DNA from: Sulfitobacter indolifex
Lineage (GTDB): Bacteria > Pseudomonadota > Alphaproteobacteria > Rhodobacterales > Rhodobacteraceae
Direction of reading: 5' to 3'
Length of the DNA: 64,000 nt
Assembly (NCBI RefSeq): GCF_022788655.1
Contig: NZ_CP084952.1
Span: 74,501 to 138,500, forward strand
A program made the position numbers and the translations under genes. Positions 1 to 64,000 of this stretch are shown here, piece by piece (position 1 is the first letter of the stretch; each line of letters starts with the position of its first letter). Under the pieces are notes generated by a model, which made no database searches, was not told the DNA's origin, and saw only the letters and a program-made list of their open reading frames with translations.

Positions 1-223
1 GCGGGAGGTGGCCGGACAGATCACGGCGTTCGTCTCGGAGGTGAGCGGCATTCGCCACGCGATGGAGCGGCACAGCCGCGCGCTCGAAGAGGCAGCCCTG
101 ACGCTGAAAGAGGCGACAGCGGGGACAGGAGAGCAGCGGATGCTGGGGCAGGAGATCCAGGCGATCTCCCACGATATCGCTTGGATCAAGGCGCAGCTCT
201 CCCAAGACGCCTTCGCGCCATAG
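1..223 (+). CDS. C-terminal part of an unknown coiled-coil protein (5' end outside window)
   Basis: The reading frame is open from the first base and ends at TAG 221-223. The visible 73 or so residues are rich in Glu, Ala and Arg with a heptad-like pattern, as in a C-terminal coiled coil. A GTG at 8 lies in frame but has no clear ribosome binding site, and the frame stays open upstream, so this is most likely the tail of a longer protein. No family is recognised. Confidence 0.5.
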   Translation, partial: REVAGQITAFVSEVSGIRHAMERHSRALEEAALTLKEATAGTGEQRMLGQEIQAISHDIAWIKAQLSQDAFAP

Positions 224-225
224 AC

Positions 226-492
226 ATGATCTGCGCGCTGCGGGGCGCGGCACGGTCTGTCTTTGCGCCGCGCGGCATCACCATAGGCATGGACCATGAG
301 AGGGGCTTTAACGTGGCCGGGCCGGAGTGGGGGATCGTCCTTGAGCGAAGCGGAGAGATCACTGGGGGAGGCAAACTGTCTCAAGAAAGCTATGAGCAAT
401 TTTTACACGCGGTCTGCGACCGGCTGCAAATCTCACACGTCGCACTGCAGCCCCGGGAAGAGAACGACCTCGCGTTCTCGCCCAGCTTATGA
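226..492 (+). CDS. Small hypothetical protein
   Basis: The frame starts at ATG 226, two bases after the stop of the preceding gene, and ends in TGA at 492, giving about 88 residues. The middle part (MDHERGFNVAGPEWG onward) has a balanced, protein-like composition with aromatic and acidic residues, whereas the first 20 residues are poorer. A later start at ATG 289 is possible. There is no strong Shine-Dalgarno sequence. No family is recognised. The close spacing to the upstream gene suggests one transcription unit. Confidence 0.4.
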   Translation: MICALRGAARSVFAPRGITIGMDHERGFNVAGPEWGIVLERSGEITGGGKLSQESYEQFLHAVCDRLQISHVALQPREENDLAFSPSL

Positions 493-733
493 GCGCCAAG
501 TGATCTTTATGCTAAAAGCTGCGGAGGGTTGGGGGCGGCGCATGATGGGTCATCACAGGCGCAAACCTTGATGGTCCGGTTCGGAAGCCTCGGTTCCGCG
601 AGAGAGGGGGGCGATGTTTGTCCGGCTCTTTGACGCTGGGTGCGCAAGAGATTTGATCCAAGTTTTGCCTCGATCATTAATTTGATCTGCGAGAAACGTC
701 ATATGAGGAAAAAACTCCAATGGCCGAAGTATT

Positions 734-1153
734 CTATGAAGAGGAAGGGGTCCAAATCCGGCCGCGCCATCCTGGAATCCCGTTTAGCATGTCGAATGCT
801 TCGTCACTCGACACGAGCGCCATGCCCATCTCGAGTGCGGTCACTCCGATCATTCGGTCGAACGGGTCTGGATGGTCCCACTCCATAGATCCCGCAAGCA
901 TGGCCATCCGTGCCGTATAGGGCGCGATCTTAAACCCATTCGTTACACAGATACGATCAAGGTGCGGAGCGTATGGTTCCATTTCTGGCCACCGCCCCTT
1001 CCTGACCTTCATCGTCATTTCGTGGAGGGAGCACGGCGGGACGTAAACCGCCGGTACATCCTCCAGCACGCGTCGAATTTCAGGCGTGATCCGACGAGAA
1101 CCGATCAGCCACCATGCAAGGATTTGGGTGTCGATAACGATCTCATTACTCAC
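734..1153 (-). CDS. vapC: PIN-domain ribonuclease toxin, VapC-like
   Basis: The protein of about 139 residues has the PIN-domain pattern: an N-terminal VIDTQILAWWL with the first acidic residue (Asp8), an SLHEMTMKV segment with Glu near 44, DPFDRMIGVTALE near 100, and LVSSDEAF near 118. These acidic residues normally bind metal for RNA cleavage. The GTG start at 1153 overlaps the antitoxin stop as GTGA, the usual coupling of such pairs; an in-frame GTG at 1162 is an alternative. It is expected to be a toxin neutralised by the upstream Phd-type protein. The RNA target cannot be told from the sequence. Confidence 0.88.
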   Translation of the reverse strand: MSNEIVIDTQILAWWLIGSRRITPEIRRVLEDVPAVYVPPCSLHEMTMKVRKGRWPEMEPYAPHLDRICVTNGFKIAPYTARMAMLAGSMEWDHPDPFDRMIGVTALEMGMALVSSDEAFDMLNGIPGWRGRIWTPSSS

Positions 1154-1380
1154 TCGCCCCACTCCGCGAGTTCGGCTGCGCTCATAGGCTCCATGAAGTC
1201 GGGTACGCTATCTTCGGGCACTAAACCCGCCAGTGGCCCAAACCGCAGCTGCGATGACGTTACTGGGACCAAACGCGCGGCTGGCACTCCACCGCGCGCA
1301 ATCACGACATCTTCACCCGCATCCACGGCGGCAAGAAGCTCAGAAAGCTTTGACTTCGCCTCGGCTACATTCATCTGCAT
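1150..1380 (-). CDS. Phd/YefM-type antitoxin
   Basis: The 76-residue protein begins MQMNVAEAKSKLSELLAAVD, the standard N-terminal DNA-binding fold of the Phd/YefM family, followed by VVIARGGVPAARLVPV. The C-terminal 30 residues would wrap the PIN toxin. A Shine-Dalgarno AGGTGAG lies just before ATG 1380. It is the first gene of a two-gene toxin-antitoxin operon. A perfect inverted repeat upstream suggests autorepression by the antitoxin or complex. Confidence 0.9.
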   Translation of the reverse strand: MQMNVAEAKSKLSELLAAVDAGEDVVIARGGVPAARLVPVTSSQLRFGPLAGLVPEDSVPDFMEPMSAAELAEWGE

Positions 1381-1396
1381 GGCTCACCTATATGCT

Positions 1397-1421
1397 ACAT
1401 GGTCTTGGACTTAGACCATGT
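1397..1421. promoter_or_regulatory. Inverted-repeat operator of the phd-vapC operon
   Basis: ACATGGTCT (1397-1405) and AGACCATGT (1413-1421) form a perfect 9-bp inverted repeat with a 7-base spacer, 17 bp upstream of the antitoxin start. The position and symmetry fit a toxin-antitoxin autoregulatory operator. Confidence 0.6.
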
Positions 1422-1614
1422 GAGGCGAATGTCAAGGCGCCGTGAGGGTCGAGACATCTTCTTCTTGGTGGAGGCGAGAAAACCCTTCTGCTTCTGCAGC
1501 CATAATGCGGCGGTAGGTTGTGATAACTTGCGTCACTACTTTACCTATATCTAACGACGAGCAAGGCGATCTGATGCCAGATGTCAGCAATGGGGCTTGC
1601 CTGGAGAGGTTGAT

Positions 1615-1644
1615 TTGAGGCATGCTGAGAGCATGACCTATAAT
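1615..1644 (+). promoter_or_regulatory. Sigma70-type promoter
   Basis: TTGAGG (1615-1620) and a perfect TATAAT (1639-1644) are separated by 18 bp. Transcription would begin near 1651 and run through the hairpin, the tRNA-like sequence and the downstream operon. The spacer contains GCATGCTGAGAGCATG, a short inverted repeat that could bind a regulator. Confidence 0.55.
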
Positions 1645-1668
1645 CCGCGCACCAACCACGTCGCTTGC

Positions 1669-1706
1669 CCCCGAATATCTAGCTGACTGGCTAGATATAA
1701 TCGGGG
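1669..1706 (+). other. Strong RNA hairpin in the leader, overlapping the tRNA-like 5' end
   Basis: Bases 1669-1683 pair with 1690-1706 over 15 bp with a two-A bulge (1699-1700) and a six-base loop (TGACTG). The 3' arm includes GGGG 1703-1706, and bases 1704-1706 are also the first bases of the acceptor stem proposed for the tRNA-like element. The two folds therefore compete, unlike in an ordinary tRNA leader. Confidence 0.55.
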
Positions 1707-1794
1707 AGTGCGCTGGTGCGGCGATGGGATTTATAGCCCCGTTGAGCAGTAGATGACTGTTAGAGTGAGAGTTCAATCCTCTCCACTCCTACCA
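1704..1794 (+). tRNA. Non-canonical class II tRNA-like sequence with encoded CCA; anticodon register ambiguous (UAU or UUA)
   Basis: The 3' half is convincing. The T arm is GAGAG/CTCTC around TTCAATC (1767-1783). The acceptor is GGGAGTG (1704-1710) with CACTCCT (1784-1790), one G-U pair. Discriminator A is at 1791 and CCA at 1792-1794. A long variable arm has a 6-bp stem (AGCAGT/ACTGTT). The 5' half is odd: the D arm is only CGC-TGGT-GCG (1711-1720). In the anticodon arm, GGG 1726-1728 pairs with C residues from 1737 onward. A 7-base loop (needing an A-C mismatch) gives anticodon UAU (1732-1734). An 8-base loop gives U1730 then UUA (1731-1733), which would read UAA. It could be a degenerate tRNA, an attachment-site remnant or a functional allo-tRNA/suppressor. 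Confidence 0.5.
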
Positions 1795-1816
1795 TTTTCT
1801 TACTCTCGAGGGGACT

Positions 1817-2713
1817 ATGACCCAAGCAATAGCATTGGCAGCCGTATAAGACGCGATCACTGCTAAGTACCCCGCCAGATCAGTCGAAATCACCGCACAG
1901 GTGCATCACATCCGCCCCGACGATGTCGCACATATCGACGTCTATGGATGTGATGACGCAATGACGCGACGAGCGATCAGAGCCGAGGCAGTGCAGTTGC
2001 TGCAACAGCTTGGTATCCATGTCGAGCTGGTCGGGGGGCATGACGTATATACGGTATCGGCAGATTACTCTGATCCCGCGTCCGTGCAAAACTACGCCAG
2101 CAGATTGCATCCCAGGCTGATCACCACGGCGGATTTTTTGAGGGCTTACAGCGAAGGTCGCGTGACCCGAGATGTCGCTATGGACGGCATCGGCGTAAAA
2201 AACTGCTGCGACTTTCGTCGTGCTTTGTTTGATTGCGGATTTGGTCATGCGACCATCCGAAGAGAGATCGAACTCGCGTCACTCACTGATCCGACGCCAG
2301 CGGGGTGGCTCTATGTCGATCTCGAAGGCCTCAATCCACGTATCATCGCCCACACAGAAGACAGGGATACGTATGTCGCCTACGCCCAGAGGCTCCGTGC
2401 TATTTTGCGAGCGTTGCATGGGGAGTTCCGCGCGGGTCCTTCAGTGAGCATGCGGGGTATGAAATTCCAAATTAACACCGCAATCTTTTCGCGCGAGCAA
2501 AGGGCCGCAGCCCGTCCTGCGTTAGCTGTTCGCCTTGCTGACGCCGGTTGCTCTGATGATGAGATTGCCAAGTTCCTCTGCCCTGAAACGATCTCCGAAT
2601 ATGCAATGCGCATTATGCGAGACGATCCCGCTCCGCCTGCGCGCATCCCGAAGCCTCGGAAGCGTCAGCCACCTCCCCAGCCTCCAATCTACGATTGTGA
2701 CAGCGATGACTGA
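1817..2713 (+). CDS. Unknown protein interrupted by an in-frame TAA at codon 11
   Basis: ATG 1817 follows a good Shine-Dalgarno (GAGGGG, 1808-1813) 22 bases after the tRNA-like CCA end. Ten codons (MTQAIALAAV) run to TAA 1847-1849. The same frame then stays open and protein-like to 2713, continuing DAITAKYPARSVEITAQ. Read through, it would be about 298 residues; restart at GTG 1901, which lacks a ribosome site, would give 270. The last 30 residues are Pro-, Arg- and Asp-rich. No family is recognised. It heads a three-gene operon with overlapping genes. Either this is a nonsense mutation or UAA is read through, possibly by the upstream tRNA-like element. Confidence 0.6.
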
Positions 2714-2906
2714 CGAGTTGTTTTCCCCCGGCATCCCACACATCGAGGTGCGGAGTTGGGATTGTGGACATACTATCACGCGGAAGCTTGACGATGTCCC
2801 ATCTGGGATCACGCAGCACAATTTTGAACGTCGCTCGATCTGTCAGTGCGGCACTGGATGGCCTCAGGTGAGGCGGTACCCGCGAAAGTCGTCTACATGG
2901 ATGTGA
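2706..2906 (+). CDS. Small Cys/His protein, possible zinc binder
   Basis: ATG 2706 overlaps the end of the previous gene by 8 bases (ATGACTGA), a typical coupling. The 66-residue product contains WDCGHT near residue 20 and ICQCGTGWP near residue 47, a CxH...CxC spacing that could bind one zinc ion. It overlaps the start of the next gene by about 50 bases in another frame. No family is recognised, and small size makes it less certain than its neighbours. Confidence 0.5.
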   Translation: MTDELFSPGIPHIEVRSWDCGHTITRKLDDVPSGITQHNFERRSICQCGTGWPQVRRYPRKSSTWM

Positions 2907-3538
2907 TTGCGCCATCATCCCCGGCATTCGAGTCCGGCCGCTTGGAGTTTGGGTGTCATGTGCGCATCGAGACGTTGATCTATGCGATGACGGCGGCAGG
3001 CATTGAGGGTGCCGAGCGCCTAAGAAACAAACCCGCCGGCTGGATCGGCATCTTTGAGGCTCTCGGCGCGCATCTAGCACAGGACCCAAGCAACTACTCG
3101 ATCAGCGATGCCAAAGAGGAGTTCGGCATGCTGTATCTCAAGGTGATCGACAAGAGAACAGGGCGCGCAGATACGGATCTCTTGCGGTGGTGCGCTGAGC
3201 AGAGCGCCGTGCGCTGCATGGTCTACGGCTCCCCGGGACGGATCCGCTCGGAGCTTGGATGGGTCATGACGCTCTCAGACGCAGCATTCGATATTTTGGT
3301 AGATACGCCCAACGAGCAGTTCTTGCGCTTGGTTTACCCTGTGTGGCGTATGGATAAGGATGATGTGATCGAGATGATTGTGGCCCGTTTCGCCACGCCG
3401 GCCGCGGCTTATGTCTGGTATTACTCTGAGTCCCTGTCCGGTTGTGGGGGCCGCACTGCGATGCAGCTCGTGCAGGAGGGTAAGGCGCAGCAGGTCTTGG
3501 ACTACCTCGACGCCGTCGATGCGGGAGTCTTCGAATAA
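2858..3538 (+). CDS. Unknown protein with a C-terminal MbcA/ParS-like (DUF2384-type) segment
   Basis: The frame opens at GTG 2846, and ATG 2858 is the likely start, giving about 226 residues. The first 180 residues have no recognised family. The C-terminal 45 residues (ESLSGCGGRTAMQLVQEG then a helix and DAVDAGVFE) match the pattern of the toxin-binding domain of Xre/MbcA/ParS antitoxins, where a small helical bundle ends in a conserved Gly-x-Phe/Tyr. This is a motif-level similarity only. Lacking an evident RES toxin beside it, the protein could be an antitoxin or regulator within the tRNA-like operon. A terminator follows at once. Confidence 0.7.
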   Translation: MASGEAVPAKVVYMDVIAPSSPAFESGRLEFGCHVRIETLIYAMTAAGIEGAERLRNKPAGWIGIFEALGAHLAQDPSNYSISDAKEEFGMLYLKVIDKRTGRADTDLLRWCAEQSAVRCMVYGSPGRIRSELGWVMTLSDAAFDILVDTPNEQFLRLVYPVWRMDKDDVIEMIVARFATPAAAYVWYYSESLSGCGGRTAMQLVQEGKAQQVLDYLDAVDAGVFE

Positions 3539-3544
3539 TAGGGC

Positions 3545-3569
3545 AGGGCCGCCCGCGGGTGGCCCTTTG
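3545..3569 (+). terminator. Rho-independent terminator of the 1817-3538 operon
   Basis: AGGGCC (3545-3550) pairs with GGCCCT (3561-3566) and is followed by a short T run. The inner bases GCCCGCGGGT can extend the stem. It lies 7 bases after the operon's last stop codon. Confidence 0.6.
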
Positions 3570-3702
3570 ATCCAGCCTCCACTTGGTTATCTCGCTCGCG
3601 CGTGGACCTTACTAGAGGCGGGGATACGCTGTCGCAGCTGGTCTGTCGTCTCGTACACTACCATAGCATATTGCGTTTTACGCATCACGCAACGTTGAGG
3701 TG

Positions 3703-3723
3703 CGCTCCCCTGATAAGGGAGCG
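3703..3723 (+). other. 5' leader hairpin before the MNT gene
   Basis: CGCTCCC (3703-3709) and GGGAGCG (3717-3723) form a perfect 7-bp stem with loop CTGATAA, only about 20 bases before ATG 3744. A second inverted repeat, TTGCG/CGCAA, lies at 3671-3692. Either could be an operator or leader structure for the downstream gene. Confidence 0.4.
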
Positions 3724-3743
3724 GTTTGGGAAGGATCAAAAAT

Positions 3744-4058
3744 ATGTGCAAGACGACTGATATCATTCGCAGCAGATCTGATAAGCGCCATAACGCGGCG
3801 CTGTCGGCGTGGTATGCGATCAAGTCTGATCTCGAAGCCGTAGGTCTGAAGGCGAAACTTTTCGGCTCTCTGGCGAATGGTGACTTCAGGGGTCATTCCG
3901 ATATCGATCTGGTGATTAGATTGGGAGACAGCGGGATGTCCAGGTCTGCTGTTGATCGTATCGTCAGCAAGGCATCACCTGATATCCTAGTGGACTTGCT
4001 TTTCGAAGAAGACCTAACGCCGTCAGACTTGGAAACCTTCGTTGGCACCTGGGCGTAG
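3744..4058 (+). CDS. MNT-type minimal nucleotidyltransferase
   Basis: Start ATG 3744 is preceded by GGAAGGA; an upstream in-frame TTG at 3726 is less likely. The 104-residue protein has the nucleotidyltransferase signature FGSLANGDFRGHSDID near residues 40-55 (GS-x(n)-D-x-D), with a further acidic strand ILVDLLFEED near 85-95. Minimal nucleotidyltransferases are often antitoxins that AMPylate a HEPN toxin. Here the neighbour downstream is a frameshifted membrane protein, and the nearest HEPN protein is the convergent Abi_2 gene, so pairing is uncertain. It ends soon after the third acidic residue, shorter than many relatives. Confidence 0.8.
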   Translation: MCKTTDIIRSRSDKRHNAALSAWYAIKSDLEAVGLKAKLFGSLANGDFRGHSDIDLVIRLGDSGMSRSAVDRIVSKASPDILVDLLFEEDLTPSDLETFVGTWA

Positions 4059-4167
4059 TGTGTTACGCTCCTGCTGGACCCAAATGGGTCTGCACCACGA
4101 TCGCGCCTCTGAAGAGCGGATTCCGGCGTTGGCAAAGTCGCCAGCAATCAAGCAATGCACGCCGTGC

Positions 4168-4409
4168 ATGCCGTCAGTTGACCCGCAAATTGCGGCCAGC
4201 CTTGATGTCCTGCGCACCGACCTGGAGAATTCTGAGAAAAGACACTGGAAACGCTGTTCGTTATCTCTGGCATCGCAGGTAGCGTTGGCGCGTTTCACGT
4301 TGCTTGGCGTGCTCACAACAAATCCTACAAGGCTACTGGGCCCGATGAAGCGCTCGTGAGGCGCTTCGTTGAGGCCGCCCCACTAACTCTGATGAAAGAC
4401 ATCACATGA
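4168..4409 (+). pseudogene. Small membrane protein with a -1 frameshift
   Basis: From ATG 4168 the frame encodes MPSVDPQIAASLDVLRTDLE and reaches GAG AAA AGA near 4234. A protein-like continuation lies in the -1 frame: KKTLETLFVISGIAGSVGA, a membrane helix, then HVAWRAHNKSYK and a tail ending in TGA 4407-4409. Joining at the AAAA run gives about 80 residues. A terminator-like hairpin follows, which supports a real transcription unit. This may be a simple indel, a sequencing error or programmed slippage; no family is recognised. Confidence 0.4.
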
Positions 4410-4447
4410 TGCGTATCGCACCATCTCAGATCTGCCCAAAGGCGTCT

Positions 4448-4468
4448 AAAATCCGGGAGGCGGGTTTT
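4448..4468 (+). terminator. Terminator-like hairpin
   Basis: AAAATCCG (4448-4455) pairs with CGGGTTTT (4461-4468) over 8 bp with loop GGAGG. It ends in TTTT and lies 40 bases after the frameshifted small gene; on the other strand it could also end the Abi transcript. Confidence 0.45.
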
Positions 4469-4596
4469 ATGTTTAGTGATTTTTTGTGAGGCGTGAATCT
4501 CGCAAAGGTTGTGCGTCGGGCCCCCTGAAAGTAGGCATGAAAGAGGCTTCAAAGGGCGTTCTCATGCCGCGCACAAGCTCCCCGGTCGCGCTGGCG

Positions 4597-5664
4597 TCAG
4601 TTCCAGATGGCTTCGTGCTCCCAGCCTTCCGGGAACCCGGCGGTCTGGGGGCGGATCTCGTATGTGAGGTTCTGGGCCAAGATCATGTCGCGGAGACGAA
4701 TGTGCCACTCCGTGCGCGGATAGTACTGCCGCAGCATGAAGATCATGATGACGATTGCGCTGTAGATTTTCTTCGTCGGCGCATCGTCCCCCATCCTGGG
4801 CTGGCGGAGATGGTCTAACTGCCCGAAAGTTGTCTTAGGTGGGACACCTGGGCTGTTGACGAGGGGCTTGTTCCACGTCCGGGCGTGATGTGCGCAGCTG
4901 TTGCGGACGTCGTTGAGCGCTGTGATCCATGAAGCGAAGGTCTTCATGGGGAGGTCTGAGTGGATACGCGCCGCGATTGCCATTTTGTTCTTGTCGGACA
5001 GGTGGGCGATGATGTGGGTCAAATTGCCCCAGGTCCATGTCCCGGCCTCAATCCAGATCGGTGGAGGACCGAAGTACTTCAGTGCGAAATGCTTCGCGAA
5101 GTCCTCTTTCGAGCTTCTGAAGTGTTGATCTAGGCCAGCTATGAAGAGCTCAAGAGGCGTGCTGCCGTCTTCGCCCTTTTCGCTGAAGCGATCTTTGTAT
5201 GAGCGTCTGTCGCGATGTGCATAGGGGCCCCGCTCTCCAAGAACCTCAATCATCGCGGTTCTGACTGCGATCTCAATGCGCTCGATCGCGTCCAGAAGTT
5301 CGATACGGAGGGCTTTATCGAAGAGGTAGAAGTCGATTGCATGATCGAACGTCGTACCCTTTTTGAACTTGTCGCACCGAACCTTCTTCTCTGCCTCACC
5401 CTCCGGCGTCGGGATCAGACAGAGGTCACGGTACGGATACGCAAAAGCGCTGAGCCTATAGTATCCGATGCGGTGCAAGGAACGCTCTGCATGGCCCCTA
5501 TCAGGGATTTCCATACCTCTCATCAACATGATGTCGATGCAATCACTGATCGACTTGTGCTGCTTTAGGTACTTCAATGTTAATACGGCAATGTCCAGAA
5601 AGTAGAAGACCGGGCTGTAACGAGGCGACTGAGGCCAGGTCAGGGAGCACCGGTCATAAGGCAA
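4597..5664 (-). CDS. Abi_2 family HEPN protein (AbiD/AbiF-like abortive infection)
   Basis: The core matches the Abi_2 family: a helical start KYLKQHKSISDCIDIMLMRG, the signature RIGYYRLSAFAYPYRD near residues 65-80, DHAIDFYLFDKALR near 107-120, and a HEPN motif RNSCAHH at 254-260 (R-x4-H) expected to form the RNase site. Abi_2/AbiF proteins are known as abortive-infection toxins, some paired with a non-coding RNA, and are related to the HEPN nucleases of Cas13. ATG 5664 is used here, but the first 26 residues look non-coding and TTG 5577 is a plausible real start. It faces the MNT gene convergently. Confidence 0.85.
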   Translation of the reverse strand: MPYDRCSLTWPQSPRYSPVFYFLDIAVLTLKYLKQHKSISDCIDIMLMRGMEIPDRGHAERSLHRIGYYRLSAFAYPYRDLCLIPTPEGEAEKKVRCDKFKKGTTFDHAIDFYLFDKALRIELLDAIERIEIAVRTAMIEVLGERGPYAHRDRRSYKDRFSEKGEDGSTPLELFIAGLDQHFRSSKEDFAKHFALKYFGPPPIWIEAGTWTWGNLTHIIAHLSDKNKMAIAARIHSDLPMKTFASWITALNDVRNSCAHHARTWNKPLVNSPGVPPKTTFGQLDHLRQPRMGDDAPTKKIYSAIVIMIFMLRQYYPRTEWHIRLRDMILAQNLTYEIRPQTAGFPEGWEHEAIWN

Positions 5665-5678
5665 TAAAGGACAATAGT

Positions 5679-5752
5679 GTCGGAGGCGACAATGTCAACA
5701 TTGGAAGTAGGGCGGGTAACGCGGGCGGTAACCTATCCCACCAACCCCCGCC
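5679..5752 (-). ncRNA. Candidate structured RNA upstream of the Abi_2 gene
   Basis: Three hairpins lie in 74 bases: GTCG-GAGG-CGAC (5679-5690), CAATG-TCAA-CATTG (5690-5703) and GGCGGG (5711-5716) with CCCGCC (5747-5752). The last encloses two copies of a GCGGG/GCGG-TAAC unit. An AT-rich, promoter-like stretch follows at 5753-5800. Because Abi_2/AbiF toxins can pair with RNA antitoxins, this block is the natural place to look for one. That assignment is inference. Confidence 0.35.
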
Positions 5753-5762
5753 TATAATACAT

Positions 5763-5800
5763 TCAATATAAATAATATGGATCAATATAAATAATATGGA
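5763..5800. repeat. 19-bp tandem direct repeat
   Basis: TCAATATAAATAATATGGA occurs twice back to back (5763-5781 and 5782-5800) without a mismatch. It lies just upstream of the candidate RNA and the Abi_2 gene, where it could be promoter or operator sequence. Confidence 0.85.
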
Positions 5801-6256
5801 TGCCCTGTTTCTCGGTGCGGACAAGCGTCGGACTTGAGATGTTACACAGCTTAACACCACGGTTGTCATTCATAGATACCAACACCGCGTCTTTCGACCG
5901 CTGCCGCCAGCCCACGGGCCAGCTTTGATACCCTCCCGATCAACGGTCCTCCTCTCCCCGGCCAGTATAACTCCGGACTTTCCTACCCCCGTATAGACCA
6001 CGACCGGCTCAGTCGGGTGAGCTTCGCAAACTAGCTTACCCACCCATTGGGCCGTGTCGTAATATGCGAAAAACTTATTCTCAGGTCCGGGTGTTTTTAA
6101 GCCCTGCATGGATGCTGCTTGTGAGCCGGAGCCGCACGCGGCCGTATTTGACGAGGTTTTCCACAGTCCTTTTACGCATCCAGGCCTCAGCAGCTTTCTT
6201 TAAGGTTTCCGCACTTGGTACCTTGCGGAAGTGCAGCAAGACTTGGAGAAAGCCAA
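5801..6256. other. No confident gene
   Basis: This stretch holds only weak frames. The best is a minus-strand frame over 5870-6109 with an acceptable composition (AQWVGKLVCEAHPTEP) but no ribosome site or recognised family. Confidence 0.4.
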
Positions 6257-6511
6257 ATGAGTACGACTACGGATACAAGCTTGGAAGCGGCCCAGGCGGT
6301 GCTTAACTATCTGAGGGTAACGTTCCCGAAGTGCGTTCTCACGAACCCTAAGACTTTTGATCGCTTTATGCTGGAGGCGATGGCCTTCATGGAGAACGGC
6401 CCCCTGGAGGTGCGCAAAATTCGTGCGATGGTGGACTTCGTGTGCGACGCAGGGTTGGACCCTTATGACGATGGCTATGAGGACTGCTATGAAGAGTACG
6501 TTTGTCCCTGA
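6257..6511 (+). CDS. Small hypothetical protein
   Basis: ATG 6257 is preceded by GGAGA (near 6245). The 84-residue product starts MSTTTDTSLEAAQAVLNYLR and ends in a very acidic, aromatic tail DPYDDGYEDCYEEYVCP. The body is predicted helical with KIRAMVDFVCDAGLD. No family is recognised. It is followed by a structured, untranslated region that may be a separate RNA. Confidence 0.6.
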   Translation: MSTTTDTSLEAAQAVLNYLRVTFPKCVLTNPKTFDRFMLEAMAFMENGPLEVRKIRAMVDFVCDAGLDPYDDGYEDCYEEYVCP

Positions 6512-6533
6512 TTTCTTTCCTGCCCATGCACAG

Positions 6534-6641
6534 CTAGCTCTCCCGTCTCGGCCAGCCTCGGGCTGGCGGTGCTGTCTGGCCCAAGCGATAGGCTTTACCG
6601 ACGACCCCTCCAGGGGCAGGTTCCGACCTGGAGAGGGCTAG
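6534..6641 (+). ncRNA. Candidate small structured RNA
   Basis: Bases 6534-6542 pair with 6633-6641 over 9 bp (one G-U), closing a 108-base unit. Inside are GCCAGCC-TCG-GGCTGGC (6551-6567) and CAGGT-TCCG-ACCTG (6617-6630), the latter with a UNCG-type tetraloop. No coding frame covers it. The strand is not certain, since inverted repeats fold on both strands. Confidence 0.3.
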
Positions 6642-6818
6642 TTACAGGACGTTGCTGCATTTGAATTCTTGCATTTGGGGTGTTGTTGCCCAGGATTGGG
6701 GCAAGATTTTTAAACCAAGGAGAATCTTGTGAGAAGTAATCTTTCAGGAGAACGGATTGCTATTCAGTTGGAATTATAACGGCTCATCAGTACTCATTTT
6801 AAGAAAGCTTTCAGTCCA

Positions 6819-6963
6819 ATGATTAGAACTGGTCGCCGCTATGCCTTGATTTCCCCTTGCCGTAACGAAGCAGAGTTCATCAAGCGAACTTTAGACAGTG
6901 TGATTGCGCAGTCTGAGCATCCCGCGCAGTGGGTTCATGGTGGACGACGGCTCCATTGATGTC
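6819..6963 (+). pseudogene. N-terminal fragment of a GT2 family glycosyltransferase
   Basis: ATG 6819 encodes MIRTGRRYALISPCRNEAEF then IKRTLDSVIAQSEHPAQWV, the classic start of a GT-A glycosyltransferase. The nucleotide-sugar motif VDDGSID follows only in another frame (near 6938), so a one-base frameshift is present. Nothing recognisable remains after about 6963. The rest of the gene was evidently lost next to the protease gene. Confidence 0.7.
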
Positions 6964-7038
6964 GGACAGTCGGCTCTAACGGTTAGGATCGTTGAAGCCT
7001 CTTTGACTACGGCTGTAACAGGTGCCGCGGGCGGGTGC

Positions 7039-8187
7039 TCAGACGTACCAGATGCCGTCATCGACGGCTGCGGCGACTTTGATGATATTTTCCTGCGAGT
7101 CTGAGAAGTGCTGCAGCATCACAGATCGGCTTAAGCCGTTCTCTTGTTGATCCTGCCAAAAATCAAATCCGCTTTGATCCGGGTCGCGGTCAAGAATGTT
7201 GTTGTAAAGCAGGGTTAGGAAGGCGTCGTTATCGACATTTGCCGTGCCACCATATTTGGTGTCGAACTCTTCGGAGCGAATGAAGTGCCCTGCCATTTCC
7301 TCGTGGGTGACGGTGCCCGTATCGAAATGCCGGATCCAGAACCCCAATCCTTCAGGATCAGGAGCGCGATCAAAGGCAGCTTGATAGAGCCTGTAGGTGG
7401 TGCCGGCATTTCCATCCGTGTCAAAGGCGAGAGACCCGTTATCAAACTGCAGCCGTTCGACGTTTTGCAGCTCCTGCGTGAGGCCTGTGGCAGCAGCGTA
7501 AACTTCGATATTAAGCGCATTGTCATCTGTCACGCTGTAGAGGCTCAAAGCGCCTTCAAAGCGGACGGTGTCAAGGCCGTCCTGGCCATTGATGACATCT
7601 GCGGCATTTGTGGCCACCAACAGATCGTCTTGCGCGGTGCCCCACAGCCTGGCGCCATACATAAGCTGCGCGCCTTCGATATCATGATGTGTCAGATCGG
7701 GCTGGGATTTGAGAGTGGGATACATGATGGTGTCGGGATCATCGGTATGCAGCAGGCCCATGGTGTGGCCGATCTCATGCAGGGCCGTGGTGTAGAGGTT
7801 CACGGCCCCGCCGGGGGCTGTTTTGCTCGTGGACCAGTTTTCTGCCAGATCAAACCGGATTTCTGCCTCGGTGACGCTGTAGAGCGTCGAGCTTGTTTTG
7901 CTCAAGTAGGACTGCGCCGTGCCGATCACGCCGTAAGCCCCGTCAATACTGTCCCAGCCGAGACGCAGATCGCTTTGAGCGCCGTCGGCGACCTCGACAA
8001 AATCGATGTTTATGACGTTTTCCCACGCCTGAAACGCATCGCGGATCAGCGCTTGGTAGGTCGGGTTTGATATGTCACCCGCAAAAGCAGAGCCGGCGCC
8101 CGGGGAGGCGAAACTCCAGGTGACGGTGCCACCCGAATGCCCCTGTTCTCCAAAGCCCCATTTATAGTCAGCCAAGGTATAGCTCAT
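7039..8187 (-). CDS. Secreted serralysin-like zinc metalloprotease with DUF4214 tail
   Basis: From ATG 8187 (AAGAGG upstream) the protein has about 382 residues. The matrixin/serralysin motif HEIGHTMGLLH is at 137-147 with the Met-turn at about 155 (IMYP). A short region with RTX-like character (VINGQDGLDTVRFEG) leads into a C-terminal DUF4214 repeat: YRLYQAAFDRAPDPEGLGFW and a second copy NNILDRDPDQSGFDFW. There is no N-terminal signal, as expected for type I secretion substrates. It probably degrades external protein or processes surface adhesins. A longer upstream start is open but poor. Confidence 0.85.
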   Translation of the reverse strand: MSYTLADYKWGFGEQGHSGGTVTWSFASPGAGSAFAGDISNPTYQALIRDAFQAWENVINIDFVEVADGAQSDLRLGWDSIDGAYGVIGTAQSYLSKTSSTLYSVTEAEIRFDLAENWSTSKTAPGGAVNLYTTALHEIGHTMGLLHTDDPDTIMYPTLKSQPDLTHHDIEGAQLMYGARLWGTAQDDLLVATNAADVINGQDGLDTVRFEGALSLYSVTDDNALNIEVYAAATGLTQELQNVERLQFDNGSLAFDTDGNAGTTYRLYQAAFDRAPDPEGLGFWIRHFDTGTVTHEEMAGHFIRSEEFDTKYGGTANVDNDAFLTLLYNNILDRDPDQSGFDFWQDQQENGLSRSVMLQHFSDSQENIIKVAAAVDDGIWYV

Positions 8188-8621
8188 GTCGTGAGGGCCT
8201 CTTTTTATGCGTTGCAACGGATCGTTCTGGTGGGGGAGAACCGGATGCCTTGAAAGAACCCGGGAGGTGCGCAAAGCAGCATGAGCCGCTTTGTCTTTTA
8301 TTGGGGGTGCTCAGTACCCCGGCACAGGTGGTGGGACAAGGGAGCGACGCTGGTTTAGAGACTCAGACGCGGGTGTTGGCGCAATGTCGCCGAAGGGGGC
8401 CTTGGGGGTTCTGAAGGCAAAGCGGTGTCCTCATGCAGGTCATCTACCAGTACGTTGGAAATTTGTTGTGTCATCGCAGGGGCACGGGTGTGTTTGTTTT
8501 GTGCGCCTTGAACCGCGCATCCATGAACGGGGCTGGAAGTACGGCTGTGCGGGAATTATGATTGGTTTACCTGTCCTCAGGCTGTCTTTCATTGCTAACT
8601 TGCGCGTCCAAAGGATTTTTC
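8188..8621. other. Intergenic region between protease and manC
   Basis: This divergent spacer has no convincing gene. AAAGGA just before 8622 is the ribosome site of the next gene. No clear operator was found. Confidence 0.4.
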
Positions 8622-10070
8622 ATGACCCATATTGTGCACCCAATCCTGTTGGCCGGAGGGTCTGGCACCCGGCTTTGGCCGCTGTCGCGCAAAAGCTATC
8701 CTAAGCAGTTTGCCAAATTGATGGGGGAGCGCAGCTTGTTTCAGGCGTCGGCCAAACGGCTGGCTGGGGAGGGGTTTGCGGCCCCGGTGATCCTGACTGG
8801 CGCGGATTATCGATTTGTGGTGACAGAACAATTGGCCGCAGTGGAGATCGCGCCTGCTGGCATTCTTATTGAGCCTGAGGGGCGCAACACCGCGCCTGCG
8901 ATCCTTGCTGCCGCCTTGGAGCTTGCCGCCCGCGCGCCCGAAGCGCTGATGCTGGTGGCGCCCTCGGATCACGTGATACCTGAGGCGGAAAGCTTCCGCG
9001 CGGCGGTTCAGGCGGCGACCATCGCAGCCCTCGAAGGCCAGCTGGTGACCTTCGGCATCCGCCCCGACCGGGCAGAGACCGGCTATGGCTGGCTGGAGAT
9101 GAGCCAGGCGCCCTCGGCTGATTTTGCCTCTGAGCCACAGCCGCTTAAGGGATTTGTGGAAAAGCCCGACAGCGCCACCGCGGAGGCGCTGCTCAACGGG
9201 GGGCAGCATTTGTGGAATGCGGGAATTTTCCTCTTCTCGGTCAAGACGATCATTGCGGCCTTTGAAGCGCATGCCCCTGAGATGTTGGTTTTGGTGCGCG
9301 CCTCTGTGGACCAGGCTGAGCAAGATCTTGGCTTTACCCGGCTGGCGCCCGGGCCTTGGGGCCAGGTGGAGGATATCTCCATCGACTATGCCGTGATGGA
9401 GAAAGCTGAAAACCTCAGCGTCGTCCCCTATGGCGGGGCGTGGTCGGATTTGGGCGGCTGGGATGCGGTCTGGCGCGAGACCGGTCCGGATGAGGCGGGC
9501 GTGGTGGTCTCGGCTTCCGCCACGGCCATCGATTGTCATGACACAATGCTGCGCGCCGAAGACCCACGACAGCAATTGGTTGGCATCGGATTGCGCGACA
9601 TCATTGCGGTGGCCATGCCCGACGCGGTGCTGGTGGCGCATAAAGACCGTGCGCAGGATGTCAAAAAAGCGGTCGCGGCTCTTAAGGCCAAGGGGGCCTC
9701 TCAAGCGGACACGCTCCCGAAGGATTTTCGCCCCTGGGGCTGGTTTGAATGCCTCGTGTCGGGTTCCCGCTTTCAAGTAAAGCGCATTACGGTTCATCCC
9801 GGGGCTGCCCTCAGCCTGCAGAGCCATCATCACCGCTCAGAGCATTGGATCGTCGTCGAAGGCACGGCCAAGGTGACGATCGGAGAAGAGGTGAAGCTCG
9901 TGAGTGAGAACCAATCAGTTTATATTCCTTTGGGCGCCACCCACCGGATGGAGAACCCCGGCAAGGTGCCCATGGTGCTCATTGAAGTGCAAACTGGCAG
10001 CTATCTCGGCGAGGATGACATCATCCGCTATGAAGATGTCTATGCCCGGGGGCAGGGCGCCAAGGGGTGA
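8622..10070 (+). CDS. manC: Mannose-1-phosphate guanylyltransferase / mannose-6-phosphate isomerase
   Basis: The 482-residue protein starts MTHIVHPILLAGGSGTRLWP with the pyrophosphorylase signature GGSGTRLWPLSRKSYPKQF. It contains the PSDHVIP and FVEKPD motifs and the GGAWSDLGGWD segment of the transferase. The C-terminal 130 residues form the cupin isomerase domain (RPWGWFECL, then HHHRSEHWIVVEGTAKVTIG). Together these make GDP-mannose from fructose-6-phosphate with a phosphomannomutase. It would feed polysaccharide synthesis. The start was placed at ATG 8622, since upstream codons do not match the family. Confidence 0.95.
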   Translation: MTHIVHPILLAGGSGTRLWPLSRKSYPKQFAKLMGERSLFQASAKRLAGEGFAAPVILTGADYRFVVTEQLAAVEIAPAGILIEPEGRNTAPAILAAALELAARAPEALMLVAPSDHVIPEAESFRAAVQAATIAALEGQLVTFGIRPDRAETGYGWLEMSQAPSADFASEPQPLKGFVEKPDSATAEALLNGGQHLWNAGIFLFSVKTIIAAFEAHAPEMLVLVRASVDQAEQDLGFTRLAPGPWGQVEDISIDYAVMEKAENLSVVPYGGAWSDLGGWDAVWRETGPDEAGVVVSASATAIDCHDTMLRAEDPRQQLVGIGLRDIIAVAMPDAVLVAHKDRAQDVKKAVAALKAKGASQADTLPKDFRPWGWFECLVSGSRFQVKRITVHPGAALSLQSHHHRSEHWIVVEGTAKVTIGEEVKLVSENQSVYIPLGATHRMENPGKVPMVLIEVQTGSYLGEDDIIRYEDVYARGQGAKG

Positions 10071-10289
10071 CAGAAGGAAGAGGGCTGAGGGCTTACCTTA
10101 TAGCCAGAAGGAAGGGAGCTCTCGCTGCCTAGGAAAGCGTGTTGAGTATTAGGTCCTCGGCCAATTTTCGCACAACGCACCAAATGCGACGCGGCGGACC
10201 GGAAACGACCTTTGCGGAATTCCTGTTCAGCGCAATACTTGTGACAGGATCGACATGGTGTCGACCCTTGCAAACGCGAGTAACGAGAG

Positions 10290-10361
10290 ATGGCTACTGC
10301 ACCTAAACCCCAGCCTAAGAAAAGCCCGCCTAAGCCTGGCGACAAGCCACAGCAGAAGTAA
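10290..10361 (+). CDS. Very small Pro/Lys-rich peptide
   Basis: ATG 10290 to TAA 10361 encodes 23 residues, starting MATAPKPQPKKSPPKPG. The composition is strongly biased and basic. A Rho-independent terminator begins 22 bases after the stop, which suggests a dedicated short transcript. No clear Shine-Dalgarno is seen beyond GAGAG. No family is recognised. Confidence 0.4.
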   Translation: MATAPKPQPKKSPPKPGDKPQQK

Positions 10362-10383
10362 GCTCCATTTTCGAAACTGCATC

Positions 10384-10414
10384 TGCCGCCTCCGAATTGG
10401 GGGCGGCAATTTTG
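10384..10414 (+). terminator. Rho-independent terminator
   Basis: TGCCGCC (10384-10390) pairs with GGCGGCA (10402-10408) and is followed by ATTTTG. It follows the small Pro/Lys-rich frame. Confidence 0.65.
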
Positions 10415-10651
10415 CTAAGGGCCAACTGTACCGTTTGACCAATGTGGGTAGGTACCCGTCTACAACGAAGAAGTCTTTGCCAAAGCCTTCGAGGTTATGG
10501 GTTTTGAGGGCGCGGCACTATCTGTTTGGCGCCTCAGATCCCCGTCGCGTAGATGCAGCGACCTTGGGTCACTGACGGTTGAAAACTCAATCCCGGCCGT
10601 TTCTCCGAGGTTAGCAGCCTTATTCTACGGGCTCTTCAAGGGCATTGTGAC

Positions 10652-11404
10652 TCACACCCTCAACGCAGGCAGCCCGACGCCGGTTGCATCAAACCCGCCA
10701 TCGGAGGCCACAACCTGACCTGTAACATAGCTGGCCCGCTCGCCGGCTAGAAAGCAAATGACTTCTGCGATTTCCCGCTCCGTTCCATATCGGTTAAGCG
10801 GTATCGCGTCATGGTAGGCGGCACGTATTTCAGGAGAGTGTACGGCCAGCGCGAGTTTTGTGTCCACTGGGCCGGGACAAACGCAGTTTGCACGGATGCC
10901 GACCTCTCCCAGTTCCGCGGCTTGCTGCTTGGTGAGATGGATGACGGCAGCTTTGGAGGTACCATAGGCAACGCGCAGCGTTGAGGCACGCAAGCCTGAG
11001 ATCGAGGCAATGTTGATGATGGCGCCGCCGCGTACCGACAAGAGGGGCAGGCAGGCCTGCGACATCAGAAAAACGCCATCAAGATTTGTGTCCATAACAC
11101 GCCGCCAGCGGGCGAAATCGGTTTCAGCCAGCGGTCCAAAGTCCGCGACGCCCGCGTTGTTTACCAGAATGTCGAGGCGTCCATATGTTTGTTCGACCTC
11201 TGCAATAGATTGCGCGACGTGCTGGGGGATCGACACGTCACAGGTCAGGGACAAAGCGCCGGGCAGGGTGGCCGCGGCAGTTGCAAGCTCATCCGCATCG
11301 CGGTCAAGCATCACGACGCGTCTGCCCTCGGCGTGCAAAAGAGATGCAGTCGCGAGACCGATGCCGCGTGCGGCACCTGTGATGAGAGCGACAGTATCGT
11401 TCAT
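10652..11404 (-). CDS. Short-chain dehydrogenase/reductase
   Basis: A classical SDR of 250 residues: TGAARGIG cofactor loop near residue 9, NNAG near 86, catalytic Ser in IASISG and YGTSK near 150, and a C-terminal VTGQVVASDGGF. It would oxidise or reduce a hydroxyl or keto group with NAD(P). ATG 11404 overlaps the dctM stop as ATGA, so it is the last gene of the TRAP operon. It probably acts on the imported compound; the substrate is not visible. Confidence 0.92.
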   Translation of the reverse strand: MNDTVALITGAARGIGLATASLLHAEGRRVVMLDRDADELATAAATLPGALSLTCDVSIPQHVAQSIAEVEQTYGRLDILVNNAGVADFGPLAETDFARWRRVMDTNLDGVFLMSQACLPLLSVRGGAIINIASISGLRASTLRVAYGTSKAAVIHLTKQQAAELGEVGIRANCVCPGPVDTKLALAVHSPEIRAAYHDAIPLNRYGTEREIAEVICFLAGERASYVTGQVVASDGGFDATGVGLPALRV

Positions 11405-12717
11405 TTCAGGACCTCAGGCAGAAATAGGGACAGGGCGGGGACCGCCGCCACAATGGCAAGGCCGATGACGCTGATGGCGAGAAACGGCAATGCGGCACGC
11501 GCAATGCGCTCCAAGGGCTGTCGCGTGATGTTTGCAGCGACGTAAAGATTAATCCCGACGGGCGGCGTGATGAGACCAATGGCAAGGTTTACCATCACCA
11601 GCACGCCGAACCATACCGGGTCCCATCCCAATTCACGCACCACCGGCATGAAAATTGGAAGAGAGATGAACATCACCGTGACGGGGTCCATGAACATGCC
11701 TGCGATCAGTAGGATTAGCATGATGACCATCAAGATCACCCCGCCATTGTCCGACAGGCCGAGCAACTGGCCGGAGTATTGTCCGACGAGGTCTTCGACG
11801 GTTACGACCCAGCCAAATAGGCTTGCATAGGCGACCACCAGCATGACTACGGCGGAGGATGAAGCGGCTTCGGTTAGGGCGTCATAGAGGGCGCGGATTG
11901 TCAGCGTGCGGTAGGCAAAGGCGCCGACAGCTATGGCATAGACTGTGGCGACAAGGGCCGCTTCGGTTGGGGTGAAAATACCGGAATAGATTCCGCCGAG
12001 GATGACCACAGGCGTCATGAGGCCCCAGAAGGACTCGCGAAAGCTTCGCCCCAGATCGCGCCAGTAACCGTTGCTGGGGGGTGCGGGCGAAAGCTTGTCC
12101 AGCCCCTCCCGGTTGGTCGACTTGATGAAGGGTAGAACGACCAGCATCAGCATCCCCATAAAAAGACCGGGTATGATTGCTGCGATAAAAAGAGCGGAGA
12201 TCGAGGTCTCGGCGATAACGCCATAGATCACAAGGCCGATGGAGGGCGGGATCACAATGGAGAAGGCAGCCCCCGTGCAGACCAGAGCGGCAGCCGCGGC
12301 GCGGGGGTAGCCATCTTCTTCCATCCCTTTGATGATCATAGGGCCAATAGCTGCCACAGAGGCAGGGCCAGAGCCTGAAACAGCCCCCCAAAAGAGGCAG
12401 ACCACCGTGCCAACGACGCCCATGCCACCGGGAAGGTTGCCGATCAGGATGCGGAAAAAACGGATCATGCGCTCGGCAATTCCCAATGTTCCCATCAGCG
12501 TCCCTGCGAGAATAAAAAAGGGGATGGCCAGCAAAGCGTATTTGGCGATGCCAGTGGCGATCAGGTCTCCTGCAAGCTCAAAGCCGAAGCCGATTTGCCA
12601 CATCGCATACATGGCCGATAGGCCGAGCGCGAAGGCCACCGGCACGCGCAGTGCCATCAGCACAAAGAAGGCAACGATCATTTGGGTGCCGGCACCCATA
12701 TTCAGGATGTCAGACAC
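11401..12717 (-). CDS. dctM: TRAP transporter large permease subunit
   Basis: About 438 residues with a dozen membrane segments typical of DctM (for example VPVAFALGLSAMYAMWQIGF at the N-terminus and LITPPVGINLYVAANITRQ near the C-terminus). It is the main channel of a Na+-driven tripartite uptake system. GTG 12717 is chosen because it overlaps the dctQ stop, and the frame upstream is hydrophilic and unlike the family; ATG 12699 is an alternative. Confidence 0.95.
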   Translation of the reverse strand: MSDILNMGAGTQMIVAFFVLMALRVPVAFALGLSAMYAMWQIGFGFELAGDLIATGIAKYALLAIPFFILAGTLMGTLGIAERMIRFFRILIGNLPGGMGVVGTVVCLFWGAVSGSGPASVAAIGPMIIKGMEEDGYPRAAAAALVCTGAAFSIVIPPSIGLVIYGVIAETSISALFIAAIIPGLFMGMLMLVVLPFIKSTNREGLDKLSPAPPSNGYWRDLGRSFRESFWGLMTPVVILGGIYSGIFTPTEAALVATVYAIAVGAFAYRTLTIRALYDALTEAASSSAVVMLVVAYASLFGWVVTVEDLVGQYSGQLLGLSDNGGVILMVIMLILLIAGMFMDPVTVMFISLPIFMPVVRELGWDPVWFGVLVMVNLAIGLITPPVGINLYVAANITRQPLERIARAALPFLAISVIGLAIVAAVPALSLFLPEVLK

Positions 12718-13201
12718 TTGGGGTCGCCTGTGGTGTTTGCTGGGACGGGTGCCACGTCTCTGCCGCATGCTGCAGGTAGCGAATAATGATAAGGCCAAAG
12801 CCGAAAGGCAGGCCGATTTGATACCACCATGCAGGCACGCCGAGGGCATAGCTTTGGATGCCGCTCTCTAGTTGGTTCATCAAGGTGGCCCAAGAAAACC
12901 AAGCGGAAGCTGCAAGCAATAAGACTGAAAGGATCACCGAAAGCACGAACACTGCCCGGGCCGCAGGGCGGGGCAAAAAATCTTGCACAATCGTTACCGC
13001 CAAATGCTGGCCCCGCCGTGCGGCAATTGCAGCGCCGAAGACGGTCAGCAGCAGAAAGCCGTTGGTCAGCAGCTCTTCTGAGGCTGCAAAGGAATAATGC
13101 GTGGCGTAGCGGACGACGACGTTAATGAAGCCGATGAGCGTCATGCCAAGAAACAGCAGGGCGCAGATGATCTTTTCGAATTCTCGCAGCAAAAACCGCA
13201 T
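12710..13201 (-). CDS. dctQ: TRAP transporter small permease subunit
   Basis: The 163-residue protein has four membrane helices, starting FEKIICALLFLGMTLIGFIN, and the family pattern ASEELLTNGFLLLTVFGAAIAARRGQHLAVT. It links the binding protein to DctM. It follows dctP after a GC-rich intercistronic hairpin and overlaps dctM. Confidence 0.93.
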   Translation of the reverse strand: MRFLLREFEKIICALLFLGMTLIGFINVVVRYATHYSFAASEELLTNGFLLLTVFGAAIAARRGQHLAVTIVQDFLPRPAARAVFVLSVILSVLLLAASAWFSWATLMNQLESGIQSYALGVPAWWYQIGLPFGFGLIIIRYLQHAAETWHPSQQTPQATPSV

Positions 13202-13222
13202 GGCTTTGACCCTCCCCGGATC

Positions 13223-13248
13223 GGCACGGCCCTTTGAAGGGCCGTGCC
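13223..13248 (-). terminator. Intercistronic hairpin between dctP and dctQ
   Basis: GGCACGGCCC (13223-13232) and GGGCCGTGCC (13239-13248) form a perfect 10-bp stem without a T run. Such hairpins after a binding-protein gene usually stabilise the upstream message or partly stop transcription, so that dctP is made in excess. Confidence 0.6.
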
Positions 13249-13254
13249 TTAGCT

Positions 13255-14262
13255 TTAGTTCGCGGGTGTCGCCGCGATGGCGTCTTGAAAGCTGCCGACG
13301 ATGTCGGTGCCGACTTTAGCGGCCCAAGTGTCGAACGCAGGTTTGGTCGCTTCGCGAAAGGCGGTTAGCTCTTCGTCGGAAGGCTCGTAGACTTCCATTC
13401 CCTTGTCGCGCAGGAATGCGATGCCTTCGGCGGTGCCTTCACGCGTGATCTCGCGCTGATATTCCATGGCCTCAGTCGCCGCCGCGCGCATCATCTCTTG
13501 GGTGTCTGCATCCAGATCTGCCCAAACCTCGGTCGAGACGCCAAGGAAGATCGGATCATAGGAATAGTGCCAAGCGGTCAGATGTTTTTGCACCTCAAAA
13601 ACCTGCTGGGGAATAATCACGGCCCCGATTGGATTTTCCTGCCCGTCAACGACGCCCTGCTGAAGTGCGGTCATCGTCTCACCCCATTGCATCTGCTGCG
13701 GGTTGGCGCCGAGCGCATTCATCACGTCGATGTACATGGGCCCGGCCACGCGCATGTTGAGCCCCTTCATGTCCTCGGGGGTCTTGATCGGGCGGACGTT
13801 GTTGGTGACTTCGCGAAACCCATTTTCGCCCCAAGCCAGCACTTCGATGCCTTTTTCGCGCAGAATGTCTTCCAGCAACTTTGCCGGCGCACCTTGGGTG
13901 GTCGCATCCACCTGAGCGTAGTTGGCATAGAGGTAGGGCAGCGAGAAGACAGCCATTTCAGGCACTAAGGGGGTCACGTTAATCGCCGAGGTGACAACGA
14001 GATCAAGCGCGCCGCGGCCCACCATTTCGGCCTGTTTCATCTGGTCGCCGCCGGACAGCTGCGCATTGGGAAAGACGCGAACGTCGTAGGCACCATCTGT
14101 TTTTTCGGACAGGAGTTCGCCAAATTTCTCGGCACCCTTGTGCCAAGTCGTCGTGTCGCCAGTGTTATGCGACAGGCGCAGGGTTTCGGCACTTGCGGCG
14201 GCGCCGGACAAAACTGTGGTGGCTAAAATTGCGGCCAAGGCGGCCTTTGAAATCATTTTCAC
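13255..14262 (-). CDS. dctP: TRAP transporter substrate-binding protein
   Basis: About 335 residues with a signal peptide (AALAAILATTVLSGAAASAE) followed by TLRLSHNTGDTTTWHKGAEK, typical of DctP proteins. The family core EVTNNVRPIKTPEDMKGLNM and the Arg of LNMRV (carboxylate ligand) are present near residues 145-165. It captures an organic acid in the periplasm. GTG 14262 sits 7 bases after GGAGG; ATG 14256 is the alternative. First gene of the TRAP-SDR operon, divergent from an IclR regulator. Confidence 0.94.
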   Translation of the reverse strand: MKMISKAALAAILATTVLSGAAASAETLRLSHNTGDTTTWHKGAEKFGELLSEKTDGAYDVRVFPNAQLSGGDQMKQAEMVGRGALDLVVTSAINVTPLVPEMAVFSLPYLYANYAQVDATTQGAPAKLLEDILREKGIEVLAWGENGFREVTNNVRPIKTPEDMKGLNMRVAGPMYIDVMNALGANPQQMQWGETMTALQQGVVDGQENPIGAVIIPQQVFEVQKHLTAWHYSYDPIFLGVSTEVWADLDADTQEMMRAAATEAMEYQREITREGTAEGIAFLRDKGMEVYEPSDEELTAFREATKPAFDTWAAKVGTDIVGSFQDAIAATPAN

Positions 14263-14283
14263 GGTGGTTCCTCCCTCATTGAA

Positions 14284-14330
14284 CCACAATGTGGAACAGA
14301 GTTCGACGTGTCGGGCAAGATATTTCTTGC
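14284..14330. promoter_or_regulatory. Two inverted repeats in the dctP-iclR intergenic region
   Basis: CCACAATGTGG (14284-14294) and GCAAGATATTTCTTGC (14315-14330) are perfect inverted repeats. They lie in the 124-bp divergent promoter region and are good candidate sites for the adjacent IclR protein. Confidence 0.5.
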
Positions 14331-14386
14331 AATGACGCTTAGAATGCGCAGGTCTTTAGGGCCATGCTGAGGCGAATAAAGAGATA

Positions 14387-15217
14387 GTGGTCCATATTGT
14401 GAGAAATGACGAACAGCCAGCGCCCGCCAGCGGCAGTCAAGCGGTGGATCGCGCCTTGGCGCTGCTGCAAATCACAGGCCGCGCCGTTGGGCGGGGGGTG
14501 GCGCTGTCGGAGTTGATCGCGGCCTCTGGTCTGGGCAAACCCACGGTGCGGCGGTTGATGCTGGCGTTGATCCGGCGCGGGTTGGTGGAACAGGACGGGT
14601 CCACGCGGCTCTATCATTTGGGGGAGGAAAGCTATGTGCTCGGCATCTTGGCGACCCCGCGCCATGGACTTTTGGAAACGGCTGCCGATGCTCTCGTGCG
14701 TTTGGCCAAAGCAAGTGGCGACACCGCCTTTGTGAGTATGCGGCGCGGGTCCGATGCTGTCTGTCTATACCGCGAGGAGGGCGCGTTTCCGATCCGCACC
14801 CATGCACTGGAAACGGGCGCGCAGCACCCTCTTGGGATTGGGGCGGGCTCGTTGGCCATGCTAAGCGCGCTGCCCGATGCGGAAATTGACGCCCTGTTGG
14901 TGGACAACGCCGATAGGCTGGCCTCGGACTACCCGAACTACACTGCTGAACTGCTGCGCAGTGACGTGGCGATGACACGCGCCCGCGGGTTTGCGTTAAA
15001 CCCCGGCCGCATCGTGGCTGGCAGCTGGGGCGTTGGCATGGCCTTGCGGCGGCCTGACGGTTCCGTTGCCGGAGCTTTGTCCCTGGCCGCCATTGAGAGC
15101 CGAATGCAGCCGCCCCGTGACGCAGAACTGGCAGCTTTGCTGGAACATGAAGCGCGAGACATTGAAGCCCGTCTGGCGCGACGAATGCCACTTACAAATT
15201 CACCGAAGGATTTATGA
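14387..15217 (+). CDS. IclR family transcriptional regulator
   Basis: The 276-residue protein has an N-terminal winged helix (SQAVDRALALLQI, LSELIAASGLGKPTVRRLML near 20-65) and an effector domain with the family signature VSMRRGSDAVCLYREEG and HPLGIGAGSLAMLSALP. GTG 14387 is the furthest start; GTG 14399 is also possible. Its divergent position suggests control of both the TRAP operon and the CoA operon by a pathway intermediate. Stop and next start overlap as ATGA. Confidence 0.93.
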   Translation: MVHIVRNDEQPAPASGSQAVDRALALLQITGRAVGRGVALSELIAASGLGKPTVRRLMLALIRRGLVEQDGSTRLYHLGEESYVLGILATPRHGLLETAADALVRLAKASGDTAFVSMRRGSDAVCLYREEGAFPIRTHALETGAQHPLGIGAGSLAMLSALPDAEIDALLVDNADRLASDYPNYTAELLRSDVAMTRARGFALNPGRIVAGSWGVGMALRRPDGSVAGALSLAAIESRMQPPRDAELAALLEHEARDIEARLARRMPLTNSPKDL

Positions 15218-16386
15218 TGAGCGACCCTTATATCGTGGGCTGGGCCCATACCGCTTTTGGCCGCAGTGATGCCCCGGACACGGAAGCATTGATGGCGGAG
15301 GTCACTGGTCCTGCGTTGACGCATGCAGGGGTCGCCGCTGAGGACGTCGACGGTATTTTCGTGGGCGTGTTCAACAATGGTTTTTCAGATCAGGATTTCC
15401 AAGGTGCCTTGGTCGGCATGGGCAATGACGCACTTTCGCGTGTGCCGGCCACCCGTTACGAAAATGCCTGTGCCACAGGCTCCGCAGCATTGCATGGGGC
15501 AATGGATTTTATCGCCAGCGGCCGGGGCAAAATTGCACTTGTGGTCGGCGCTGAGAAGATGACCGCCACACCGGGCGTGGAAGTGGGTGATATCTTGCTT
15601 GGCGCCTCTTACCGTCGCGAAGAGGCAGAGGTGCGCGGCGGCTTTGCGGGGCTCTTCGGCCAGATTGCCGGGAATTATTTCCAGCGTTATGGCGATCAGT
15701 CCGAAACACTGGCGATGATCGCTGCTAAAAACCACCATAATGGGATGCAAAACCCATTCGCGCATATGCAGCGGAACTTTGATGTCGCCTTTTGCAATAC
15801 GGTTTCAGAGAAGAACCCCCTGGTTGCTGGCCCATTGCGACGTACCGATTGTTCGCTGGTGTCGGATGGGGCCGCGGCGATCGTGCTAGCGGCGCCTGAA
15901 GTTGCGGCCGAGCTGCAGCGGGCAATCCGCTTTCGGGCGCGGAGCCACACCAACGAACCCCTGGCGCTGTCGCGCCGGGAGATCACGCGTTTTGATGGCG
16001 CGCGCAGGGCGTGGGAGCAGGCCTTCGCCGCCAGTGGCGTAGCGCTTGATGACCTGAGCTTGGTGGAAACGCATGACTGTTTCACTGTCGCGGAGCTCTT
16101 GGAATATGAGGCGATGGGGCTGACCGAGCCGGGTCAAGGTGCGCGCGCGATCCGCGAAGGCTGGACCGCTAAAGACGGGCGTCTGCCGGTGAACCCATCA
16201 GGGGGTCTGAAGTCTAAGGGACACCCCATCGGAGCGACTGGCGTTTCGATGCATGTCATGGCGGCGATGCAACTGATGGGCGAAGCAGGAGGTATGCAGG
16301 TTCCCGATGCTGAGCTCGCTGGCGTCTTTAATATGGGCGGGGCCGCTGTGGCATCTTATGCCTCGATCCTCGAACGGGTGGTCTAA
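15214..16386 (+). CDS. Thiolase family protein (acetyl-CoA acetyltransferase, SCP-x type)
   Basis: The 390-residue protein contains the nucleophilic Cys in YENACATGSAALHGAMD near residue 88 and the C-terminal NPSGGLKSKGHPIGATG with the catalytic His. THDCFTVAELLEYEAMGL is typical of SCP-x/lipid-transfer thiolases, which cleave or form branched acyl-CoAs rather than simple acetoacetyl-CoA. It is coupled to iclR and to the acyl-CoA ligase by 1-4 base overlaps, so it is likely to act in the degradation of the TRAP-imported acid. Confidence 0.9.
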   Translation: MMSDPYIVGWAHTAFGRSDAPDTEALMAEVTGPALTHAGVAAEDVDGIFVGVFNNGFSDQDFQGALVGMGNDALSRVPATRYENACATGSAALHGAMDFIASGRGKIALVVGAEKMTATPGVEVGDILLGASYRREEAEVRGGFAGLFGQIAGNYFQRYGDQSETLAMIAAKNHHNGMQNPFAHMQRNFDVAFCNTVSEKNPLVAGPLRRTDCSLVSDGAAAIVLAAPEVAAELQRAIRFRARSHTNEPLALSRREITRFDGARRAWEQAFAASGVALDDLSLVETHDCFTVAELLEYEAMGLTEPGQGARAIREGWTAKDGRLPVNPSGGLKSKGHPIGATGVSMHVMAAMQLMGEAGGMQVPDAELAGVFNMGGAAVASYASILERVV

Positions 16387-17951
16387 TGCAGCCTATCTCA
16401 ACCCGGGTCATGAACCTTTCGCAATTCTTGACCGATGCCGCGCGGCGACAGTCGGAAGACATCGGCCTTGTTTGGGGGGAGGCGACTTGGACCTGGTCTG
16501 AATTGGAGGCGCGCGCGACTGCTTTTGCTGCCGCCCTTCGGGACCGCTATGGAATGCGCAAAGGCGACCGGTTGCTGGTGCAATCTGCCAATTGCAATCA
16601 AATGTTTGAGGCCGCCTTTGCCTGCTGGAAACTTGGCTGTGTCTGGGTGCCTGCAAATTTTCGTCAAACCCCAGAAGATGTTGCTTGGTTTGCGGCCTCT
16701 TCTGGCGCGAAGGGATTGCTGGTGGGGGCTGAGTTTGCAGAGCATATCGCCGCCTGCGATGGTCTGGACTTCACCGTGCGTATCGGCGGTACAGGACATG
16801 ACGATTACGACGGGCTCGTCATGGAATTTGCGGCGGCAACAGTCACCCCAGCCCCCGTGGACCGCGACGATCCGGCATGGTTTTTCTTTACCTCTGGGAC
16901 GACCGGAAAACCAAAGGCCGCAGTGCTGACCCATGGCCAGCTGGCGTTCGTCGTGACCAACCATCTGTGTGATTTGATGCCAGGGACGGGCCCTCAAGAT
17001 GCCTCTATTGTGGTAGCACCGCTGTCACATGGCGCAGGGATCCACCAGCTGACGCAAGTGGCCCATGGGGTAAAAACCGTTCTTCCCGGGGGGACCAAAT
17101 TCGATCCCGCCGAGATCTGGCGCCTGGTTGCTAGATGGCGCATCACAAATGCATTCACTGTGCCTACGATCGTAAAGCTATTGGTCGAGCATCCTTCTGT
17201 GAAGGAACATGACCATTCCAGTCTGCGCTATGTGATATATGCGGGGGCCCCAATGTACCGCGCGGATCAAATCCGCGCACTCGAAGTGCTGGGGCCCGTC
17301 TTAGTGCAGTACTTTGGGCTGGGCGAGGTCACAGGCAATATCACCGTGTTGCCCCCCATCCATCATTCTGCGGATGATACCATCATGCGCATCGGCACTT
17401 GCGGCTTTGCCCGCACGGGGATGCAGGTGCAGGTCCAGGATGCTGAAGGACGTGAGGTGATGCCGGGTGAGACCGGGGAGGTCGCCGTTATTGGCCCGGC
17501 AGTATTTGCCGGGTACCACGACAATCCCCAGGCGAACGCCAAAGCGTTTCGAGATGGTTGGTTCCTGACCGGCGATCTTGGTCATATGGATGCGGAAGGG
17601 TTTTTGTATCTGACGGATCGTGCGTCAGACATGTATATCTCGGGAGGGTCCAACATCTATCCTCGTGAGATTGAGGAGAAGATCCTGCAGCATCCTGCCA
17701 TCAGCGAATGTGCCGTGCTGGGCATACCAGACGCGACCTGGGGCGAAGTCGGTATCGCTGTTTGCGTTGCACGAGGGGAAGCACCCGATCCCACGGCCTT
17801 TCTGGCGTGGCTGGCCCCATTGGTGCCGCGCTACAAGATGCCTAAAGCTGTCGTATTCTGGGAAGAGATGCCTAAGTCGGGCTATGGTAAGATCACCAAA
17901 AAGCTGATCCGGGCCGAGTTGACCGCGCGGGGGGAGATTGCGGATGTCTGA
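16386..17951 (+). CDS. AMP-forming acyl-CoA ligase
   Basis: A 521-residue ANL enzyme with the phosphate loop FFTSGTTGKPKAAVLTH near 170-190, a YFGLGEVTG segment, the GWFLTGDLGHMDAEGFLYL motif near 390 and the C-terminal PKSGYGKITKKLIR lysine. It would activate a carboxylic acid with ATP and CoA. The start overlaps the thiolase stop by one base (TAATG). Substrate unknown; the neighbours suggest a medium-chain or aromatic acid. Confidence 0.93.
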   Translation: MQPISTRVMNLSQFLTDAARRQSEDIGLVWGEATWTWSELEARATAFAAALRDRYGMRKGDRLLVQSANCNQMFEAAFACWKLGCVWVPANFRQTPEDVAWFAASSGAKGLLVGAEFAEHIAACDGLDFTVRIGGTGHDDYDGLVMEFAAATVTPAPVDRDDPAWFFFTSGTTGKPKAAVLTHGQLAFVVTNHLCDLMPGTGPQDASIVVAPLSHGAGIHQLTQVAHGVKTVLPGGTKFDPAEIWRLVARWRITNAFTVPTIVKLLVEHPSVKEHDHSSLRYVIYAGAPMYRADQIRALEVLGPVLVQYFGLGEVTGNITVLPPIHHSADDTIMRIGTCGFARTGMQVQVQDAEGREVMPGETGEVAVIGPAVFAGYHDNPQANAKAFRDGWFLTGDLGHMDAEGFLYLTDRASDMYISGGSNIYPREIEEKILQHPAISECAVLGIPDATWGEVGIAVCVARGEAPDPTAFLAWLAPLVPRYKMPKAVVFWEEMPKSGYGKITKKLIRAELTARGEIADV

Positions 17952-18750
17952 GGGGCGGACCTTGAACCATCCCGGTCCGGTTGCTGCAGATCGAATTATT
18001 GCAGTGTCCTGCAGTGCAGTACATCAGCGCGTCACGCTGAAGGCGGGATTTACGCTGTTGCAAGCGATGGTTGATGCCGTAGGAGAAGTTGGCGCCTGGT
18101 TTGACTTAGATAACGTGTCGGTGGAGAAGCTGACATTCGTGCGTCCTGCGCCCGCACCGGACGACCGCCATGTTGCGTGGTATAGCGCGCAGACGGTGCT
18201 GACATCTGCGACGATCAAAAGAGCGGGCTCACATCTGGGACGGCGGGACGGCGCAGCATTCGCCCACGTGCACGGTCTTTGGACTGACAGCAATGGAAGC
18301 CCTCATGCGGGACATTTGCTGGCCGAGGCCACGGTGCTATCGACGGATCACACCGTTGATGCCTGGGTATTGGAAGGTGCGATTTTTGACATGAAGGCCG
18401 ATGCGGAGACAGGCTTCACGCTATTTCATCCAGTCTCTATGGGGGCGGTTGAGCACCCTAACGCCACTCTTGCGACCATCCGACCCAATGAGTTGCTCGA
18501 GGAAGGTCTGGCAAAGTGCTCGGATGCAACCGGATTGCGTTTTCGGACCATCAAAGGTCTGGGCAGTCTGGTTGGCACTAAGTTGGAGGGTCAGCCGATC
18601 TTGGAAGACGACGCAACTGAAATTCTCCTAACGGGCGAAGCCGGGCGGGGCGGGATCTCTGTGGGATTTGCGGGTCCGCCAATCATTGGCAATCTGGCTT
18701 TGGGCGCGAACCGGGTGTGCGTGACCTTTGAAGTCCTCTTATTGTCCTAA
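17944..18750 (+). CDS. PPC/DUF296-domain protein
   Basis: ATG 17944 overlaps the ligase stop by 8 bases. The 268-residue protein has a repeated PPC (DUF296) character: one half with VTLKAGFTLLQAMVDAV and AAFAHVHGLWTDSNGSPHAG, then HLLAEATVLSTDH, which is the Gly-His-Leu strand of this fold, and a second half ending GGISVGFAGPP. PPC domains are small trimeric folds found in AT-hook proteins and in bacterial proteins of unclear function. As the last gene of a CoA operon it may bind or modify a pathway intermediate. Confidence 0.7.
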   Translation: MSEGRTLNHPGPVAADRIIAVSCSAVHQRVTLKAGFTLLQAMVDAVGEVGAWFDLDNVSVEKLTFVRPAPAPDDRHVAWYSAQTVLTSATIKRAGSHLGRRDGAAFAHVHGLWTDSNGSPHAGHLLAEATVLSTDHTVDAWVLEGAIFDMKADAETGFTLFHPVSMGAVEHPNATLATIRPNELLEEGLAKCSDATGLRFRTIKGLGSLVGTKLEGQPILEDDATEILLTGEAGRGGISVGFAGPPIIGNLALGANRVCVTFEVLLLS

Positions 18751-19220
18751 GAGTGCTTCGACTGCATCATTGTGACCCCGCACGACCACCAAATTCGGCG
18801 GTTTGCGCGAGAGAAGCGACTTAGATTTCTCATATAGGCCTTTCAACGGTAAGCATTCGGCGAAAAGGACACTCGATAAACGATCCCTCAGCCCAGCAGC
18901 CAGACGGCCCTCGGCAGAGTTTTACTTAGAAATTGACCCGCGAAATGCTTGAGAGAGATCTCGCGGAAATATATGATCAAAGCAACCGACTGAAACCAGG
19001 CTCCGGATGGGCAGTGGTCTGGCGGAGAGGTATCGTCAAATCGATGAAAGTGTATCTGGGCTGGCAATAGAGCGCGCCCCGTTGTTAATCTCTCAATCAA
19101 AGACAAGCTAGATTTTTTAGAGTTGATCATGCGCCATCTTGGGGTGCTCGGCACGCGCATCAAGCGCGAGGAAGATAGGAGGGCAGGCCACTTGGGTAAT
19201 GTCGGAACGAGGAACTTCCC
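18751..19220 (+). pseudogene. Decayed coding remnants upstream of the 19221 gene
   Basis: Two short, protein-like pieces are seen: a frame at 18945-19070 (MLERDLAEIYDQSNRLKPG onward, ending in TAG) and, in another frame, a piece over about 19050-19224 containing LSIKDKLDFLELIMRHLGVL. They read like the end of one gene broken by a frameshift. No family is recognised. The rest of the stretch holds nothing clear. Confidence 0.35.
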
Positions 19221-20273
19221 ATGAATCTGAAAGGTGTTGGCCGCGTCCATTTCGTGTGCCCGGATAATCAGCTCTGGCCCGAGCTTAAAACCATTCCTTT
19301 CGGCCCTATCACACCTGATCTTCTTCAACTGCGGTGCGTGGATGGTTTCGATTGCTGGATCAATCGGACATACTATGAACTGCGCTTGGCAGGATATGAT
19401 GTCACTGTTGGCCCGGCACTCGACCCAGCAGTTGTAAATGTCGCAGGCGTTCGGGACTTTGGTCGCCGCCAAAGAGACATTTCCTCTTTTGTGGTCATAC
19501 CGCGGCTTGATGCACATCAACCCCGACTGGCAAACTTCGTTATACATCAGAATGGTCTTCTGCCCTCTCAGCCAAACAACGCTCATGTCCCTCACTGGCC
19601 GCAGCCCAATTTAATCCCGCGTGATCCGAGCCGTGGCCACAGGGTCGAGCGTCTGGTCTTCAAGGGTCACATTTTCAATATGCATGAGAGCTTCAGATCG
19701 GAGGACTTCAAGGACAAGCTCGGAAGGATCGGGATGCATCTCGAGCTCGACACAGTTGACACGACAACTGACTGTCGCGCCAAGCAGCAGAATTGGGGCA
19801 ACTACCGTAATGCGGACGCGGTCCTCGCCGTGCGGAATCTGACCGTCGCGGACGCACACCACAAACCCGCATCAAAGTTAGTGAACGCTTGGTGGGCAGA
19901 GGTTCCGGCGCTTCTAGGTCCGGAGCCTGCATTCAAGGAGTTACGGCAGAGCGATCTGGACTATATGGAGGTGCGAACTCCTGAAGATGTTCTCAGGACC
20001 CTGTCGGTTCTCAAGGGTGATCCTGCCCTTTATTTTGGAATGGTGGAGAATGGGAAGGCCCGGCGGGGTGAATTCTCCTCAGCCGCCATATTAAAGAGCT
20101 GGATCGCATTGTTTGAAGGTCCGATTGCCGAAGCATTCGAACTATGGCGCAAGACGCCATACCACGCCAAGCTGACCCAATACGGGCTTTCTCTCGTTCA
20201 GGAGCCTCTCAGCAAGGCCAGCTATAATCGTAGCATTTTTCACGGACACAGGCTGCTAGATAGTAGCCACTGA
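19221..20273 (+). CDS. Unknown protein, possibly glycosyltransferase-like
   Basis: ATG 19221 has GAGGAAC upstream. The 350-residue protein begins MNLKGVGRVHFVCPDNQLWP. A central HVPHWPQPNLIPRDPSRGHR and VFKGHIFNMHESFRSEDF recall the donor-binding half of some GT-B surface-glycan enzymes. The segment ASKLVNAWWAEVPALLGPEPAF with a following DYMEVRTPEDVL also resembles the nucleotide-sugar pocket of GT-B proteins. This is an impression only, and no family motif is certain. It stands alone between broken genes and the histidine kinase. Confidence 0.6.
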   Translation: MNLKGVGRVHFVCPDNQLWPELKTIPFGPITPDLLQLRCVDGFDCWINRTYYELRLAGYDVTVGPALDPAVVNVAGVRDFGRRQRDISSFVVIPRLDAHQPRLANFVIHQNGLLPSQPNNAHVPHWPQPNLIPRDPSRGHRVERLVFKGHIFNMHESFRSEDFKDKLGRIGMHLELDTVDTTTDCRAKQQNWGNYRNADAVLAVRNLTVADAHHKPASKLVNAWWAEVPALLGPEPAFKELRQSDLDYMEVRTPEDVLRTLSVLKGDPALYFGMVENGKARRGEFSSAAILKSWIALFEGPIAEAFELWRKTPYHAKLTQYGLSLVQEPLSKASYNRSIFHGHRLLDSSH

Positions 20274-20419
20274 TATCGTTTACCGCGAAGAACCACTTTT
20301 CAAATTTACAGGATGAAACCTTCATACCGCGGTTCCATTCGATCCCGAAATTTACCTTTCAAAGCGACCGTTGTCTTATAGAGCTGACTCAGGGCGGCCG
20401 CACGCATCGCTGTCTCAAG

Positions 20420-21946
20420 CTATGCCACAGGGAACTCCAAAGAAAAGATCGTCCCGCCGTCGAACGCATAGCTGTAGGTGCCTTGCAACTGCAGGGCCAT
20501 GCCCTGGATGATTTTGGTGCCCATCCCGAGGGGGCGTGTTTTTGGGTCAAACCCCGGGCCGTTGTCGACGATGACGAGGTTGGCCCTGTTGTTGCCGAGA
20601 AGCTTGAGGCGGATACGGATCTCTGCAGTGTCTCTGTCTGATCCCGCATACTTCAGCGAGTTGGTGACAACTTCATTGATCAGCATCGCCAGCGATGTGG
20701 CCTGCTCATGGCTGATTGAGATCCGGTCGATATCAAGGCTTAGGTGTTCTGACGCGCCATGGGCTTTGAAGATGTTTTCCGTCATCGAGGCGATGAAGGC
20801 GGGCGCATCCAGAGCGGCGTATTTGTCGTGGTTGTACATATGCTCATGGACGGTGGACATGGCCGCAAGGCGCAGTTTGAAGTTGGTCTCCACGGTTTTG
20901 GGAAGCTTGTGCATGGCGACCAGCGCCTGCATCGATTGCATGTTGTTTTTGACCCGGTGGTGGATTTCACGAAACAGCATTGTATTTGCCTCAAGCGCTG
21001 TCTCAAGGGCCTCATTTTTTTGAGCCTCCCGCCTGAGAAGCCGGATGATCCAGATGGCACATGCCGCGAGGGCCAGGATGGTGGGAATGACAATCGCCAA
21101 GAATACCTGAACACGCCGCCAGAAGCGCGCCATCGTTTCGTCATAGCGCCCTGAGGCGATGGCGATGAGCGCGCTGTCTGGGAGGGTTTGGTAGCCTACA
21201 AATCTTTTCTCTCCGTCTATGGGAGACGTGCTGATATAGGCCCCCGCATCCGCGTTGGGTAAATGGTCTTTGAAGATCACATGTTGGCTCAAATCCAGGG
21301 GGCCGTCGACGGGGGGGTAGCGGGCCACCAGCATGCCATCTGCGCGCAAGATCGCTAAGGCCGCGCCTTGTCCCAGGCCGAGAGACGCCAGCAGCTCTCC
21401 CAGAAGGGCGGCATCAAAGGAAATGATCGCGACACCTACAAAAGCCCCCTCCCGCTCAAGGCGTTGGCTGAACGTGAAGATCGGGCTGCCGTCAATGCGG
21501 CTGGTAAGAAGCGAAGAGGTGAAGAACTGCTGCCCACCGGCTGGGACAGCAAAATACTCTCTGTCGCGAATGTCGATATTGGGAGCATTGGGGTCCGTGG
21601 TGTAGAGGGTTTGCCCCTCGGCGGTCACGATATAGGCTTTGGCGCTGTCGGGCAGCCCCTCAAGCGCGTCCTTGATGCTCACTAAGGTCGCAGATTGGCT
21701 GGACTGAACATCGGATCCCAAGGCAAAATCCATGCGGCGCAGCGCTTGGCGGGCCACTTCGACAATCCAGCCGGTGTTGATCTTGACCGCCTTGGCCGCG
21801 GCTGCCGCAGAGCTTTCGGCCCGATCTTCCGCCGAGCTGTGCCCGTGATAGACAAGCGCGCCCACAATGCTGGAATAGACAAGAAAGGTCGCGACAATAA
21901 ATATGGTCGCGACGCGCACTGAACCCGCAATCGTCTTGGTCACCAT
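20420..21946 (-). CDS. Membrane sensor histidine kinase, HWE/HisKA_2 type
   Basis: About 508 residues from ATG 21946. A first membrane helix (RVATIFIVATFLVYSSIVGALV) is followed by a periplasmic dCache-like sensor (IDIRDREYFAVPAGG, DGSPIFTFSQRL) and a second helix near 295 (VFLAIVIPTILALAACAIWII). Then comes the phospho-acceptor EIHHRVKNNMQSMQALV and the ATPase boxes INEVVTNSLKYA and VIVDNGPGFDP with GMGTKIIQGM. HWE kinases often phosphorylate single-domain regulators. Response regulators at 23019 and 25633 are candidate partners. Confidence 0.92.
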   Translation of the reverse strand: MVTKTIAGSVRVATIFIVATFLVYSSIVGALVYHGHSSAEDRAESSAAAAAKAVKINTGWIVEVARQALRRMDFALGSDVQSSQSATLVSIKDALEGLPDSAKAYIVTAEGQTLYTTDPNAPNIDIRDREYFAVPAGGQQFFTSSLLTSRIDGSPIFTFSQRLEREGAFVGVAIISFDAALLGELLASLGLGQGAALAILRADGMLVARYPPVDGPLDLSQHVIFKDHLPNADAGAYISTSPIDGEKRFVGYQTLPDSALIAIASGRYDETMARFWRRVQVFLAIVIPTILALAACAIWIIRLLRREAQKNEALETALEANTMLFREIHHRVKNNMQSMQALVAMHKLPKTVETNFKLRLAAMSTVHEHMYNHDKYAALDAPAFIASMTENIFKAHGASEHLSLDIDRISISHEQATSLAMLINEVVTNSLKYAGSDRDTAEIRIRLKLLGNNRANLVIVDNGPGFDPKTRPLGMGTKIIQGMALQLQGTYSYAFDGGTIFSLEFPVA

Positions 21947-22177
21947 GAAGACTTTCCCTCTGCAGCTGCCGAACCGAAAGACATGACGCTCCGGCAACGG
22001 ACTGCACTTAGAGGGTTTCTACCGGAAGTCTATGAGAGGAGCTTGCGGGTTCTTCTTCCGGGGGCTCAAAAAAACATGGGGAAAGAGGAGCCTGACAGAG
22101 GGGCGCTGTCGCCCGGGGGTGCAAAACAACCTTCGCTGACCTCTAAGAGGGGGCGCCGAGCAAAGAACATCCTCTGG

Positions 22178-22630
22178 TCAGTTGCATTCCGTGCTGGCCA
22201 TCGTTTCGTCCGGCATTTGCGTGTTGCAGTATAGGCCTGCATCAAGATCGGTATCGATCAGGACGGCGTCTTCGAAGACGGCTGCTTTCAAAATCGCGTT
22301 TGCAAAGGAGACGTTGATGAACGTGGCCCCTGTGAAGCTGGCCCCGGTCAGGTCAGCCGCATCAAAAGAAACATTTTCAAAGGTGGCATGGTCGAACAAC
22401 GACAGGTTCAACCCAGCCCCCGTAAAGTTCACATTTCGCAGGTGAGAAGACGTCAGATTGACGCCGGTGAGTTTCCGGCCCGTGAGGTCCAACTTCTCGA
22501 AGGCACAGCCAGGGCATTTTCCGAGCATGCGCAATTGTTTACTTTGGCCCTCTTCCTGGCCAATTGCGGGGGCGGCGAGGCAGAAGAAAAGGGCCATAAT
22601 GCTGGACCCTGTGTGGGCATAGCGGGTCAT
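22178..22630 (-). CDS. Secreted pentapeptide-repeat protein
   Basis: The 150-residue protein has a signal peptide (SSIMALFFCLAAPAIGQ) and a CPGC pair (GKCPGCAFEKLDLTG). About ten pentapeptide repeats of the A(D/N)LxX type follow (LTGVNLTSSHLRNVNFTGAG and so on), which form a right-handed quadrilateral helix. Such short periplasmic versions are common in Rhodobacterales and have no assigned role. The start at ATG 22630 is the best signal-peptide start; ATG 22669 is also open. Confidence 0.85.
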   Translation of the reverse strand: MTRYAHTGSSIMALFFCLAAPAIGQEEGQSKQLRMLGKCPGCAFEKLDLTGRKLTGVNLTSSHLRNVNFTGAGLNLSLFDHATFENVSFDAADLTGASFTGATFINVSFANAILKAAVFEDAVLIDTDLDAGLYCNTQMPDETMASTECN

Positions 22631-23018
22631 AAAATTATCCAAAGCTGCGGCATGAGAAGAGGAGCGCATTCAACGTCGGCACGGTCGGGTGTGACCCATT
22701 GGGTGTCGTCGACCTGGCCTTGCATTTATTTGCTCCTCGCTGATTGCCAGCAGGTGGGGCTCTGCGCGGTGAATTGAAAGATGAGCGGCTCTCTTTTCTC
22801 CTGGGCGGGCACATTTTTTGTATGGGGCATGGGAAGGTGTAAACCGCCCAGGTGCAGCAAAGTTTTTGCGGCTTTGTCTGCCCCTCGGGGCATGCGATGC
22901 GCAGACGGCCGCTGGCAAGGGGCAGCGGTGCGTCTGCAACATCACGGATTTAGTTGCTGAATGCTGGAACTGAACGGCTTTTGCACGGTTGAGGCTTACC
23001 AGCTGAACAGGTGTGAGA
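22631..23018. other. Intergenic, no confident gene
   Basis: Only poor frames are present. It is the divergent promoter region of the pentapeptide gene and the response regulator; no clear -10/-35 pair was identified. Confidence 0.4.
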
Positions 23019-23399
23019 ATGAATTCAAAAGTCGTTTTATTAGTTGAAGATGAGGCGCTCATTCTCATGGACATCGAAGCGGCCCTTGTTGACGAGGGGT
23101 TTGACGTGGTCACGGCGATCAACGGTGCCAAAGCCATTGAGGTTTTTGAGGCTGACCCCGCGCGGGTTGACGCTGTTGTGACAGACATAAATCTCGGCAA
23201 GGGGCCGAACGGGTGGGAACTCGTACGCCACATCCGGGCGCACCAATCTGAGATGCCGATCGTCTATATGAGTGGGGACAGCGCTCATGAATGGAGCGCC
23301 AAGGGTGTCCCCGAAAGTGTTCTGATTCCAAAGCCCTTCGTGCATGCTCAGATTATCACGGCACTCTCAACACTGATGAACCATTCGGCCCAAGTCTGA
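23019..23399 (+). CDS. Single-domain response regulator
   Basis: The 126-residue protein is a stand-alone receiver: acidic pair in LLVEDEALILMDIEAAL, phospho-acceptor Asp in VVTDINLGKGPNGWEL near residue 55, Ser/Thr in YMSGD and Lys in IPKPFVH near 108. No output domain is present. Such proteins are typical partners of HWE kinases, so phosphotransfer from the kinase at 20420-21946 is a reasonable guess. ATG 23019 is used; GTG 23013 lies in frame. Confidence 0.92.
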   Translation: MNSKVVLLVEDEALILMDIEAALVDEGFDVVTAINGAKAIEVFEADPARVDAVVTDINLGKGPNGWELVRHIRAHQSEMPIVYMSGDSAHEWSAKGVPESVLIPKPFVHAQIITALSTLMNHSAQV

Positions 23400-23591
23400 G
23401 AAACGTAAAGAAGGATGGCAGGTCAAGCGGACTGCGCTTAGGTCTGTCCTCTTAAATGCTTTGGGGTGTGCGGTGTCTGAGGTGAAGCGGAGCGCGCGCT
23501 CCATTACGCTTTTGTTTCAAGGAATTTCTGCAGTTTACTGTAATTCAGGGGCGCCATAGAAAGGGGCATAATCTTGCCGCGGGGGAGCCTT

Positions 23592-23759
23592 ATGATCCGA
23601 ACCATCTTAGTTAGTGATTACATTCAAGTTCAGGGCGCGTTCGTGCGTGCTTCGGACGATGGAAACATCGTTGTTTGCACTGGAGAGGGTAAGTTTGAAG
23701 GGCGTCCCATCGGGCAACCCGCCAAGCCGTCTTCACATGTAGTGCTTGCAGTCTCCTAG
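23592..23759 (+). CDS. Small hypothetical protein
   Basis: ATG 23592 lies 5-6 bases after GGGGGAG. The 55-residue product MIRTILVSDYIQVQGAFVRA has two short beta-strands and a basic middle; it looks like a conserved small protein of this bacterial group, although no name is known to me. Its 3' end overlaps, tail to tail, a lipoprotein gene on the other strand. Confidence 0.6.
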   Translation: MIRTILVSDYIQVQGAFVRASDDGNIVVCTGEGKFEGRPIGQPAKPSSHVVLAVS

Positions 23760-23885
23760 CACCCCAATGTGGCCGCAAGGCCGCATTTCACCGGTCTGGG
23801 GATCGCGGATCAACGGGAGTTCGCCTTTTTCGTAAGAAGCGCAAGCGGAGAGGAGCAGGGCTGATATCACGATGAAAAGTTTCAT
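23733..23885 (-). CDS. Small lipoprotein, convergent overlap
   Basis: ATG 23885 (AGGAGC upstream) encodes 50 residues: MKLFIVISALLLSAC, a lipoprotein signal with lipobox LSAC, then ASYEKGELPLIRDPQTG, EMRPCGHIGVL and a Cys-containing tail. Two extra Cys residues may form a disulfide. It overlaps the plus-strand gene ending at 23759 by 27 bases. Confidence 0.7.
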   Translation of the reverse strand: MKLFIVISALLLSACASYEKGELPLIRDPQTGEMRPCGHIGVLGDCKHYM

Positions 23886-24190
23886 AGGGCATAGCTCCTG
23901 AGGCTTTTGGTCTGTTGTACGATCGGCTAGCAGACCGCTTCTCTATATGAATTTATCCTTCGAACATTCAATAAAATTTTCACCCCTATGATTGCGAGGG
24001 GAAGGCCACTTCGAACAGATACCTCTGCAACATGAAGCTCTGCTTGCCTACCCACAGCCCTGTCAGTGGAAGGTTTGCCGAAGCGCTGGCAAAGAGCCCA
24101 CGCCTACCGCCTCGGGCGCAATGGTTTTGCGCGGACCCCACCCGCGGCGGGCATAGCGGCTGACCTGGCCGCAGCGGAAGGAACAATATC
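23886..24190. other. Intergenic, no confident gene
   Basis: An AT-rich part (23930-23985) is probably promoter sequence for the lipoprotein. Frames covering 23986-24190 on the minus strand have poor composition. Confidence 0.35.
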
Positions 24191-24385
24191 GTGCCAAAGC
24201 GTGGTGCTATGAGCCAAGGAGGCGCGCCGTTGGATCCTGAAGCGCTGTCTGAGGTGCTAGGGTGTTTGGAGGATATGAAGGTAGGCGTTATCTCTTGCAG
24301 TCCTCGCCTTGCAGAGAGCATCATGTCAGATGCGGCCTTGGTCATCCGGGCTCTTGCAGAGAGAGCAGGGATCAAAATTGGATAG
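24191..24385 (+). CDS. Small hypothetical protein
   Basis: GTG 24191 is preceded by GGAAGG at good distance; ATG 24209 is an alternative. The 64-residue product is mostly helical: DPEALSEVLGCLEDMKVG and MSDAALVIRALAERAGIKIG. No family is recognised. Confidence 0.45.
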   Translation: MPKRGAMSQGGAPLDPEALSEVLGCLEDMKVGVISCSPRLAESIMSDAALVIRALAERAGIKIG

Positions 24386-24526
24386 AGGCGCGTAGGGAAT
24401 AATCGTTTGGCGGGCAACCATTGGGGGTATTGGCTCTGCTTTCTGCCGTGGGTTTTAACAATTGCTACGAAGAAGCTGCCTATATCGCAGGCATTGCAGC
24501 GCTCGTTTAGATCAGGGGAAACGGGA

Positions 24527-24694
24527 ATGGCGAGGATTACCTGGAAGGAGCCGGACCGGAGGCGGGGGGCGAAGTCTTGGCTGCTCCGGCCGATTTGCTG
24601 GCTTATGGGGCATGGATATTATCAGGCGGATGGTGAGAGCTGGGCAGAAGCCACGCTGGAATGCCCGAGATGCGGGTTAGAGCATCCAAGGTAG
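24527..24694 (+). CDS. Small zinc-ribbon-like protein
   Basis: ATG 24527 follows GGGGAAACGGGA. The 55-residue product is basic at the N-terminus (MARITWKEPDRRRGAKSW), then has MGHGYYQADGE and a C-terminal CPRCG. One His plus two Cys could form a partial zinc site. It resembles the small frame at 31872-31994 in layout. No family is known. Confidence 0.5.
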   Translation: MARITWKEPDRRRGAKSWLLRPICWLMGHGYYQADGESWAEATLECPRCGLEHPR

Positions 24695-24703
24695 GAGATT
24701 TAC

Positions 24704-25192
24704 GTGCAGGTCTTTGTTGCTTCTCTTGAGCAGTGCCTAAAGTCAGAAAACTGGCCTGCGGCGCTGTGCCTTGCTCTGAGCCTTCCTGACATGGCTGGTG
24801 CTATAGAGAATCCAGAGGCCAAACCGCAGAAAAGATATGCTCAGTGGTTTGATAGGTGGGTTGGGCCCAAGTATCGAACAAATGTTTTGTCGGGACAGCA
24901 TGCGTTTCTCTCAGGGGCTGAATGCTATGCTTTGAAATGTGCCATGCTTTATCAGGGATTTGACGCGGACAATGGTCGGCGAAAGGATGCTATCGATGCT
25001 TTCTATCGGTTTCACTTTACCTCGGTCGCAACAGAGCACTGCGAGCACAAGAACCGGACGCTTCAACTTCACACGGACCGCTTTTGCCGCGATGTGGGTG
25101 AGGGATGCGAGGCCTGGCTGAAATCCATCAAGAACGATGCCCGAAAATCTGCCGCTCTGAACCGCGCTTTGAAGATAGCAATACCTCTCTAA
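24704..25192 (+). CDS. Hypothetical protein
   Basis: GTG 24704 lies 8 bases after AGGAG and 9 bases after the zinc-ribbon gene, so the two are likely co-transcribed. The 162-residue protein contains a His/Cys-rich patch (TEHCEHKNRTLQLHTDRFC) and LSGAECYALKCAMLYQGFDA. It has no signal or membrane segment. Family unknown; conserved Cys and His residues suggest metal binding or a nucleic-acid role. Confidence 0.6.
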   Translation: MQVFVASLEQCLKSENWPAALCLALSLPDMAGAIENPEAKPQKRYAQWFDRWVGPKYRTNVLSGQHAFLSGAECYALKCAMLYQGFDADNGRRKDAIDAFYRFHFTSVATEHCEHKNRTLQLHTDRFCRDVGEGCEAWLKSIKNDARKSAALNRALKIAIPL

Positions 25193-25632
25193 AGTTGCGT
25201 GCTTTCGAACGGCAGGGCAGCGGCTCTATCTGTGATAAGAGCGGTTTTCTTGCGTTGGGCGATACGATCAGTTTGGGTCAGGTTTCTCAAGCCGTCATCT
25301 TTTAGAGTGCAGATTGCTTTATCGGGGCCAGGGCATCTCATCAATTTCTGGGGACGATCAACAGTCTCACGTGTCTTAATAGTCCCGCCTGAAAATATTC
25401 TAGCGTGGCAGCTTTTGGGTTGCGGATGAACGCGCCGAGCCAGCAAACCTGCTTGCAAACTTGGCGCATTACAAAGGCTATTGGCACGAAGGTAACATAC
25501 TTTCGACATAGCCTGCGGTTATGGGCGACGGGCCCGTCGCGCTGACAGGCCGGGTTCTTGAATGATTTCAGCAAGCGATCACAGTGTTATGTTGGCGGTC
25601 GTGGCGGGAGCGTGCTGAATGGGAAGAAGACG
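25193..25632. other. No confident gene
   Basis: Frames on both strands are open, including a minus-strand one over 25189-25509, but composition and start sites are poor. It holds the promoter region of the response regulator. Confidence 0.35.
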
Positions 25633-26001
25633 ATGCTAAAATTACTACATGTGGACGACGATGCTGACATTCTTGAGTTGGCGAAAATGTCTTTGGAGCT
25701 CATGGATGACATAGAAGTTGTCGACTGTGTCTCTGGGGAAGAAGCGCTCAGTACAGTTGAAGAGTTCAAGCCGGACGTATTTTTGCTTGATGTGATGATG
25801 CCGGGCATGTCCGGACTTGAGACGCTTGAGAAACTGCGCCAAGTGCCAGGACTTGAATCTGTGCCTGCCATCTTCATGACCGCGCAGGTGGGGGTAGGAA
25901 CTTGGACGGAACTCTTTGACCTTGGCGCCGCAGAGGTGATTGCCAAGCCGTTTGATCCAATGACCTTGGGCCCGGAAATTAAAGCAGCCCTGAACCGATA
26001 A
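25633..26001 (+). CDS. Single-domain response regulator
   Basis: From ATG 25633 (GGAAGAAG upstream) the 122-residue protein is a lone receiver: MLKLLHVDDDADILELA, phospho-acceptor Asp in DVFLLDVMMPGMSGLETLE near 52, FMTAQ and the Lys of AKPFDPMTLGPEI near 104. No DNA-binding or enzymatic part. It could take phosphate from the HWE kinase or from kinases elsewhere. GTG 25612 is an in-frame alternative. Confidence 0.92.
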   Translation: MLKLLHVDDDADILELAKMSLELMDDIEVVDCVSGEEALSTVEEFKPDVFLLDVMMPGMSGLETLEKLRQVPGLESVPAIFMTAQVGVGTWTELFDLGAAEVIAKPFDPMTLGPEIKAALNR

Positions 26002-26215
26002 GCTCCTGAGACGTGCCAGAGGCCCGCGCGGCCTCTTTGCGAAAGCGCAAGGTTTTCCAGCGTCTCCCTTGAAGGGCCGGACTGGCCTTCTAGCTGCAAC
26101 CCGAACGAGAACTTTGGACCGATGAGATCGGCCTTCGATGCGCGATATAGCGCACAGTCGGGGCTGAAACGTCATGGGGGAAGAAGGATGAGGGGAGAGT
26201 TCATGGGGAAGCCAT

Positions 26216-26350
26216 ATGGATAGAATGGGACCTAAGCGGTCTGGCGCGCGAGGTAAGAACACACATGCCGTCACAGAAACGAAGGCGCTCCGCATTCGGA
26301 GGATGTCGGCCAGCGTCGCGTTATCTCTCTGGATCGTTGCAATCTTTTAA
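26216..26350 (+). pseudogene. Small membrane protein, copy 1, truncated by a one-base insertion
   Basis: The frame from ATG 26216 gives 44 residues ending ALSLWIVAIF then TAA 26348-26350. The next gene (26610-26771) has the same end, LSLWMIAIFKIVNDVIVR. Here TTTT replaces TTT, so the tail KIVNDLLVG lies in the +1 frame. It is therefore a paralogue cut short within its membrane helix. Confidence 0.55.
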
Positions 26351-26609
26351 GATCGTGAATGATTTGCTGGTTGGTTGAGGGGCCCCAGGTGCAGGTCACT
26401 ATCCTGCAACGGTTCTGCGATATGGGGAGCCTGTTGTAGAGAGCCGACCCTGTCGCGATTGACAGACTGCTCCAGTCTTTTAAGCTCAACTGCAGCGAGA
26501 AACCTAACTGTAAGAGTTGGGCCCCTGTTTTCGGTATTGTGCAAGCCGCATTTGAAATCTTTGTTTTTATGGGACATTGAGTACTGACCGTGGGGTCCCT
26601 AGAGACTGT

Positions 26610-26771
26610 ATGCGTAAGACGACACCTCACCGATCTGAGACGACAGATGAACAACCCCGTGTTCGGACAAAGTCTCGGCCTCGTCTGCGCCTTTGGGTCG
26701 CGGGTGGCATAACCCTATCGCTATGGATGATCGCGATCTTTAAGATCGTAAATGATGTGATTGTGAGATGA
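26610..26771 (+). CDS. Small membrane protein, copy 2
   Basis: The 53-residue protein has a basic, hydrophilic N-terminus (MRKTTPHRSETTDEQPRVR) and a single membrane helix (LWVAGGITLSLWMIAIFKIV) near the C-terminus. Its helix matches the frameshifted copy 400 bases upstream. Function unknown. Its last codons fall inside the left arm of a long inverted repeat. Confidence 0.55.
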   Translation: MRKTTPHRSETTDEQPRVRTKSRPRLRLWVAGGITLSLWMIAIFKIVNDVIVR

Positions 26772-26801
26772 ATTTTGGGGATGTCCGCAAACCGTGTTGG
26801 T
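26765..26801. repeat. Left arm of a 37-39-bp inverted repeat
   Basis: This arm, with core GATGTCCGCAAACCGTGTTG, is the near-perfect reverse complement of 29122-29160 (three small differences). The arms are 2.3 kb apart and enclose the HTTM/DCC gene trio. They may be insertion-sequence ends. Beyond it, 26802-27191 holds no clear gene. Confidence 0.75.
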
Positions 26802-27191
26802 CCGCTCTGCGGATCTTGCTGCCTTTCGCTGCGGTCGCATAGTTTTCGCGCCTGGGAAGACCTCTAGAAGGAAGGGCGGAAAGCGATCATTTGCTGCGGG
26901 TGCCACAAAGGATGGATGTCTAGGGCCTAGCTGCGGTTCAAGGTAACGCTCGCAAGCTCCACTTGCAGCCAGTCGTTTAAGGTGGGAACTGGCAATAATC
27001 TCTGCCGTTGGGCAATGTCAGGTGCCGGGATTTTGGCCCCTTGACATAACTTCCGGAGCAACTGTCCATAACCGATGCTGTTTCCATATTTTCCAACTAT
27101 GGTTCACATTCTGCCCAATTTCTGCCCCGATTTCTTAACATGCTTTGGTCAAACCTAGTTACTGGCGTACCCAGTGAAAGTGACCGAAGTA

Positions 27192-27659
27192 ATGACCCAT
27201 GCCCCCGCACTTGAAACCGTGTCACGCCCGCTGATCGGAAATCTCTCGACCTTATTGCGCCACATTGCTTTCGGTTTGTTTACTGTGTTGATCTATTTGG
27301 GGCCGGCGCCCGGACAGCTCTTTGACTCCCATTCTCCGTGGCTACGCGAGTGGGTCATGTTCTCCGGGGTGGGTGTAGGCATTCCCAATGGCCGTTTTGT
27401 CGTGCGATCTGAGGATGGTGTGGAAGCAATACTCACTCCATTGGAGGCGGCGAACATAGAACGATACCCATTGATTTTGCACTACCTTTTCGAAAATCGC
27501 ATTTTCTCGGAAGACCACTTCGCCCATTTCGCCGCACCACTATGCGCAACGGTGCCGGATACGAGCTCCGTTAGTTTCGATGGAGCGGTTGGAACCCGTC
27601 AGGGGTGGCGACCGGTGCAGATCGAAAATATTTGCGCTTCCGGCGAAGGAGAAGACTGA
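27192..27659 (+). CDS. Unknown membrane-anchored protein before the HTTM gene
   Basis: ATG 27192 gives 155 residues; GTG 27174 upstream is also in frame. One membrane helix (IAFGLFTVLIYLGPAPG) is followed by a soluble part with FVVRSEDGVEAILTPLEAAN, a beta-rich stretch and EDHFAHFAAPLCATVPD. It overlaps the next gene by one base. The family is not recognised, but it probably works with the HTTM protein. Confidence 0.75.
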   Translation: MTHAPALETVSRPLIGNLSTLLRHIAFGLFTVLIYLGPAPGQLFDSHSPWLREWVMFSGVGVGIPNGRFVVRSEDGVEAILTPLEAANIERYPLILHYLFENRIFSEDHFAHFAAPLCATVPDTSSVSFDGAVGTRQGWRPVQIENICASGEGED

Positions 27660-28483
27660 TGAATGCTGGGGTGATGTTGCGCGACTTCGTTGCTTGGGGC
27701 CCGGACGCTGCTGGGCCAACACGGTCAGTGGCGCTTTTGCGAATTGGACTGGCAACCATGGCAATTATCCGCTTCGGTGCCGAAGTCGCACCATTCTCAG
27801 CGGAGACATTCAACGAACTGCTTCTGGGACTGGTCTTCTTTACCTTTGCGATCGCAGCCCTTCTGGGCGTCCGCGCAAGAGCGTCGATCGGCCTGCTGGG
27901 GATAACGATATTTCTCCTATACGGGATGAGGCAGGCTGGCCTCGGCACCGCTGGTTGGGATCATCACCATGTCTATATTCTTGGTATATCGTGTATTTTC
28001 CTGATGTTTACTGATTGTGGCCGGTCTTACTCCTATGACCGATGGGCGGCCATTGAGAGCGGAAATCAAGTTCTACCCGAGCACGGCATCTTATGGGGGC
28101 AACGCCTGATCGCCTTGCAGATGTCAGCACTTTATTTCTGGACCGCGGTGGACAAAACGGACCAAGCTTTCCTTTCCGGCCAAAGGCTTGAGCAGATTTT
28201 TGTTTGGAGCTATTCAGGCCGCACGCTTGAGATACTTCTCGTCTCCCCCATGCTGCTTTCGCTGATGTCCTGTGCCGTTTTGGTTGTGGAATATTTTCTC
28301 GCCTACGCGATCCTCACACGGCGCCATCGCGCAACGGCCTTTTTTATCGGTCTCAGCATGCATGCTACGTTCTACCTGTTGCTCCCTGTAAGCACGTATT
28401 CAGCGACCATGATGCTGCTATACCTTGCGTTGATAGACCCGCAAACCGTCCAAAAGTTCACCAAGAGGATGCAAGAGCCATGA
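27659..28483 (+). CDS. HTTM-domain membrane protein
   Basis: The 274-residue protein has about six to seven membrane helices. WDHHHVYILGISCIFLMFTD and the helix AFFIGLSMHATFYLLLPVST are typical of HTTM proteins, distant relatives of vitamin-K-dependent gamma-carboxylase. Bacterial members often sit beside DCC-family (DUF393) proteins, as here. Biochemical role unknown. Start ATG 27659 overlaps the preceding stop by one base. Confidence 0.82.
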   Translation: MNAGVMLRDFVAWGPDAAGPTRSVALLRIGLATMAIIRFGAEVAPFSAETFNELLLGLVFFTFAIAALLGVRARASIGLLGITIFLLYGMRQAGLGTAGWDHHHVYILGISCIFLMFTDCGRSYSYDRWAAIESGNQVLPEHGILWGQRLIALQMSALYFWTAVDKTDQAFLSGQRLEQIFVWSYSGRTLEILLVSPMLLSLMSCAVLVVEYFLAYAILTRRHRATAFFIGLSMHATFYLLLPVSTYSATMMLLYLALIDPQTVQKFTKRMQEP

Positions 28484-28812
28484 CGCCGTTGCGGATTGTC
28501 TACGACGGTGAATGCCCTTTTTGTGCGAACTATGTCGCGCTCCTTCGTCTTCGTGACGACCACGCCGTTGAACTGACCGATGCGCGTGCCGATCGTATCA
28601 CGGCCAATAGCTATAATCTGGATTTGAACGAAGGCATGGTTGTCGATCTTGATGGTGAGATTTTCCAAGGCGCGAAAGCTGTCGCCCTGCTCTCGCGCCT
28701 ATCGCGGCGGCAAGGGGTTTTAAGCTCGGATCGGATTGCGAATGCGGTCTATCCGTTGATGCGGTTTGGTCGTGCCATAACTCTCAAGGTTTTGGGTCGA
28801 AAACCTCTCTGA
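28480..28812 (+). CDS. DCC-family (DUF393) thiol-disulfide protein
   Basis: The 110-residue protein starts TPLRIVYDGECPFCANYVAL, with the CPFC pair of DUF393 proteins, which have a thioredoxin-like fold. The start overlaps the HTTM stop as ATGA, so they are translationally coupled. This two-gene arrangement is common, and a redox role in the membrane is inferred. Confidence 0.9.
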   Translation: MTPLRIVYDGECPFCANYVALLRLRDDHAVELTDARADRITANSYNLDLNEGMVVDLDGEIFQGAKAVALLSRLSRRQGVLSSDRIANAVYPLMRFGRAITLKVLGRKPL

Positions 28813-29039
28813 CCAGCGCCGAAATTTCGCGCGTACGAGAAGTTCGGGAATGTCCAAATTGATGGACTGCAGCGCAGCGTGAGTATCCTCGGCCGATGGC
28901 AGCAAGGGGCCGATCTTGCCGGATCAGCCTATGCTGAAACTGCGAAAACCTTCGCCCCTCGTGCGGTCGTTAATGGGATGTACCGGCTGCTTCACCCAGC
29001 AGGTTAGGCTTGGCCTATACTGCAAATAGGAGAAGTAGC
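28813..29039. other. Intergenic before the IS110 fragment
   Basis: No gene is seen. The stretch ends in AGGAGAAG, the ribosome site of the transposase fragment. Confidence 0.35.
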
Positions 29040-29121
29040 ATGGCGAAGAATGATTTTGATGAGCTGATGTCGGTTGGCGTTGATATCGGCAAAGATGTTT
29101 TTCTGCGAGATAACGAAGCGC
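29040..29121 (+). mobile_element. IS110-family transposase, N-terminal fragment
   Basis: ATG 29040 encodes MAKNDFDELMSVGVDIGKDV with the first Asp of the DEDD catalytic site of IS110-type transposases (GVDIGKDVF). Homology stops near 29103 and the right arm of the inverted repeat begins at 29122, so another element interrupted or replaced the gene. Confidence 0.65.
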
Positions 29122-29160
29122 ACCAACACGGTTTGCGGACACCCCCTAAATTTTCATCTC
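29122..29160. repeat. Right arm of the 37-39-bp inverted repeat
   Basis: ACCAACACGGTTTGCGGACA followed by CCCCCTAAATTTTCATCTC mirrors 26765-26801. It sits directly after the IS110 fragment. Confidence 0.75.
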
Positions 29161-29181
29161 GGATCAGATGCCAAAGACGCG

Positions 29182-29523
29182 TCAATCTTCTTTGAGCGGG
29201 TCATGGCCCCAGTTCATAAGAGAGTAACGCCATGCGGAGCTCTCTTTGTTGTTTGATGGGCCGCCCTGAGACATATGGCGTTTGATATAGCCTACGACCT
29301 TGCCCATATGGTCCCATTGGTCATCGCTCAAATCATCTTTGTTGGTGTGCTTTATATCGACAATCTTGCGACCTGATTTATGGCCGGTGCTCTCGCCACC
29401 ATCCGTGTCACCGACTGATTTGGAGGCATCGCTCTTCAGCCAGTCTTCGAGTTCCTGAGGCGCCATGTTCACGAGATCGCGCCATTCAGACCAAATCTCG
29501 TCTCTTGATTTCGCAGATGACAT
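29182..29523 (-). CDS. DUF3140 protein
   Basis: The 113-residue protein matches the DUF3140 pattern throughout: EIWSEWRDLVNMAPQELEDW, LKSDASKSVGDTDGGEST, GHKSGRKIVDIKHTNKDDL, MGKVVGYIKRHMSQ and a C-terminal WRYSLMNWGHDPL. Members are often annotated as DNA-binding without direct proof. Single gene with its own start (AGGAGAG upstream of ATG 29523). Confidence 0.88.
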   Translation of the reverse strand: MSSAKSRDEIWSEWRDLVNMAPQELEDWLKSDASKSVGDTDGGESTGHKSGRKIVDIKHTNKDDLSDDQWDHMGKVVGYIKRHMSQGGPSNNKESSAWRYSLMNWGHDPLKED

Positions 29524-29723
29524 AAAACTCTCCTAAACGCTTGTCTGGGCAAAACCTTCCGCAGCCGAGCGGGTTTCGCGCGGCACGCGTGTTGCGGGGG
29601 GCCCAAAGCTTAGCAGCGTCTGCGCAGGATAGATCGACGATCCGTGCTTGCAATCGGCCGTATCGACATATGCCAACATACAGCAGAGGCTGGGTTCGAC
29701 CCGTTGCGAAAGGGCTATATGTG

Positions 29724-31487
29724 CTATGGGGTTAAGAACCCCCAGTCTCCGGTGCTGGTCTCGTAGAGCCCCATAAGGACAGATGTCGATTCCACGGTGT
29801 TCTCTGGGCTGATGGCGATGTCTGCCAATGCCAGTGCTTTGCTGATCGCCCCCTCATTCAACAGGTCCAGATAGAATTGCCTGCCAGCGGAATCTGATGA
29901 CCGATCCAAAACGTTGAGATAAATTTGCTCAAGGAAGTCTGCGTTCGACAGGGTGGTGACGTCACCAAAGTTTGCGGTGAACTCCGGGCTTGTCATAAGG
30001 TCTGCCGCCAAGAACTCATCTGACAAGCCATCCCTCTGTGTGACATCAATATAGAAATTAAGCCCTGGCAGATCGATCGCGCCCTCTCGGTTCAGGGCCG
30101 CTTCATAGAGCAAAGCCACACGCTCAGCGATGACAAAGTCTTCGGGGCGCCCCGCCCCTGCGAGCGCCGAACCCGCGTTAAGTTCAATTAGCTGGTCGTC
30201 GAAACGGAGGAACTGAAACCCAAAAAGCTTGTCTCTGCTGCCGTCTGTTGCGGTGACAACAGTATAATCAATCCCGCCCACGATATCGAAAGTATCCGAC
30301 CGACCCTCAAAGTAAGCGGTGTCTCCTGTCCCCGGTTGCGTCGATTGCGATGCAGCGATCAATACATCACTGCCGCCGCCGCCGCCCATAATGTCAGCGC
30401 CGTCGCCTCCCCACAGGATGTTGTTGAGCTCATTGCCTCGCAAGCTGTCTGATCCGTCACCTCCGATGGCATTTTCTATAAAAGCGCCGAAGGCGATGCC
30501 AACGGTTTCAGTGAGGGCTGTTGTGCCAGAAATTGTTGCCGCGGTAATCGTTGAGCCCACATCACTCAATGTGCCGGGCCTAAGATCGATGGACACACCA
30601 GTGGTGATCTCAGAGGCATCAAACGTATCTATCCCCCCAGCATCCCAGATGGTCTCGTGGTATGTCTGAGAGGGGGAGAAGGCATAGATGTCATCTCCAA
30701 GGTTCGTGTTCATGTTTGGTCCATAGAGCCATTGGGCCGCGAGTATGTCCAAGATCATGGGTGTCGTTGGAAAATAGGAAAGCTCTCCTTGGTTTGCGGA
30801 AATGTCTTCCTCGGTCAGGCTGGGGAGAACCGCGTAGCTCATGATTGTCTGGGAGCGGTAGTTCAATTCTGTAGGAAGTGTTTCATTATTCCAACCTGGG
30901 GAAGCCGATACGTCTCCTAGGTTGAAAACCGCATGGCCGAGTTCGTGCAGCACCGTAAGATAAGGCAACTGGCCGGGTTCGAGGTCGCTTTCTTGAAGGC
31001 TCTCAAATCCTCCAGCGAGGAAAACATCGCCAGCATGAAGGCCTTGGACTGCCGGGGGTATCGCCTCTGCGCTGAGGCTGTTGGGGGCGTAATTCGGATT
31101 GGATAGGGATAGACCGATCCGAATGTCTCCCACGTTTGTCGATGTCTCTGTCATCTCGGTAAAACTGACATCAGCGAACGTAGACCAGCTTTCAAACGCT
31201 GCTCTGAAGGCTGCCTCAAGGGAGGCGCTCATTTCGCCTATATTGTCGGTATATTGAGACGGATAAGAGGGCGCGAATGTCGAGGCCATGTCGAAAAAAC
31301 TGAAAGTAAGCTCAGCCCCCGAGCCGATCGGGCCACCCCACTTTGCGATTGTTATCCCATTCACCTCATCGCGTTCAGAAACAGGGACCTGAAGAGGTTC
31401 TCTAGGGGCCAAAAGGGCATCAATGTAGCTTGTGCCGCTTGTGCCGGTCATTGATGTCGTTTCGGAGTTGATGCTTGGAGAAACCAT
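29724..31487 (-). CDS. Secreted serralysin-like metalloprotease, RTX and DUF4214, irregular zinc motif
   Basis: About 587 residues from ATG 31487. The HExxH site is HELGHAVFNLGDV at 181-193. The canonical Gly and third His (HExxHxxGxxH) are absent and Asp192 is the likeliest third ligand. SQTIMSYAV gives the Met-turn. A peptidase M10 C-terminal region (DDIYAFSPSQTYHETIWDAG), RTX-type repeats (GGDGADIMGGGGGSDVLI) and DUF4214 repeats follow. No signal peptide, as for type I secretion. It is a paralogue in layout of the protease at 7039. A longer frame to 31544 is open. Confidence 0.85.
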   Translation of the reverse strand: MVSPSINSETTSMTGTSGTSYIDALLAPREPLQVPVSERDEVNGITIAKWGGPIGSGAELTFSFFDMASTFAPSYPSQYTDNIGEMSASLEAAFRAAFESWSTFADVSFTEMTETSTNVGDIRIGLSLSNPNYAPNSLSAEAIPPAVQGLHAGDVFLAGGFESLQESDLEPGQLPYLTVLHELGHAVFNLGDVSASPGWNNETLPTELNYRSQTIMSYAVLPSLTEEDISANQGELSYFPTTPMILDILAAQWLYGPNMNTNLGDDIYAFSPSQTYHETIWDAGGIDTFDASEITTGVSIDLRPGTLSDVGSTITAATISGTTALTETVGIAFGAFIENAIGGDGSDSLRGNELNNILWGGDGADIMGGGGGSDVLIAASQSTQPGTGDTAYFEGRSDTFDIVGGIDYTVVTATDGSRDKLFGFQFLRFDDQLIELNAGSALAGAGRPEDFVIAERVALLYEAALNREGAIDLPGLNFYIDVTQRDGLSDEFLAADLMTSPEFTANFGDVTTLSNADFLEQIYLNVLDRSSDSAGRQFYLDLLNEGAISKALALADIAISPENTVESTSVLMGLYETSTGDWGFLTP

Positions 31488-31871
31488 GGGAAACCTTTCG
31501 ATTGTTCGAGCGCCTAGAACATCTGCCACCTCACTGCTTCTCATGAGGGTAGTGCACGGCGGAAATTCTGCATAGTAGTTTGCGATCTGCCTGATTTGCC
31601 GCAGCGGCGCTTATCGAATGCACTTCACAGTTGCAGTGGTGCGGAGGTGATCTGTGGGAGCGACGCTTGCGCGGAAACGGAAATTTAGTACTCTTTCCGA
31701 TGGCACCCAGAACCCAGGCCCATGCCTGCGCTGAGGCCCGAAGCGGCCGAAGGCTAAATGGGCCCAGTGATTTCTAAAGTTGGTCAGCCACCGCAAATTA
31801 AAGAGGATGCGTGCCAAGGGGCAGGGAGCTGAAATGCCAAGGTGCAATGCTCACAGCGACAGAGGTGTCAG
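31488..31871. other. No confident gene
   Basis: A minus-strand frame at 31611-31847 is open but has a shadow-like composition (Arg, Leu, His). Promoter of the protease gene is probably here. Confidence 0.35.
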
Positions 31872-31994
31872 GTGTTCAAGAAGCTGAAAAATTACATGCT
31901 TTATGGGAAATGGACCGAGTGTCAGCATTTGCATGAAGAGATCGACAGTAAGTATCTGATTATTTGCGCAGATTGCGGAGCATGCCTGAGATGA
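31872..31994 (+). CDS. Very small Cys/His protein
   Basis: GTG 31872 to TGA 31994 encodes 40 residues, starting with a basic segment FKKLKNYMLYGKWTECQHLH and ending IICADCGACLR. CxH plus CxxCxxC spacing would suit a zinc ribbon. The start has only a weak GAGG. It resembles the small protein at 24527. Confidence 0.4.
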   Translation: MFKKLKNYMLYGKWTECQHLHEEIDSKYLIICADCGACLR

Positions 31995-32176
31995 CTCAAG
32001 CGGTCAGCTTGCGACCTGCTCCGGGCCTAGGAACGTCTTCTTTAAAGTGACGCTGGCGCCTGCAGGGGCCAGCCGAATGGACCAAATTCGGAAGAATCCG
32101 GAGATTTCCAGGCTGCTGTAGAAGCCTTGAACAGATGTGATTGCAGAGACCTGGTGAGGCGGCGGCTCACGACAGT

Positions 32177-32261
32177 ACCCCTCTGTTTAAGGGGTGCGGT
32201 TGTGAAGCTTGTGGGATTGGGATGTAGCCGGGCAGAGCTGCCCGTCCCGGCTACATCTTTT
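32177..32261 (+). terminator. Two hairpins, the second a strong terminator
   Basis: ACCCCT/AGGGGT (32177-32195) is followed by a 12-bp stem GATGTAGCCGGG (32221-32232) with CCCGGCTACATC (32246-32257) and TTTT. The inner GGCA/TGCC extends it. The rest of 31995-32491 contains no gene; the transcript ended here may be an untranslated RNA. Confidence 0.6.
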
Positions 32262-32491
32262 AGGGCGTACCATGCTTATGTGCGCCCCAACTTGGGGGAG
32301 AAGAAAAGCGCACTAGCCCCTGAACAGGAACTTAGTGCCAAATTTGCAGAGCTCAAGAAAACGAGCTCGAGGTGCATTTACGCATCCCTTGTACGTCTTA
32401 TAGGGGGGGGGCGCTCATCGGCCCCCAGTTTTCCGGCAGAGCACACCTTTTGTTGGCTGTGCCGTTCGCCCCGGGATCTTTGGAAGCAAAA

Positions 32492-32526
32492 CAAAAGGCC
32501 GCGCTATCAAGATAGCATGGCCTTTC
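32492..32526 (-). terminator. Terminator of the first pilin-like gene
   Basis: AGGCC (32496-32500) pairs with GGCCT (32519-32523) and GCTAT/ATAGC lies inside. On the minus strand it ends in TTTTGTTTT. It is 50 bases after the stop of the gene at 32573. Confidence 0.65.
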
Positions 32527-32572
32527 AAGTTAATAGCCGCTTAAGGAGGGGCGTTTAATCAGCGGACTGCAA

Positions 32573-32749
32573 TTACTGAGACGCAATATCAACCGCGAGG
32601 TCCGACGCCATATCCGATGTTGCGTCGCCGATTGTGTTAAATGCCAAAATCGCCAGACCTACGATAGCAGCGGTCAAGACAACCCAGTCCACTGTTACTG
32701 CACCGTCTTCGTTCCTGAGGAACTTCTTCACATTTACTAAGTGTTTCAT
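32573..32749 (-). CDS. Flp-pilin-like small protein, copy 1
   Basis: The 58-residue protein from ATG 32749 begins MKHLVNVKKFLRNEDGAVTV and continues DWVVLTAAIVGLAILAF. The charged segment EDGAVTVDWV before one long hydrophobic helix is like Flp/type IV prepilin-related small proteins, where a Gly/Ala-Val junction is cut. It shares over half of its residues with the gene at 33128. It has its own terminator. No pilus assembly gene is nearby. Confidence 0.7.
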   Translation of the reverse strand: MKHLVNVKKFLRNEDGAVTVDWVVLTAAIVGLAILAFNTIGDATSDMASDLAVDIASQ

Positions 32750-32983
32750 GCTGGGGCCCTTTTACATGATTTTGATACGCTAAAGTATTGATGATTAAAG
32801 GCTAAATTTTGTCCAAAGTCGAAAATATAGGAGTGATTTTGCGATATTCGTCGGGGAATATTTTGCTCTCAGCTGAGGTGAGAGTGAGAGCAGCTACTGC
32901 TGCAAAAAAATAGATTGAGCGAACATGCTGGTTACAAACGAAGAGCATTTTGATGCCCCTTTGCATGCGCCAAGCTTGCATGG

Positions 32984-33014
32984 AAAAGGCCGCGCCAATC
33001 AAATTGACGCGGCC
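32984..33014 (-). terminator. Terminator of the second pilin-like gene
   Basis: GGCCGCG (32988-32994) pairs with CGCGGCC (33008-33014). Read on the minus strand, the stem is followed by TTTT. Confidence 0.65.
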
Positions 33015-33127
33015 GTTCAGGGTGCTGGGCGCTCCTTGGAGGGGAAGACGCCCTAGTATTGAGAGATACCAACCCTGAATATCAAGCAGCTAAAGCCTGT
33101 TGTTACAGATCTTCAGATGCGGAAATA

Positions 33128-33322
33128 TTAAGTACTTGCGTCAGCATTAGATGCGGTAATCTCAGATGCGATGTCAGACGCCATGTCAGATGTTGCACCT
33201 TCGATGGCGCCGAAGGCGACAACCGCCAAGCCGACAATAGCTGCTGTGAGCACAACCCAGTCGACTGTAACGGCGCCATCTTCGTCACGGGAGAAACGCT
33301 TCATATTCAGAGAAAATTTCAT
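33128..33322 (-). CDS. Flp-pilin-like small protein, copy 2
   Basis: From ATG 33322 (AAAGGA upstream) the 64-residue protein has MKRFSRDEDGAVTVDWVVLT then AAIVGLAVVAFGAIEG and an acidic, Ser-rich tail. It is a paralogue of the gene at 32573, and the identical DGAVTVDWVVLTAAIVGLA segment marks the shared function. Both lack partners such as TadA or a prepilin peptidase in the window. Confidence 0.75.
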   Translation of the reverse strand: MKFSLNMKRFSRDEDGAVTVDWVVLTAAIVGLAVVAFGAIEGATSDMASDIASEITASNADAST

Positions 33323-33427
33323 GGTCTGTTCCTTTTGCATGTGTTCTATGAATAGGTATAATCGTGGGATGAGACGAAAGTTTGTCGCTCAAAGCCGATA
33401 TATTGTTAACTTTGTGTTATTTTTTGG

Positions 33428-33443
33428 GCGCCTTATAAGGCGC
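33428..33443. promoter_or_regulatory. 16-bp perfect palindrome
   Basis: GCGCCTTATAAGGCGC is a perfect palindrome about 105 bp upstream of the second pilin-like start and preceded by a T run. It could be an operator or, on the plus strand, a hairpin. Confidence 0.4.
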
Positions 33444-33612
33444 ATCGAGATGTGCTGGTTACTCTCGATGAAGGAGGCCGAGACAAAGATGATCGGCCTG
33501 TCGCTTCGAACCCTATTCTACCCCGATCGGCAACCATAGAAGGGTTCCTGCACGCCTCGTGTGGTGGGTGCCTTATGCCGAGGACATCGCAAAGATGGCT
33601 ATGCTCTTTTGC

Positions 33613-35073
33613 TCACATCGAGGGGCCCTTTAGGAGGATTTTTCCTCTGTTGGCCTGGACTTCCATTTTTAGAGCGGCGGGCAAGCCTTCGGCTTGGCGA
33701 GAGTCCGAAATCTCCAAGCAGGCTTTTGGCGCACTATGGCAGAGCACAACCCGGTGACCGGTCAACTGTTGCATCCGAAAACTAAGCGCGAGGTCGCTTT
33801 GAAGATGGGCAGCCTTCGCGCTATCTAATGTCAGCACATCGCCGTAGACGAGGACCGGTCGTTCGATAACCGGGTCTATCTCACGTAATGTAGCGCCCAC
33901 CATACTCGTTTCGGCCTGCCAAGGACGGTGTTGGGTGTAGTGAAGAAACGTCTGCAACAGATAGGAAAGAGCCACCAGCAGCGTCAGATTGCGCATCAGA
34001 CGTCCGGCTAGAGTAGGGCTTTCACTGAGCAGGGCTGTCGCGCGCACGACGATCACAGCGTAATAGAGCCACGCGAAGCTAAATGCACGTGCAGGTACGA
34101 CGACACCTAGCTTGAGAGCCTGCAACACCATCAAGGCCATGCCGACCCATAGTCCAGCATGCAAATAGAGCGCTTCGCCTGGGGCTCGTTTGATCAAGAC
34201 GCACGTTGCAATGAGCAATAAGCCTATATGGAAATAGGCGGCTGGTAGAAAATTATAGGAGCCGACCGCCAATAGGAGCTCAAATGTATCCTTCACTACA
34301 GCCAGGTTGGTGATCATACCTTTCAGATCACCGGCAGGTGCTGCATTCCGCCAGTCTGCGAGCGGCACACCGAATACACCGTGAACGTGCCAGTTTACCG
34401 CGTATGTCAGTAAAACGGCGACAGCAAAGCTGCATATAAAGAGTGTCACAAGCCCCATCAAATCGCCCAGGGAGCGCTCACGCGTGCGCATGAGGCATAC
34501 AGCCAGCAGGATCAACGAATAGGTTGGGTAGGCCCAAAAGCTGATGATGACGAAGATGGGTAGCAATGCGCGCAGGCTGCGTTGCGATAGCCCGCATCCT
34601 AACACTGCATATAGTGTGACGACTGCGAGGCCGGGAATCAGCGTGTTGAACCAAAGAGAAATAAGAGTGGCAGGAGCTGATCCCAAGATGAACAGCGACA
34701 AGGCCGCTATGAACCACGGATGTCCTTCGCGTCCCATAGCAGCGACAGCGAGAGCGGCGGCCAGAAGGGCCCAAAGGATCTGGTAGACTGCAAAGTTCAG
34801 CCATGCGGGGGTCTCTATGCCGCGTAGATGCCAGATGTAATTAAGCCAGCGTCCCTCATGCAGTGTTTTGTTCCAGAACAAATCTGCTTCGCCGAAAAGT
34901 GCAGGATAATCATCGTGCCGAATAAAGGGGTCTGTGAGGTTGGGGAGCGACACGACGCAAACGGCCAATAGGGTCACCCAGAACGCTCTTAGGAGAGGGT
35001 GCCTGACGGCACTTTTAGGCAGTGCGTCTGGTGGGGGAGCGGCGTATGCCGTGCAATCTGTCGCGAGTGTCAC
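33613..35073 (-). CDS. Polytopic glycan transferase, GtrII-like
   Basis: The 486-residue protein has about ten membrane helices. A motif near the N-terminus, DPFIRHDDYPALFGEADLFW, with paired Asp residues in the first periplasmic loop, followed by GRWLNYIWHLRG, resembles GtrII-type O-antigen glucosyltransferases. With a GtrB and a GtrA gene upstream it makes a three-gene modification cassette. GTG 35073 overlaps the end of the GtrA frame as GTGA. Which sugar or glycan is modified is unknown. Confidence 0.65.
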   Translation of the reverse strand: MTLATDCTAYAAPPPDALPKSAVRHPLLRAFWVTLLAVCVVSLPNLTDPFIRHDDYPALFGEADLFWNKTLHEGRWLNYIWHLRGIETPAWLNFAVYQILWALLAAALAVAAMGREGHPWFIAALSLFILGSAPATLISLWFNTLIPGLAVVTLYAVLGCGLSQRSLRALLPIFVIISFWAYPTYSLILLAVCLMRTRERSLGDLMGLVTLFICSFAVAVLLTYAVNWHVHGVFGVPLADWRNAAPAGDLKGMITNLAVVKDTFELLLAVGSYNFLPAAYFHIGLLLIATCVLIKRAPGEALYLHAGLWVGMALMVLQALKLGVVVPARAFSFAWLYYAVIVVRATALLSESPTLAGRLMRNLTLLVALSYLLQTFLHYTQHRPWQAETSMVGATLREIDPVIERPVLVYGDVLTLDSAKAAHLQSDLALSFRMQQLTGHRVVLCHSAPKACLEISDSRQAEGLPAALKMEVQANRGKILLKGPSM

Positions 35074-35406
35074 ATGGCACCTCTTTTATCGCCAACGCGC
35101 GCGGCGAGGACCCGAGCACGGGCTTGAGCGATCCGCGTCACGGTGTTTTGCGGCAGACGTGGCATGACAAGGCGACGGAGTTTCCATCGGATATCCCCTC
35201 CCTCTTTGATTGATACGCCTTCGGGCACCCGATGTTGGGTAATGGAGTACGGCGAGGCTGAATGCGAGGCCATTGGCGGTCCCTGAACCCAAACCGAAGC
35301 GCAGGAAGGTGAGGTAGAGCCCTACGTAAAGAGCGGCGACCAGGGCCCCTATGAACGCGAATGAAAAAACCCGATTGGAGTGAAGCACACCCTCAACCCA
35401 CTTCAC
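35070..35406 (-). pseudogene. GtrA-like flippase gene with a frameshift
   Basis: GTG 35406 overlaps the GtrB gene by 14 bases and encodes VFSFAFIGALVAALYVGLYL then FGLGSGTANGLAFSLAV, the first two GtrA helices. The membrane pattern then stops. A different frame (DIRWKLRRLVMPRLPQ onward) runs to TGA 35070, where it is coupled to the next gene as GTGA. This coupling argues that the two pieces were one gene and that an indel lies near 35230-35260. The last two GtrA helices are not recognisable. Confidence 0.55.
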
Positions 35407-36343
35407 GCAGGGGAAGTAATGCGGCGCTGCGTGTATCTTCGGATACAAAGTAGAGAGGTCGGTTTTTGGCCTCGATATAGAGGCGCCCAATGTACTCTCC
35501 TAAGATACCCAAGGTCAGCAATTGCACCCCCGAAAACAGGCTGATGGCCAACACAACAGAGGCCCAGCCGGGGGCGGTCTGATAAATAATCAACGAATAG
35601 GCCACATAGACCATCATCAGTGCGGCAAACCCAAGGCTGGCGAAGGACATGCGGGTCGCGAACTTCAGAGGTTTGGTCGAAAATGCCGTCATTGCATCGG
35701 CTGCAAACCGCATCATCTTGCGGAGAGGGTATTTCGTCTCGCCGAGCGCGCGCGGCGCGCGGGTGTACTCGATGCCAATCTGACGAAAGCCGGCCCAAGC
35801 AAACATACCGCGAACAAAACGCGCGCGCTCGGGCATTAGCAAGACAGCATCAAGCGTTTTGCGGTTGACCAAACGGAAGTCTCCGGTGTCTTGAGGGATA
35901 TCGACATCGGACATTGCGTTCAGTGTGCGGTAGAACGCCCAAGCTGTTGCACGTTTGAAAAGTGTCTCGCCTTGTCGTTCGCGGCGGCGTCCGTAGACCA
36001 CGTCATAGCCGTGGTCCATCAAGCTCATCATGTCGCCCAGCAATTCAGGGGGGTCTTGCAGATCGGCATCGAGCATAAAAATGCGCTCGCCTTGGGCGGC
36101 TTCAAGACCCGCCGTCAGTGCGATCTGGTGGCCGCGATTGGCGGATAGTTTGATGCCACGCAAACAAGGGCAGGTCGTACGGGCGCGCTCGATAGCGGCC
36201 CATGTTCCATCTGTAGAACCGTCATCGACCAGCACAATTTCTGCGCGTGTTCCATAAGAGGCGATCACCTGAGCAAGGCGGTCTATCAAGCCAGGAATTG
36301 ACGCTTCTTCGTTCATGCACGGCACAACAACGGAGATCAACAT
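35393..36343 (-). CDS. Undecaprenyl-phosphate glycosyltransferase, GtrB/DPM-like
   Basis: About 316 residues from ATG 36343. A GT2 domain has VVPCMNEEASIPGLIDRLAQ, VDDGSTDGTW and MLDADLQDPPE (the DAD metal site), then QDTGDFRLVNRKTLDAV and a basic loop, and two C-terminal membrane helices (FASLGFAALMMVYVAYSLII and LLTLGILGEYIGRLYIEAK). These features define bactoprenol glucosyltransferases of the GtrB class, which load a sugar onto undecaprenyl phosphate. It heads the gtr cassette. Confidence 0.92.
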   Translation of the reverse strand: MLISVVVPCMNEEASIPGLIDRLAQVIASYGTRAEIVLVDDGSTDGTWAAIERARTTCPCLRGIKLSANRGHQIALTAGLEAAQGERIFMLDADLQDPPELLGDMMSLMDHGYDVVYGRRRERQGETLFKRATAWAFYRTLNAMSDVDIPQDTGDFRLVNRKTLDAVLLMPERARFVRGMFAWAGFRQIGIEYTRAPRALGETKYPLRKMMRFAADAMTAFSTKPLKFATRMSFASLGFAALMMVYVAYSLIIYQTAPGWASVVLAISLFSGVQLLTLGILGEYIGRLYIEAKNRPLYFVSEDTRSAALLPLREVG

Positions 36344-36508
36344 AGGGCTACCTTGGTATCTGATTTCGTTCACATTCGCGTTAAGGATTTAGCGATAGAA
36401 TGTGTCTTCATTAAGGTAGGATTTAGCCCTCAGGGATGTGGATCAATTGGCGGTTACTTGGTTACTCTTTGGGGGTGCGCGCCTAAGCGATCTGCGGCTC
36501 TACTTGGG

Positions 36509-37234
36509 TCACGTCAGCGGCGTTGGCGCATGGAGGTTTTGTGCGTTTGGCGTGCTTAAGAGATCCCGAGCGAGCAAGGCGGCTTGCGTCCGGTTGTCGA
36601 CGTGCAGTTTGCGCATGACTTGCCGCACGTGGCTTTTTACCGTGGCTTCGGATAGCTCCAGATCTCGGGCGATCTCTTTGTTGGAGTGGCCATTTGCAAG
36701 GGCGTAGAGCACCTCGTACTGACGGCGGGTGAGGTCAGGATTGTCGGGGTTTTCTGCTGCAAGTAGTTGGATTGGCCCCAAAGGCGCTTCCGCGGGTTGC
36801 GGCAAATAGGACATTTCAGAGGGAGCAGCTTCAGAAGCCCGCACATGTGGGACATAGCGCCCCCCTGCGATAATAAACCCAAGCGCTGCGGAAAGAACTT
36901 CAGGTGTCTCTGAGGCATTCAGGACACCATGCAGGTCCAGGTCCAGCGCGACATTAATACATTCAGCGGATTGAGTGTCGACGATGACGGCAACCGGCTT
37001 GTTTGACAGGCGCATTGCCGCCTCAATACGTGCGCGCCCCTCGACGCTGCCAATGCGCTGTGATCCTAAAACGATGAGCGTGAGGGCGGGTGTGCAGGCA
37101 TTTAGTTCCAGCTCACTGGCTTCTCGAACAATAAAACCATTTGGTTCAGCCCAAGTGTTCAGCTGATTGGCATATGCCGCCCGTCTGAATGGCAGTGTAT
37201 CGAGCAGTACAATGAGAGGCTCCTGAGCAGACAT
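36509..37234 (-). CDS. LuxR/NarL-type regulator with degenerate receiver
   Basis: The 241-residue protein ends in a LuxR-type helix-turn-helix (LTRRQYEVLYALANGHSNKE, IARDLELSEATVKSHVRQVM). The N-terminal half has the size of a receiver domain and a first acidic patch (IVLLDTLPFRRAA), but where a phospho-acceptor Asp would be it reads TLIVLGSQRIG. It is therefore probably not phosphorylated and may respond to another signal. It sits between the gtr cassette and the pel operon, both on the same strand, and could regulate either. Confidence 0.88.
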   Translation of the reverse strand: MSAQEPLIVLLDTLPFRRAAYANQLNTWAEPNGFIVREASELELNACTPALTLIVLGSQRIGSVEGRARIEAAMRLSNKPVAVIVDTQSAECINVALDLDLHGVLNASETPEVLSAALGFIIAGGRYVPHVRASEAAPSEMSYLPQPAEAPLGPIQLLAAENPDNPDLTRRQYEVLYALANGHSNKEIARDLELSEATVKSHVRQVMRKLHVDNRTQAALLARDLLSTPNAQNLHAPTPLT

Positions 37235-37488
37235 GTATTAATACCTTTGGACGCGGCGGGCGTTCTGGAATGTAGCCGAGTGCCATTGTCCATTGTAATC
37301 GGATCTACGGGGCTTGTTAAAAGTATCGGATAACGATGAAAATTGGCTAAGACTGTAACGCATTATGCCCATAATAAGGCTTAAAAATCAACATGAACGC
37401 GGGGTTGGGTGGGCAAGGCTGACCGCATTGCGATCTGTGCGCTCTAAAAATCTGCAACTAGTGCATTGTTATTTATGTATTTTATTTT

Positions 37489-38907
37489 TTACTTGTAGAA
37501 GAGCGCTTCGTTTCCGGTAAGATAACAATGCCGTAAAACATCGCGCAGTGTTGCGTGTGCGTATATGGTGGCCACGATACTGGCGAGGGCGGAAGCGATC
37601 GTGAAGCCAAGTGCGGTCGTGCCATAAACGGCAGATAGAATCGCTGTGCTTGCCACGTTCGTCATCACAAACAACAGCTGTAAGGTTAGGAAGGCCTGTT
37701 TGCGATTGCACAAAATGAGCACCGCTGAAGTCGATAAAAATAGAATGTGTAGCAGCGAGCCGATAAGGGCAGTGCGCAAGATCAAAAATTGGTCGAGCAG
37801 TAGGCCCGCGAGAGAAGCGGCTGCAGGGGCTAATAAAAGCAGCAGACCAGAGAGGGCGAGTTGCGTCAGTAAGGTGCGATGAATACCCCGCCAGAGCTTT
37901 GCAGACAGCGCTTCACCAGCCTGTTCTGCAGCCTTTAGCGACGCGCCATGGGTCAATGTGCTTTGAAATTGTGCCATCGCATGACGGGCAGGGCTTTCAA
38001 AATGGATAGTCAGAGCAGCGAGCCCGGGAACGGCTGAGAGATGCGCCAGAAACAAAGCGCTGTCATATGTCGGAGAATGTGCAAACCCGGCTGTTGAAAC
38101 CAAGCCATTCGGCCCGGCCCAAGCAATCCATTTATCGGCCCAAATCCCTGCGATTGCAAAAAAAGCGCCGGCGGCGAGGGGCCAGGTAGTCCCGGCGGTT
38201 TTCCTCAGGTCCACGACTGTCTTGCGCAGTAAAGCGGGAGGCAGATCAATAGCGTAGAACGGAGCCAAGCAAAGCGCAAAAGAAAGAGCGATCCCGGCGG
38301 TGAAGCACCACACGAGAAGGGCGCCGCTGATGGAGAACTGAATGCTGAATTGACACAATGTCAGGGCCAGCCCCATGCCGGCCGCAAATGACAAAACCAG
38401 ATGTGGGCGAAGCCGACAGGCATTCATGATGATAAATGCTGTCCACATCATAGCAGAGGAGGAAGTTAGGACGACAAAGGCCAGCGCGAGTTCCGGATCG
38501 CTCAGCCGCAACGCAAATACAACCACTGCCGCCAAGGCTTGGGCGGTGATACCTGCAAGCCCGCAGGTGACGAGCATAAGTGCTGCTAGGGCGGAATCGT
38601 GATGCGGCGGCTCTGCGGTATTGGTGATCAAACGTGCAGCGGTCACTCCAAGAGGGGCCGCCACCATAGGTGCGATCATAAAGGCATATACCACCGTAAG
38701 ACGGATATCTTCCAATGCCTCTGGGGCAAGCCACCGTTCAGCGGTCCGTCCTATTAAGGCCAGCGTCACAACAGCGAGAACCCACGGTCCAGCGGCGACG
38801 ATCAGGGCTTCTAATACTTTGCGTATTGGGCTCAGAAGCGGCCCATCGAGCCACCAGTCCGTTTTGGACATGACCCCATGAAACCTGTTGATCCAGCGAC
38901 GTCTCAT
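37489..38907 (-). CDS. pelG: PelG, inner-membrane exporter of Pel polysaccharide
   Basis: The 472-residue protein has about twelve membrane segments and the PelG pattern: PIRKVLEALIVAAGPWVLAV near the start and AERWLAPEALEDIRLTVVYA. PelG belongs to the polysaccharide transporter superfamily and moves the polymer across the inner membrane with PelD, PelE and PelF. The ATG overlaps the pelF stop as ATGA. Last gene of the minus-strand operon. Confidence 0.9.
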   Translation of the reverse strand: MRRRWINRFHGVMSKTDWWLDGPLLSPIRKVLEALIVAAGPWVLAVVTLALIGRTAERWLAPEALEDIRLTVVYAFMIAPMVAAPLGVTAARLITNTAEPPHHDSALAALMLVTCGLAGITAQALAAVVVFALRLSDPELALAFVVLTSSSAMMWTAFIIMNACRLRPHLVLSFAAGMGLALTLCQFSIQFSISGALLVWCFTAGIALSFALCLAPFYAIDLPPALLRKTVVDLRKTAGTTWPLAAGAFFAIAGIWADKWIAWAGPNGLVSTAGFAHSPTYDSALFLAHLSAVPGLAALTIHFESPARHAMAQFQSTLTHGASLKAAEQAGEALSAKLWRGIHRTLLTQLALSGLLLLLAPAAASLAGLLLDQFLILRTALIGSLLHILFLSTSAVLILCNRKQAFLTLQLLFVMTNVASTAILSAVYGTTALGFTIASALASIVATIYAHATLRDVLRHCYLTGNEALFYK

Positions 38908-40412
38908 GGAGAAAGCTCGCGATAAAGGGCCCCATATGCCCCAGAAGAAATTTCAGAGGTAAAGCTGGTTTCTACGCGTTTGCGCAACACTTCCCCACAG
39001 GATCTGCGCAGAGTGTCATTGGACAGCAAACGAATGACGGCTGCACCAAGAGCGTCCGGGTCCATGGGGGGCACCACAAAGCCGCCCCTACCGAGTGCAG
39101 GGGCTTCATCTGCCGTGCCCTCCAGGATTTCTCTGCACGATCCAACATCGGTTGCCACACAAGGGATGCGCGCGGCACCGGCTTCGAGCAGGACAAGGGG
39201 CTGGGCTTCACTGATTGAGGTTAAAAGCATGACATCAAGAGAGGGTAGGATGTCAAAAATGTTCATTCGGCCCGTGAAGCGCACGGTATTTTCCAACTGC
39301 AGTTCGGCCACGCGGCGCTTGCAGGCCTCGAAATAGTTTGGATCTTCGTCGGTCGGACCGATGATAAGGACTTCCACATCTGGTACAGATTGGCGGATGA
39401 CCGCGGCGGCGCGGATGCAGTTTTCGATGTCCTTGATGGGCACCAACCGCCCGATAAGACCGACGGTAGGGCGGGCTTTATTTTGCACAGGGCAGAGCCC
39501 TTCAAATTTTTCCAACATAATGCCATTGGGAATGATCGACATTTGCTCATCTCGCGCGCCTAAAGCGCGCTGGAAGGTCTGGTTCGCCCCGTAGAGCGTG
39601 GTGATGCGATCTGCCTGCGCGTAGGCGACTTGGGCAAAGCTATCAAACATTTGGGTCCATAGATCGCGCACGTCACGGCGCCTGTCATGAACGGCAAATC
39701 CTTTGTGAATACGATCCTCCAACCAATCGGCCATCAACAGATCAATTCGTCTTTCATTCGTATAGATGCCGTGTTCGGTTATGGCCGAACGTGCGTTCAT
39801 CTCGCGGGCTGCGCGAACGGCATAAAGTCCAGCATAACCTGTAGAGATCGCATGATAGATTTTTGCCCGGGGGAGGGGGGCCGATAAAATGGACATCAAG
39901 CCTCCTACGAGGGTGCGCCAAGCCCAGAATGTATCGCTATAGGAGGCTTCAGGAGCGAGCGCGCGCGCGCAGATATTGAGCGCCTCCCATGCGGGTTGCG
40001 AGGAGATGAAATCAGCGTGGTCGGGCTGCACCTCTTGCCAAGGCAAAGCGGGAAGGGTGCGCCCTATGGGGGTGGTCGCGATTTGGCAAAGTGTTTCAAA
40101 AGCATCCACATCGGCGGCATCCCAAAAGCGCTGGAGAGCGTCACCATAGATTTGACCGTCAAGTAAAGGACGGCCCATACGTGGGCGGCGTGCCTCAGGG
40201 GCCAATGGTAAGACCCGAAAATCAGAAACATTTGGGGGGAGTTCATATTTGATTTCGCGGGGATGATGATCTGCGGTGATCGCAACAATCGCAAATGTAA
40301 GGTCAGGCTGCGCGCGAATGAGCCAGTCAAGCCATGAAGAAACGCCGCCTGTGATAAAAGGGTAGCATCCTTCGACGACGATGCAGACATCCACTTCACC
40401 TTGAGCGGTCAT
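38904..40412 (-). CDS. pelF: PelF, cytoplasmic glycosyltransferase
   Basis: A GT4-type enzyme of 502 residues with the PelF opening CIVVEGCYPFITGGVSSWLD. The C-terminal half has the GT-B donor site: IPNGIMLEKFEG, VGLIGRLVPIKDIENCIRAA, and SISEAQPLVLLEAGAARIP with the E-x7-E motif. It polymerises UDP-activated amino sugars. It overlaps pelE and pelG by four bases each. Confidence 0.95.
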   Translation of the reverse strand: MTAQGEVDVCIVVEGCYPFITGGVSSWLDWLIRAQPDLTFAIVAITADHHPREIKYELPPNVSDFRVLPLAPEARRPRMGRPLLDGQIYGDALQRFWDAADVDAFETLCQIATTPIGRTLPALPWQEVQPDHADFISSQPAWEALNICARALAPEASYSDTFWAWRTLVGGLMSILSAPLPRAKIYHAISTGYAGLYAVRAAREMNARSAITEHGIYTNERRIDLLMADWLEDRIHKGFAVHDRRRDVRDLWTQMFDSFAQVAYAQADRITTLYGANQTFQRALGARDEQMSIIPNGIMLEKFEGLCPVQNKARPTVGLIGRLVPIKDIENCIRAAAVIRQSVPDVEVLIIGPTDEDPNYFEACKRRVAELQLENTVRFTGRMNIFDILPSLDVMLLTSISEAQPLVLLEAGAARIPCVATDVGSCREILEGTADEAPALGRGGFVVPPMDPDALGAAVIRLLSNDTLRRSCGEVLRKRVETSFTSEISSGAYGALYRELSP

Positions 40413-41119
40413 TTTTGACCTCTATTCGGGCATGTGTGAGCGCTATGTGCGATCTGCTCAAGGTCCAACAATGTCTGTGGGTCCACAAATCCCGACTTCG
40501 AAATCGTTTGAATTTCGGCCGCCAGGGCAGAAGCATTCAAACCGGTTTCTTTCGCCATCACCCTGCGCGCGCGATCGGCGTAAATGTCACGCAGCTGTGT
40601 TAAGACGGCAGCAGACTGAGCGCGTATGGCGGGGATATCAGAGACTTGAGCGCGGTCTAAGGCGGGGCGCAACTCTGGCGTAAAGTAGCGTGCAATGGCC
40701 GCCAAAGCGGCTTGCTGCTCGCGTAAGCTTCCCGATGAAAATACCGTCACAAGAGGTAAGACGGCCCGGTCGCGCATCAGCGGTCGGCGCCCTTGGGCAA
40801 TATCTTGAGCAATACGTTCCGCGCGGGTTGGTTTGCAAAGGATCGGGTCTGGCGTGGGCTGCGCGGTCCAACGCAATGGGCTCGTCGCCAAGAGTAAGAC
40901 TGGACCACAAAGCGGGCCGAAGGTCACCGCGGAGGTAGCAAAAAACAGGGCGGCTGACCGGTCGCGGATCATCAATATGCTTACAAGAGCTGTGGCGAGG
41001 CTGGCATATAGAGCCACTGCGATCCAAAGGCCAAACTTGAGCGCAATGAGGGCTGTGATCAGGCCAATGAGCGTCATGCAGATTGCGCAGGCCCGTTGCA
41101 AAGGAATGAGGTTACTCAC
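40409..41119 (-). CDS. pelE: PelE-like scaffold protein
   Basis: The 236-residue protein has two membrane helices (MTLIGLITALIALKFGLWIA and a following pair with FFATSAVTFGPLCGPVLLL) and a cytoplasmic helical part (SLREQQAALAAIARYFTPEL) as in PelE, which has helical repeats that hold PelF at the membrane. Its start overlaps pelD by 8 bases, and position in the operon matches the usual D-E-F-G order. Confidence 0.82.
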   Translation of the reverse strand: MSNLIPLQRACAICMTLIGLITALIALKFGLWIAVALYASLATALVSILMIRDRSAALFFATSAVTFGPLCGPVLLLATSPLRWTAQPTPDPILCKPTRAERIAQDIAQGRRPLMRDRAVLPLVTVFSSGSLREQQAALAAIARYFTPELRPALDRAQVSDIPAIRAQSAAVLTQLRDIYADRARRVMAKETGLNASALAAEIQTISKSGFVDPQTLLDLEQIAHSAHTCPNRGQK

Positions 41120-42140
41120 GATCCCAAGTATCAGCCTGCTGGCTTTCTGGCGCTTCCAGTTCGCGGCTCAGGCGCTCAATGGCGATGCGGGACAGTTCCG
41201 ATATGATCTCTAAGCGGGCTGTCGCGGCGTCTGCGCTCTCGCGGTCAGGAGCGTAATAGATCACGAGGGCCGTCATATCGTTGTCTGTTTTGGGCTTCTG
41301 GCGGGCGACCCGCAACGCGCCTTCCTGAGAAACCCCCAGGTCTTTGAGCAATATCGTATGTGAGCGGCCCTTTTTGCCCTCGAGATTTTTAGTGATTAAC
41401 TGGGCCAAAGTGGTGGCGTCACTCTCATTTTCGGGTGTCGTTCCGATCACAAACTCGCCGCGCCCTTGGGCCGAGACGACCAAGGCCACCGGGCCATCGA
41501 AAAGAGCGTCGGCAGCGTCTTCAAAACTATGCGGTAGATCTGCACCATACGATCCTGCCAACGCTGCAAGTTCGGGCAAAGCACGGTGGAAAAGAGCCTC
41601 TTTGGGAGCTGTGTCGGGTTTGGGAGCTGTGTCGGGTTCTGGGGCCACACCCGAGGCGGCTTTGCTTTCCAGAGCCGCCACCATGCTGTCCATGCGTTCC
41701 ACCTCTTCAGCAAGGCTGCCGGATATCTTTTCAAGGCGCACCACCTCGGCCCGTAACCCATCCGTCTCTTCGATCTCTTTTTGTCGGTAAAAGCCAACAA
41801 TCAGGGCGACAACAAACCACTGTAAAGGAAGCACCGCTGCGCGGGCTGCGTAAACGGTAGCGCTTTCGTCGATGAGGCGTTCGGGAAGGCCGACCAAAAG
41901 GGTGGCAATGACACTGGTGATGGCCCCCACGGCGACGCCATTTTGCATCGCGGCAATGACGATCACAATCCAGAAGGGGTGCAAGGCTAGGCTGCTAAAA
42001 TAACCAGGCTCAAGAAAAAGCAGTTCCGCGCCCGCGATGATCAGCAGCAAAACAACCGACCCCAGCAATCCTCGTTGGAAGGTTTCGCGGGGACGGGGAG
42101 TTCGGTGAACGGTGTCGCTTTGCAGTCGCGTAGCGCTCAT
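41112..42140 (-). CDS. pelD: PelD-like protein that seems to lack the GGDEF domain
   Basis: The 342-residue protein has four membrane helices (to about 120), a coiled coil (GLRAEVVRLEKISGSLAEE) and a GAF-like domain near 180-330 ending in ISELSRIAIERLSRELEA. Pseudomonas PelD has about 455 residues, with a degenerate GGDEF domain after GAF that binds cyclic di-GMP through an RxxD site. Here the protein ends after GAF, and the soluble part shows no RxxD. Activation by cyclic di-GMP would need another route. Position between the export gene and pelE supports the call. Confidence 0.85.
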   Translation of the reverse strand: MSATRLQSDTVHRTPRPRETFQRGLLGSVVLLLIIAGAELLFLEPGYFSSLALHPFWIVIVIAAMQNGVAVGAITSVIATLLVGLPERLIDESATVYAARAAVLPLQWFVVALIVGFYRQKEIEETDGLRAEVVRLEKISGSLAEEVERMDSMVAALESKAASGVAPEPDTAPKPDTAPKEALFHRALPELAALAGSYGADLPHSFEDAADALFDGPVALVVSAQGRGEFVIGTTPENESDATTLAQLITKNLEGKKGRSHTILLKDLGVSQEGALRVARQKPKTDNDMTALVIYYAPDRESADAATARLEIISELSRIAIERLSRELEAPESQQADTWDRE

Positions 42141-43564
42141 TCTTGATGGTCCTCAGCAGAGACAAGAATTGTATCGTCGGGCGGCTCGACGATGACAAGG
42201 TCTCCGGGCAGTAAGAGGAAATCTTTGTGGACTTCAAGCGTCTGGATTTGCGATCCGCGGCGCCGTTCTACGCGAATAGTGCTATCGGCTGTACCACCAA
42301 GGTCCATGATTTGGGCTTCGACGGAGACGATTTCAGCGTCCAGCGCGTTGCGATCGGCCAGGGTTTCAGCCACAGAAAGGGCAAGTTTGCTATCCGCTTG
42401 CGCGTAAGAAAAGGCCACATCACGGTCATGGCGATCAAGAGCATGACGGGCTTCACTGACGCGGCTTTCTGCATCTTCCACGGTAAGATCAAGGTCACCA
42501 AGTCGTCCGTTGAGGGTATCAAAACGCAATTCGTCATATCTGCGACTGGTGCCGCACCGTCCGCGGCAATCTTCACCGATCTCGGCCTCTAATTGATCGC
42601 GCTGACGGCTTAGCAGCGCGTAGCGTGCGCGTACTGAATTGCGCCGTGTTTTGGCGATTTCCAATGTGTTCTCTAGATCGGCGCGTATGGCGACATCCCG
42701 CGCCTTACGCAAAGCTGTTTCAGCCAGAGCGGCTTGGAGAACGGCGGTCTCTCCATGGACTCTGTCGCGACCCAGCTGAGTGTGCAGTGACTTGACCCGA
42801 TCAGACGGGAGGCTCAAATCTTGCGCGCCGGCACGCTGTGCCGTCAGACGGGCATGGCGTAACATGAGCCCCGCCCGCAAGGTTCGCAATTCACGGCTGC
42901 GGGCATCTAAAGTGCGATATAGAGCTGTATCTGCCGTGCCCCCATCTGCGCCGGCTTTGGCCAGAAGCGCGCGCACGGAGAGGTTTGGGGTGAACTCATA
43001 GCTTCCCGGCGAGATTACAGTGCCTTGTATGAGGACGGGCGGACGCGTCTCGAATGAGGCGGTGACCGTTGCCGCGATGCCCATTTCGGCTGCCAAAGCT
43101 GTGCTCACAGGGCCTTCCAAACAGGCAGGCCCTTGCCCGGCAACGGGCAGGCGGCCGATGCCTGGTACCGCAATTTCTCCTGCCGCATCGACGGTGAAGG
43201 TGCCAGAAAGATCACGTCGTTCAAAGCGTTCCGTACTGTTTGCTGCCTGAGCGAAGACCCGCAATGTGAGGCGGTCCCCGGAGACGACGAGGTCGGCTTC
43301 TGAGGTACTGTGCTCGCAGGATTTTTTAGTGAAAAGAGTTTCACTCACGCTTGGCAGTTTTTCAGAAGAGCGCGCCGCTGCAACTGTAAAATCGGGCTTG
43401 GTGCGGCTGGCAAGGACCGGTGTTGTATGGTCTGTTGCCGCCAAGTGAACTAAAGGAGTTGTGTCGGGAATCCGGGTGGCGAGCGCTGGCAAGTTTTCGA
43501 TGCCACCCACTGCAACCAATGCAACAAGGCCCAGGCCAGCTTTGGAAAGCGTCGCGGTTAGCAT
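42137..43564 (-). CDS. Wza-like polysaccharide export protein with long coiled coil
   Basis: The 475-residue protein has a weak N-terminal signal (KAGLGLVALVAVGGI), a poly-export-like segment near 90-175 (LTLRVFAQAANSTERFERRD, FTVDAAGEIAVPGIGRLPVA), then PPVLIQGTVISPGSYEFTPN, the SLBB-type motif of Wza proteins. A long coiled coil (220-420) and a second beta segment DFLLLPGDLVIVEPPDD follow. The usual Wza C-terminal membrane helix is not obvious. As first gene of the pel operon (AAAGGA before ATG), it probably replaces PelC as a periplasmic export element. Confidence 0.72.
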   Translation of the reverse strand: MLTATLSKAGLGLVALVAVGGIENLPALATRIPDTTPLVHLAATDHTTPVLASRTKPDFTVAAARSSEKLPSVSETLFTKKSCEHSTSEADLVVSGDRLTLRVFAQAANSTERFERRDLSGTFTVDAAGEIAVPGIGRLPVAGQGPACLEGPVSTALAAEMGIAATVTASFETRPPVLIQGTVISPGSYEFTPNLSVRALLAKAGADGGTADTALYRTLDARSRELRTLRAGLMLRHARLTAQRAGAQDLSLPSDRVKSLHTQLGRDRVHGETAVLQAALAETALRKARDVAIRADLENTLEIAKTRRNSVRARYALLSRQRDQLEAEIGEDCRGRCGTSRRYDELRFDTLNGRLGDLDLTVEDAESRVSEARHALDRHDRDVAFSYAQADSKLALSVAETLADRNALDAEIVSVEAQIMDLGGTADSTIRVERRRGSQIQTLEVHKDFLLLPGDLVIVEPPDDTILVSAEDHQE

Positions 43565-43710
43565 GCTGGTCCTTTCTACACGAAGGGAAGCCCTAACGTC
43601 TTAAACAAAAAGTTTTTTTACATTTTACTGCTGCCTTATTCTTTCCACAATCCTCCATAAGGTGGGTCTCGCCCATTTCATGCAGAAGTTATAATTCGAA
43701 AGGTGCATCG
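43565..43710. promoter_or_regulatory. Divergent promoter region of the pel-type operons
   Basis: The 146 bases between the two divergent starts are AT-rich, with T-rich runs near 43610-43630. No certain -35/-10 pair or known operator could be picked out. Confidence 0.4.
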
Positions 43711-45516
43711 ATGGCGTACTTTTGGCTTGGGGTGTCACTCTTTTTCGCACTCTGGTGGTATCCACGTGCATCGGAAGCCGCCTGCGCGGGGGAGCGGTTT
43801 TTGCCGAACCGCGTGATTGCGCTGGTCGACCAGCGCGAAGAGACCTCTTTCGAAACAAGTCGCATCGCGCGCCATCTGGCAGGACCTTTGGCTCAAAAAG
43901 GGTTGTTTCCTCTTTATGTGGATGTCGCATCACCCCTTCCTGCTACGTTTGATAGAGCCCCTATCGCCGGTGTCCTAAGCTGGTTTTCTTCTGATGTGCC
44001 CGCCCCCCAAGGGGTCGCGGATTGGCTTGCTGCAAAAGAAAGAGAGTGTGGTAGAGCGCTGCCCCATGTGGCGATCGGTGAACTGGGGGGCGCCCCCCTT
44101 TGGCATCAATTTGGTGTAGACCGGGCCCGGGCGGCCATCTTGCATGATGGCGCGCGCGATAAGATTGAAACTGCCCGAGGCTGGAAGTCGCCCGAAGGAT
44201 TGCTCGAGGTGCCACCGGGGTTGGTTGTGGCGCCCGTGGTTCCCTCAGGGGGCGTGCCGATTGTGCGGATGAGCGCGAACGATGGCGCGCCCCGGGTACT
44301 TGGGTTTCAGCGCGGCATTCAAACGTGGCTTTCGGACCAGCTTTTGGCGGATCGCGCAGAAGGGACCGCCGCCGCAGTCGATCTGGCGCGTGTTTTTTTG
44401 TCTTATACTGGCACAGATCCCACTCCGGTGCCGGATCTTGCAATGTTTCAGGGACGTCGCATCGCTCTTTCAATGCTGCTTGCAGAAGGATGGCAACTTC
44501 GCGCCCCGCCTTCGGGAGGGGCGTCTCTTGGCATCCCGGTCTATGCTTTTGCCCGCCAGATCTTCGAAGCAGAAGGCGCCCCCGTTACCTTTGGTTGGCC
44601 TGAGCCTTCTCTTCAGGAGCTCTCCGATGAACCCGGTGCTGCAGCTGCAGCAAGCGCTCTGAAAAAGGCGCGCCATGTCCACAGTCTTCCTCTTACAAAG
44701 GCTGACGGTTTTCTGTCTTTTGGGTCACCTGTTGTTCTTCGGCTCTTGTCCGCAAGTCAGGGAGGGTGGGGCGCATTCCCCCTGCCTGATCAAGTCGCAG
44801 TGGCCCCGCTTATCGGACCTTCAGGGTTTGGCGACCCAACGGGCTTGTATGCGCGCGCCACAGCGGTCGCACGGAGTGAGAGGCCGTGGCCTTTTGCGCC
44901 AGATACGCTCGTGGTGCGGGCACAAGATTTGCTTACAGAGAGCGGACGGGCAGCTGTGATACAGGTGCGGGCGCTTCATACTTCAAAGGACCGGGCCGCA
45001 ATGAGTGTGGTTCAATACGCTGAACTGCTAAAGGGTGCCGTTTCTACCCAGATCGAGCCTCTCGGGTCGCATGTATGGCGGATCGCCAATCGCGGTGCCT
45101 TGCACACAGTGCGGTTTGATCGCCCGGGAAATTTAGCCCTAGATATGGGCCGCAGCATGGGGGTGTTGGGGTCTTGGCGGTTGGGCTCTGCACTGTTCAT
45201 CGCGTTGGACCCGGCCATTGAGACGCCTGTGATCGCTTTAGGTCCGAAGCACAGCTTCACAGATGCTGCTTTGCAAGCAATTGAACTGATCGAGGCGGGT
45301 CCAAAGCTGGAGCGCTTGCACCGTGACGGATGCCGAACGACGGCTCTGGTCGAAGGCACAGGTCAGATCACCGTCCGGGCGCCGCTCAAACCCGATATCC
45401 GCCTTGCGCAGGACCGTTTGCCCGTCTTTTCATCTGGGCCGAATTTATGGCAATTTATGGTGCCAGACCATCTTGCAACATCAAGAGAGCTAACCTTGAT
45501 GGTAGGGTGTCCTTGA
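43711..45516 (+). CDS. Periplasmic PelA-like protein with a likely inactive deacetylase domain
   Basis: The 601-residue protein has a signal peptide (SLFFALWWYPRASEAACAG). A Rossmann-like part (RVIALVDQREETSFETSRIA, GVLSWFSSDVPAPQGVADWL) resembles the PelA domain after the hydrolase. Near 245, GRRIALSMLLAEGW aligns by position with the PelA deacetylase start, where a catalytic DGDG would stand. The C-terminus VWRIANRGALHTVRFDRPGN and GRSMGVLGSW resembles the PelA end domain. If so, this is PelA lacking its hydrolase and catalytic Asp residues, perhaps a binding or scaffold protein. These assignments rest on memory of the family, not on a search. Confidence 0.55.
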   Translation: MAYFWLGVSLFFALWWYPRASEAACAGERFLPNRVIALVDQREETSFETSRIARHLAGPLAQKGLFPLYVDVASPLPATFDRAPIAGVLSWFSSDVPAPQGVADWLAAKERECGRALPHVAIGELGGAPLWHQFGVDRARAAILHDGARDKIETARGWKSPEGLLEVPPGLVVAPVVPSGGVPIVRMSANDGAPRVLGFQRGIQTWLSDQLLADRAEGTAAAVDLARVFLSYTGTDPTPVPDLAMFQGRRIALSMLLAEGWQLRAPPSGGASLGIPVYAFARQIFEAEGAPVTFGWPEPSLQELSDEPGAAAAASALKKARHVHSLPLTKADGFLSFGSPVVLRLLSASQGGWGAFPLPDQVAVAPLIGPSGFGDPTGLYARATAVARSERPWPFAPDTLVVRAQDLLTESGRAAVIQVRALHTSKDRAAMSVVQYAELLKGAVSTQIEPLGSHVWRIANRGALHTVRFDRPGNLALDMGRSMGVLGSWRLGSALFIALDPAIETPVIALGPKHSFTDAALQAIELIEAGPKLERLHRDGCRTTALVEGTGQITVRAPLKPDIRLAQDRLPVFSSGPNLWQFMVPDHLATSRELTLMVGCP

Positions 45517-46754
45517 TGCGGGACCGTGACATCGTATTGCCCCTTGTTTTGTTTGTGGTCTTTGGGGTCGGTGCTGCTTTTTTTCTGGTGCCCAAGGGGG
45601 AACTGGATCAAGAGGCACAACTGACCTCATTGTCTGAAACCCAGGCGCTGAGCTTGCTCAATGCAGCAAAAGACCCTCTTTCACCGCCTCTTGCTTTTCG
45701 GCAAGCAGAGTTGACGGCCGCCACAGGCAACGGCGCATTGGCCGATAGATTGTTGGCAGACCTCACAGCGCGCACCGGACCCACAGCCAGTATTGCAACT
45801 GCCCGTGCCGATCTTGCGTTTCGCGCCGGCAATCTACGACAGGGAGCAAATTACCTTGCCGCTGCTCAAAGCCTTTCGCCAAACGACAACCAGCGCCAGA
45901 AGTTAGCGGATACCTATCGCCGACTTGGCGATAGCGCCGCAGAACGCACAGTCCTCTCCACGGTCCCATTGACGAAGCTGACGGCTTCAGAGCGCATCCG
46001 GTTGGTTGATCTCATGGCGGCGGATGGTGCGATTTCGCAAGCATTGGATGTGGCGCATTCCGCTTTGCTATTGCCAGGACAGAATAGGTCAGCTTTAGCA
46101 GAACGCTTTGCTGCGATTGCCCTGAGCGCAGAGCAGCCCGATCTGTTGATCCAAGCGACCCCCATTGTACTCTCAGAGCCAGATGGGCCAGCCATGATGA
46201 TGTCTATTGCCAAGGTGATGACGGCGCGGCCACGTCTCGCAAAGACATTCGCTGCAGCCGTGGTCTCTCAAGTGCCGGATGCCAGAGCTCTTTTAACAAA
46301 AGCATTTACGGAAGTGAGGCTTTACGACGCTGCGCGCTTGATGATCCAGCCTTGGGTGACCTTCGGCTCGGTGACAACCGAGGGCTGGGAGGCCGTTATA
46401 CTTTACGCCGATAGAAGTGGTGACATTGGCCCTCTCAAACATCTGTTGCAGCAAATGCCGGTACAGGAACAACCACCAAAGAACGTGTTTTTGCCTCTCA
46501 TACGATACGATGGCGAGGGCGCGCTCTTGCCTTATCAGCTTTGGTTGACGCCTGAGTATCTTGAGAAAGCCCCTCTGGTGGACGCAGCATGGGCGCTGAC
46601 ACGGCAGCGACCAGATGAGGCATTTGTTGCTTTGCAGCAGGGTGTACAAACGCTCCATGACCAGACGCTATGGCTTGCCCTCGCGCGAAGGCTGCAGGGT
46701 ACGGAGTATTTTGACCGTTTGCAGGAACTGTCGGGCGATGCGCTTGATCCTTAA
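45516..46754 (+). CDS. Membrane-anchored TPR-like protein of the pel locus
   Basis: ATG 45516 overlaps the previous stop by one base (TGATG). The 412-residue protein starts MRDRDIVLPLVLFVVFGVGA, one membrane anchor, followed by helical repeats (LSLLNAAKDPLSPPLAFRQA, LADLTARTGPTASIATARAD, LADTYRRLGDSAAERTVLS). In the Pel system the N-terminal half of PelB is a periplasmic TPR scaffold; this gene could be its equivalent, but no beta-barrel half is present. Its last 160 bases are duplicated at 48574-48730. Confidence 0.75.
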   Translation: MRDRDIVLPLVLFVVFGVGAAFFLVPKGELDQEAQLTSLSETQALSLLNAAKDPLSPPLAFRQAELTAATGNGALADRLLADLTARTGPTASIATARADLAFRAGNLRQGANYLAAAQSLSPNDNQRQKLADTYRRLGDSAAERTVLSTVPLTKLTASERIRLVDLMAADGAISQALDVAHSALLLPGQNRSALAERFAAIALSAEQPDLLIQATPIVLSEPDGPAMMMSIAKVMTARPRLAKTFAAAVVSQVPDARALLTKAFTEVRLYDAARLMIQPWVTFGSVTTEGWEAVILYADRSGDIGPLKHLLQQMPVQEQPPKNVFLPLIRYDGEGALLPYQLWLTPEYLEKAPLVDAAWALTRQRPDEAFVALQQGVQTLHDQTLWLALARRLQGTEYFDRLQELSGDALDP

Positions 46755-46782
46755 GAGCCTGTTGCAAAGCCGGTCTTCTCCG
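46598..46782. repeat. 185-bp direct repeat, left copy (end of the TPR gene)
   Basis: This segment recurs at 48574-48758 with the same length and only scattered substitutions. It holds the last 52 codons of the TPR gene and 28 bases beyond, including CCTGTTGCAAAGC, which is like an IS6-family end. The copies bracket a RES-Xre module. Confidence 0.85.
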
Positions 46783-47400
46783 TATTCGTTCAGGTCCTTA
46801 GAAAAGACGGGGGTCGTCAAACTCGACCGCGGTCCTAAAAGATCAAGCTCCGCACGACGCCACCCCCGCCACTGCCCCACAGTTTGCAGTGCTGGGTATT
46901 GGCTCCCTTTTGTCTCAGGAACCAAGATTTGCATAAGACAAGGCTCCGCGTGACAGGATGGTGAGTTTTATGTCCAGCCGCTCTATTCGTTGGCAATGGA
47001 TTGCGGAAGCCTGTAACTTTCTCCAAGTACCGGTCTTGGCGGTCAGCATTCCGCCTGAATATGACTGGTTTTTTTGACGCGACCCAAGATAACGTCAACT
47101 TTGGCATGGATATGAGCTTCTATGCACGCGGCGTAATCGACGCCGCTGAACTTAAGGAAGCAAGCATCGTAAGGATGACCCCGGACGGTAGTAAGCCGTT
47201 GGATCGCAAGGTGGCCTTGGATAAGGGCATCAGAGCTTCTCAACGCCTGTAAAGCTTTCAATGAAACAGTTTTCCGTCCCTTCAATCGTTCGGATTTCCT
47301 CAATGGGGACGAGCCCGCCCCCAAGAGGCGGTTGGTGCCACTCAAGGCCTCGGGAATCTGGATGCGTTCGCGCTTGAGTGATCGCTCTTGATATCCTATG
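46783..47400. other. Mobile-element-like debris without a confident gene
   Basis: The stretch carries scrambled coding-like sequence. A frame at 47061-47252 (MTGFFDATQDNVNFGMDMSF onward, 63 residues) looks protein-like but has no ribosome site or known family. GC-rich parts at 46840-46880 recall IS sequence. Probably insertion remnants. Confidence 0.4.
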
Positions 47401-47431
47401 GCCACGTGTCACATTATATGCGACACGTGGC
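47401..47431. promoter_or_regulatory. 10-bp inverted-repeat operator of the res-xre operon
   Basis: GCCACGTGTC (47401-47410) and GACACGTGGC (47422-47431) are perfect inverted repeats around ACATTATATGC, which supplies a -10-like box. TTGATA at 47388 could be the -35. The site lies 21 bases before the antitoxin start, consistent with autorepression by the Xre-type antitoxin. Confidence 0.7.
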
Positions 47432-47451
47432 GCGATCAAAGGAGAGCTTTC

Positions 47452-48009
47452 ATGACTGCAACAGCTTCATCCGGCCTCGGCGGTAAGCGTCGAGCACCAC
47501 CAAGATCGGCTAAGGTTAAGGCGCATGTTCTGGATACTGAGAACCGGGTTCACCTCAATTTAAATGAGACTTTTGGAGCCTATCATCTGTTGGGTGGCGC
47601 CGACATATTCGCAGATGTGGTTAAAAACTCGCTGGAAGCTCACGATGAGATAATGAAAGGCTTCTCAGCAGATGCCTTAATCCACCTGGTTGAGAGCGTC
47701 TCAGTACTCTCAACCGGTGATGCGCTAGCGAAAGCTATAGGCATGAGTTTGCGTACGCTTCAGCGTAAGAAAGCAAGTTCGAAGGTTGATCGCCTGTCAA
47801 CTGAGCAAAGTAGCAGAGCATGGCAGTTTGCTGAAATTCTAGCTCAAGCAATTAGTGTTTTAGGCGACCAAGAAACAGCAGAAAACTGGATGCTAGAGCC
47901 TGCTTTTGGCCTCGATAACCGGCGCCCAATTGATCTTCTATCTACGACGGCCGGAGCTGAAGCCGTAGAGAACTACCTTACCAGGCTGGAGTACGGAGTT
48001 TATACGTGA
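47452..48009 (+). CDS. Xre/MbcA/ParS-type antitoxin
   Basis: ATG 47452 follows AAAGGAGAG. The 185-residue protein has a central Xre-type helix-turn-helix (TGDALAKAIGMSLRTLQRKK) and a C-terminal toxin-binding domain (AENWMLEPAFGLDNRRPIDL, VENYLTRLEYGVYT). Such antitoxins block RES-domain NAD-degrading toxins by inserting the C-terminus in the active site. The stop overlaps the toxin's GTG as GTGA. Confidence 0.93.
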   Translation: MTATASSGLGGKRRAPPRSAKVKAHVLDTENRVHLNLNETFGAYHLLGGADIFADVVKNSLEAHDEIMKGFSADALIHLVESVSVLSTGDALAKAIGMSLRTLQRKKASSKVDRLSTEQSSRAWQFAEILAQAISVLGDQETAENWMLEPAFGLDNRRPIDLLSTTAGAEAVENYLTRLEYGVYT

Positions 48010-48503
48010 CCCCGCTTCCATCTCCAATCGGTTCTGGAGAATTGCGGTTCTGGCGACTTGATCAAAAACGACATGCTCCCACTTGGTCATCGGGTGAAGG
48101 TTCGTTTCAGGTCGGGGGCCGCTGGAATTCTGTGGGCGTGCGAGCAGTTTACTGCGCAGTAGATCCCTCCACAGCAATCCTTGAAGTTGCTGTGCACAAA
48201 GGTTTCAAGGCACTTGATACTGCTCCACACACTCTGACATCAGCTCGCGTTATCGATCTTAATGACGTTCATGTTCTAGACGTGAGCGATATTCCGAATT
48301 CTAATTGGCTGGTTCCGGGTGCACATGGACCGGGACAGAAATCGTTCGGCGATGAGCTGCTGAAAGATCATATTTTTGTACTGATCCCGTCGACGGTCAG
48401 TCGGCATAGTTGGAATCTGATGTTCGATGCAGAGAAAGCTAAAGATCGGTTTGATGATATCCAGCAAGAGCCCTTCGCCTTGGATCCTCGGCTGCACGTC
48501 TAA
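48006..48503 (+). CDS. RES-domain toxin
   Basis: The 165-residue protein carries the RES signature: FWRLDQKRHAPTWSSGEGS, GGRWNSVGVRAVYCAVDPST with the conserved Arg and Tyr, ILEVAVHK with Glu, and SRHSWNLMFD with the final Ser. RES toxins use NAD+, as phosphorolases or ADP-ribosyltransferases. GTG 48006 is translationally coupled to the antitoxin. The two genes form a complete-looking module inserted in the pel locus. Confidence 0.93.
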   Translation: MTPLPSPIGSGELRFWRLDQKRHAPTWSSGEGSFQVGGRWNSVGVRAVYCAVDPSTAILEVAVHKGFKALDTAPHTLTSARVIDLNDVHVLDVSDIPNSNWLVPGAHGPGQKSFGDELLKDHIFVLIPSTVSRHSWNLMFDAEKAKDRFDDIQQEPFALDPRLHV

Positions 48504-48573
48504 GGTATCATCAAAAGATACCCCTACGGCCTCCAATGCTCTAAAATGTACCCATATAGAACACGTTAAGGAG

Positions 48574-48758
48574 GACACGGCAGCGACCAGATGAAGCGTT
48601 TGTTGCTCTGCAGCGGGGCGTGCAAACGCCACATGACCAGAGGCTATGGCCTGCTCTCGCGCGAAGGCTGCAGGGTACGGAGTATTTTGACCGTTTGCAG
48701 GAACTGTCGGGCGATGCGCTTGACCCTTAAGGGCCTGTTGCAAAGCAGGTCTTCTCCG
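48574..48758. repeat. 185-bp direct repeat, right copy (decayed)
   Basis: It matches 46598-46782 at a constant offset of 1976 bases. Frame-disrupting changes show that it is a non-coding copy. It begins 71 bases after the RES toxin stop. Confidence 0.85.
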
Positions 48759-48797
48759 GCGCCGCGGGACGCTTCTCAATAACCAGTGAGCTCGAGG

Positions 48798-49754
48798 TTA
48801 AGGAGCACTGGGGACAGGCGGTGCAAGTGAAGAGAAACTGCCATCCAGAACAATATAGGGCGCATACCCTTTGACGTGCGCTCTATTCACCATGTCTTCG
48901 GCTTGTGCCTTCGCGGCGAAGTCCAGTGAGAGAACCGGAATGCCTTCGGCAATGTAGTCTTCTTGCAAGGCTGTATGCAAAACAGGGGTATCTGCGCCGC
49001 CAAATCCATCTTCGATCATAATGCCGTCGATCGCAGCACGATACGTGTTGAATGCAGCTCGGCTTTTCGACCCGGCATCTCGGCCTACAAACACGCCATT
49101 ATTGACAATAATCAGAGCGTTACAGCGCACTGTCCGCGCTTCGGCTGCTATTTCTTGAACGAGAGATAGCATGACCTCAGCTGCCGCGGGCACATCTGAC
49201 GGCATGTCTGGCGCTTTGTCTTTCAAAGAGCCCGCCACAAAGTAATTCAGCGCGTCATCAAGAAAAAGACCGTCGACGCCAGTGTTCATCAAGCGGATGA
49301 CACGCTGCCGAAGTATTTTTCGCCATTCGCTCCGCCAGAACGCAGCGAGCTTGTCACCGGTCGATGTCTCTGGCCCAAGCCACGGGGGCGTTTTTCCGTC
49401 TTCAGGCCAGTAATCGCGCCAAGGCTCTACCTCCGTGAGGTTCAGATAGGCCAATACGGGCCGCTCGCCCTGACGGCGTATCCGCTCCATTTCCTCTGCG
49501 GTGAAGGTAACTTCACGCCCATCCGACGTATCAGCTGCGCCGATTTTTGTCGCCTCGATGATCAAGAGACCATGCGGCGCCTGTGCCAGTGTTTCCGCTT
49601 GGAACGAAGCCCCCCAATATTGAACGCCATAACCGGATTTGAGCGCCGAAGTGAGGCGCAGGGCTCTGCTATCAGCCGGCTCTGTGCAGGCGAGGCCAGG
49701 CAGAGAGGTCAGCGAAGCTGCTGCGGCAACAAACATGCCGAGAAACCTTTTCAA
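48798..49754 (-). CDS. Secreted GH114 glycoside hydrolase, PelA hydrolase-like
   Basis: TTG 49754 is chosen because it overlaps the galE stop as TTGA and starts a good signal peptide (KRFLGMFVAAAASLTSLPGL); ATG 49847 would overlap galE by 97 bases. The 318-residue protein has VQYWGASFQAETLAQAPHG, LAYLNLTEVEPWRDYW and GVDGLFLDDALNYF, the GH114 strand with catalytic acids, as in the PelA alpha-1,4-galactosaminidase domain. It lacks the other PelA domains, so PelA is split here. It may trim secreted polymer. Confidence 0.85.
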   Translation of the reverse strand: MKRFLGMFVAAAASLTSLPGLACTEPADSRALRLTSALKSGYGVQYWGASFQAETLAQAPHGLLIIEATKIGAADTSDGREVTFTAEEMERIRRQGERPVLAYLNLTEVEPWRDYWPEDGKTPPWLGPETSTGDKLAAFWRSEWRKILRQRVIRLMNTGVDGLFLDDALNYFVAGSLKDKAPDMPSDVPAAAEVMLSLVQEIAAEARTVRCNALIIVNNGVFVGRDAGSKSRAAFNTYRAAIDGIMIEDGFGGADTPVLHTALQEDYIAEGIPVLSLDFAAKAQAEDMVNRAHVKGYAPYIVLDGSFSSLAPPVPSAP

Positions 49755-50884
49755 TTGAGGATGTCTCGGCCGCCAGGCGCCGCTAGATATGTTTCCGCTG
49801 CTGCTGCGTGATCGGATATGATCTGATGTGTGAGCGAGGGCATGCACATACCATTGTTCGACTTGTCACGCTCACGTTTTTGAAAATTCCAATGATCGCG
49901 ACACATTTCTTCGAGACCGAGCTCAGGCTTCCAGCCAAACAAAGCACGACTAAGCGATGGGTCTGCCAATGAGGCGGAAACATCCCCCGGACGACGCGGG
50001 CCCCTCTTATAAGGAACTGGAAACCCACAAGCTTTGGAGAATGCGTGAAGCACTTGCAGCACCGTATAGCCCTGACCCGTGCCCAGGTTGACTTTGCGAT
50101 GAGGTGTATAATCCGCCGAGGCTGAGAACAGATGCTCCACCGCAGCGACATGTCCGCGTGCAAGATCAACGACATGGATGTAGTCACGGCTGCCTGTGCC
50201 GTCGCTGGTCTCATAGTCACTGCCATGGATTTGTATGTAGTCTCTTATTCCTGCAGCAGCTTGGGCGATATAAGGAAAGAGATTGTTCGGCACGCCGCGG
50301 GGGCACTCGCCAATGAGCCCGGACGCATGGGCGCCAACCGGATTAAAATAGCGCAACGAAATAGCCTGAAAATCGGCCAGTGAAGCCGCGGTGTCGTCAA
50401 TGATTTCCTCGATCATGAGCTTCGTCCGCCCATAAGGATTAGAGACAGAAGTGGGGGCTGTCTCGCAGATGGGAAGCACCTCAGTGTCGCCATAGACCGT
50501 GGCTGAAGATGAGAAGATGAGCTTTTTGCACCCGACCTCCCGCATCGCAGAGAGCACGGATACCGCACCTGTAATGTTGTCATGATAATAGAGCAGTGGA
50601 TTAGCAACTGATTCAGCCACAGCTTTTTTGCCAGCAAAGTGCACCACCGCGTCAATCTTGTGGCGCTTTAGCACATCCGCCATTAACTGCGCATCGCGTA
50701 CATCGCCTTCCACCAGGCGCACATCAGCGGTGCCTGCAATCAAGGGAATTCGTGCAACCCGGTCACGGTCAGAGTTTTCAAAGTTATCAAGAATGACAAC
50801 CGAATGGCCTGCTTTTAAAAGTTCGACTGTGGTGTGTGAGCCGATGTATCCAGCCCCACCAGTGGTGAGAATGCGCCTCTTCAT
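49751..50884 (-). CDS. galE: UDP-glucose/UDP-N-acetylglucosamine 4-epimerase
   Basis: From ATG 50884 (AAGGAGA upstream) the 377-residue protein has TGGAGYIGSHTTVELLKAGH, the FAGKKAVAES segment, FSSSATVYGD and YGRTKLMIEEI with the catalytic Tyr-Lys, and the C-terminal PGDVSASLADPSLSRALFGW. Many Pel loci encode such an epimerase to supply UDP-GalNAc; the coupling to the GH114 gene supports that. About 35 extra residues at the C-terminus are unlike the family. Confidence 0.93.
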   Translation of the reverse strand: MKRRILTTGGAGYIGSHTTVELLKAGHSVVILDNFENSDRDRVARIPLIAGTADVRLVEGDVRDAQLMADVLKRHKIDAVVHFAGKKAVAESVANPLLYYHDNITGAVSVLSAMREVGCKKLIFSSSATVYGDTEVLPICETAPTSVSNPYGRTKLMIEEIIDDTAASLADFQAISLRYFNPVGAHASGLIGECPRGVPNNLFPYIAQAAAGIRDYIQIHGSDYETSDGTGSRDYIHVVDLARGHVAAVEHLFSASADYTPHRKVNLGTGQGYTVLQVLHAFSKACGFPVPYKRGPRRPGDVSASLADPSLSRALFGWKPELGLEEMCRDHWNFQKRERDKSNNGMCMPSLTHQIISDHAAAAETYLAAPGGRDILN

Positions 50885-50912
50885 TGTGCTCTCCTTCATC
50901 ACATGCTGCTAA

Positions 50913-53900
50913 TCACAGCATCCATGATCCATCATTGAACTGGAAATTTTGCGTAGCGAGCTGGGCACGCTCAAGACCCACAAGATCGACAAGATAACCG
51001 TCTCCGAAGGTCAGTCTTGTCCCTGTATCGTAATCTACAAATGCGTTCAGAATGTCTTCTTGGGTTTGCCAAGGGGATGCGGCTGCATCAGAGCGCCAAT
51101 CCAATACAAAAATTTCCGCAAGGGGGTCGAAATCCAAAACTGTCGTGCCAGCGGACTCCATTTTAAGGACGAATACATCCTCTCCTGCGCCGCCCAGTAG
51201 TACATCCGCGCCGCCCTGACTGATAAGCGTATCATCCGCAGAGCCACCCATCATAATCTCATTGGCGGATGTACCTGCTGTGCTGCCCTCGACATAGTCC
51301 ACCGACAGCACGTTCAGCCCCTCTCCCAACACAAGCATCATCCCCTCAGACGTCACTTGGTGGGCCGTGAGCGCACCGCGGATAATGACATTTCCATCCC
51401 CCCAATCCGCGCTAAGATTGAGAGACAGATCACCCCCGCCTATGATTTCAGCGAGAAGATTACGCCCATCACCGCTGAGCGACACCAATTCTGATCGGTC
51501 CGGAAGCGCGGTCAGACGCGTTACATCTTCGACCGCTCCCCCTAGGGTAATCTCAAACTGCCCACCGCCCTGCGGCAGAAAGACTTGGGTCCCTTCCCAT
51601 GCATACCAGCCAGAGACCGCGCTGATTTGTTCGCCGACATCGAGCGCAAAACGTCCCGCGGCATCACCGGAAATTATCTGCGCCGTTATGCTGTTATCTG
51701 TCCGGTTGAGTGTGAGCTCGCTGGCTTCAAATGTCTTAATGCGTTCAGCGAGATCTTGGCCCGTTACGAACTCGGTTCCGGATGCATGTGCCAAGGCAAG
51801 GAACTCATCAAACAGCTCAAAAGTGTAGGATGAGGATTCATTATCAAATGACCATTCGGTCGGCCCGTAATCATGCCATGGGAAAGCAATGATAGGAGTG
51901 TCGGCATTGTTGGTGATGTCTAAAAGTTCGGCGGCCCAAACGGCCGCGGCCTCTTCCAAGGAGAGGTTTTGAAAGTCGAGCAGAGAAAAATCGAAACTCA
52001 TGTTTGGCGCAAGATACACTGTTTTTTGGTCAGGAGTGAGGTACCCAAAGGCGCCTGGGTAGCCGGCACCCTCGCCAGAATACCCCCCCGACAGGTAGTC
52101 AAAAAATCGGATAATCTCGAGCGACGTATCAAGCGTTTCGGGAGCACCTGGCACAGCCGCCCCCGTGATGTCGATACCAAGCCTTTGGGCGATTTCGAGC
52201 GTAGAGGTCTCGAACTGGAAGCGGAAGGAGTTGTTCAGTACTTCCTGTTCTGACACGGATAACTCCCAAGGATTGAGGCTATCAGGATCGCGCGGATCGA
52301 TGCGCGCGAGCAAGTCCAGCAGCTCAGGGGTGTCGCCCCTCAAAAGGTTCGTGTCTTCTGGGTGCGTGTAGCTGTGTGTGCCGATCTCATTCCCCATGGA
52401 TAGGATCGCATTGTAGTAGGGCAGAGAGACGGACCAATCGGTCTGTTGATCTGGCGGGTTTGCCCCAACATTTATGTAATAAGACCCCACGAAATCATAT
52501 CGCTCTTTCCAGTCCGCCAAAATCGGTACGAGACGATCGTAGATGCCTTCATCCAACACAGCCACGTCATAGTATTCTTGGCTTTGGTCCATGTCGTTGC
52601 GCGAATAGAAGAGGGATGAGCCGCGTGACATTTGCAGTCCGATACCTGCCGTGCCCGGATCATCTTTGGCAACCCAGTCTATGGCTTCGTGCAAGATATT
52701 GGAGTTGCCAATGACCGCGTCTGTGGCGAAATGAACATTGCGGTTGTTGTTGAGATCTGTGGCAATAACGGCTTCTTCTGAGATTTGGACACCGTTTTGT
52801 GTGAGAACTTGATCAAACAAGACTTCGGCAGTTCCCGTGACGTCTTTAAAGTGCAGATATGAGGTCAATGTCTCATAGTGGTCGATCGAGGCGCCTGCGG
52901 TATAGCCCTCCAGTATTGAATGGCTTGCATCTCCTGCGACCACTTCAACCCCTTGTGTCGAGCCAAACCCCTCGAGGGTGACCCCTAGAAGAGATTGCAT
53001 CCGTGCGTAGGAGTTTCCGGCCAGCGCAGCACCGGTCTCGTCATTGGTCATGAAATTGCCTGCAGCGATCAGGCCAGTGCCGCTTTGTGCAGCAAGGCTT
53101 AACGCCTGGGTGATCTCATCAAGCTGATCTGCGCGGACATTGGCAAAGCTGGGGAAGACCAAAGCATCATATTGCGCTAGGAGTGCTGCATCGGTCAGGG
53201 CGGTTTCGTCCAAAAGATCGAAGGGGATGCCTGATTGCATGGCCTGGTTTTGGGCGGACATGATCAATTGACCATAATTCGTAATGTTGAAGTAGTTCGC
53301 AGCCGTTGTTTCTGAATAGACAATGCCCACGCGAACATCAGGCGTACCTGGGAAACTGGCGGGCGTGCCGGCAATTAGATTTCCGTTTGCATAGTCCCCT
53401 GGAAGGTACACAGAGTTATTGATGTCGGAAAATATGCGGATTTGGGTCTCAAAGCTGGCAAAACTGCGCGGCAAGGCAATTTCAGCTGAGCGTCCACCTT
53501 CGGCATAGCGGATATCGAGGGTTGCGACGAACACCTCGCCGGCCCCTCCTGTATAGAGAGCTGCAGTCCCGTCTTGAGCGATCTCAATGTTGTATTCCGC
53601 TCCGCCCGCAAAGCCCCAGATCTGATGACCTGTAGACCGGTTTAGGTCGGTATCCAGCCAAATGGTTGTGCCAGCCCCGATCCCTGTGTCTGACGTGAGG
53701 CCAATAACGGCCCCTTCCTCCACGACATCGGCAAAAATCTGTGCGCCATTGTCGGCCGTCGTATAGAGCAAAGTCGAGGCCGGATGTTCGGACAAAACAC
53801 CGTCAATTACATAGGGCCCAAAGACGATAGGAGCCGGTGAAACAGTGTCACCCACAATAAGGTCTGTGTTTGAATAATCCCCCGGTAGAAAAACCGAATT

Positions 53901-54806
53901 GTTCACGTCCGCTAAGACACGAACCGCATTGGTGATACCTGCATCGGCCAAGGACACAGCCACTTCTGCGATGGTGCGGTCGGCATTGTAGCGCAGGTCG
54001 AGATCGCGCACAAAAACCTCCCCCGCGCCACCGCTGTAAAGAGCTGCAGAGCCATCTGCAGCAATCTCAATGTTATATTCTGCACCGCCTGCAAAGCCCC
54101 AGATCTGATACCCGGTGGAAGGATCAAGATCTGTGTCGAGCCATATCGTCGTGCTCTGGCCAATCTGAACGGGGGCATTGATTGCAAAGACAGCGTAGCC
54201 TTCCGAGATCGCTCCGTGCAGTGCCGTGCCATCGTCTGCAGTATAAAGCGGTGCATTCTCGGTCCAATCGGCCAAATCGCCGTCTAGCGTGAACTGCCCC
54301 GCAGCAACAGGCGCAGGCCCGGACTGCTCGCCTGGTCCGACGATCAGGTCGATGTTTGAATAGTCATTGGGAAGGAAATACTGATCATTCACATCTGCAA
54401 AGACGCGCAGATACTCCTGCAGTGCCAGCACGGAAGAAGGGAGCGCAACTTCCATCACGGTCTTGTCGGAGTTGTATTGCACTTCGAGCGGGGCAACAAA
54501 GGTCTCGCCTACGCCGCCCGAGTAGAGCGCCGCCGTTCCGTCTGACGCGATTTGAATGTTGTATTCGGCGCCCCCCGTGAACCCCCAAATTTGGTGGCCG
54601 GTTGATCGGTCAAGATCGGTATCAAGCCAGATTGTGGTATTTGCCCCAATGGGGGCGGTGCCACTGATTGCGAAGATCACACCATCAGGCCAAGTCTCGC
54701 CGTAAAGAGAATACCCACCTGACCTTGTTTCAGTAAACAGTGGTCTGCTGCCTGCCCAATCACTCATGTCCCCGTTGATGGTTTTTGAGCCGATCTGAAC
54801 TGACAT
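50913..54806 (-). CDS. Extracellular PelA-like deacetylase with three beta-domain repeats and RTX tail
   Basis: The 1297-residue protein lacks a signal peptide. Three repeats of about 155 residues (each with TTIWLDTDLDxSTGxQIWGF and GGAEYNI) fill residues 1-480 and look like carbohydrate-binding or DOMON-type beta sandwiches. Then VRVGIVYSETTAANYFNITN starts a GATase-like part, followed by a deacetylase-like region with YFSRNDMDQSQEYYDV and GTHSYTHPEDTNLL (HxxxH). The end has GGSADDTLISQGGADVLLGG, RTX calcium repeats with a C-terminal type I secretion signal. It would deacetylate or bind polymer outside the cell. It lies 28 bases before galE. Confidence 0.85.
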   Translation of the reverse strand: MSVQIGSKTINGDMSDWAGSRPLFTETRSGGYSLYGETWPDGVIFAISGTAPIGANTTIWLDTDLDRSTGHQIWGFTGGAEYNIQIASDGTAALYSGGVGETFVAPLEVQYNSDKTVMEVALPSSVLALQEYLRVFADVNDQYFLPNDYSNIDLIVGPGEQSGPAPVAAGQFTLDGDLADWTENAPLYTADDGTALHGAISEGYAVFAINAPVQIGQSTTIWLDTDLDPSTGYQIWGFAGGAEYNIEIAADGSAALYSGGAGEVFVRDLDLRYNADRTIAEVAVSLADAGITNAVRVLADVNNSVFLPGDYSNTDLIVGDTVSPAPIVFGPYVIDGVLSEHPASTLLYTTADNGAQIFADVVEEGAVIGLTSDTGIGAGTTIWLDTDLNRSTGHQIWGFAGGAEYNIEIAQDGTAALYTGGAGEVFVATLDIRYAEGGRSAEIALPRSFASFETQIRIFSDINNSVYLPGDYANGNLIAGTPASFPGTPDVRVGIVYSETTAANYFNITNYGQLIMSAQNQAMQSGIPFDLLDETALTDAALLAQYDALVFPSFANVRADQLDEITQALSLAAQSGTGLIAAGNFMTNDETGAALAGNSYARMQSLLGVTLEGFGSTQGVEVVAGDASHSILEGYTAGASIDHYETLTSYLHFKDVTGTAEVLFDQVLTQNGVQISEEAVIATDLNNNRNVHFATDAVIGNSNILHEAIDWVAKDDPGTAGIGLQMSRGSSLFYSRNDMDQSQEYYDVAVLDEGIYDRLVPILADWKERYDFVGSYYINVGANPPDQQTDWSVSLPYYNAILSMGNEIGTHSYTHPEDTNLLRGDTPELLDLLARIDPRDPDSLNPWELSVSEQEVLNNSFRFQFETSTLEIAQRLGIDITGAAVPGAPETLDTSLEIIRFFDYLSGGYSGEGAGYPGAFGYLTPDQKTVYLAPNMSFDFSLLDFQNLSLEEAAAVWAAELLDITNNADTPIIAFPWHDYGPTEWSFDNESSSYTFELFDEFLALAHASGTEFVTGQDLAERIKTFEASELTLNRTDNSITAQIISGDAAGRFALDVGEQISAVSGWYAWEGTQVFLPQGGGQFEITLGGAVEDVTRLTALPDRSELVSLSGDGRNLLAEIIGGGDLSLNLSADWGDGNVIIRGALTAHQVTSEGMMLVLGEGLNVLSVDYVEGSTAGTSANEIMMGGSADDTLISQGGADVLLGGAGEDVFVLKMESAGTTVLDFDPLAEIFVLDWRSDAAASPWQTQEDILNAFVDYDTGTRLTFGDGYLVDLVGLERAQLATQNFQFNDGSWML

Positions 54807-55376
54807 TCTGCTGTCTCCTAGCGGGGTGATGGCGCCCTGTATGTAGGCGCCTTAGGTTTTTACTTATTATCCGCCGGAGGATGGCTGAGGCGCAATTGTG
54901 CAGAGGGCTTAGAGCAAAGCTGGCAATCTTATCACAAAGGGGGATTTTGCTGAAGAAATGCACCCTTTGGTGCGCAGGCTATCCTCCTTTTGATGTCTGT
55001 CTTCGGGTTCAAAAGCACCATGGAGAGGTTTGGTCACCCACGCCTCTTGAACTTGAACAATGGCGAAATGATTTTCTAACCCTAGGCGAGAGCAACCCGA
55101 CAACGCTGAAGAGCGCGTACAGATGGGGCGGATGCCTTCAGCATAAAGTGGGTCCATATCACCGTATTCAGGTTCAAAAATGCATGAGGATCTTAGGCAC
55201 CGCGATGTTTCCTTTGCGACAGGCCCAGACACCTTCGGGCGAAACCGCATTGGAAATGCATATTTTCACGTGCCAGAGATAAGCTGCCTTGTTCGTCGAG
55301 TTGAGAAACCGGGTGCAGAGTTCCTTGGCCGCCTCAGGGGAAACAACGGTCTCCAAATTCGATGTAGCCTCGTTCC
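54807..55376. other. No confident gene
   Basis: Overlapping open frames on both strands are present, of which a minus-strand one at 55174-55356 and a plus-strand one at 55180-55380 look most protein-like. Neither has a good start or a recognised family. This may be a decayed mobile element. The promoter of the 1297-residue gene must lie in 54807-54880. Confidence 0.4.
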
Positions 55377-56702
55377 TTAAAGCAGCTGCCTGACTTGCGT
55401 GGCTCGCTCCATGGCCTCACTTTCGATCGGATCACTGACGGTGTCTGGGGCCAGTTTTCCAAGCTTGAGCCGGGTCCGATCCAACGCGGCGTCAAGCCGC
55501 TCTGCCATATCATACAATAGCTCTAGGGCGCGGCCTTTGGGCAGTCCGGCAGCGCGCGCTTCGGCTTCATAGTGGCGAGGTACTATCTCGTCGATACCGT
55601 AGTGGCCGTCGATCGACATGGCGAGCCGATAGCGTTTCCGTTGCAATCGCCCTGCGCGCACGATCGGGGCGATGCTTAAGATATCATAGAGAGGCGCCAG
55701 CCTAAAACGTCCCTGACGTCCCAGATGAAGGCTGAAGTTTTTGGCATGCCCATCCGAGGCACCAATCAAGTAAAAGAAAATTTGCGCTCGAAAGAATGTC
55801 TCTCGATCCTCGATGGGCGTATCGGATTCCCGCAGCAGCTCCATTATTTGCCCGATACCAGGGCCACCGGCTTTCTGGTATTTCCTCGCGGAGGGATACC
55901 CCAATGACTGGCAGATATCCTCCTGAGGCAGGCGCATCAGTTTGTCCCCTCGCCAATCCCGATCAAAGCGCTCAACCGACAGAACCATCTGGTCGGGAAG
56001 GGTGATCTTCTCGACATGCGCGGCAGGCAACCCGATTTCACGTGCGAGGGTCATACAAAACAATTCATTCTCGACACTGTCGCTTAGGTCGATTTGGTCC
56101 GGACCGGGGAGAACCCCCATAGGCGTTTTGAAAATATGGCTTGTTGGTGTGATGCCGCGCGGCTTGGCCCACTGACTATCCACTTGAAGGTAGGCTGTCT
56201 TTTCTTGCGCACCGGCGATGGAAATCCGAAAATCATCGTCGTCGCCCTGTGCGAGTGGCGCTGCTGCGAGGTTCTTTAGGTCAGCTACAATCTCCTCTTC
56301 CGAGATGATGCGATACAACATGTCTTGTTCTGATGGGTCCTCCCCCATCGGTAGAAACTGAAGCGCCCCTACACAATCGCGCCCTAATACCGACAGTAGT
56401 GAGTATACATCCTGTCCGGCAGCGCCGACGCGTGCGGCGATCTTCTCCCGCAGGTCTCCTTCTGCATCGGGCAAAAGGTTGTCGAAGGCGGCAACCACCG
56501 GATTGCCATGCCATTTCGTCTTAGACAGCGGCAGTACGCTGGCAACAGGAAAGGCCGTGTCGGATTCCAGCCAGTCGACATCATAGGTGAAGCCGATTGC
56601 GCCATCCGCTCCCCGTGTCAGGGTTCCGACTTTGGATCTCTCGTACCATACAGCAGTTTTACTTTGGCGTCTGCTGCGACCGGTGCGGGGAATGCGCGCC
56701 AT
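55377..56702 (-). CDS. hipA: HipA-type serine/threonine kinase toxin
   Basis: The 441-residue protein has an N-terminal HipA part (FDNLLPDAEGDLREKIAARV) and the kinase core: SIAGAQEKTAYLQVDSQWAK, the ligand-binding VENELFCMTLAREIGLPAAH, VERFDRDWRGD, the catalytic GASDGHAKNFSLHL and LAPLYDILS. HipA-type toxins phosphorylate glutamyl-tRNA synthetase or related targets and arrest growth. It starts one base after the hipB stop. Confidence 0.95.
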   Translation of the reverse strand: MARIPRTGRSRRQSKTAVWYERSKVGTLTRGADGAIGFTYDVDWLESDTAFPVASVLPLSKTKWHGNPVVAAFDNLLPDAEGDLREKIAARVGAAGQDVYSLLSVLGRDCVGALQFLPMGEDPSEQDMLYRIISEEEIVADLKNLAAAPLAQGDDDDFRISIAGAQEKTAYLQVDSQWAKPRGITPTSHIFKTPMGVLPGPDQIDLSDSVENELFCMTLAREIGLPAAHVEKITLPDQMVLSVERFDRDWRGDKLMRLPQEDICQSLGYPSARKYQKAGGPGIGQIMELLRESDTPIEDRETFFRAQIFFYLIGASDGHAKNFSLHLGRQGRFRLAPLYDILSIAPIVRAGRLQRKRYRLAMSIDGHYGIDEIVPRHYEAEARAAGLPKGRALELLYDMAERLDAALDRTRLKLGKLAPDTVSDPIESEAMERATQVRQLL

Positions 56703-56703
56703 T

Positions 56704-56952
56704 TCAGTTTATGTCTCGACCGGACAGACGGTCTGACACGGAAAGCTCAGCGCCCATGGCTTCAAGCAGGCGCAAATAAACATCGAGACTCGCTGCCACA
56801 ACGCCGTTTTCGATGTCCGAAATGGTAGATTGGGCAGTACCTGTAATTTTGCCCAATTGCTTTTGACTCATGCCCTGCGCAGTCCGCCGGGCGCGTAAAG
56901 CTGTGCCTGCCTGCCGCAAACTTCGGACGGGGTATGCGGACGTATTGCTCAT
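56704..56952 (-). CDS. hipB: HipB-type Xre antitoxin
   Basis: ATG 56952 gives 82 residues; a TTG at 56985 is in frame but less likely. The helix-turn-helix is GMSQKQLGKITGTAQSTISD followed by IENGVVAASLDVYLRLLEAM. It neutralises HipA and represses the operon, probably through the palindromes just upstream. Confidence 0.92.
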   Translation of the reverse strand: MSNTSAYPVRSLRQAGTALRARRTAQGMSQKQLGKITGTAQSTISDIENGVVAASLDVYLRLLEAMGAELSVSDRLSGRDIN

Positions 56953-56989
56953 GGTATTTTGATAGCTCCGAGGCGATATTACCAACTTA

Positions 56990-57038
56990 TAGCTTATAAG
57001 CTAAAAAATGTAAATATCGCCTATAGACTATAAACTAT
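56990..57038. promoter_or_regulatory. Operator palindromes of the hipBA operon
   Basis: TAGCTTATAAGCTA (56990-57003) is a perfect 14-bp palindrome and CTATAGACTATAAACTAT (57021-57038) is a related, imperfect site 18 bases away. Their AT-rich spacer is a likely promoter. HipB proteins bind such paired sites. Confidence 0.6.
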
Positions 57039-57311
57039 CTTATTGTCCTCAACCCAAATCGGCCATCGAATGATCGCCGAAGCTCCTGAACACGTTGGCC
57101 TAGACCGGATGCTCTTCTGACTGACAGGGTGATAAAAGACGAGGATGCCGTGGGTCGGCTGAGACGTCGGCCAGCGACATCACTGGCGGCGTCTACACAC
57201 CAACGGCAATTCCGCAGCGGATTGATGACTGTTTTACCCGGATTCTGACGACAGCTGGAGAGATTTCTGACCCATGGGCGCTTCACAGCGCGTATCAGCG
57301 CGATTGCTCCC

Positions 57312-57725
57312 TTAGCGCTGGATGCTTTCCAGATAGACAAGCAACCCTGCCAGCTCACGCGGTGTTGGTGTAAGAATGCCGTTTATTTCGACCGGCACCG
57401 TATCATGTGCCATCGCTCCCCCGAACTGTGGCATGGCGCGCTCCATATGGCGCTGCTCTGGGTGCCCATAGATGTAGCTGAGTGCCTGCGCGCGGGGAAA
57501 AGTGCCGTCGTTCTTGCGGGCCAGAAGGGTCAAGTCTGCAGGAGCTGAATCAAGTTCTGCCGCTAAAGCCCCGTTTCCTTTTCCTGAGGCTCCGTGGCAC
57601 GAAACGCAATTTTCCGCGTAGAATTTAGCGCCATCGGGTGCTTCTGGCATGGAAGGTATTGCGCAGGCTGCAAGTGCGGTACCAGCACTCGCCAAGAGGA
57701 ATAGAGGCAGTTTGAACGATGGCAT
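57312..57725 (-). CDS. Class I cytochrome c, lipoprotein-like signal
   Basis: From ATG 57725 (AAAGGAAT upstream) the 137-residue protein begins PSFKLPLFLLASAGTALAAC, a signal with lipobox-like LAAC. The heme site is CVSCHGASGKGNGALAAE, and the distal Met is probably in RAMPQFGGAM. Small c-type cytochromes of this form accept electrons in the periplasm. It follows the ABC exporter gene on the same strand; no functional link is evident. Confidence 0.9.
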   Translation of the reverse strand: MPSFKLPLFLLASAGTALAACAIPSMPEAPDGAKFYAENCVSCHGASGKGNGALAAELDSAPADLTLLARKNDGTFPRAQALSYIYGHPEQRHMERAMPQFGGAMAHDTVPVEINGILTPTPRELAGLLVYLESIQR

Positions 57726-57762
57726 ATTTATTCCTTTACGTGGCGAAGCAAACGAAGCTTGC

Positions 57763-59586
57763 TCAACCATAACTACTGCGCTGTGCATTGAACATAGCGG
57801 CATAGAGGCCTTCTTGGGCCATCAGTTCCGCATGGGTGCCTTCTTCGACCACCCGTCCCTCATCGAGCACATAGATATTATCGGCATGGGTCACGGTTGA
57901 GAGGCGGTGGGCAACGAGGATGGTGGTTTTGTCCTTGCTGAGCTCGCGAATGGCGTCGCGCACCTTTTCTTCAGTGCGTTGATCAAGCGCGGATGTGGCC
58001 TCATCGAGCAACAAGATTGGGGCCGAGCGCAGAAACGCCCGGGCGATGGCGATACGTTGTTTCTGACCCCCTGAGAGTTGGGAGCCTTTTGGGCCTAAGG
58101 GCGCGTCGCCGCGATCGCGCATTAACTGGTCGATACCCACGAGTTCAGCTGCGCGCCAGATTTCTGCATCGGTGGCCTCAGGACGGACGTAGCGGATGTT
58201 TTCCCAGATCGAGCTGTTGAAGATGACGATGTCTTGGGCCACCACAGAAAACGATTGGCGCAGCTTGTCGACGCGCAACTCTTTGACGGGCGTGCCGCCG
58301 ATGGTCACGACCCCTTCGTTGACATCGTAAAGCCGGGCGATAAGACTTAGAACCGAGGTTTTGCCGGATCCAGTTGCCCCGACGATGGCGGTGACCTTGC
58401 CGCCCTCAAAGACCATGTTCACGTTGCAGAACAGGGGATGTTTTTCAGAGTATTGGAAGGTGACATCATCCAGAATGATATCGCCGGCAGCGTTAAATGT
58501 TTCTTTGGCATCCGGCGCATTGGTGATGCTGGGCACTTCACGGTAAAGAGAGCGCAAGCTGTCGAGAATGATCAAGCTGGCTTGCATGCTGACAAAGAAG
58601 GCGGTGAGGCGCCGCGCAGGGTCAAAAATCAATGCCATGCCAATCATAAAACCGATGATGCCGGCGCCATCCATCTCAAATCCTGGGCTGAGGGCCATGT
58701 AGCCGCCCACCCCAATGATCAAAACATAGATGATCGCGGCCAACACATCGACGGTGGGGCTCATCATCGCCTGCAGTCTCTGCAGACGAATGGAGAGGTC
58801 CTTGATTTCACCGGTCGCTTTGTTGAGGCGGGCTTTTTCCACGGGCTCTTGGTTAGAGATTTTGACGGTGCGCATGCCGTTCGTCATCTCTTCGATCCCG
58901 GACATGTAGTTGCCCATGGCATTCTCGGCGTTTGCTTGTGTGCCTTTGATGCCTTGAGAGATCCGTCGGACCACGATCGTGATCGTGGGCATGACGATGA
59001 TCACCAGCATGAAGAGAGCCGGGTTTTTCCAGATCAGATACCCTGAGACGGCGATGATGGTCACAGTATCGCGTACCGCGTTAACTGTGGTCTGGCCAAT
59101 GAAGCCCGACAGATCTTGCGCCTGATTGACCAGCCGCAAGATGATATCGCCCGATTTTGTCCGCTCAAAAAACGCCAGATCCAATGTCATCATATGATCA
59201 ATCAGATCGCGCCGCATCTTGAACACCGCGTCGCTGGCCAGCCAGGCTGAGAGTCGGGGGACCCAGTAAGACATCACCGCGCGCAAGGAGAAAATCGCCA
59301 ACACCATGCCGCAGACCTTTACCAGCCCTGCGACAGTGCCTTCATCGAAGATCACCCTTAACCCGCTTTCAGTGAGGGCGATAAACTGCTGGTAGGCAAA
59401 GCCCTGAACCAGGATCATCGCCATGACCAGGCCCAACCAAGGCGCGCGTTGTTTAAGATAGGTGGACCAGAACCAGGAGATATTGTCCTTATCTTGGTCG
59501 TTGAAGAGCGGCGCACGTCTTTTGTCTTTGGGCGCCGCTTTCGCCGTGTCTGTCTGCGCTGCTGCGGTATGATCTTGGTTGGTCAT
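57763..59586 (-). CDS. ABC exporter, MsbA-like fused permease-ATPase
   Basis: The 607-residue protein has a hydrophilic N-terminus, six membrane helices (for example WLGLVMAMILVQGFAYQQFI, and a pair near 165-190) and an ATPase with GATGSGKTSVLSL (Walker A), LGPKGSQLSGGQKQRIAIAR (signature), LLLDEATSAL (Walker B) and AHRLSTV. It belongs to the lipid/glycan exporter group more than to peptidase-containing type I exporters. It lies 8 bases after a glycosyltransferase gene, so it may move a lipid-linked glycan. Confidence 0.93.
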   Translation of the reverse strand: MTNQDHTAAAQTDTAKAAPKDKRRAPLFNDQDKDNISWFWSTYLKQRAPWLGLVMAMILVQGFAYQQFIALTESGLRVIFDEGTVAGLVKVCGMVLAIFSLRAVMSYWVPRLSAWLASDAVFKMRRDLIDHMMTLDLAFFERTKSGDIILRLVNQAQDLSGFIGQTTVNAVRDTVTIIAVSGYLIWKNPALFMLVIIVMPTITIVVRRISQGIKGTQANAENAMGNYMSGIEEMTNGMRTVKISNQEPVEKARLNKATGEIKDLSIRLQRLQAMMSPTVDVLAAIIYVLIIGVGGYMALSPGFEMDGAGIIGFMIGMALIFDPARRLTAFFVSMQASLIILDSLRSLYREVPSITNAPDAKETFNAAGDIILDDVTFQYSEKHPLFCNVNMVFEGGKVTAIVGATGSGKTSVLSLIARLYDVNEGVVTIGGTPVKELRVDKLRQSFSVVAQDIVIFNSSIWENIRYVRPEATDAEIWRAAELVGIDQLMRDRGDAPLGPKGSQLSGGQKQRIAIARAFLRSAPILLLDEATSALDQRTEEKVRDAIRELSKDKTTILVAHRLSTVTHADNIYVLDEGRVVEEGTHAELMAQEGLYAAMFNAQRSSYG

Positions 59587-59594
59587 GGTATGCC

Positions 59595-60875
59595 TCAGAC
59601 TTTTGCGGAGTCGGCGGATACCGTGGCGATGATATCTGTCGCAACGTTGTTCCAGGTCCGGAGTGAGGAATGGTTGCGCAGAATTTTGTCTTTTGCAGCG
59701 GCATATGCCGCGGGATCAGTATGCATTTTGTCGATAAGGGCTGCGAGCGCCGTGGGATCGTTTGGATCGAAGTATTCTGCCAAATCTCCCCCCACTTCAC
59801 ACAACGCCGGAGTCGTGGCGGAAAGGCCGGGGGTTCCCAGCCATAGGGCTTCACCCAAGGGCAAACCGAAGCCTTCCATATGGCTTGGGATAATCAACGC
59901 GCGGGCTTTTTGATAGAGAAGGCGCAAGCTCGCTTGGTTCGGGTTCAAAAGGAGGCGCACTTTATCTTTGATCGGTGCCACCTCTGGCCTGTCGAGATAT
60001 GCGACAGTTCTCTTTCTATGGGCGCCGGCCAAGACAAACAGCGGCACAGGGCGGCCTGTTTTGTGCAGATGAAGCATCGCTTGTAGAATGCACTCAAGAT
60101 TCTTGCGTCCCGTCATCACCCCGACCCCCAGAAAATAGGGGGTGTCGGGGATGTCGATATCGACCGTCTCGTTTGTTTCGCGCAGCTCATGGGGCAGGGG
60201 GACGGGCACAACGGGAGGGAGGTCGGGCAGATGGCCAGAGGCAGAAAATTCTTCGATTTCTGCCTTCGTGAAACGGGAATTTGTCATCACCTTCTCGGCG
60301 TGACTGATGACGATCCGATTGTCATGGGCGAAATTACGCGCAAACATGCTTTGACGCGGGTGCGCAAACTCATGCAGCGGGATCATATCGTGGATCAGTG
60401 GATAGAACCGCGGGCGGATGTTCTGCTTGTCCAACGCGACGAGGTAATCTGCCATCATTTTAGGCCGCCCGAGGGACACGAGGATTTGGCCTGAGAGATC
60501 CACTTCGCGCAGACTGCCTTCGGGGACCGCGCGGCGCCATTTGCTGAGGCAGATACGTTTCATGACTGTGCGTACAAGCGGGTAGATTGCATCGCGCAGC
60601 GGATGAGGCTCGGGAAAACTATAGCGAATGCGCATGGGCTTTGCGGCGGCCGGGATATTAGGATCGCAGACGCCTGTCTCAGAGGCCGCACCGATATTTG
60701 GATCGACCTCAAAGAAGCGATCATGTGCCGGCGAGAAGACCACAAAACGTACGTCAGCCGAGGAGCGGGCGAGCTCATACCCCACCTCCATCACGGTTCT
60801 CGCAATGCCGTAATATTTAAACTTGACGCCAGAAGAGAGAAATTGTTCTGAAAGGTCATAGTATATTGGGCTCAT
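59595..60875 (-). CDS. GT4-type glycosyltransferase
   Basis: From ATG 60875 (AAGAGG upstream) the protein has about 426 residues. The C-terminal half carries the GT-B donor site: YFLGVGVMTGRKNLECILQA, PSHMEGFGLPLGEALWLGTP (E-x7-E) and GLSATTPALCEVGGDLAEYF. The family adds mannose or similar sugars in surface glycan synthesis. It precedes the ABC exporter and is divergent from a second, similar enzyme. Confidence 0.9.
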   Translation of the reverse strand: MSPIYYDLSEQFLSSGVKFKYYGIARTVMEVGYELARSSADVRFVVFSPAHDRFFEVDPNIGAASETGVCDPNIPAAAKPMRIRYSFPEPHPLRDAIYPLVRTVMKRICLSKWRRAVPEGSLREVDLSGQILVSLGRPKMMADYLVALDKQNIRPRFYPLIHDMIPLHEFAHPRQSMFARNFAHDNRIVISHAEKVMTNSRFTKAEIEEFSASGHLPDLPPVVPVPLPHELRETNETVDIDIPDTPYFLGVGVMTGRKNLECILQAMLHLHKTGRPVPLFVLAGAHRKRTVAYLDRPEVAPIKDKVRLLLNPNQASLRLLYQKARALIIPSHMEGFGLPLGEALWLGTPGLSATTPALCEVGGDLAEYFDPNDPTALAALIDKMHTDPAAYAAAKDKILRNHSSLRTWNNVATDIIATVSADSAKV

Positions 60876-60997
60876 AAGTCCTCTTAACATCGTCCTTGGG
60901 GTTGAGGAACTTTAACTTGTTCTTCACTGAGCGTCACTAAGGCGGTGCTCTACCTTTCTTGGGCGTTAAGCACCAGAGTCAAGGAAGAGAACCCGAC

Positions 60998-62428
60998 ATG
61001 TACTATTTCGATATGACCGACATTCTGATCTACGTGGAGAAAGAGACCACGGTGTCGGGCATTCAAAGGGTTTCTTTTGAGGTCATCCGCCGCATGGTCG
61101 CCCGCTTGGGGGCCGACAATGTGCGGCTGAGCTATTGGGACCGGGCGCGGCGCGCCTATGTCGCCATCGATTCCAGCTTTATTAGGGAGATGGAAGAGTT
61201 TTCTCCCGATGATTTGGGGCGGGTTTTCTTCGGCAAGAAGGCGCGCTCTCAGCATAATGCTGCGCCCACCTTAGTGCGCTATCGCAACAGGCCCCTAAAG
61301 TACTGGTTTTACCATAAGGTACGTGCGTATCACGCGGCGCGCGGACATGAACGCTATTTTGCCAAGATGGGCTCGAGCATTGAAGAATGGGAGACCTTCA
61401 AAACGCGCCGCGCGCCGCTCCAAACACAGGGGGCGGAAGAGCTCTCTCGAGAGGACGTGAGCCAGACCGCGAAGCCAGGCGATCAACTGATCATTCTAGG
61501 CGCAATTTGGAACATCGATGGGCTGGAGCCCGCCCTGCAGCGCTTGAAGGACGACAAGAGCCTTGAGATCTACCAACTGGTACATGATCTGATCCCGATC
61601 ATTGCGACTGAGCATATTGCGGCGGATTTCTCGGGCGAGTTTTACCATTGGTTGCTGGCATCTTTGGGGTATTGCGACCGCTTCATTGCGAATTCGCAAA
61701 ACACGGCCCGCGACCTGCAGCGCTTTATGGATGAAGTCGGGCAGCAGCGCCCCATTGACGTGGTGCCCTTGGCACAAAAGTTCAACGTGGTACATTCCAA
61801 CCGGGTAAGGGACCCGGCAAAGCCGTTCAAATCGCGTCTCAGCAGTTTGCAGGGGTTGCAGCAATCTGTGCTGAACCTAACCAAGACCCCCTTTGTCTTG
61901 GTCGTGGGCACGATGGAATCGCGCAAAAATCTTTGGCGTCTCGCGCAAGCTTGGCAGCGTCTTATTCAAACCCCGGGGCTTGATGTGCCCAAGCTTGTTT
62001 TTGCGGGCAAGCCGGGCTGGTATAACGACGACTTTGAAGAGTTGATGACGGCCACCGGCAACCTGGGTGGCTGGGTGCAATTTGCCAAACGTCCCAGCGA
62101 TACTGAGCTTGGGTTTCTTTATGAGAACTGCCTTTTTACAGCGACCGTCAGCTTTTACGAAGGCTGGGGCCTGCCGATTGGTGAAAGCCTGTCCTTTGGC
62201 AAGACCGCGGTGGTGGCGGATAATTCTTCCATGCCTGAGGTCGGTGGGGATTTGGTGGAATATTGCGATGCCCAGTCCATCAGCAGCATCTATGAAGCCT
62301 GCCACAGGCTCATCGCAGACCCTGAGCACCGGCGCGTTCTGGAGCAGAAGATCAGCACAAGCGCGCTGCGCACTTGGGATGATGTGGCACATGACGTGGA
62401 GACCGTGTTGAACCACAAGAATGGCTGA
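60998..62428 (+). CDS. GT4-type glycosyltransferase
   Basis: ATG 60998 follows AAGGAAGAGAAC. The 476-residue protein starts MYYFDMTDILIYVEKETTVS and has the donor site VLVVGTMESRKNLWRLAQAW, VSFYEGWGLPIGESLSFGKT and SSMPEVGGDLVEYCDA. It resembles the divergent neighbour in the C-terminal half but has a different acceptor half. It probably works in the same glycan pathway. Nothing is seen in 62429-62659 apart from the TolC gene promoter. Confidence 0.9.
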   Translation: MYYFDMTDILIYVEKETTVSGIQRVSFEVIRRMVARLGADNVRLSYWDRARRAYVAIDSSFIREMEEFSPDDLGRVFFGKKARSQHNAAPTLVRYRNRPLKYWFYHKVRAYHAARGHERYFAKMGSSIEEWETFKTRRAPLQTQGAEELSREDVSQTAKPGDQLIILGAIWNIDGLEPALQRLKDDKSLEIYQLVHDLIPIIATEHIAADFSGEFYHWLLASLGYCDRFIANSQNTARDLQRFMDEVGQQRPIDVVPLAQKFNVVHSNRVRDPAKPFKSRLSSLQGLQQSVLNLTKTPFVLVVGTMESRKNLWRLAQAWQRLIQTPGLDVPKLVFAGKPGWYNDDFEELMTATGNLGGWVQFAKRPSDTELGFLYENCLFTATVSFYEGWGLPIGESLSFGKTAVVADNSSMPEVGGDLVEYCDAQSISSIYEACHRLIADPEHRRVLEQKISTSALRTWDDVAHDVETVLNHKNG

Positions 62429-62659
62429 GGCGCGACGCAACAGATATCAAATGCAAACTTTCCGCAAATATGGCATAGTCCTTCCCAAGATCACTGGCGT
62501 CACATTACTCATGACTTGGACGTGAAGGCACCGCGCAGCACACGGACAGCGGCAGCCGGACCTTTGAGGACCTTAATTTTGTGAACGATCAGGGCAAGAA
62601 AAGCGCATCCGCCCGCTAAGGCCAACGTGATTGCGCGCAAACAAAAGGCAGAACGAGCA

Positions 62660-64000
62660 ATGGACATACCTCATCTCAAACGGTCCCTGCGACGCGCAGG
62701 TGTCGCTTTGCCCCTCACGCTGGCGCTGTTGATGCCGCGTCCCCTATGGGCCGAAACCTTGGCGGACGCTCTGGTTGGTGCCTATGAGTATTCGGGGCTC
62801 TTGGATCAAAACCGCGCTTTGTTGCGCGCCGCTGATGAAGATGTGGCCAGCGCCAAAGCCGCGCTCAAACCGGTGCTGCGGTGGGCTGGGGCGTTGACGC
62901 AGAGCTTTGGCAACACGCGGGCCTCCAGTCTCGCGCCCTCGCAGTCCACGGAAGCTCTGACCGCGTCGATCAACCTGATCGGAGAGTTGCTGCTGTATGA
63001 TTTTGGCGCAAGCCAATACCGGATTGAGGCGACAAAAGAGACGGTGCTGGCCACCCGCCAGACGTTGCTTGACCTCGAACAGCGGGTGCTGCTGCGCGCC
63101 GTGGCTGCCTATATGGGGGTCATTGAGGCCTCGGATGTTGTGGCGCTGCGCAACAACAACCTGCGTCTCTTGACTCAAGAGTTGCGTGCTGCGCGCGACC
63201 GTTTTGAAGTGGGGGAGGTGACCAACACGGATGTCGCTCTCGCGGAAGCGCAATTGGCACAGGCCCGCAGCGGGCTGGCAGGGGCCGAGGGCGCCTTGCT
63301 GCGCGCTGTTGAGGAATACATCAATGTGGTCGGGCGCAGACCCGGCAATCTCAGCCCCCCACCGCAGCTGCCCAATGTGGGTGGCAATATCGAGGCTGCC
63401 AAGGCGCTGGCGGTCCGGCGCCATCCCGCCGTTGCGGCCGCGCAACATCAAGTTGCGGCCGCAGGGTTGGCGGTCAGTTCAAACGAGGCGGCAATGAAGC
63501 CTCGGGTGACGCTGCAAGGGAACTACGGTCTTTCAGAGACATTTGACAGTCAGCGCTACAATCGCAGTGGCAGTGTTGGGGTGGAGGCCGGTCAGACGAT
63601 CTATCAAGGTGGCGCTTTATCCTCAGCCGTACGGCGGGCCATGGCCCAGCAGGATGCGCAGCGCGCCAATCTTCATGTTGTGAGCCGCGAGGTTTCTCAG
63701 GAGGTCGGCAATGCCTATGCGTCTTTGACGTCCGCACGGGCGCAACTTGAAGCCTCAGACCGGCAGATCCGCGCGGCGCGCACCGCTTTTGAGGGGGTGC
63801 GTGAAGAAGCAAAGCTGGGCGCCCGGACCACATTGGATGTTCTGGATGCTGAGCAGGTGTTGCTGGATGCGGAATCGACGCGGGTCACCGCACGCGCCAA
63901 TCTCTATATCGCGGCCTATGCCGTCTTGGCTGCCACCGGGCAGCTCACGGCGCGAGATCTGCGCCTGCCCGTGCAGCTTTATGATGCTGCGGCCTATTAC
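62660..64000 (+). CDS. TolC-family outer-membrane channel, 3' end outside window
   Basis: ATG 62660 begins a signal peptide (RAGVALPLTLALLMPRPLWA). The frame then runs open to the window end, at least 447 residues. TolC-type repeats are visible: TLADALVGAYEYSGLLDQNR, RFEVGEVTNTDVALAEAQLA and, in the second half, AKLGARTTLDVLDAEQVLLD. TolC forms the trans-envelope channel for type I exporters. The RTX proteins at 7039, 29724 and 50913 need such a channel, but no membrane-fusion protein is in view. Confidence 0.93.
   Translation, partial: MDIPHLKRSLRRAGVALPLTLALLMPRPLWAETLADALVGAYEYSGLLDQNRALLRAADEDVASAKAALKPVLRWAGALTQSFGNTRASSLAPSQSTEALTASINLIGELLLYDFGASQYRIEATKETVLATRQTLLDLEQRVLLRAVAAYMGVIEASDVVALRNNNLRLLTQELRAARDRFEVGEVTNTDVALAEAQLAQARSGLAGAEGALLRAVEEYINVVGRRPGNLSPPPQLPNVGGNIEAAKALAVRRHPAVAAAQHQVAAAGLAVSSNEAAMKPRVTLQGNYGLSETFDSQRYNRSGSVGVEAGQTIYQGGALSSAVRRAMAQQDAQRANLHVVSREVSQEVGNAYASLTSARAQLEASDRQIRAARTAFEGVREEAKLGARTTLDVLDAEQVLLDAESTRVTARANLYIAAYAVLAATGQLTARDLRLPVQLYDAAAYY

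Follow-up and report, generated by a model that had tools for sequence, protein, structure and literature searches.

Near the beginning of the window, by which we mean the whole 64,000-nucleotide stretch of Sulfitobacter indolifex DNA that was analysed, lie in succession a probable promoter, a short leader ORF, a class II tRNA-like element and a gene (family A) whose reading frame is interrupted by a stop codon (Table 1). A previous sequence-only reading had described the tRNA-like sequence with its encoded CCA and the interrupted gene, and both descriptions hold: ARAGORN calls a tRNA-Ile(tat) at 1702-1794, and the ATG at 1817, the TAA and the frame that then stays open can be seen directly in the sequence. 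The leader ORF and the 5' hairpin that reaches into the acceptor strand had been overlooked.

Table 1. Features of the leader/tRNA locus in the window.
Feature	Position	Strand	Basis
Probable promoter: -35 TTGCCT (1597-1602), 17 nt, poor -10 GCATGC (1620-1625)	1597..1625	+	Recurrent TTG
Leader ORF, MTYNPRTNHVACPRISS-stop; its mRNA is probably leaderless	1633..1686	+	Similar ORF in 40/51 non-redundant copies
Leader hairpin, 3' strand entering the acceptor 5' strand (1704-1706, 1708-1709)	1667..1709	+	Predicted fold, energy tests
Leader AUA codon, third before the stop, CGA preceding	1675..1677	+	AUA second or third from the stop in 40/40 uORF copies
Class II tRNA-like RNA, 7/5 acceptor/T branch, encoded CCA	1704..1794	+	ARAGORN, covariation, 7/5 test
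Anticodon UAU (reads AUA), with A37; 31/39 unpaired in the window copy	1732..1734	+	ARAGORN, alignment
Variable arm	1746..1760	+	Alignment A5, pair counts
T arm, 7-nt T loop	1767..1783	+	Alignment, pair counts
Family A gene, TAA at codon 11 (1847-1849), Gln in homologues	1817..2713	+	ORF reading, homologues
Small second ORF, Cys-rich zinc-ribbon-like pattern (by eye)	2706..2906	+	ORF list; related DNA in L010

The leader ORF starts where a leaderless transcript would probably start. Of the 39 copies whose upstream DNA reaches far enough, 30 carry a TTG at -36/-35 of the leader ATG, as the probable -35 element does in the window (1597-1599), and the -10 element, which is weak in the window, ends 7 nt before this ATG. 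The sigma70 promoter of the sequence-only reading, for which no coordinates had been given, could not be upheld: the TATAAT at 1639-1644, which follows the nearest TTGATT (1610-1615) at a distance of 23 nt, sits inside the conserved upstream ORF. At its C-terminus the leader reads Arg(CGA)-Ile(AUA)-Ser-Ser-stop, within a hairpin predicted to pair with the 5' acceptor strand of the tRNA. AUA is a rare codon that is normally read by a lysidine-modified tRNA-Ile2, and makes up 0.46% of codons in the 28 long ORFs of the window.

The tRNA-like element is genuine and its fold goes beyond chance, because its pairs covary. Across 60 aligned copies (52 distinct), which are our own selection from the loci collected, 94.8% of pair cells hold standard pairs and 200 pair cells show both-sided changes, a pattern that points to strong selection on the fold across genera. 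The 7-bp acceptor, 5-bp T stem, T loop and CCA of a cloverleaf are present, a few copies having another 3' end (CCG in S. dubius; also L245). The anticodon is UAU in 59 of the 60, some of which came from a search pattern requiring UUAUA, and the lone deviant (G733, whose loop reads UAA) keeps AUA in its leader; since all aligned members but one share the same anticodon, codon-anticodon covariation is not observable. A UUA register formerly considered for the anticodon loop was dropped as unconserved, S. dubius having a C in place of one U, the conserved register being UAU with A37. As read from the alignment, several Ruegeria copies possess a 5-bp anticodon stem and a 7-nt loop. Positions 31/39 are unpaired in most Sulfitobacter copies, that of the window included, which argues against ordinary decoding by these forms. 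A covariance-model search, proposed earlier as a check, returned no tRNA family from Rfam for window positions 1-8000 at E<=5; neither this region nor four relatives reached the Rfam gathering threshold for tRNA or tRNA-Sec, and the sole tRNA family matched was tRNA-Sec (RF01852), in two of the four relatives at 32.9 bits, under the 47-bit cut-off.

Recurrence in bacteria and viral relatives

The leader/tRNA arrangement is found again in many bacteria and has the look of a switch not described before. An upstream ORF (uORF) with a late AUA codon was found in all 13 of the first copies, in 14 of the 18 readable copies that a model from the tRNA part alone then retrieved (G049, with no matching 3' end, being left out of the readable set), and in 40 of the 51 bacterial copies left after redundancy was removed, versus a shuffled mean of 1.47 and maximum of 5 in 300 rounds, the other 11 failing the strict uORF test. 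The 51 are 84 copies thinned at 90% ungapped identity, with two Nostoc loci left out; genome contigs gave 64 places, 55 of them with a perfect acceptor, and as the two genome collections overlap, the sets of 13, 18 and 55 share genomes. The uORFs were chosen for an AUA among their last four codons, and in all 40 the stop follows within two codons of the AUA, which is directly preceded by CGA in 29. They are 8-18 codons long (one has 26), and their stop lies 10-28 nt from the tRNA. Two copies read on Xanthomonas plasmids, which stand outside all counts, have the same layout (..CCT CGA ATA CCG GCG TGA), and some of the copies lie on plasmids or near transposase genes.

The search pattern was also found at 120 or more viral loci, of which 118 were used, one being unparsable and one lacking a perfect acceptor. 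These viral class II tRNAs share the anticodon and the variable-arm motif, both required by the pattern, and by eye have a similar small D loop; they differ in having various acceptors and in lying mostly in tRNA clusters. Among the matches listed, tRNA-Ile(tat) was called for 99 of the 118, other tRNAs lay within 1.5 kb of 112 of the 118 (versus 5 of 55 bacterial copies), and an AUA leader ORF was present in 5 of the 118. One tRNA copy that was BLASTed against phage records gave no match.

Predicted pairing of the leader and downstream genes

As in an attenuator, the leader ORF has its putative sensing codon near its end, and two mutually exclusive structures, one of which overlaps the leader ORF, are supported by predicted energies though not by the pairing-probability test. 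The leader-plus-acceptor segment was predicted to fold more stably than its shuffles, with a mean z of -2.67 in the 40 uORF copies versus -0.90 in the 11 others (here and in the pairing-probability test the G033 core was one base short and the G012 3' end three bases long). By predicted energies, which take no account of tRNA tertiary structure, the ensemble in which acceptor bases 1-3 were barred from downstream pairing beat the acceptor-formed state in 40 of 41 copies, the barred bases then pairing mostly with the leader; G033 slightly favoured the acceptor-formed state (+1.4 kcal/mol). This leader-paired preference was above the shuffled-leader mean in 39 of 40 copies (median -9.9 vs -3.8 kcal/mol), and 58 of 600 shuffled leaders reached as low a value. 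Taken as a simple probability, leader-acceptor pairing carried little signal: the acceptor pairing probability was 0.844 vs 0.797 for shuffled leaders and exceeded 95% of a copy's own shuffles in 9 of 40 copies. Acceptors rich in G find pairing partners nearly everywhere, which is why the probability test shows little, and the energy tests were used instead.

Behind the tRNA we found an ORF of at least 60 aa in 50 of the 68 loci examined (redundant ones included). BLASTP sorts 35 of these ORFs into six groups: family B with 12 loci, the AAA ATPases with 9, family A with 6, and three smaller ones of 4, 2 and 2 loci, the L233/L254 group being probably in the wrong frame. One copy stands before a KptA/Tpt1 RNA-repair gene. 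The family A protein P0001 gave nothing worth naming in Pfam, PADLOC or PHROGs, and likewise the window piece; scanning the family A protein against genome contigs and viral contigs revealed no relative, and its predicted structure, with a mean pLDDT of 45.5, was too low for use.

In 17 of 22 copies, formation of the acceptor was predicted to leave the ribosome site more exposed (16 of 21 without G033, whose core was off by one base). The match of each acceptor to its own ribosome-site region was modestly above that of permuted pairs (-12.0 vs -11.1 kcal/mol; 115/5000); some matches span 7-10 bp, and four acceptors (L010, S. dubius, G045 and L260) fit their own region worse than those of other copies. 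Anti-Shine-Dalgarno pairing is thus weakly supported as a general rule and was set aside as such. By our criterion of a start codon plus ribosome site within 60 nt, 19 of the 41 uORF copies have none (the window and L011 are counted here despite their family A gene), and gene control therefore cannot be universal.

A candidate tRNA switch and its rivals

We lean, by a small measure, towards reading the recurrent module as a ribosome-controlled attenuator whose AUA leader would govern the folding of the UAU tRNA. Its parts would be the promoter, a short, probably leaderless ORF ending (CGA)-AUA-x-(x)-stop, the acceptor-capturing hairpin and the class II UAU tRNA, often completed by an accessory gene. 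The ribosome on the leader would probe how well AUA is decoded. If AUA is read fast the ribosome would depart, the leader would hold on to the acceptor's first bases, leaving the tRNA unfolded or immature. The putative trigger is slow reading, where tRNA-Ile2 is cut, unmodified or depleted: a stalled ribosome would then cover the 5' side of the hairpin, and the acceptor could form and the UAU tRNA fold and be released, presumably to be charged, to decode AUA and to relieve the shortage. The anatomy of the module is established, and switching of this kind is suggested by the sequences together with the predicted energies. If the tRNA is followed by a gene whose ribosome site matches the acceptor 3' strand, this strand would release the site and the gene would be turned on. 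As a tentative and rather doubtful extension, the module might be a mobile monitor of AUA decoding that, when host tRNA-Ile2 is destroyed or put out of action (e.g. through an anticodon nuclease as phages attack), would supply a lysidine-independent replacement tRNA and activate a neighbouring gene for repair or defence, candidates being AAA ATPases, KptA-type RNA repair and zinc-ribbon proteins.

Alternatively, it is possible, though less likely than not, that the tRNA alone is regulated, the AUA leader restraining the maturation of a phage-type tRNA that reads AUA and so keeping its supply self-limiting, with the downstream genes as read-through passengers. The 19 copies lacking a nearby start and ribosome site, the many families to which the first ORF after the tRNA belongs, and the viral relatives, most of which sit in clusters of tRNAs and are called tRNA-Ile(tat) among the matches listed, fit this account, whereas the grouping of 35 of the 50 downstream ORFs and the longer acceptor/ribosome-site matches in some copies do not. 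Stalling or peptidyl-tRNA drop-off is also seen in the lambda bar minigenes, and the leader could be a comparable minigene on which translation stalls, or peptidyl-tRNA is lost, at CGA-AUA, so that tRNA-Ile2 is titrated, the tRNA-like RNA being a decoy or antidote. The frequent CGA, the early stop and Sulfitobacter tRNA forms that look poor for decoding agree with this, yet we hold it to be improbable, as it leaves unexplained both the acceptor-capturing leader and the compensatory changes in the acceptor and T stem.

More improbable still is plain decay, in which a nonsense codon adjoins the relic of a tRNA, or a function at the DNA level, such as that of a recombination site, with none for the RNA. 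The gene in the window does appear broken by its nonsense codon, and the plasmid- and transposase-associated copies could be taken in the same sense, but the covariation lies at the RNA level and the uORF frame is maintained across its different lengths. Of the simple alternative offered by the sequence-only reading, a nonsense mutation beside a decayed tRNA, the mutation stands, and decay as a description of the tRNA family was rejected on the strength of the covarying fold.

The favoured view of that reading, that the tRNA-like RNA decodes the codon-11 UAA and that expression of the gene hinges on it, deserves almost no credence: the TAA is genuine and the frame open beyond it, but the conserved anticodon is UAU and each of the 14 homologous proteins that span the site has Gln there (P0001, the query, from L011, is one of them), and UAA suppression was rejected. 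Five loci (L010, L011, L025, L028 and L029) have a Gln codon there and retain the tRNA-like sequence. Homologues in which a sense codon goes with the absence of the tRNA-like sequence had been named as the finding that would count against UAA decoding; the sense codon was found, and the tRNA was kept at these five loci. As homologues keep the tRNA-like element and yet have a sense codon, it is the stop that is incidental, not the element. The UAA is private to the window's duplicated copy and, judged by its homologues, is an ordinary mutation. What survives of the proposed tRNA sensor or recoding switch before an operon is the AUA in the leader peptide, and not the UAA in the gene.

Relation to known systems

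The module differs from several RNAs that it resembles. It shares the long variable arm of tRNA-Sec, which has an 8/5 branch, but has a 7/5 branch and no UCA anticodon. T-box riboswitches are a form of gene control that responds to the state of a tRNA. So is the control of RNA repair by RtcR and damaged tRNA (PMC7790460). In contrast to both, the module carries its tRNA in cis and would sense through a translated codon.

The window tRNA is closest to allo-tRNA(UAU), which is likewise class II and bears UAU, a common allo-tRNA anticodon (PMC7609411). The branch is 8/4 or 9/3 there and 7/5 here, and the 8/4 geometry was rejected on the basis of nt49-nt65, paired in 50 of 51 copies, versus nt8-nt65, pairable in 8 of 51. 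The allo-tRNA section of that review reports stem-destabilising changes in allo-tRNA(UAU), overlap with a transposon-related ORF and failure in E. coli translation, proposes a link to transposons or toxin-antitoxin systems, and makes no mention of a leader ORF, AUA codon or leader hairpin (PMC7609411). As described in PMC7298713, the trpL attenuator of Sinorhizobium meliloti, also an Alphaproteobacterium, is leaderless with a short ORF at the first AUG of the RNA, and ribosome position selects between exclusive structures; there Trp codons sense Trp and a terminator is controlled. The structure switched in our module would instead be a tRNA that could, in principle, itself read the codon used for sensing.

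A literature search covering papers available without subscription recognised no published description of the leader/tRNA module. To the best of our knowledge, no leader-peptide attenuator is known to switch a tRNA structure, or to match its leader codon with a tRNA on the same transcript that is meant to read that codon. The module can be tested now, because the laboratory strain Cereibacter sphaeroides 2.4.1 carries a copy on a plasmid (L285). If the attenuator reading is true, it would offer a possible function and a direct test for the puzzling allo-tRNA(UAU) group, a way for a tRNA gene to be regulated by its own codon, and a tRNA-Ile2 damage sensor carried on plasmids and islands.

Gln in place of the in-frame stop

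The sequence-only reading of this region proposed that a tRNA-like RNA might decode UAA at codon 11 of the gene behind it, and was right about the place and wrong about the reason. Both the tRNA-like sequence, which ARAGORN calls as tRNA-Ile(tat), and the gene with its ATG and early TAA are where they had been described (see the table), and an Rfam search of window positions 1-8000 returned no tRNA family at E<=5. A functional in-frame UAA, on the other hand, does not hold up. Two paralogues of the same genome (loci L010 and L011) and three loci of other Sulfitobacter (L025, L028 and L029) retain both the gene and its tRNA-like neighbour, codon 11 is a Gln codon in all five, and Gln occupies this site in 14/14 proteins that cover it (query included, from 27 aligned). 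The stop is thus peculiar to the window copy and its duplicate, and intact copies of this gene family (family A) exist. The named relatives encountered for the window's own family A gene are Sulfitobacter. The window lies on contig C2 of a 4.5-Mb genome, and the identity of its positions 1-11709 with contig C3 (19 kb of C3 compared) reflects either a recent duplication of large size or a stretch duplicated in the assembly.

Features of the window around the tRNA-like element
Position	Strand	Feature	Observation
1-11709		Stretch identical to part of contig C3	On the other strand of C3, same genome
734-1380	minus	Two small ORFs	VapBC-type toxin-antitoxin look, by eye
1633-1686		AUA leader ORF	
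1704-1794		Class II tRNA(UAU)	ARAGORN, 1702-1794
1817-2713		Family A gene	ATG at 1817, TAA at 1847-1849
2846-3538		ORF	C-terminal possible Xre/MbcA/ParS toxin-binding domain, slightly below Pfam cut-off; 5' portion overlaps 3' end of preceding small ORF
3744-4055, 4597-5664		Lone small nucleotidyltransferase (MNT type) and Abi_2/AbiD gene	

The nucleotidyltransferase and the Abi_2/AbiD gene suggest a defence-rich stretch. Nucleotidyltransferase-related DNA is also seen in L011, and an annotated nucleotidyltransferase adjoins the family A gene in L029.

A recurrent leader ORF and tRNA

We are highly confident that the module of AUA leader ORF, leader hairpin and UAU tRNA, often with a gene behind it, is a real and recurrent element. 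In 13/13 of the first copies a short ORF ends 10 to 25 nt upstream of the tRNA with AUA among its last codons, preceded by CGA in 11/13. The same ORF is present in 14/18 copies found after the pattern had been noticed, and in 41/55 named genome contigs found by a DNA pattern that covers just the tRNA, a set that overlaps the earlier 13 and 18. Among non-redundant copies it occurs in 40/51, versus 1.47 on average and never more than 5 over 300 rounds in which the upstream DNA was shuffled. On our reading, the 11 failures include L227 and L250, where CAA CGA ATA stands in an ORF of slightly greater length, and L273, whose ATG-started ORF has ATA farther from the stop; G017, L243, L264 and L268 have ATA-CRC-TGA with no ATG nearby. 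By eye, a longer reading frame seems to run directly up to G714, G721 and G724, and L267 (Granulicella) apparently follows other tRNA sequence.

In 28 long ORFs of the window, 0.46% of all codons are AUA. This codon is normally read by lysidine-modified tRNA-Ile2, which should also apply here since the host has TilS. A TTG at -36 or -35 of the leader ATG, found in 30/39 leader-ORF copies with enough upstream DNA, puts that ATG at the expected transcription start position. The leader would then be leaderless like trpL of S. meliloti, as that ORF is described in PMC7298713.

A covariance model of the tRNA part of eight copies, run on 394 family genomes, left a score gap between 57.8 and 37.2 bits that is no clean border, later-found copies scoring as low as 36.8 bits; the 25 loci checked below it comprised 14 tRNA-Leu, 7 other tRNAs and 4 without a tRNA at the centre. 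At E<=1e-8 the RNA was found in 10/62 genomes of the genus, 16/390 of the order and 2/385 of the class, the window's own genome counted each time. A DNA search of the 62 genomes of the genus located the tRNA-like part without the family A gene in G033 and G012; the G012 copy (L038, near 5256-5347) is flanked, by eye, by Tn7-type transposition-like genes and a retron-type reverse transcriptase. In Xanthomonas 19 records matched, and both plasmids that were read share this leader and tRNA.

Across 60 aligned copies (52 distinct), standard pairs fill 94.8% of pair cells, 200 pair cells show changes on both sides, and the covariation score is 0.539, where shuffles give 0.165 and slid structures no more than 0.107, in an alignment fitted to the structure. 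One named pair of the variable arm, columns 63-69, stays mostly unpaired, and positions 31/39 are unpaired in most Sulfitobacter copies and paired in several Ruegeria copies. The anticodon is UAU in 59/60; in L095 (genome G733) the loop reads UAA, with AUA still in its leader.

A class II tRNA is present, mostly in tRNA clusters, on at least 118 viral contigs (L100-L219); its UAU anticodon and its CAGATNA-type variable loop were requirements of the search pattern. Another tRNA lies within 1.5 kb in 112/118 of these relatives among the matches listed, and 5/118 pass the leader-ORF test, while 50/55 bacterial copies have no other tRNA within that distance. The distribution of the RNA suggests that a phage-type tRNA may have been captured by plasmids and islands and then placed under leader control.

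BLASTP grouping of downstream genes (68 bacterial loci examined, 50 with an ORF) placed family B, with conserved Cys pairs in three aligned members, behind 12 loci, an AAA ATPase group behind 9 (Pfam AAA in both members searched, and in one a weak resemblance to PADLOC's IetA), family A behind 6 and a small Ruegeria group behind 4, besides single cases. One copy (L266, 6230-6325) has a KptA/Tpt1 RNA 2'-phosphotransferase gene 36 nt downstream. In family A proteins (P0001-P0027) the N-terminal domain, roughly 97 residues long, is conserved, and the C-terminal modules joined to it vary, as if swapped.

A possible leader/acceptor switch

The segment that starts 45 nt upstream and ends at acceptor position 7 is predicted to fold more stably than its shuffles, with a mean z of -2.67 in 40 leader-ORF copies (24 below -2) and of -0.90 in the 11 others. 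Limiting acceptor bases 1-3 to upstream pairing gives a predicted ensemble of higher stability than forming the acceptor does in 40/41 copies, the exception being G033, and this preference exceeds the shuffled-leader mean in 39/40 (median -9.9 versus -3.8 kcal/mol); a cruder pairing-probability test gave little signal. A start codon with a ribosome site follows within 60 nt in 22/41 copies, and the site is predicted to be more exposed with the acceptor formed in 17/22 (16/21 without the off-by-one G033). Two Ruegeria copies (L220 and THAF33) show a 10-bp match between the 3' strand of the acceptor and the ribosome site, but in general such matching is weak (115/5000 permutations).

The leader is predicted to fold onto the acceptor and hold its bases. 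The 5' side and loop of the window copy's leader hairpin contain AUA and the stop codon, so that a ribosome there would, judging from this anatomy, free the acceptor. The main alternative is a self-limiting supply of the tRNA. Attenuation, in which a leader ribosome slowed at AUA would let the UAU tRNA fold, is our best reading of the module, and one we hold with moderate confidence.

The nearest described RNA is allo-tRNA(UAU). According to PMC7609411, no other allo-tRNA group is as abundant in soil and sediment metagenomes, its stems are damaged, and it is unusable for translation in E. coli. Kinship, judged from this description, is likely; the acceptor/T branch of 7/5 in 50/51 copies is unlike that of a typical allo-tRNA and argues against filing the RNA as one. 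The mode of action proposed here would be that of ribosome-mediated attenuation, and its new part would be that the switched structure is itself a tRNA matching the sensing codon.
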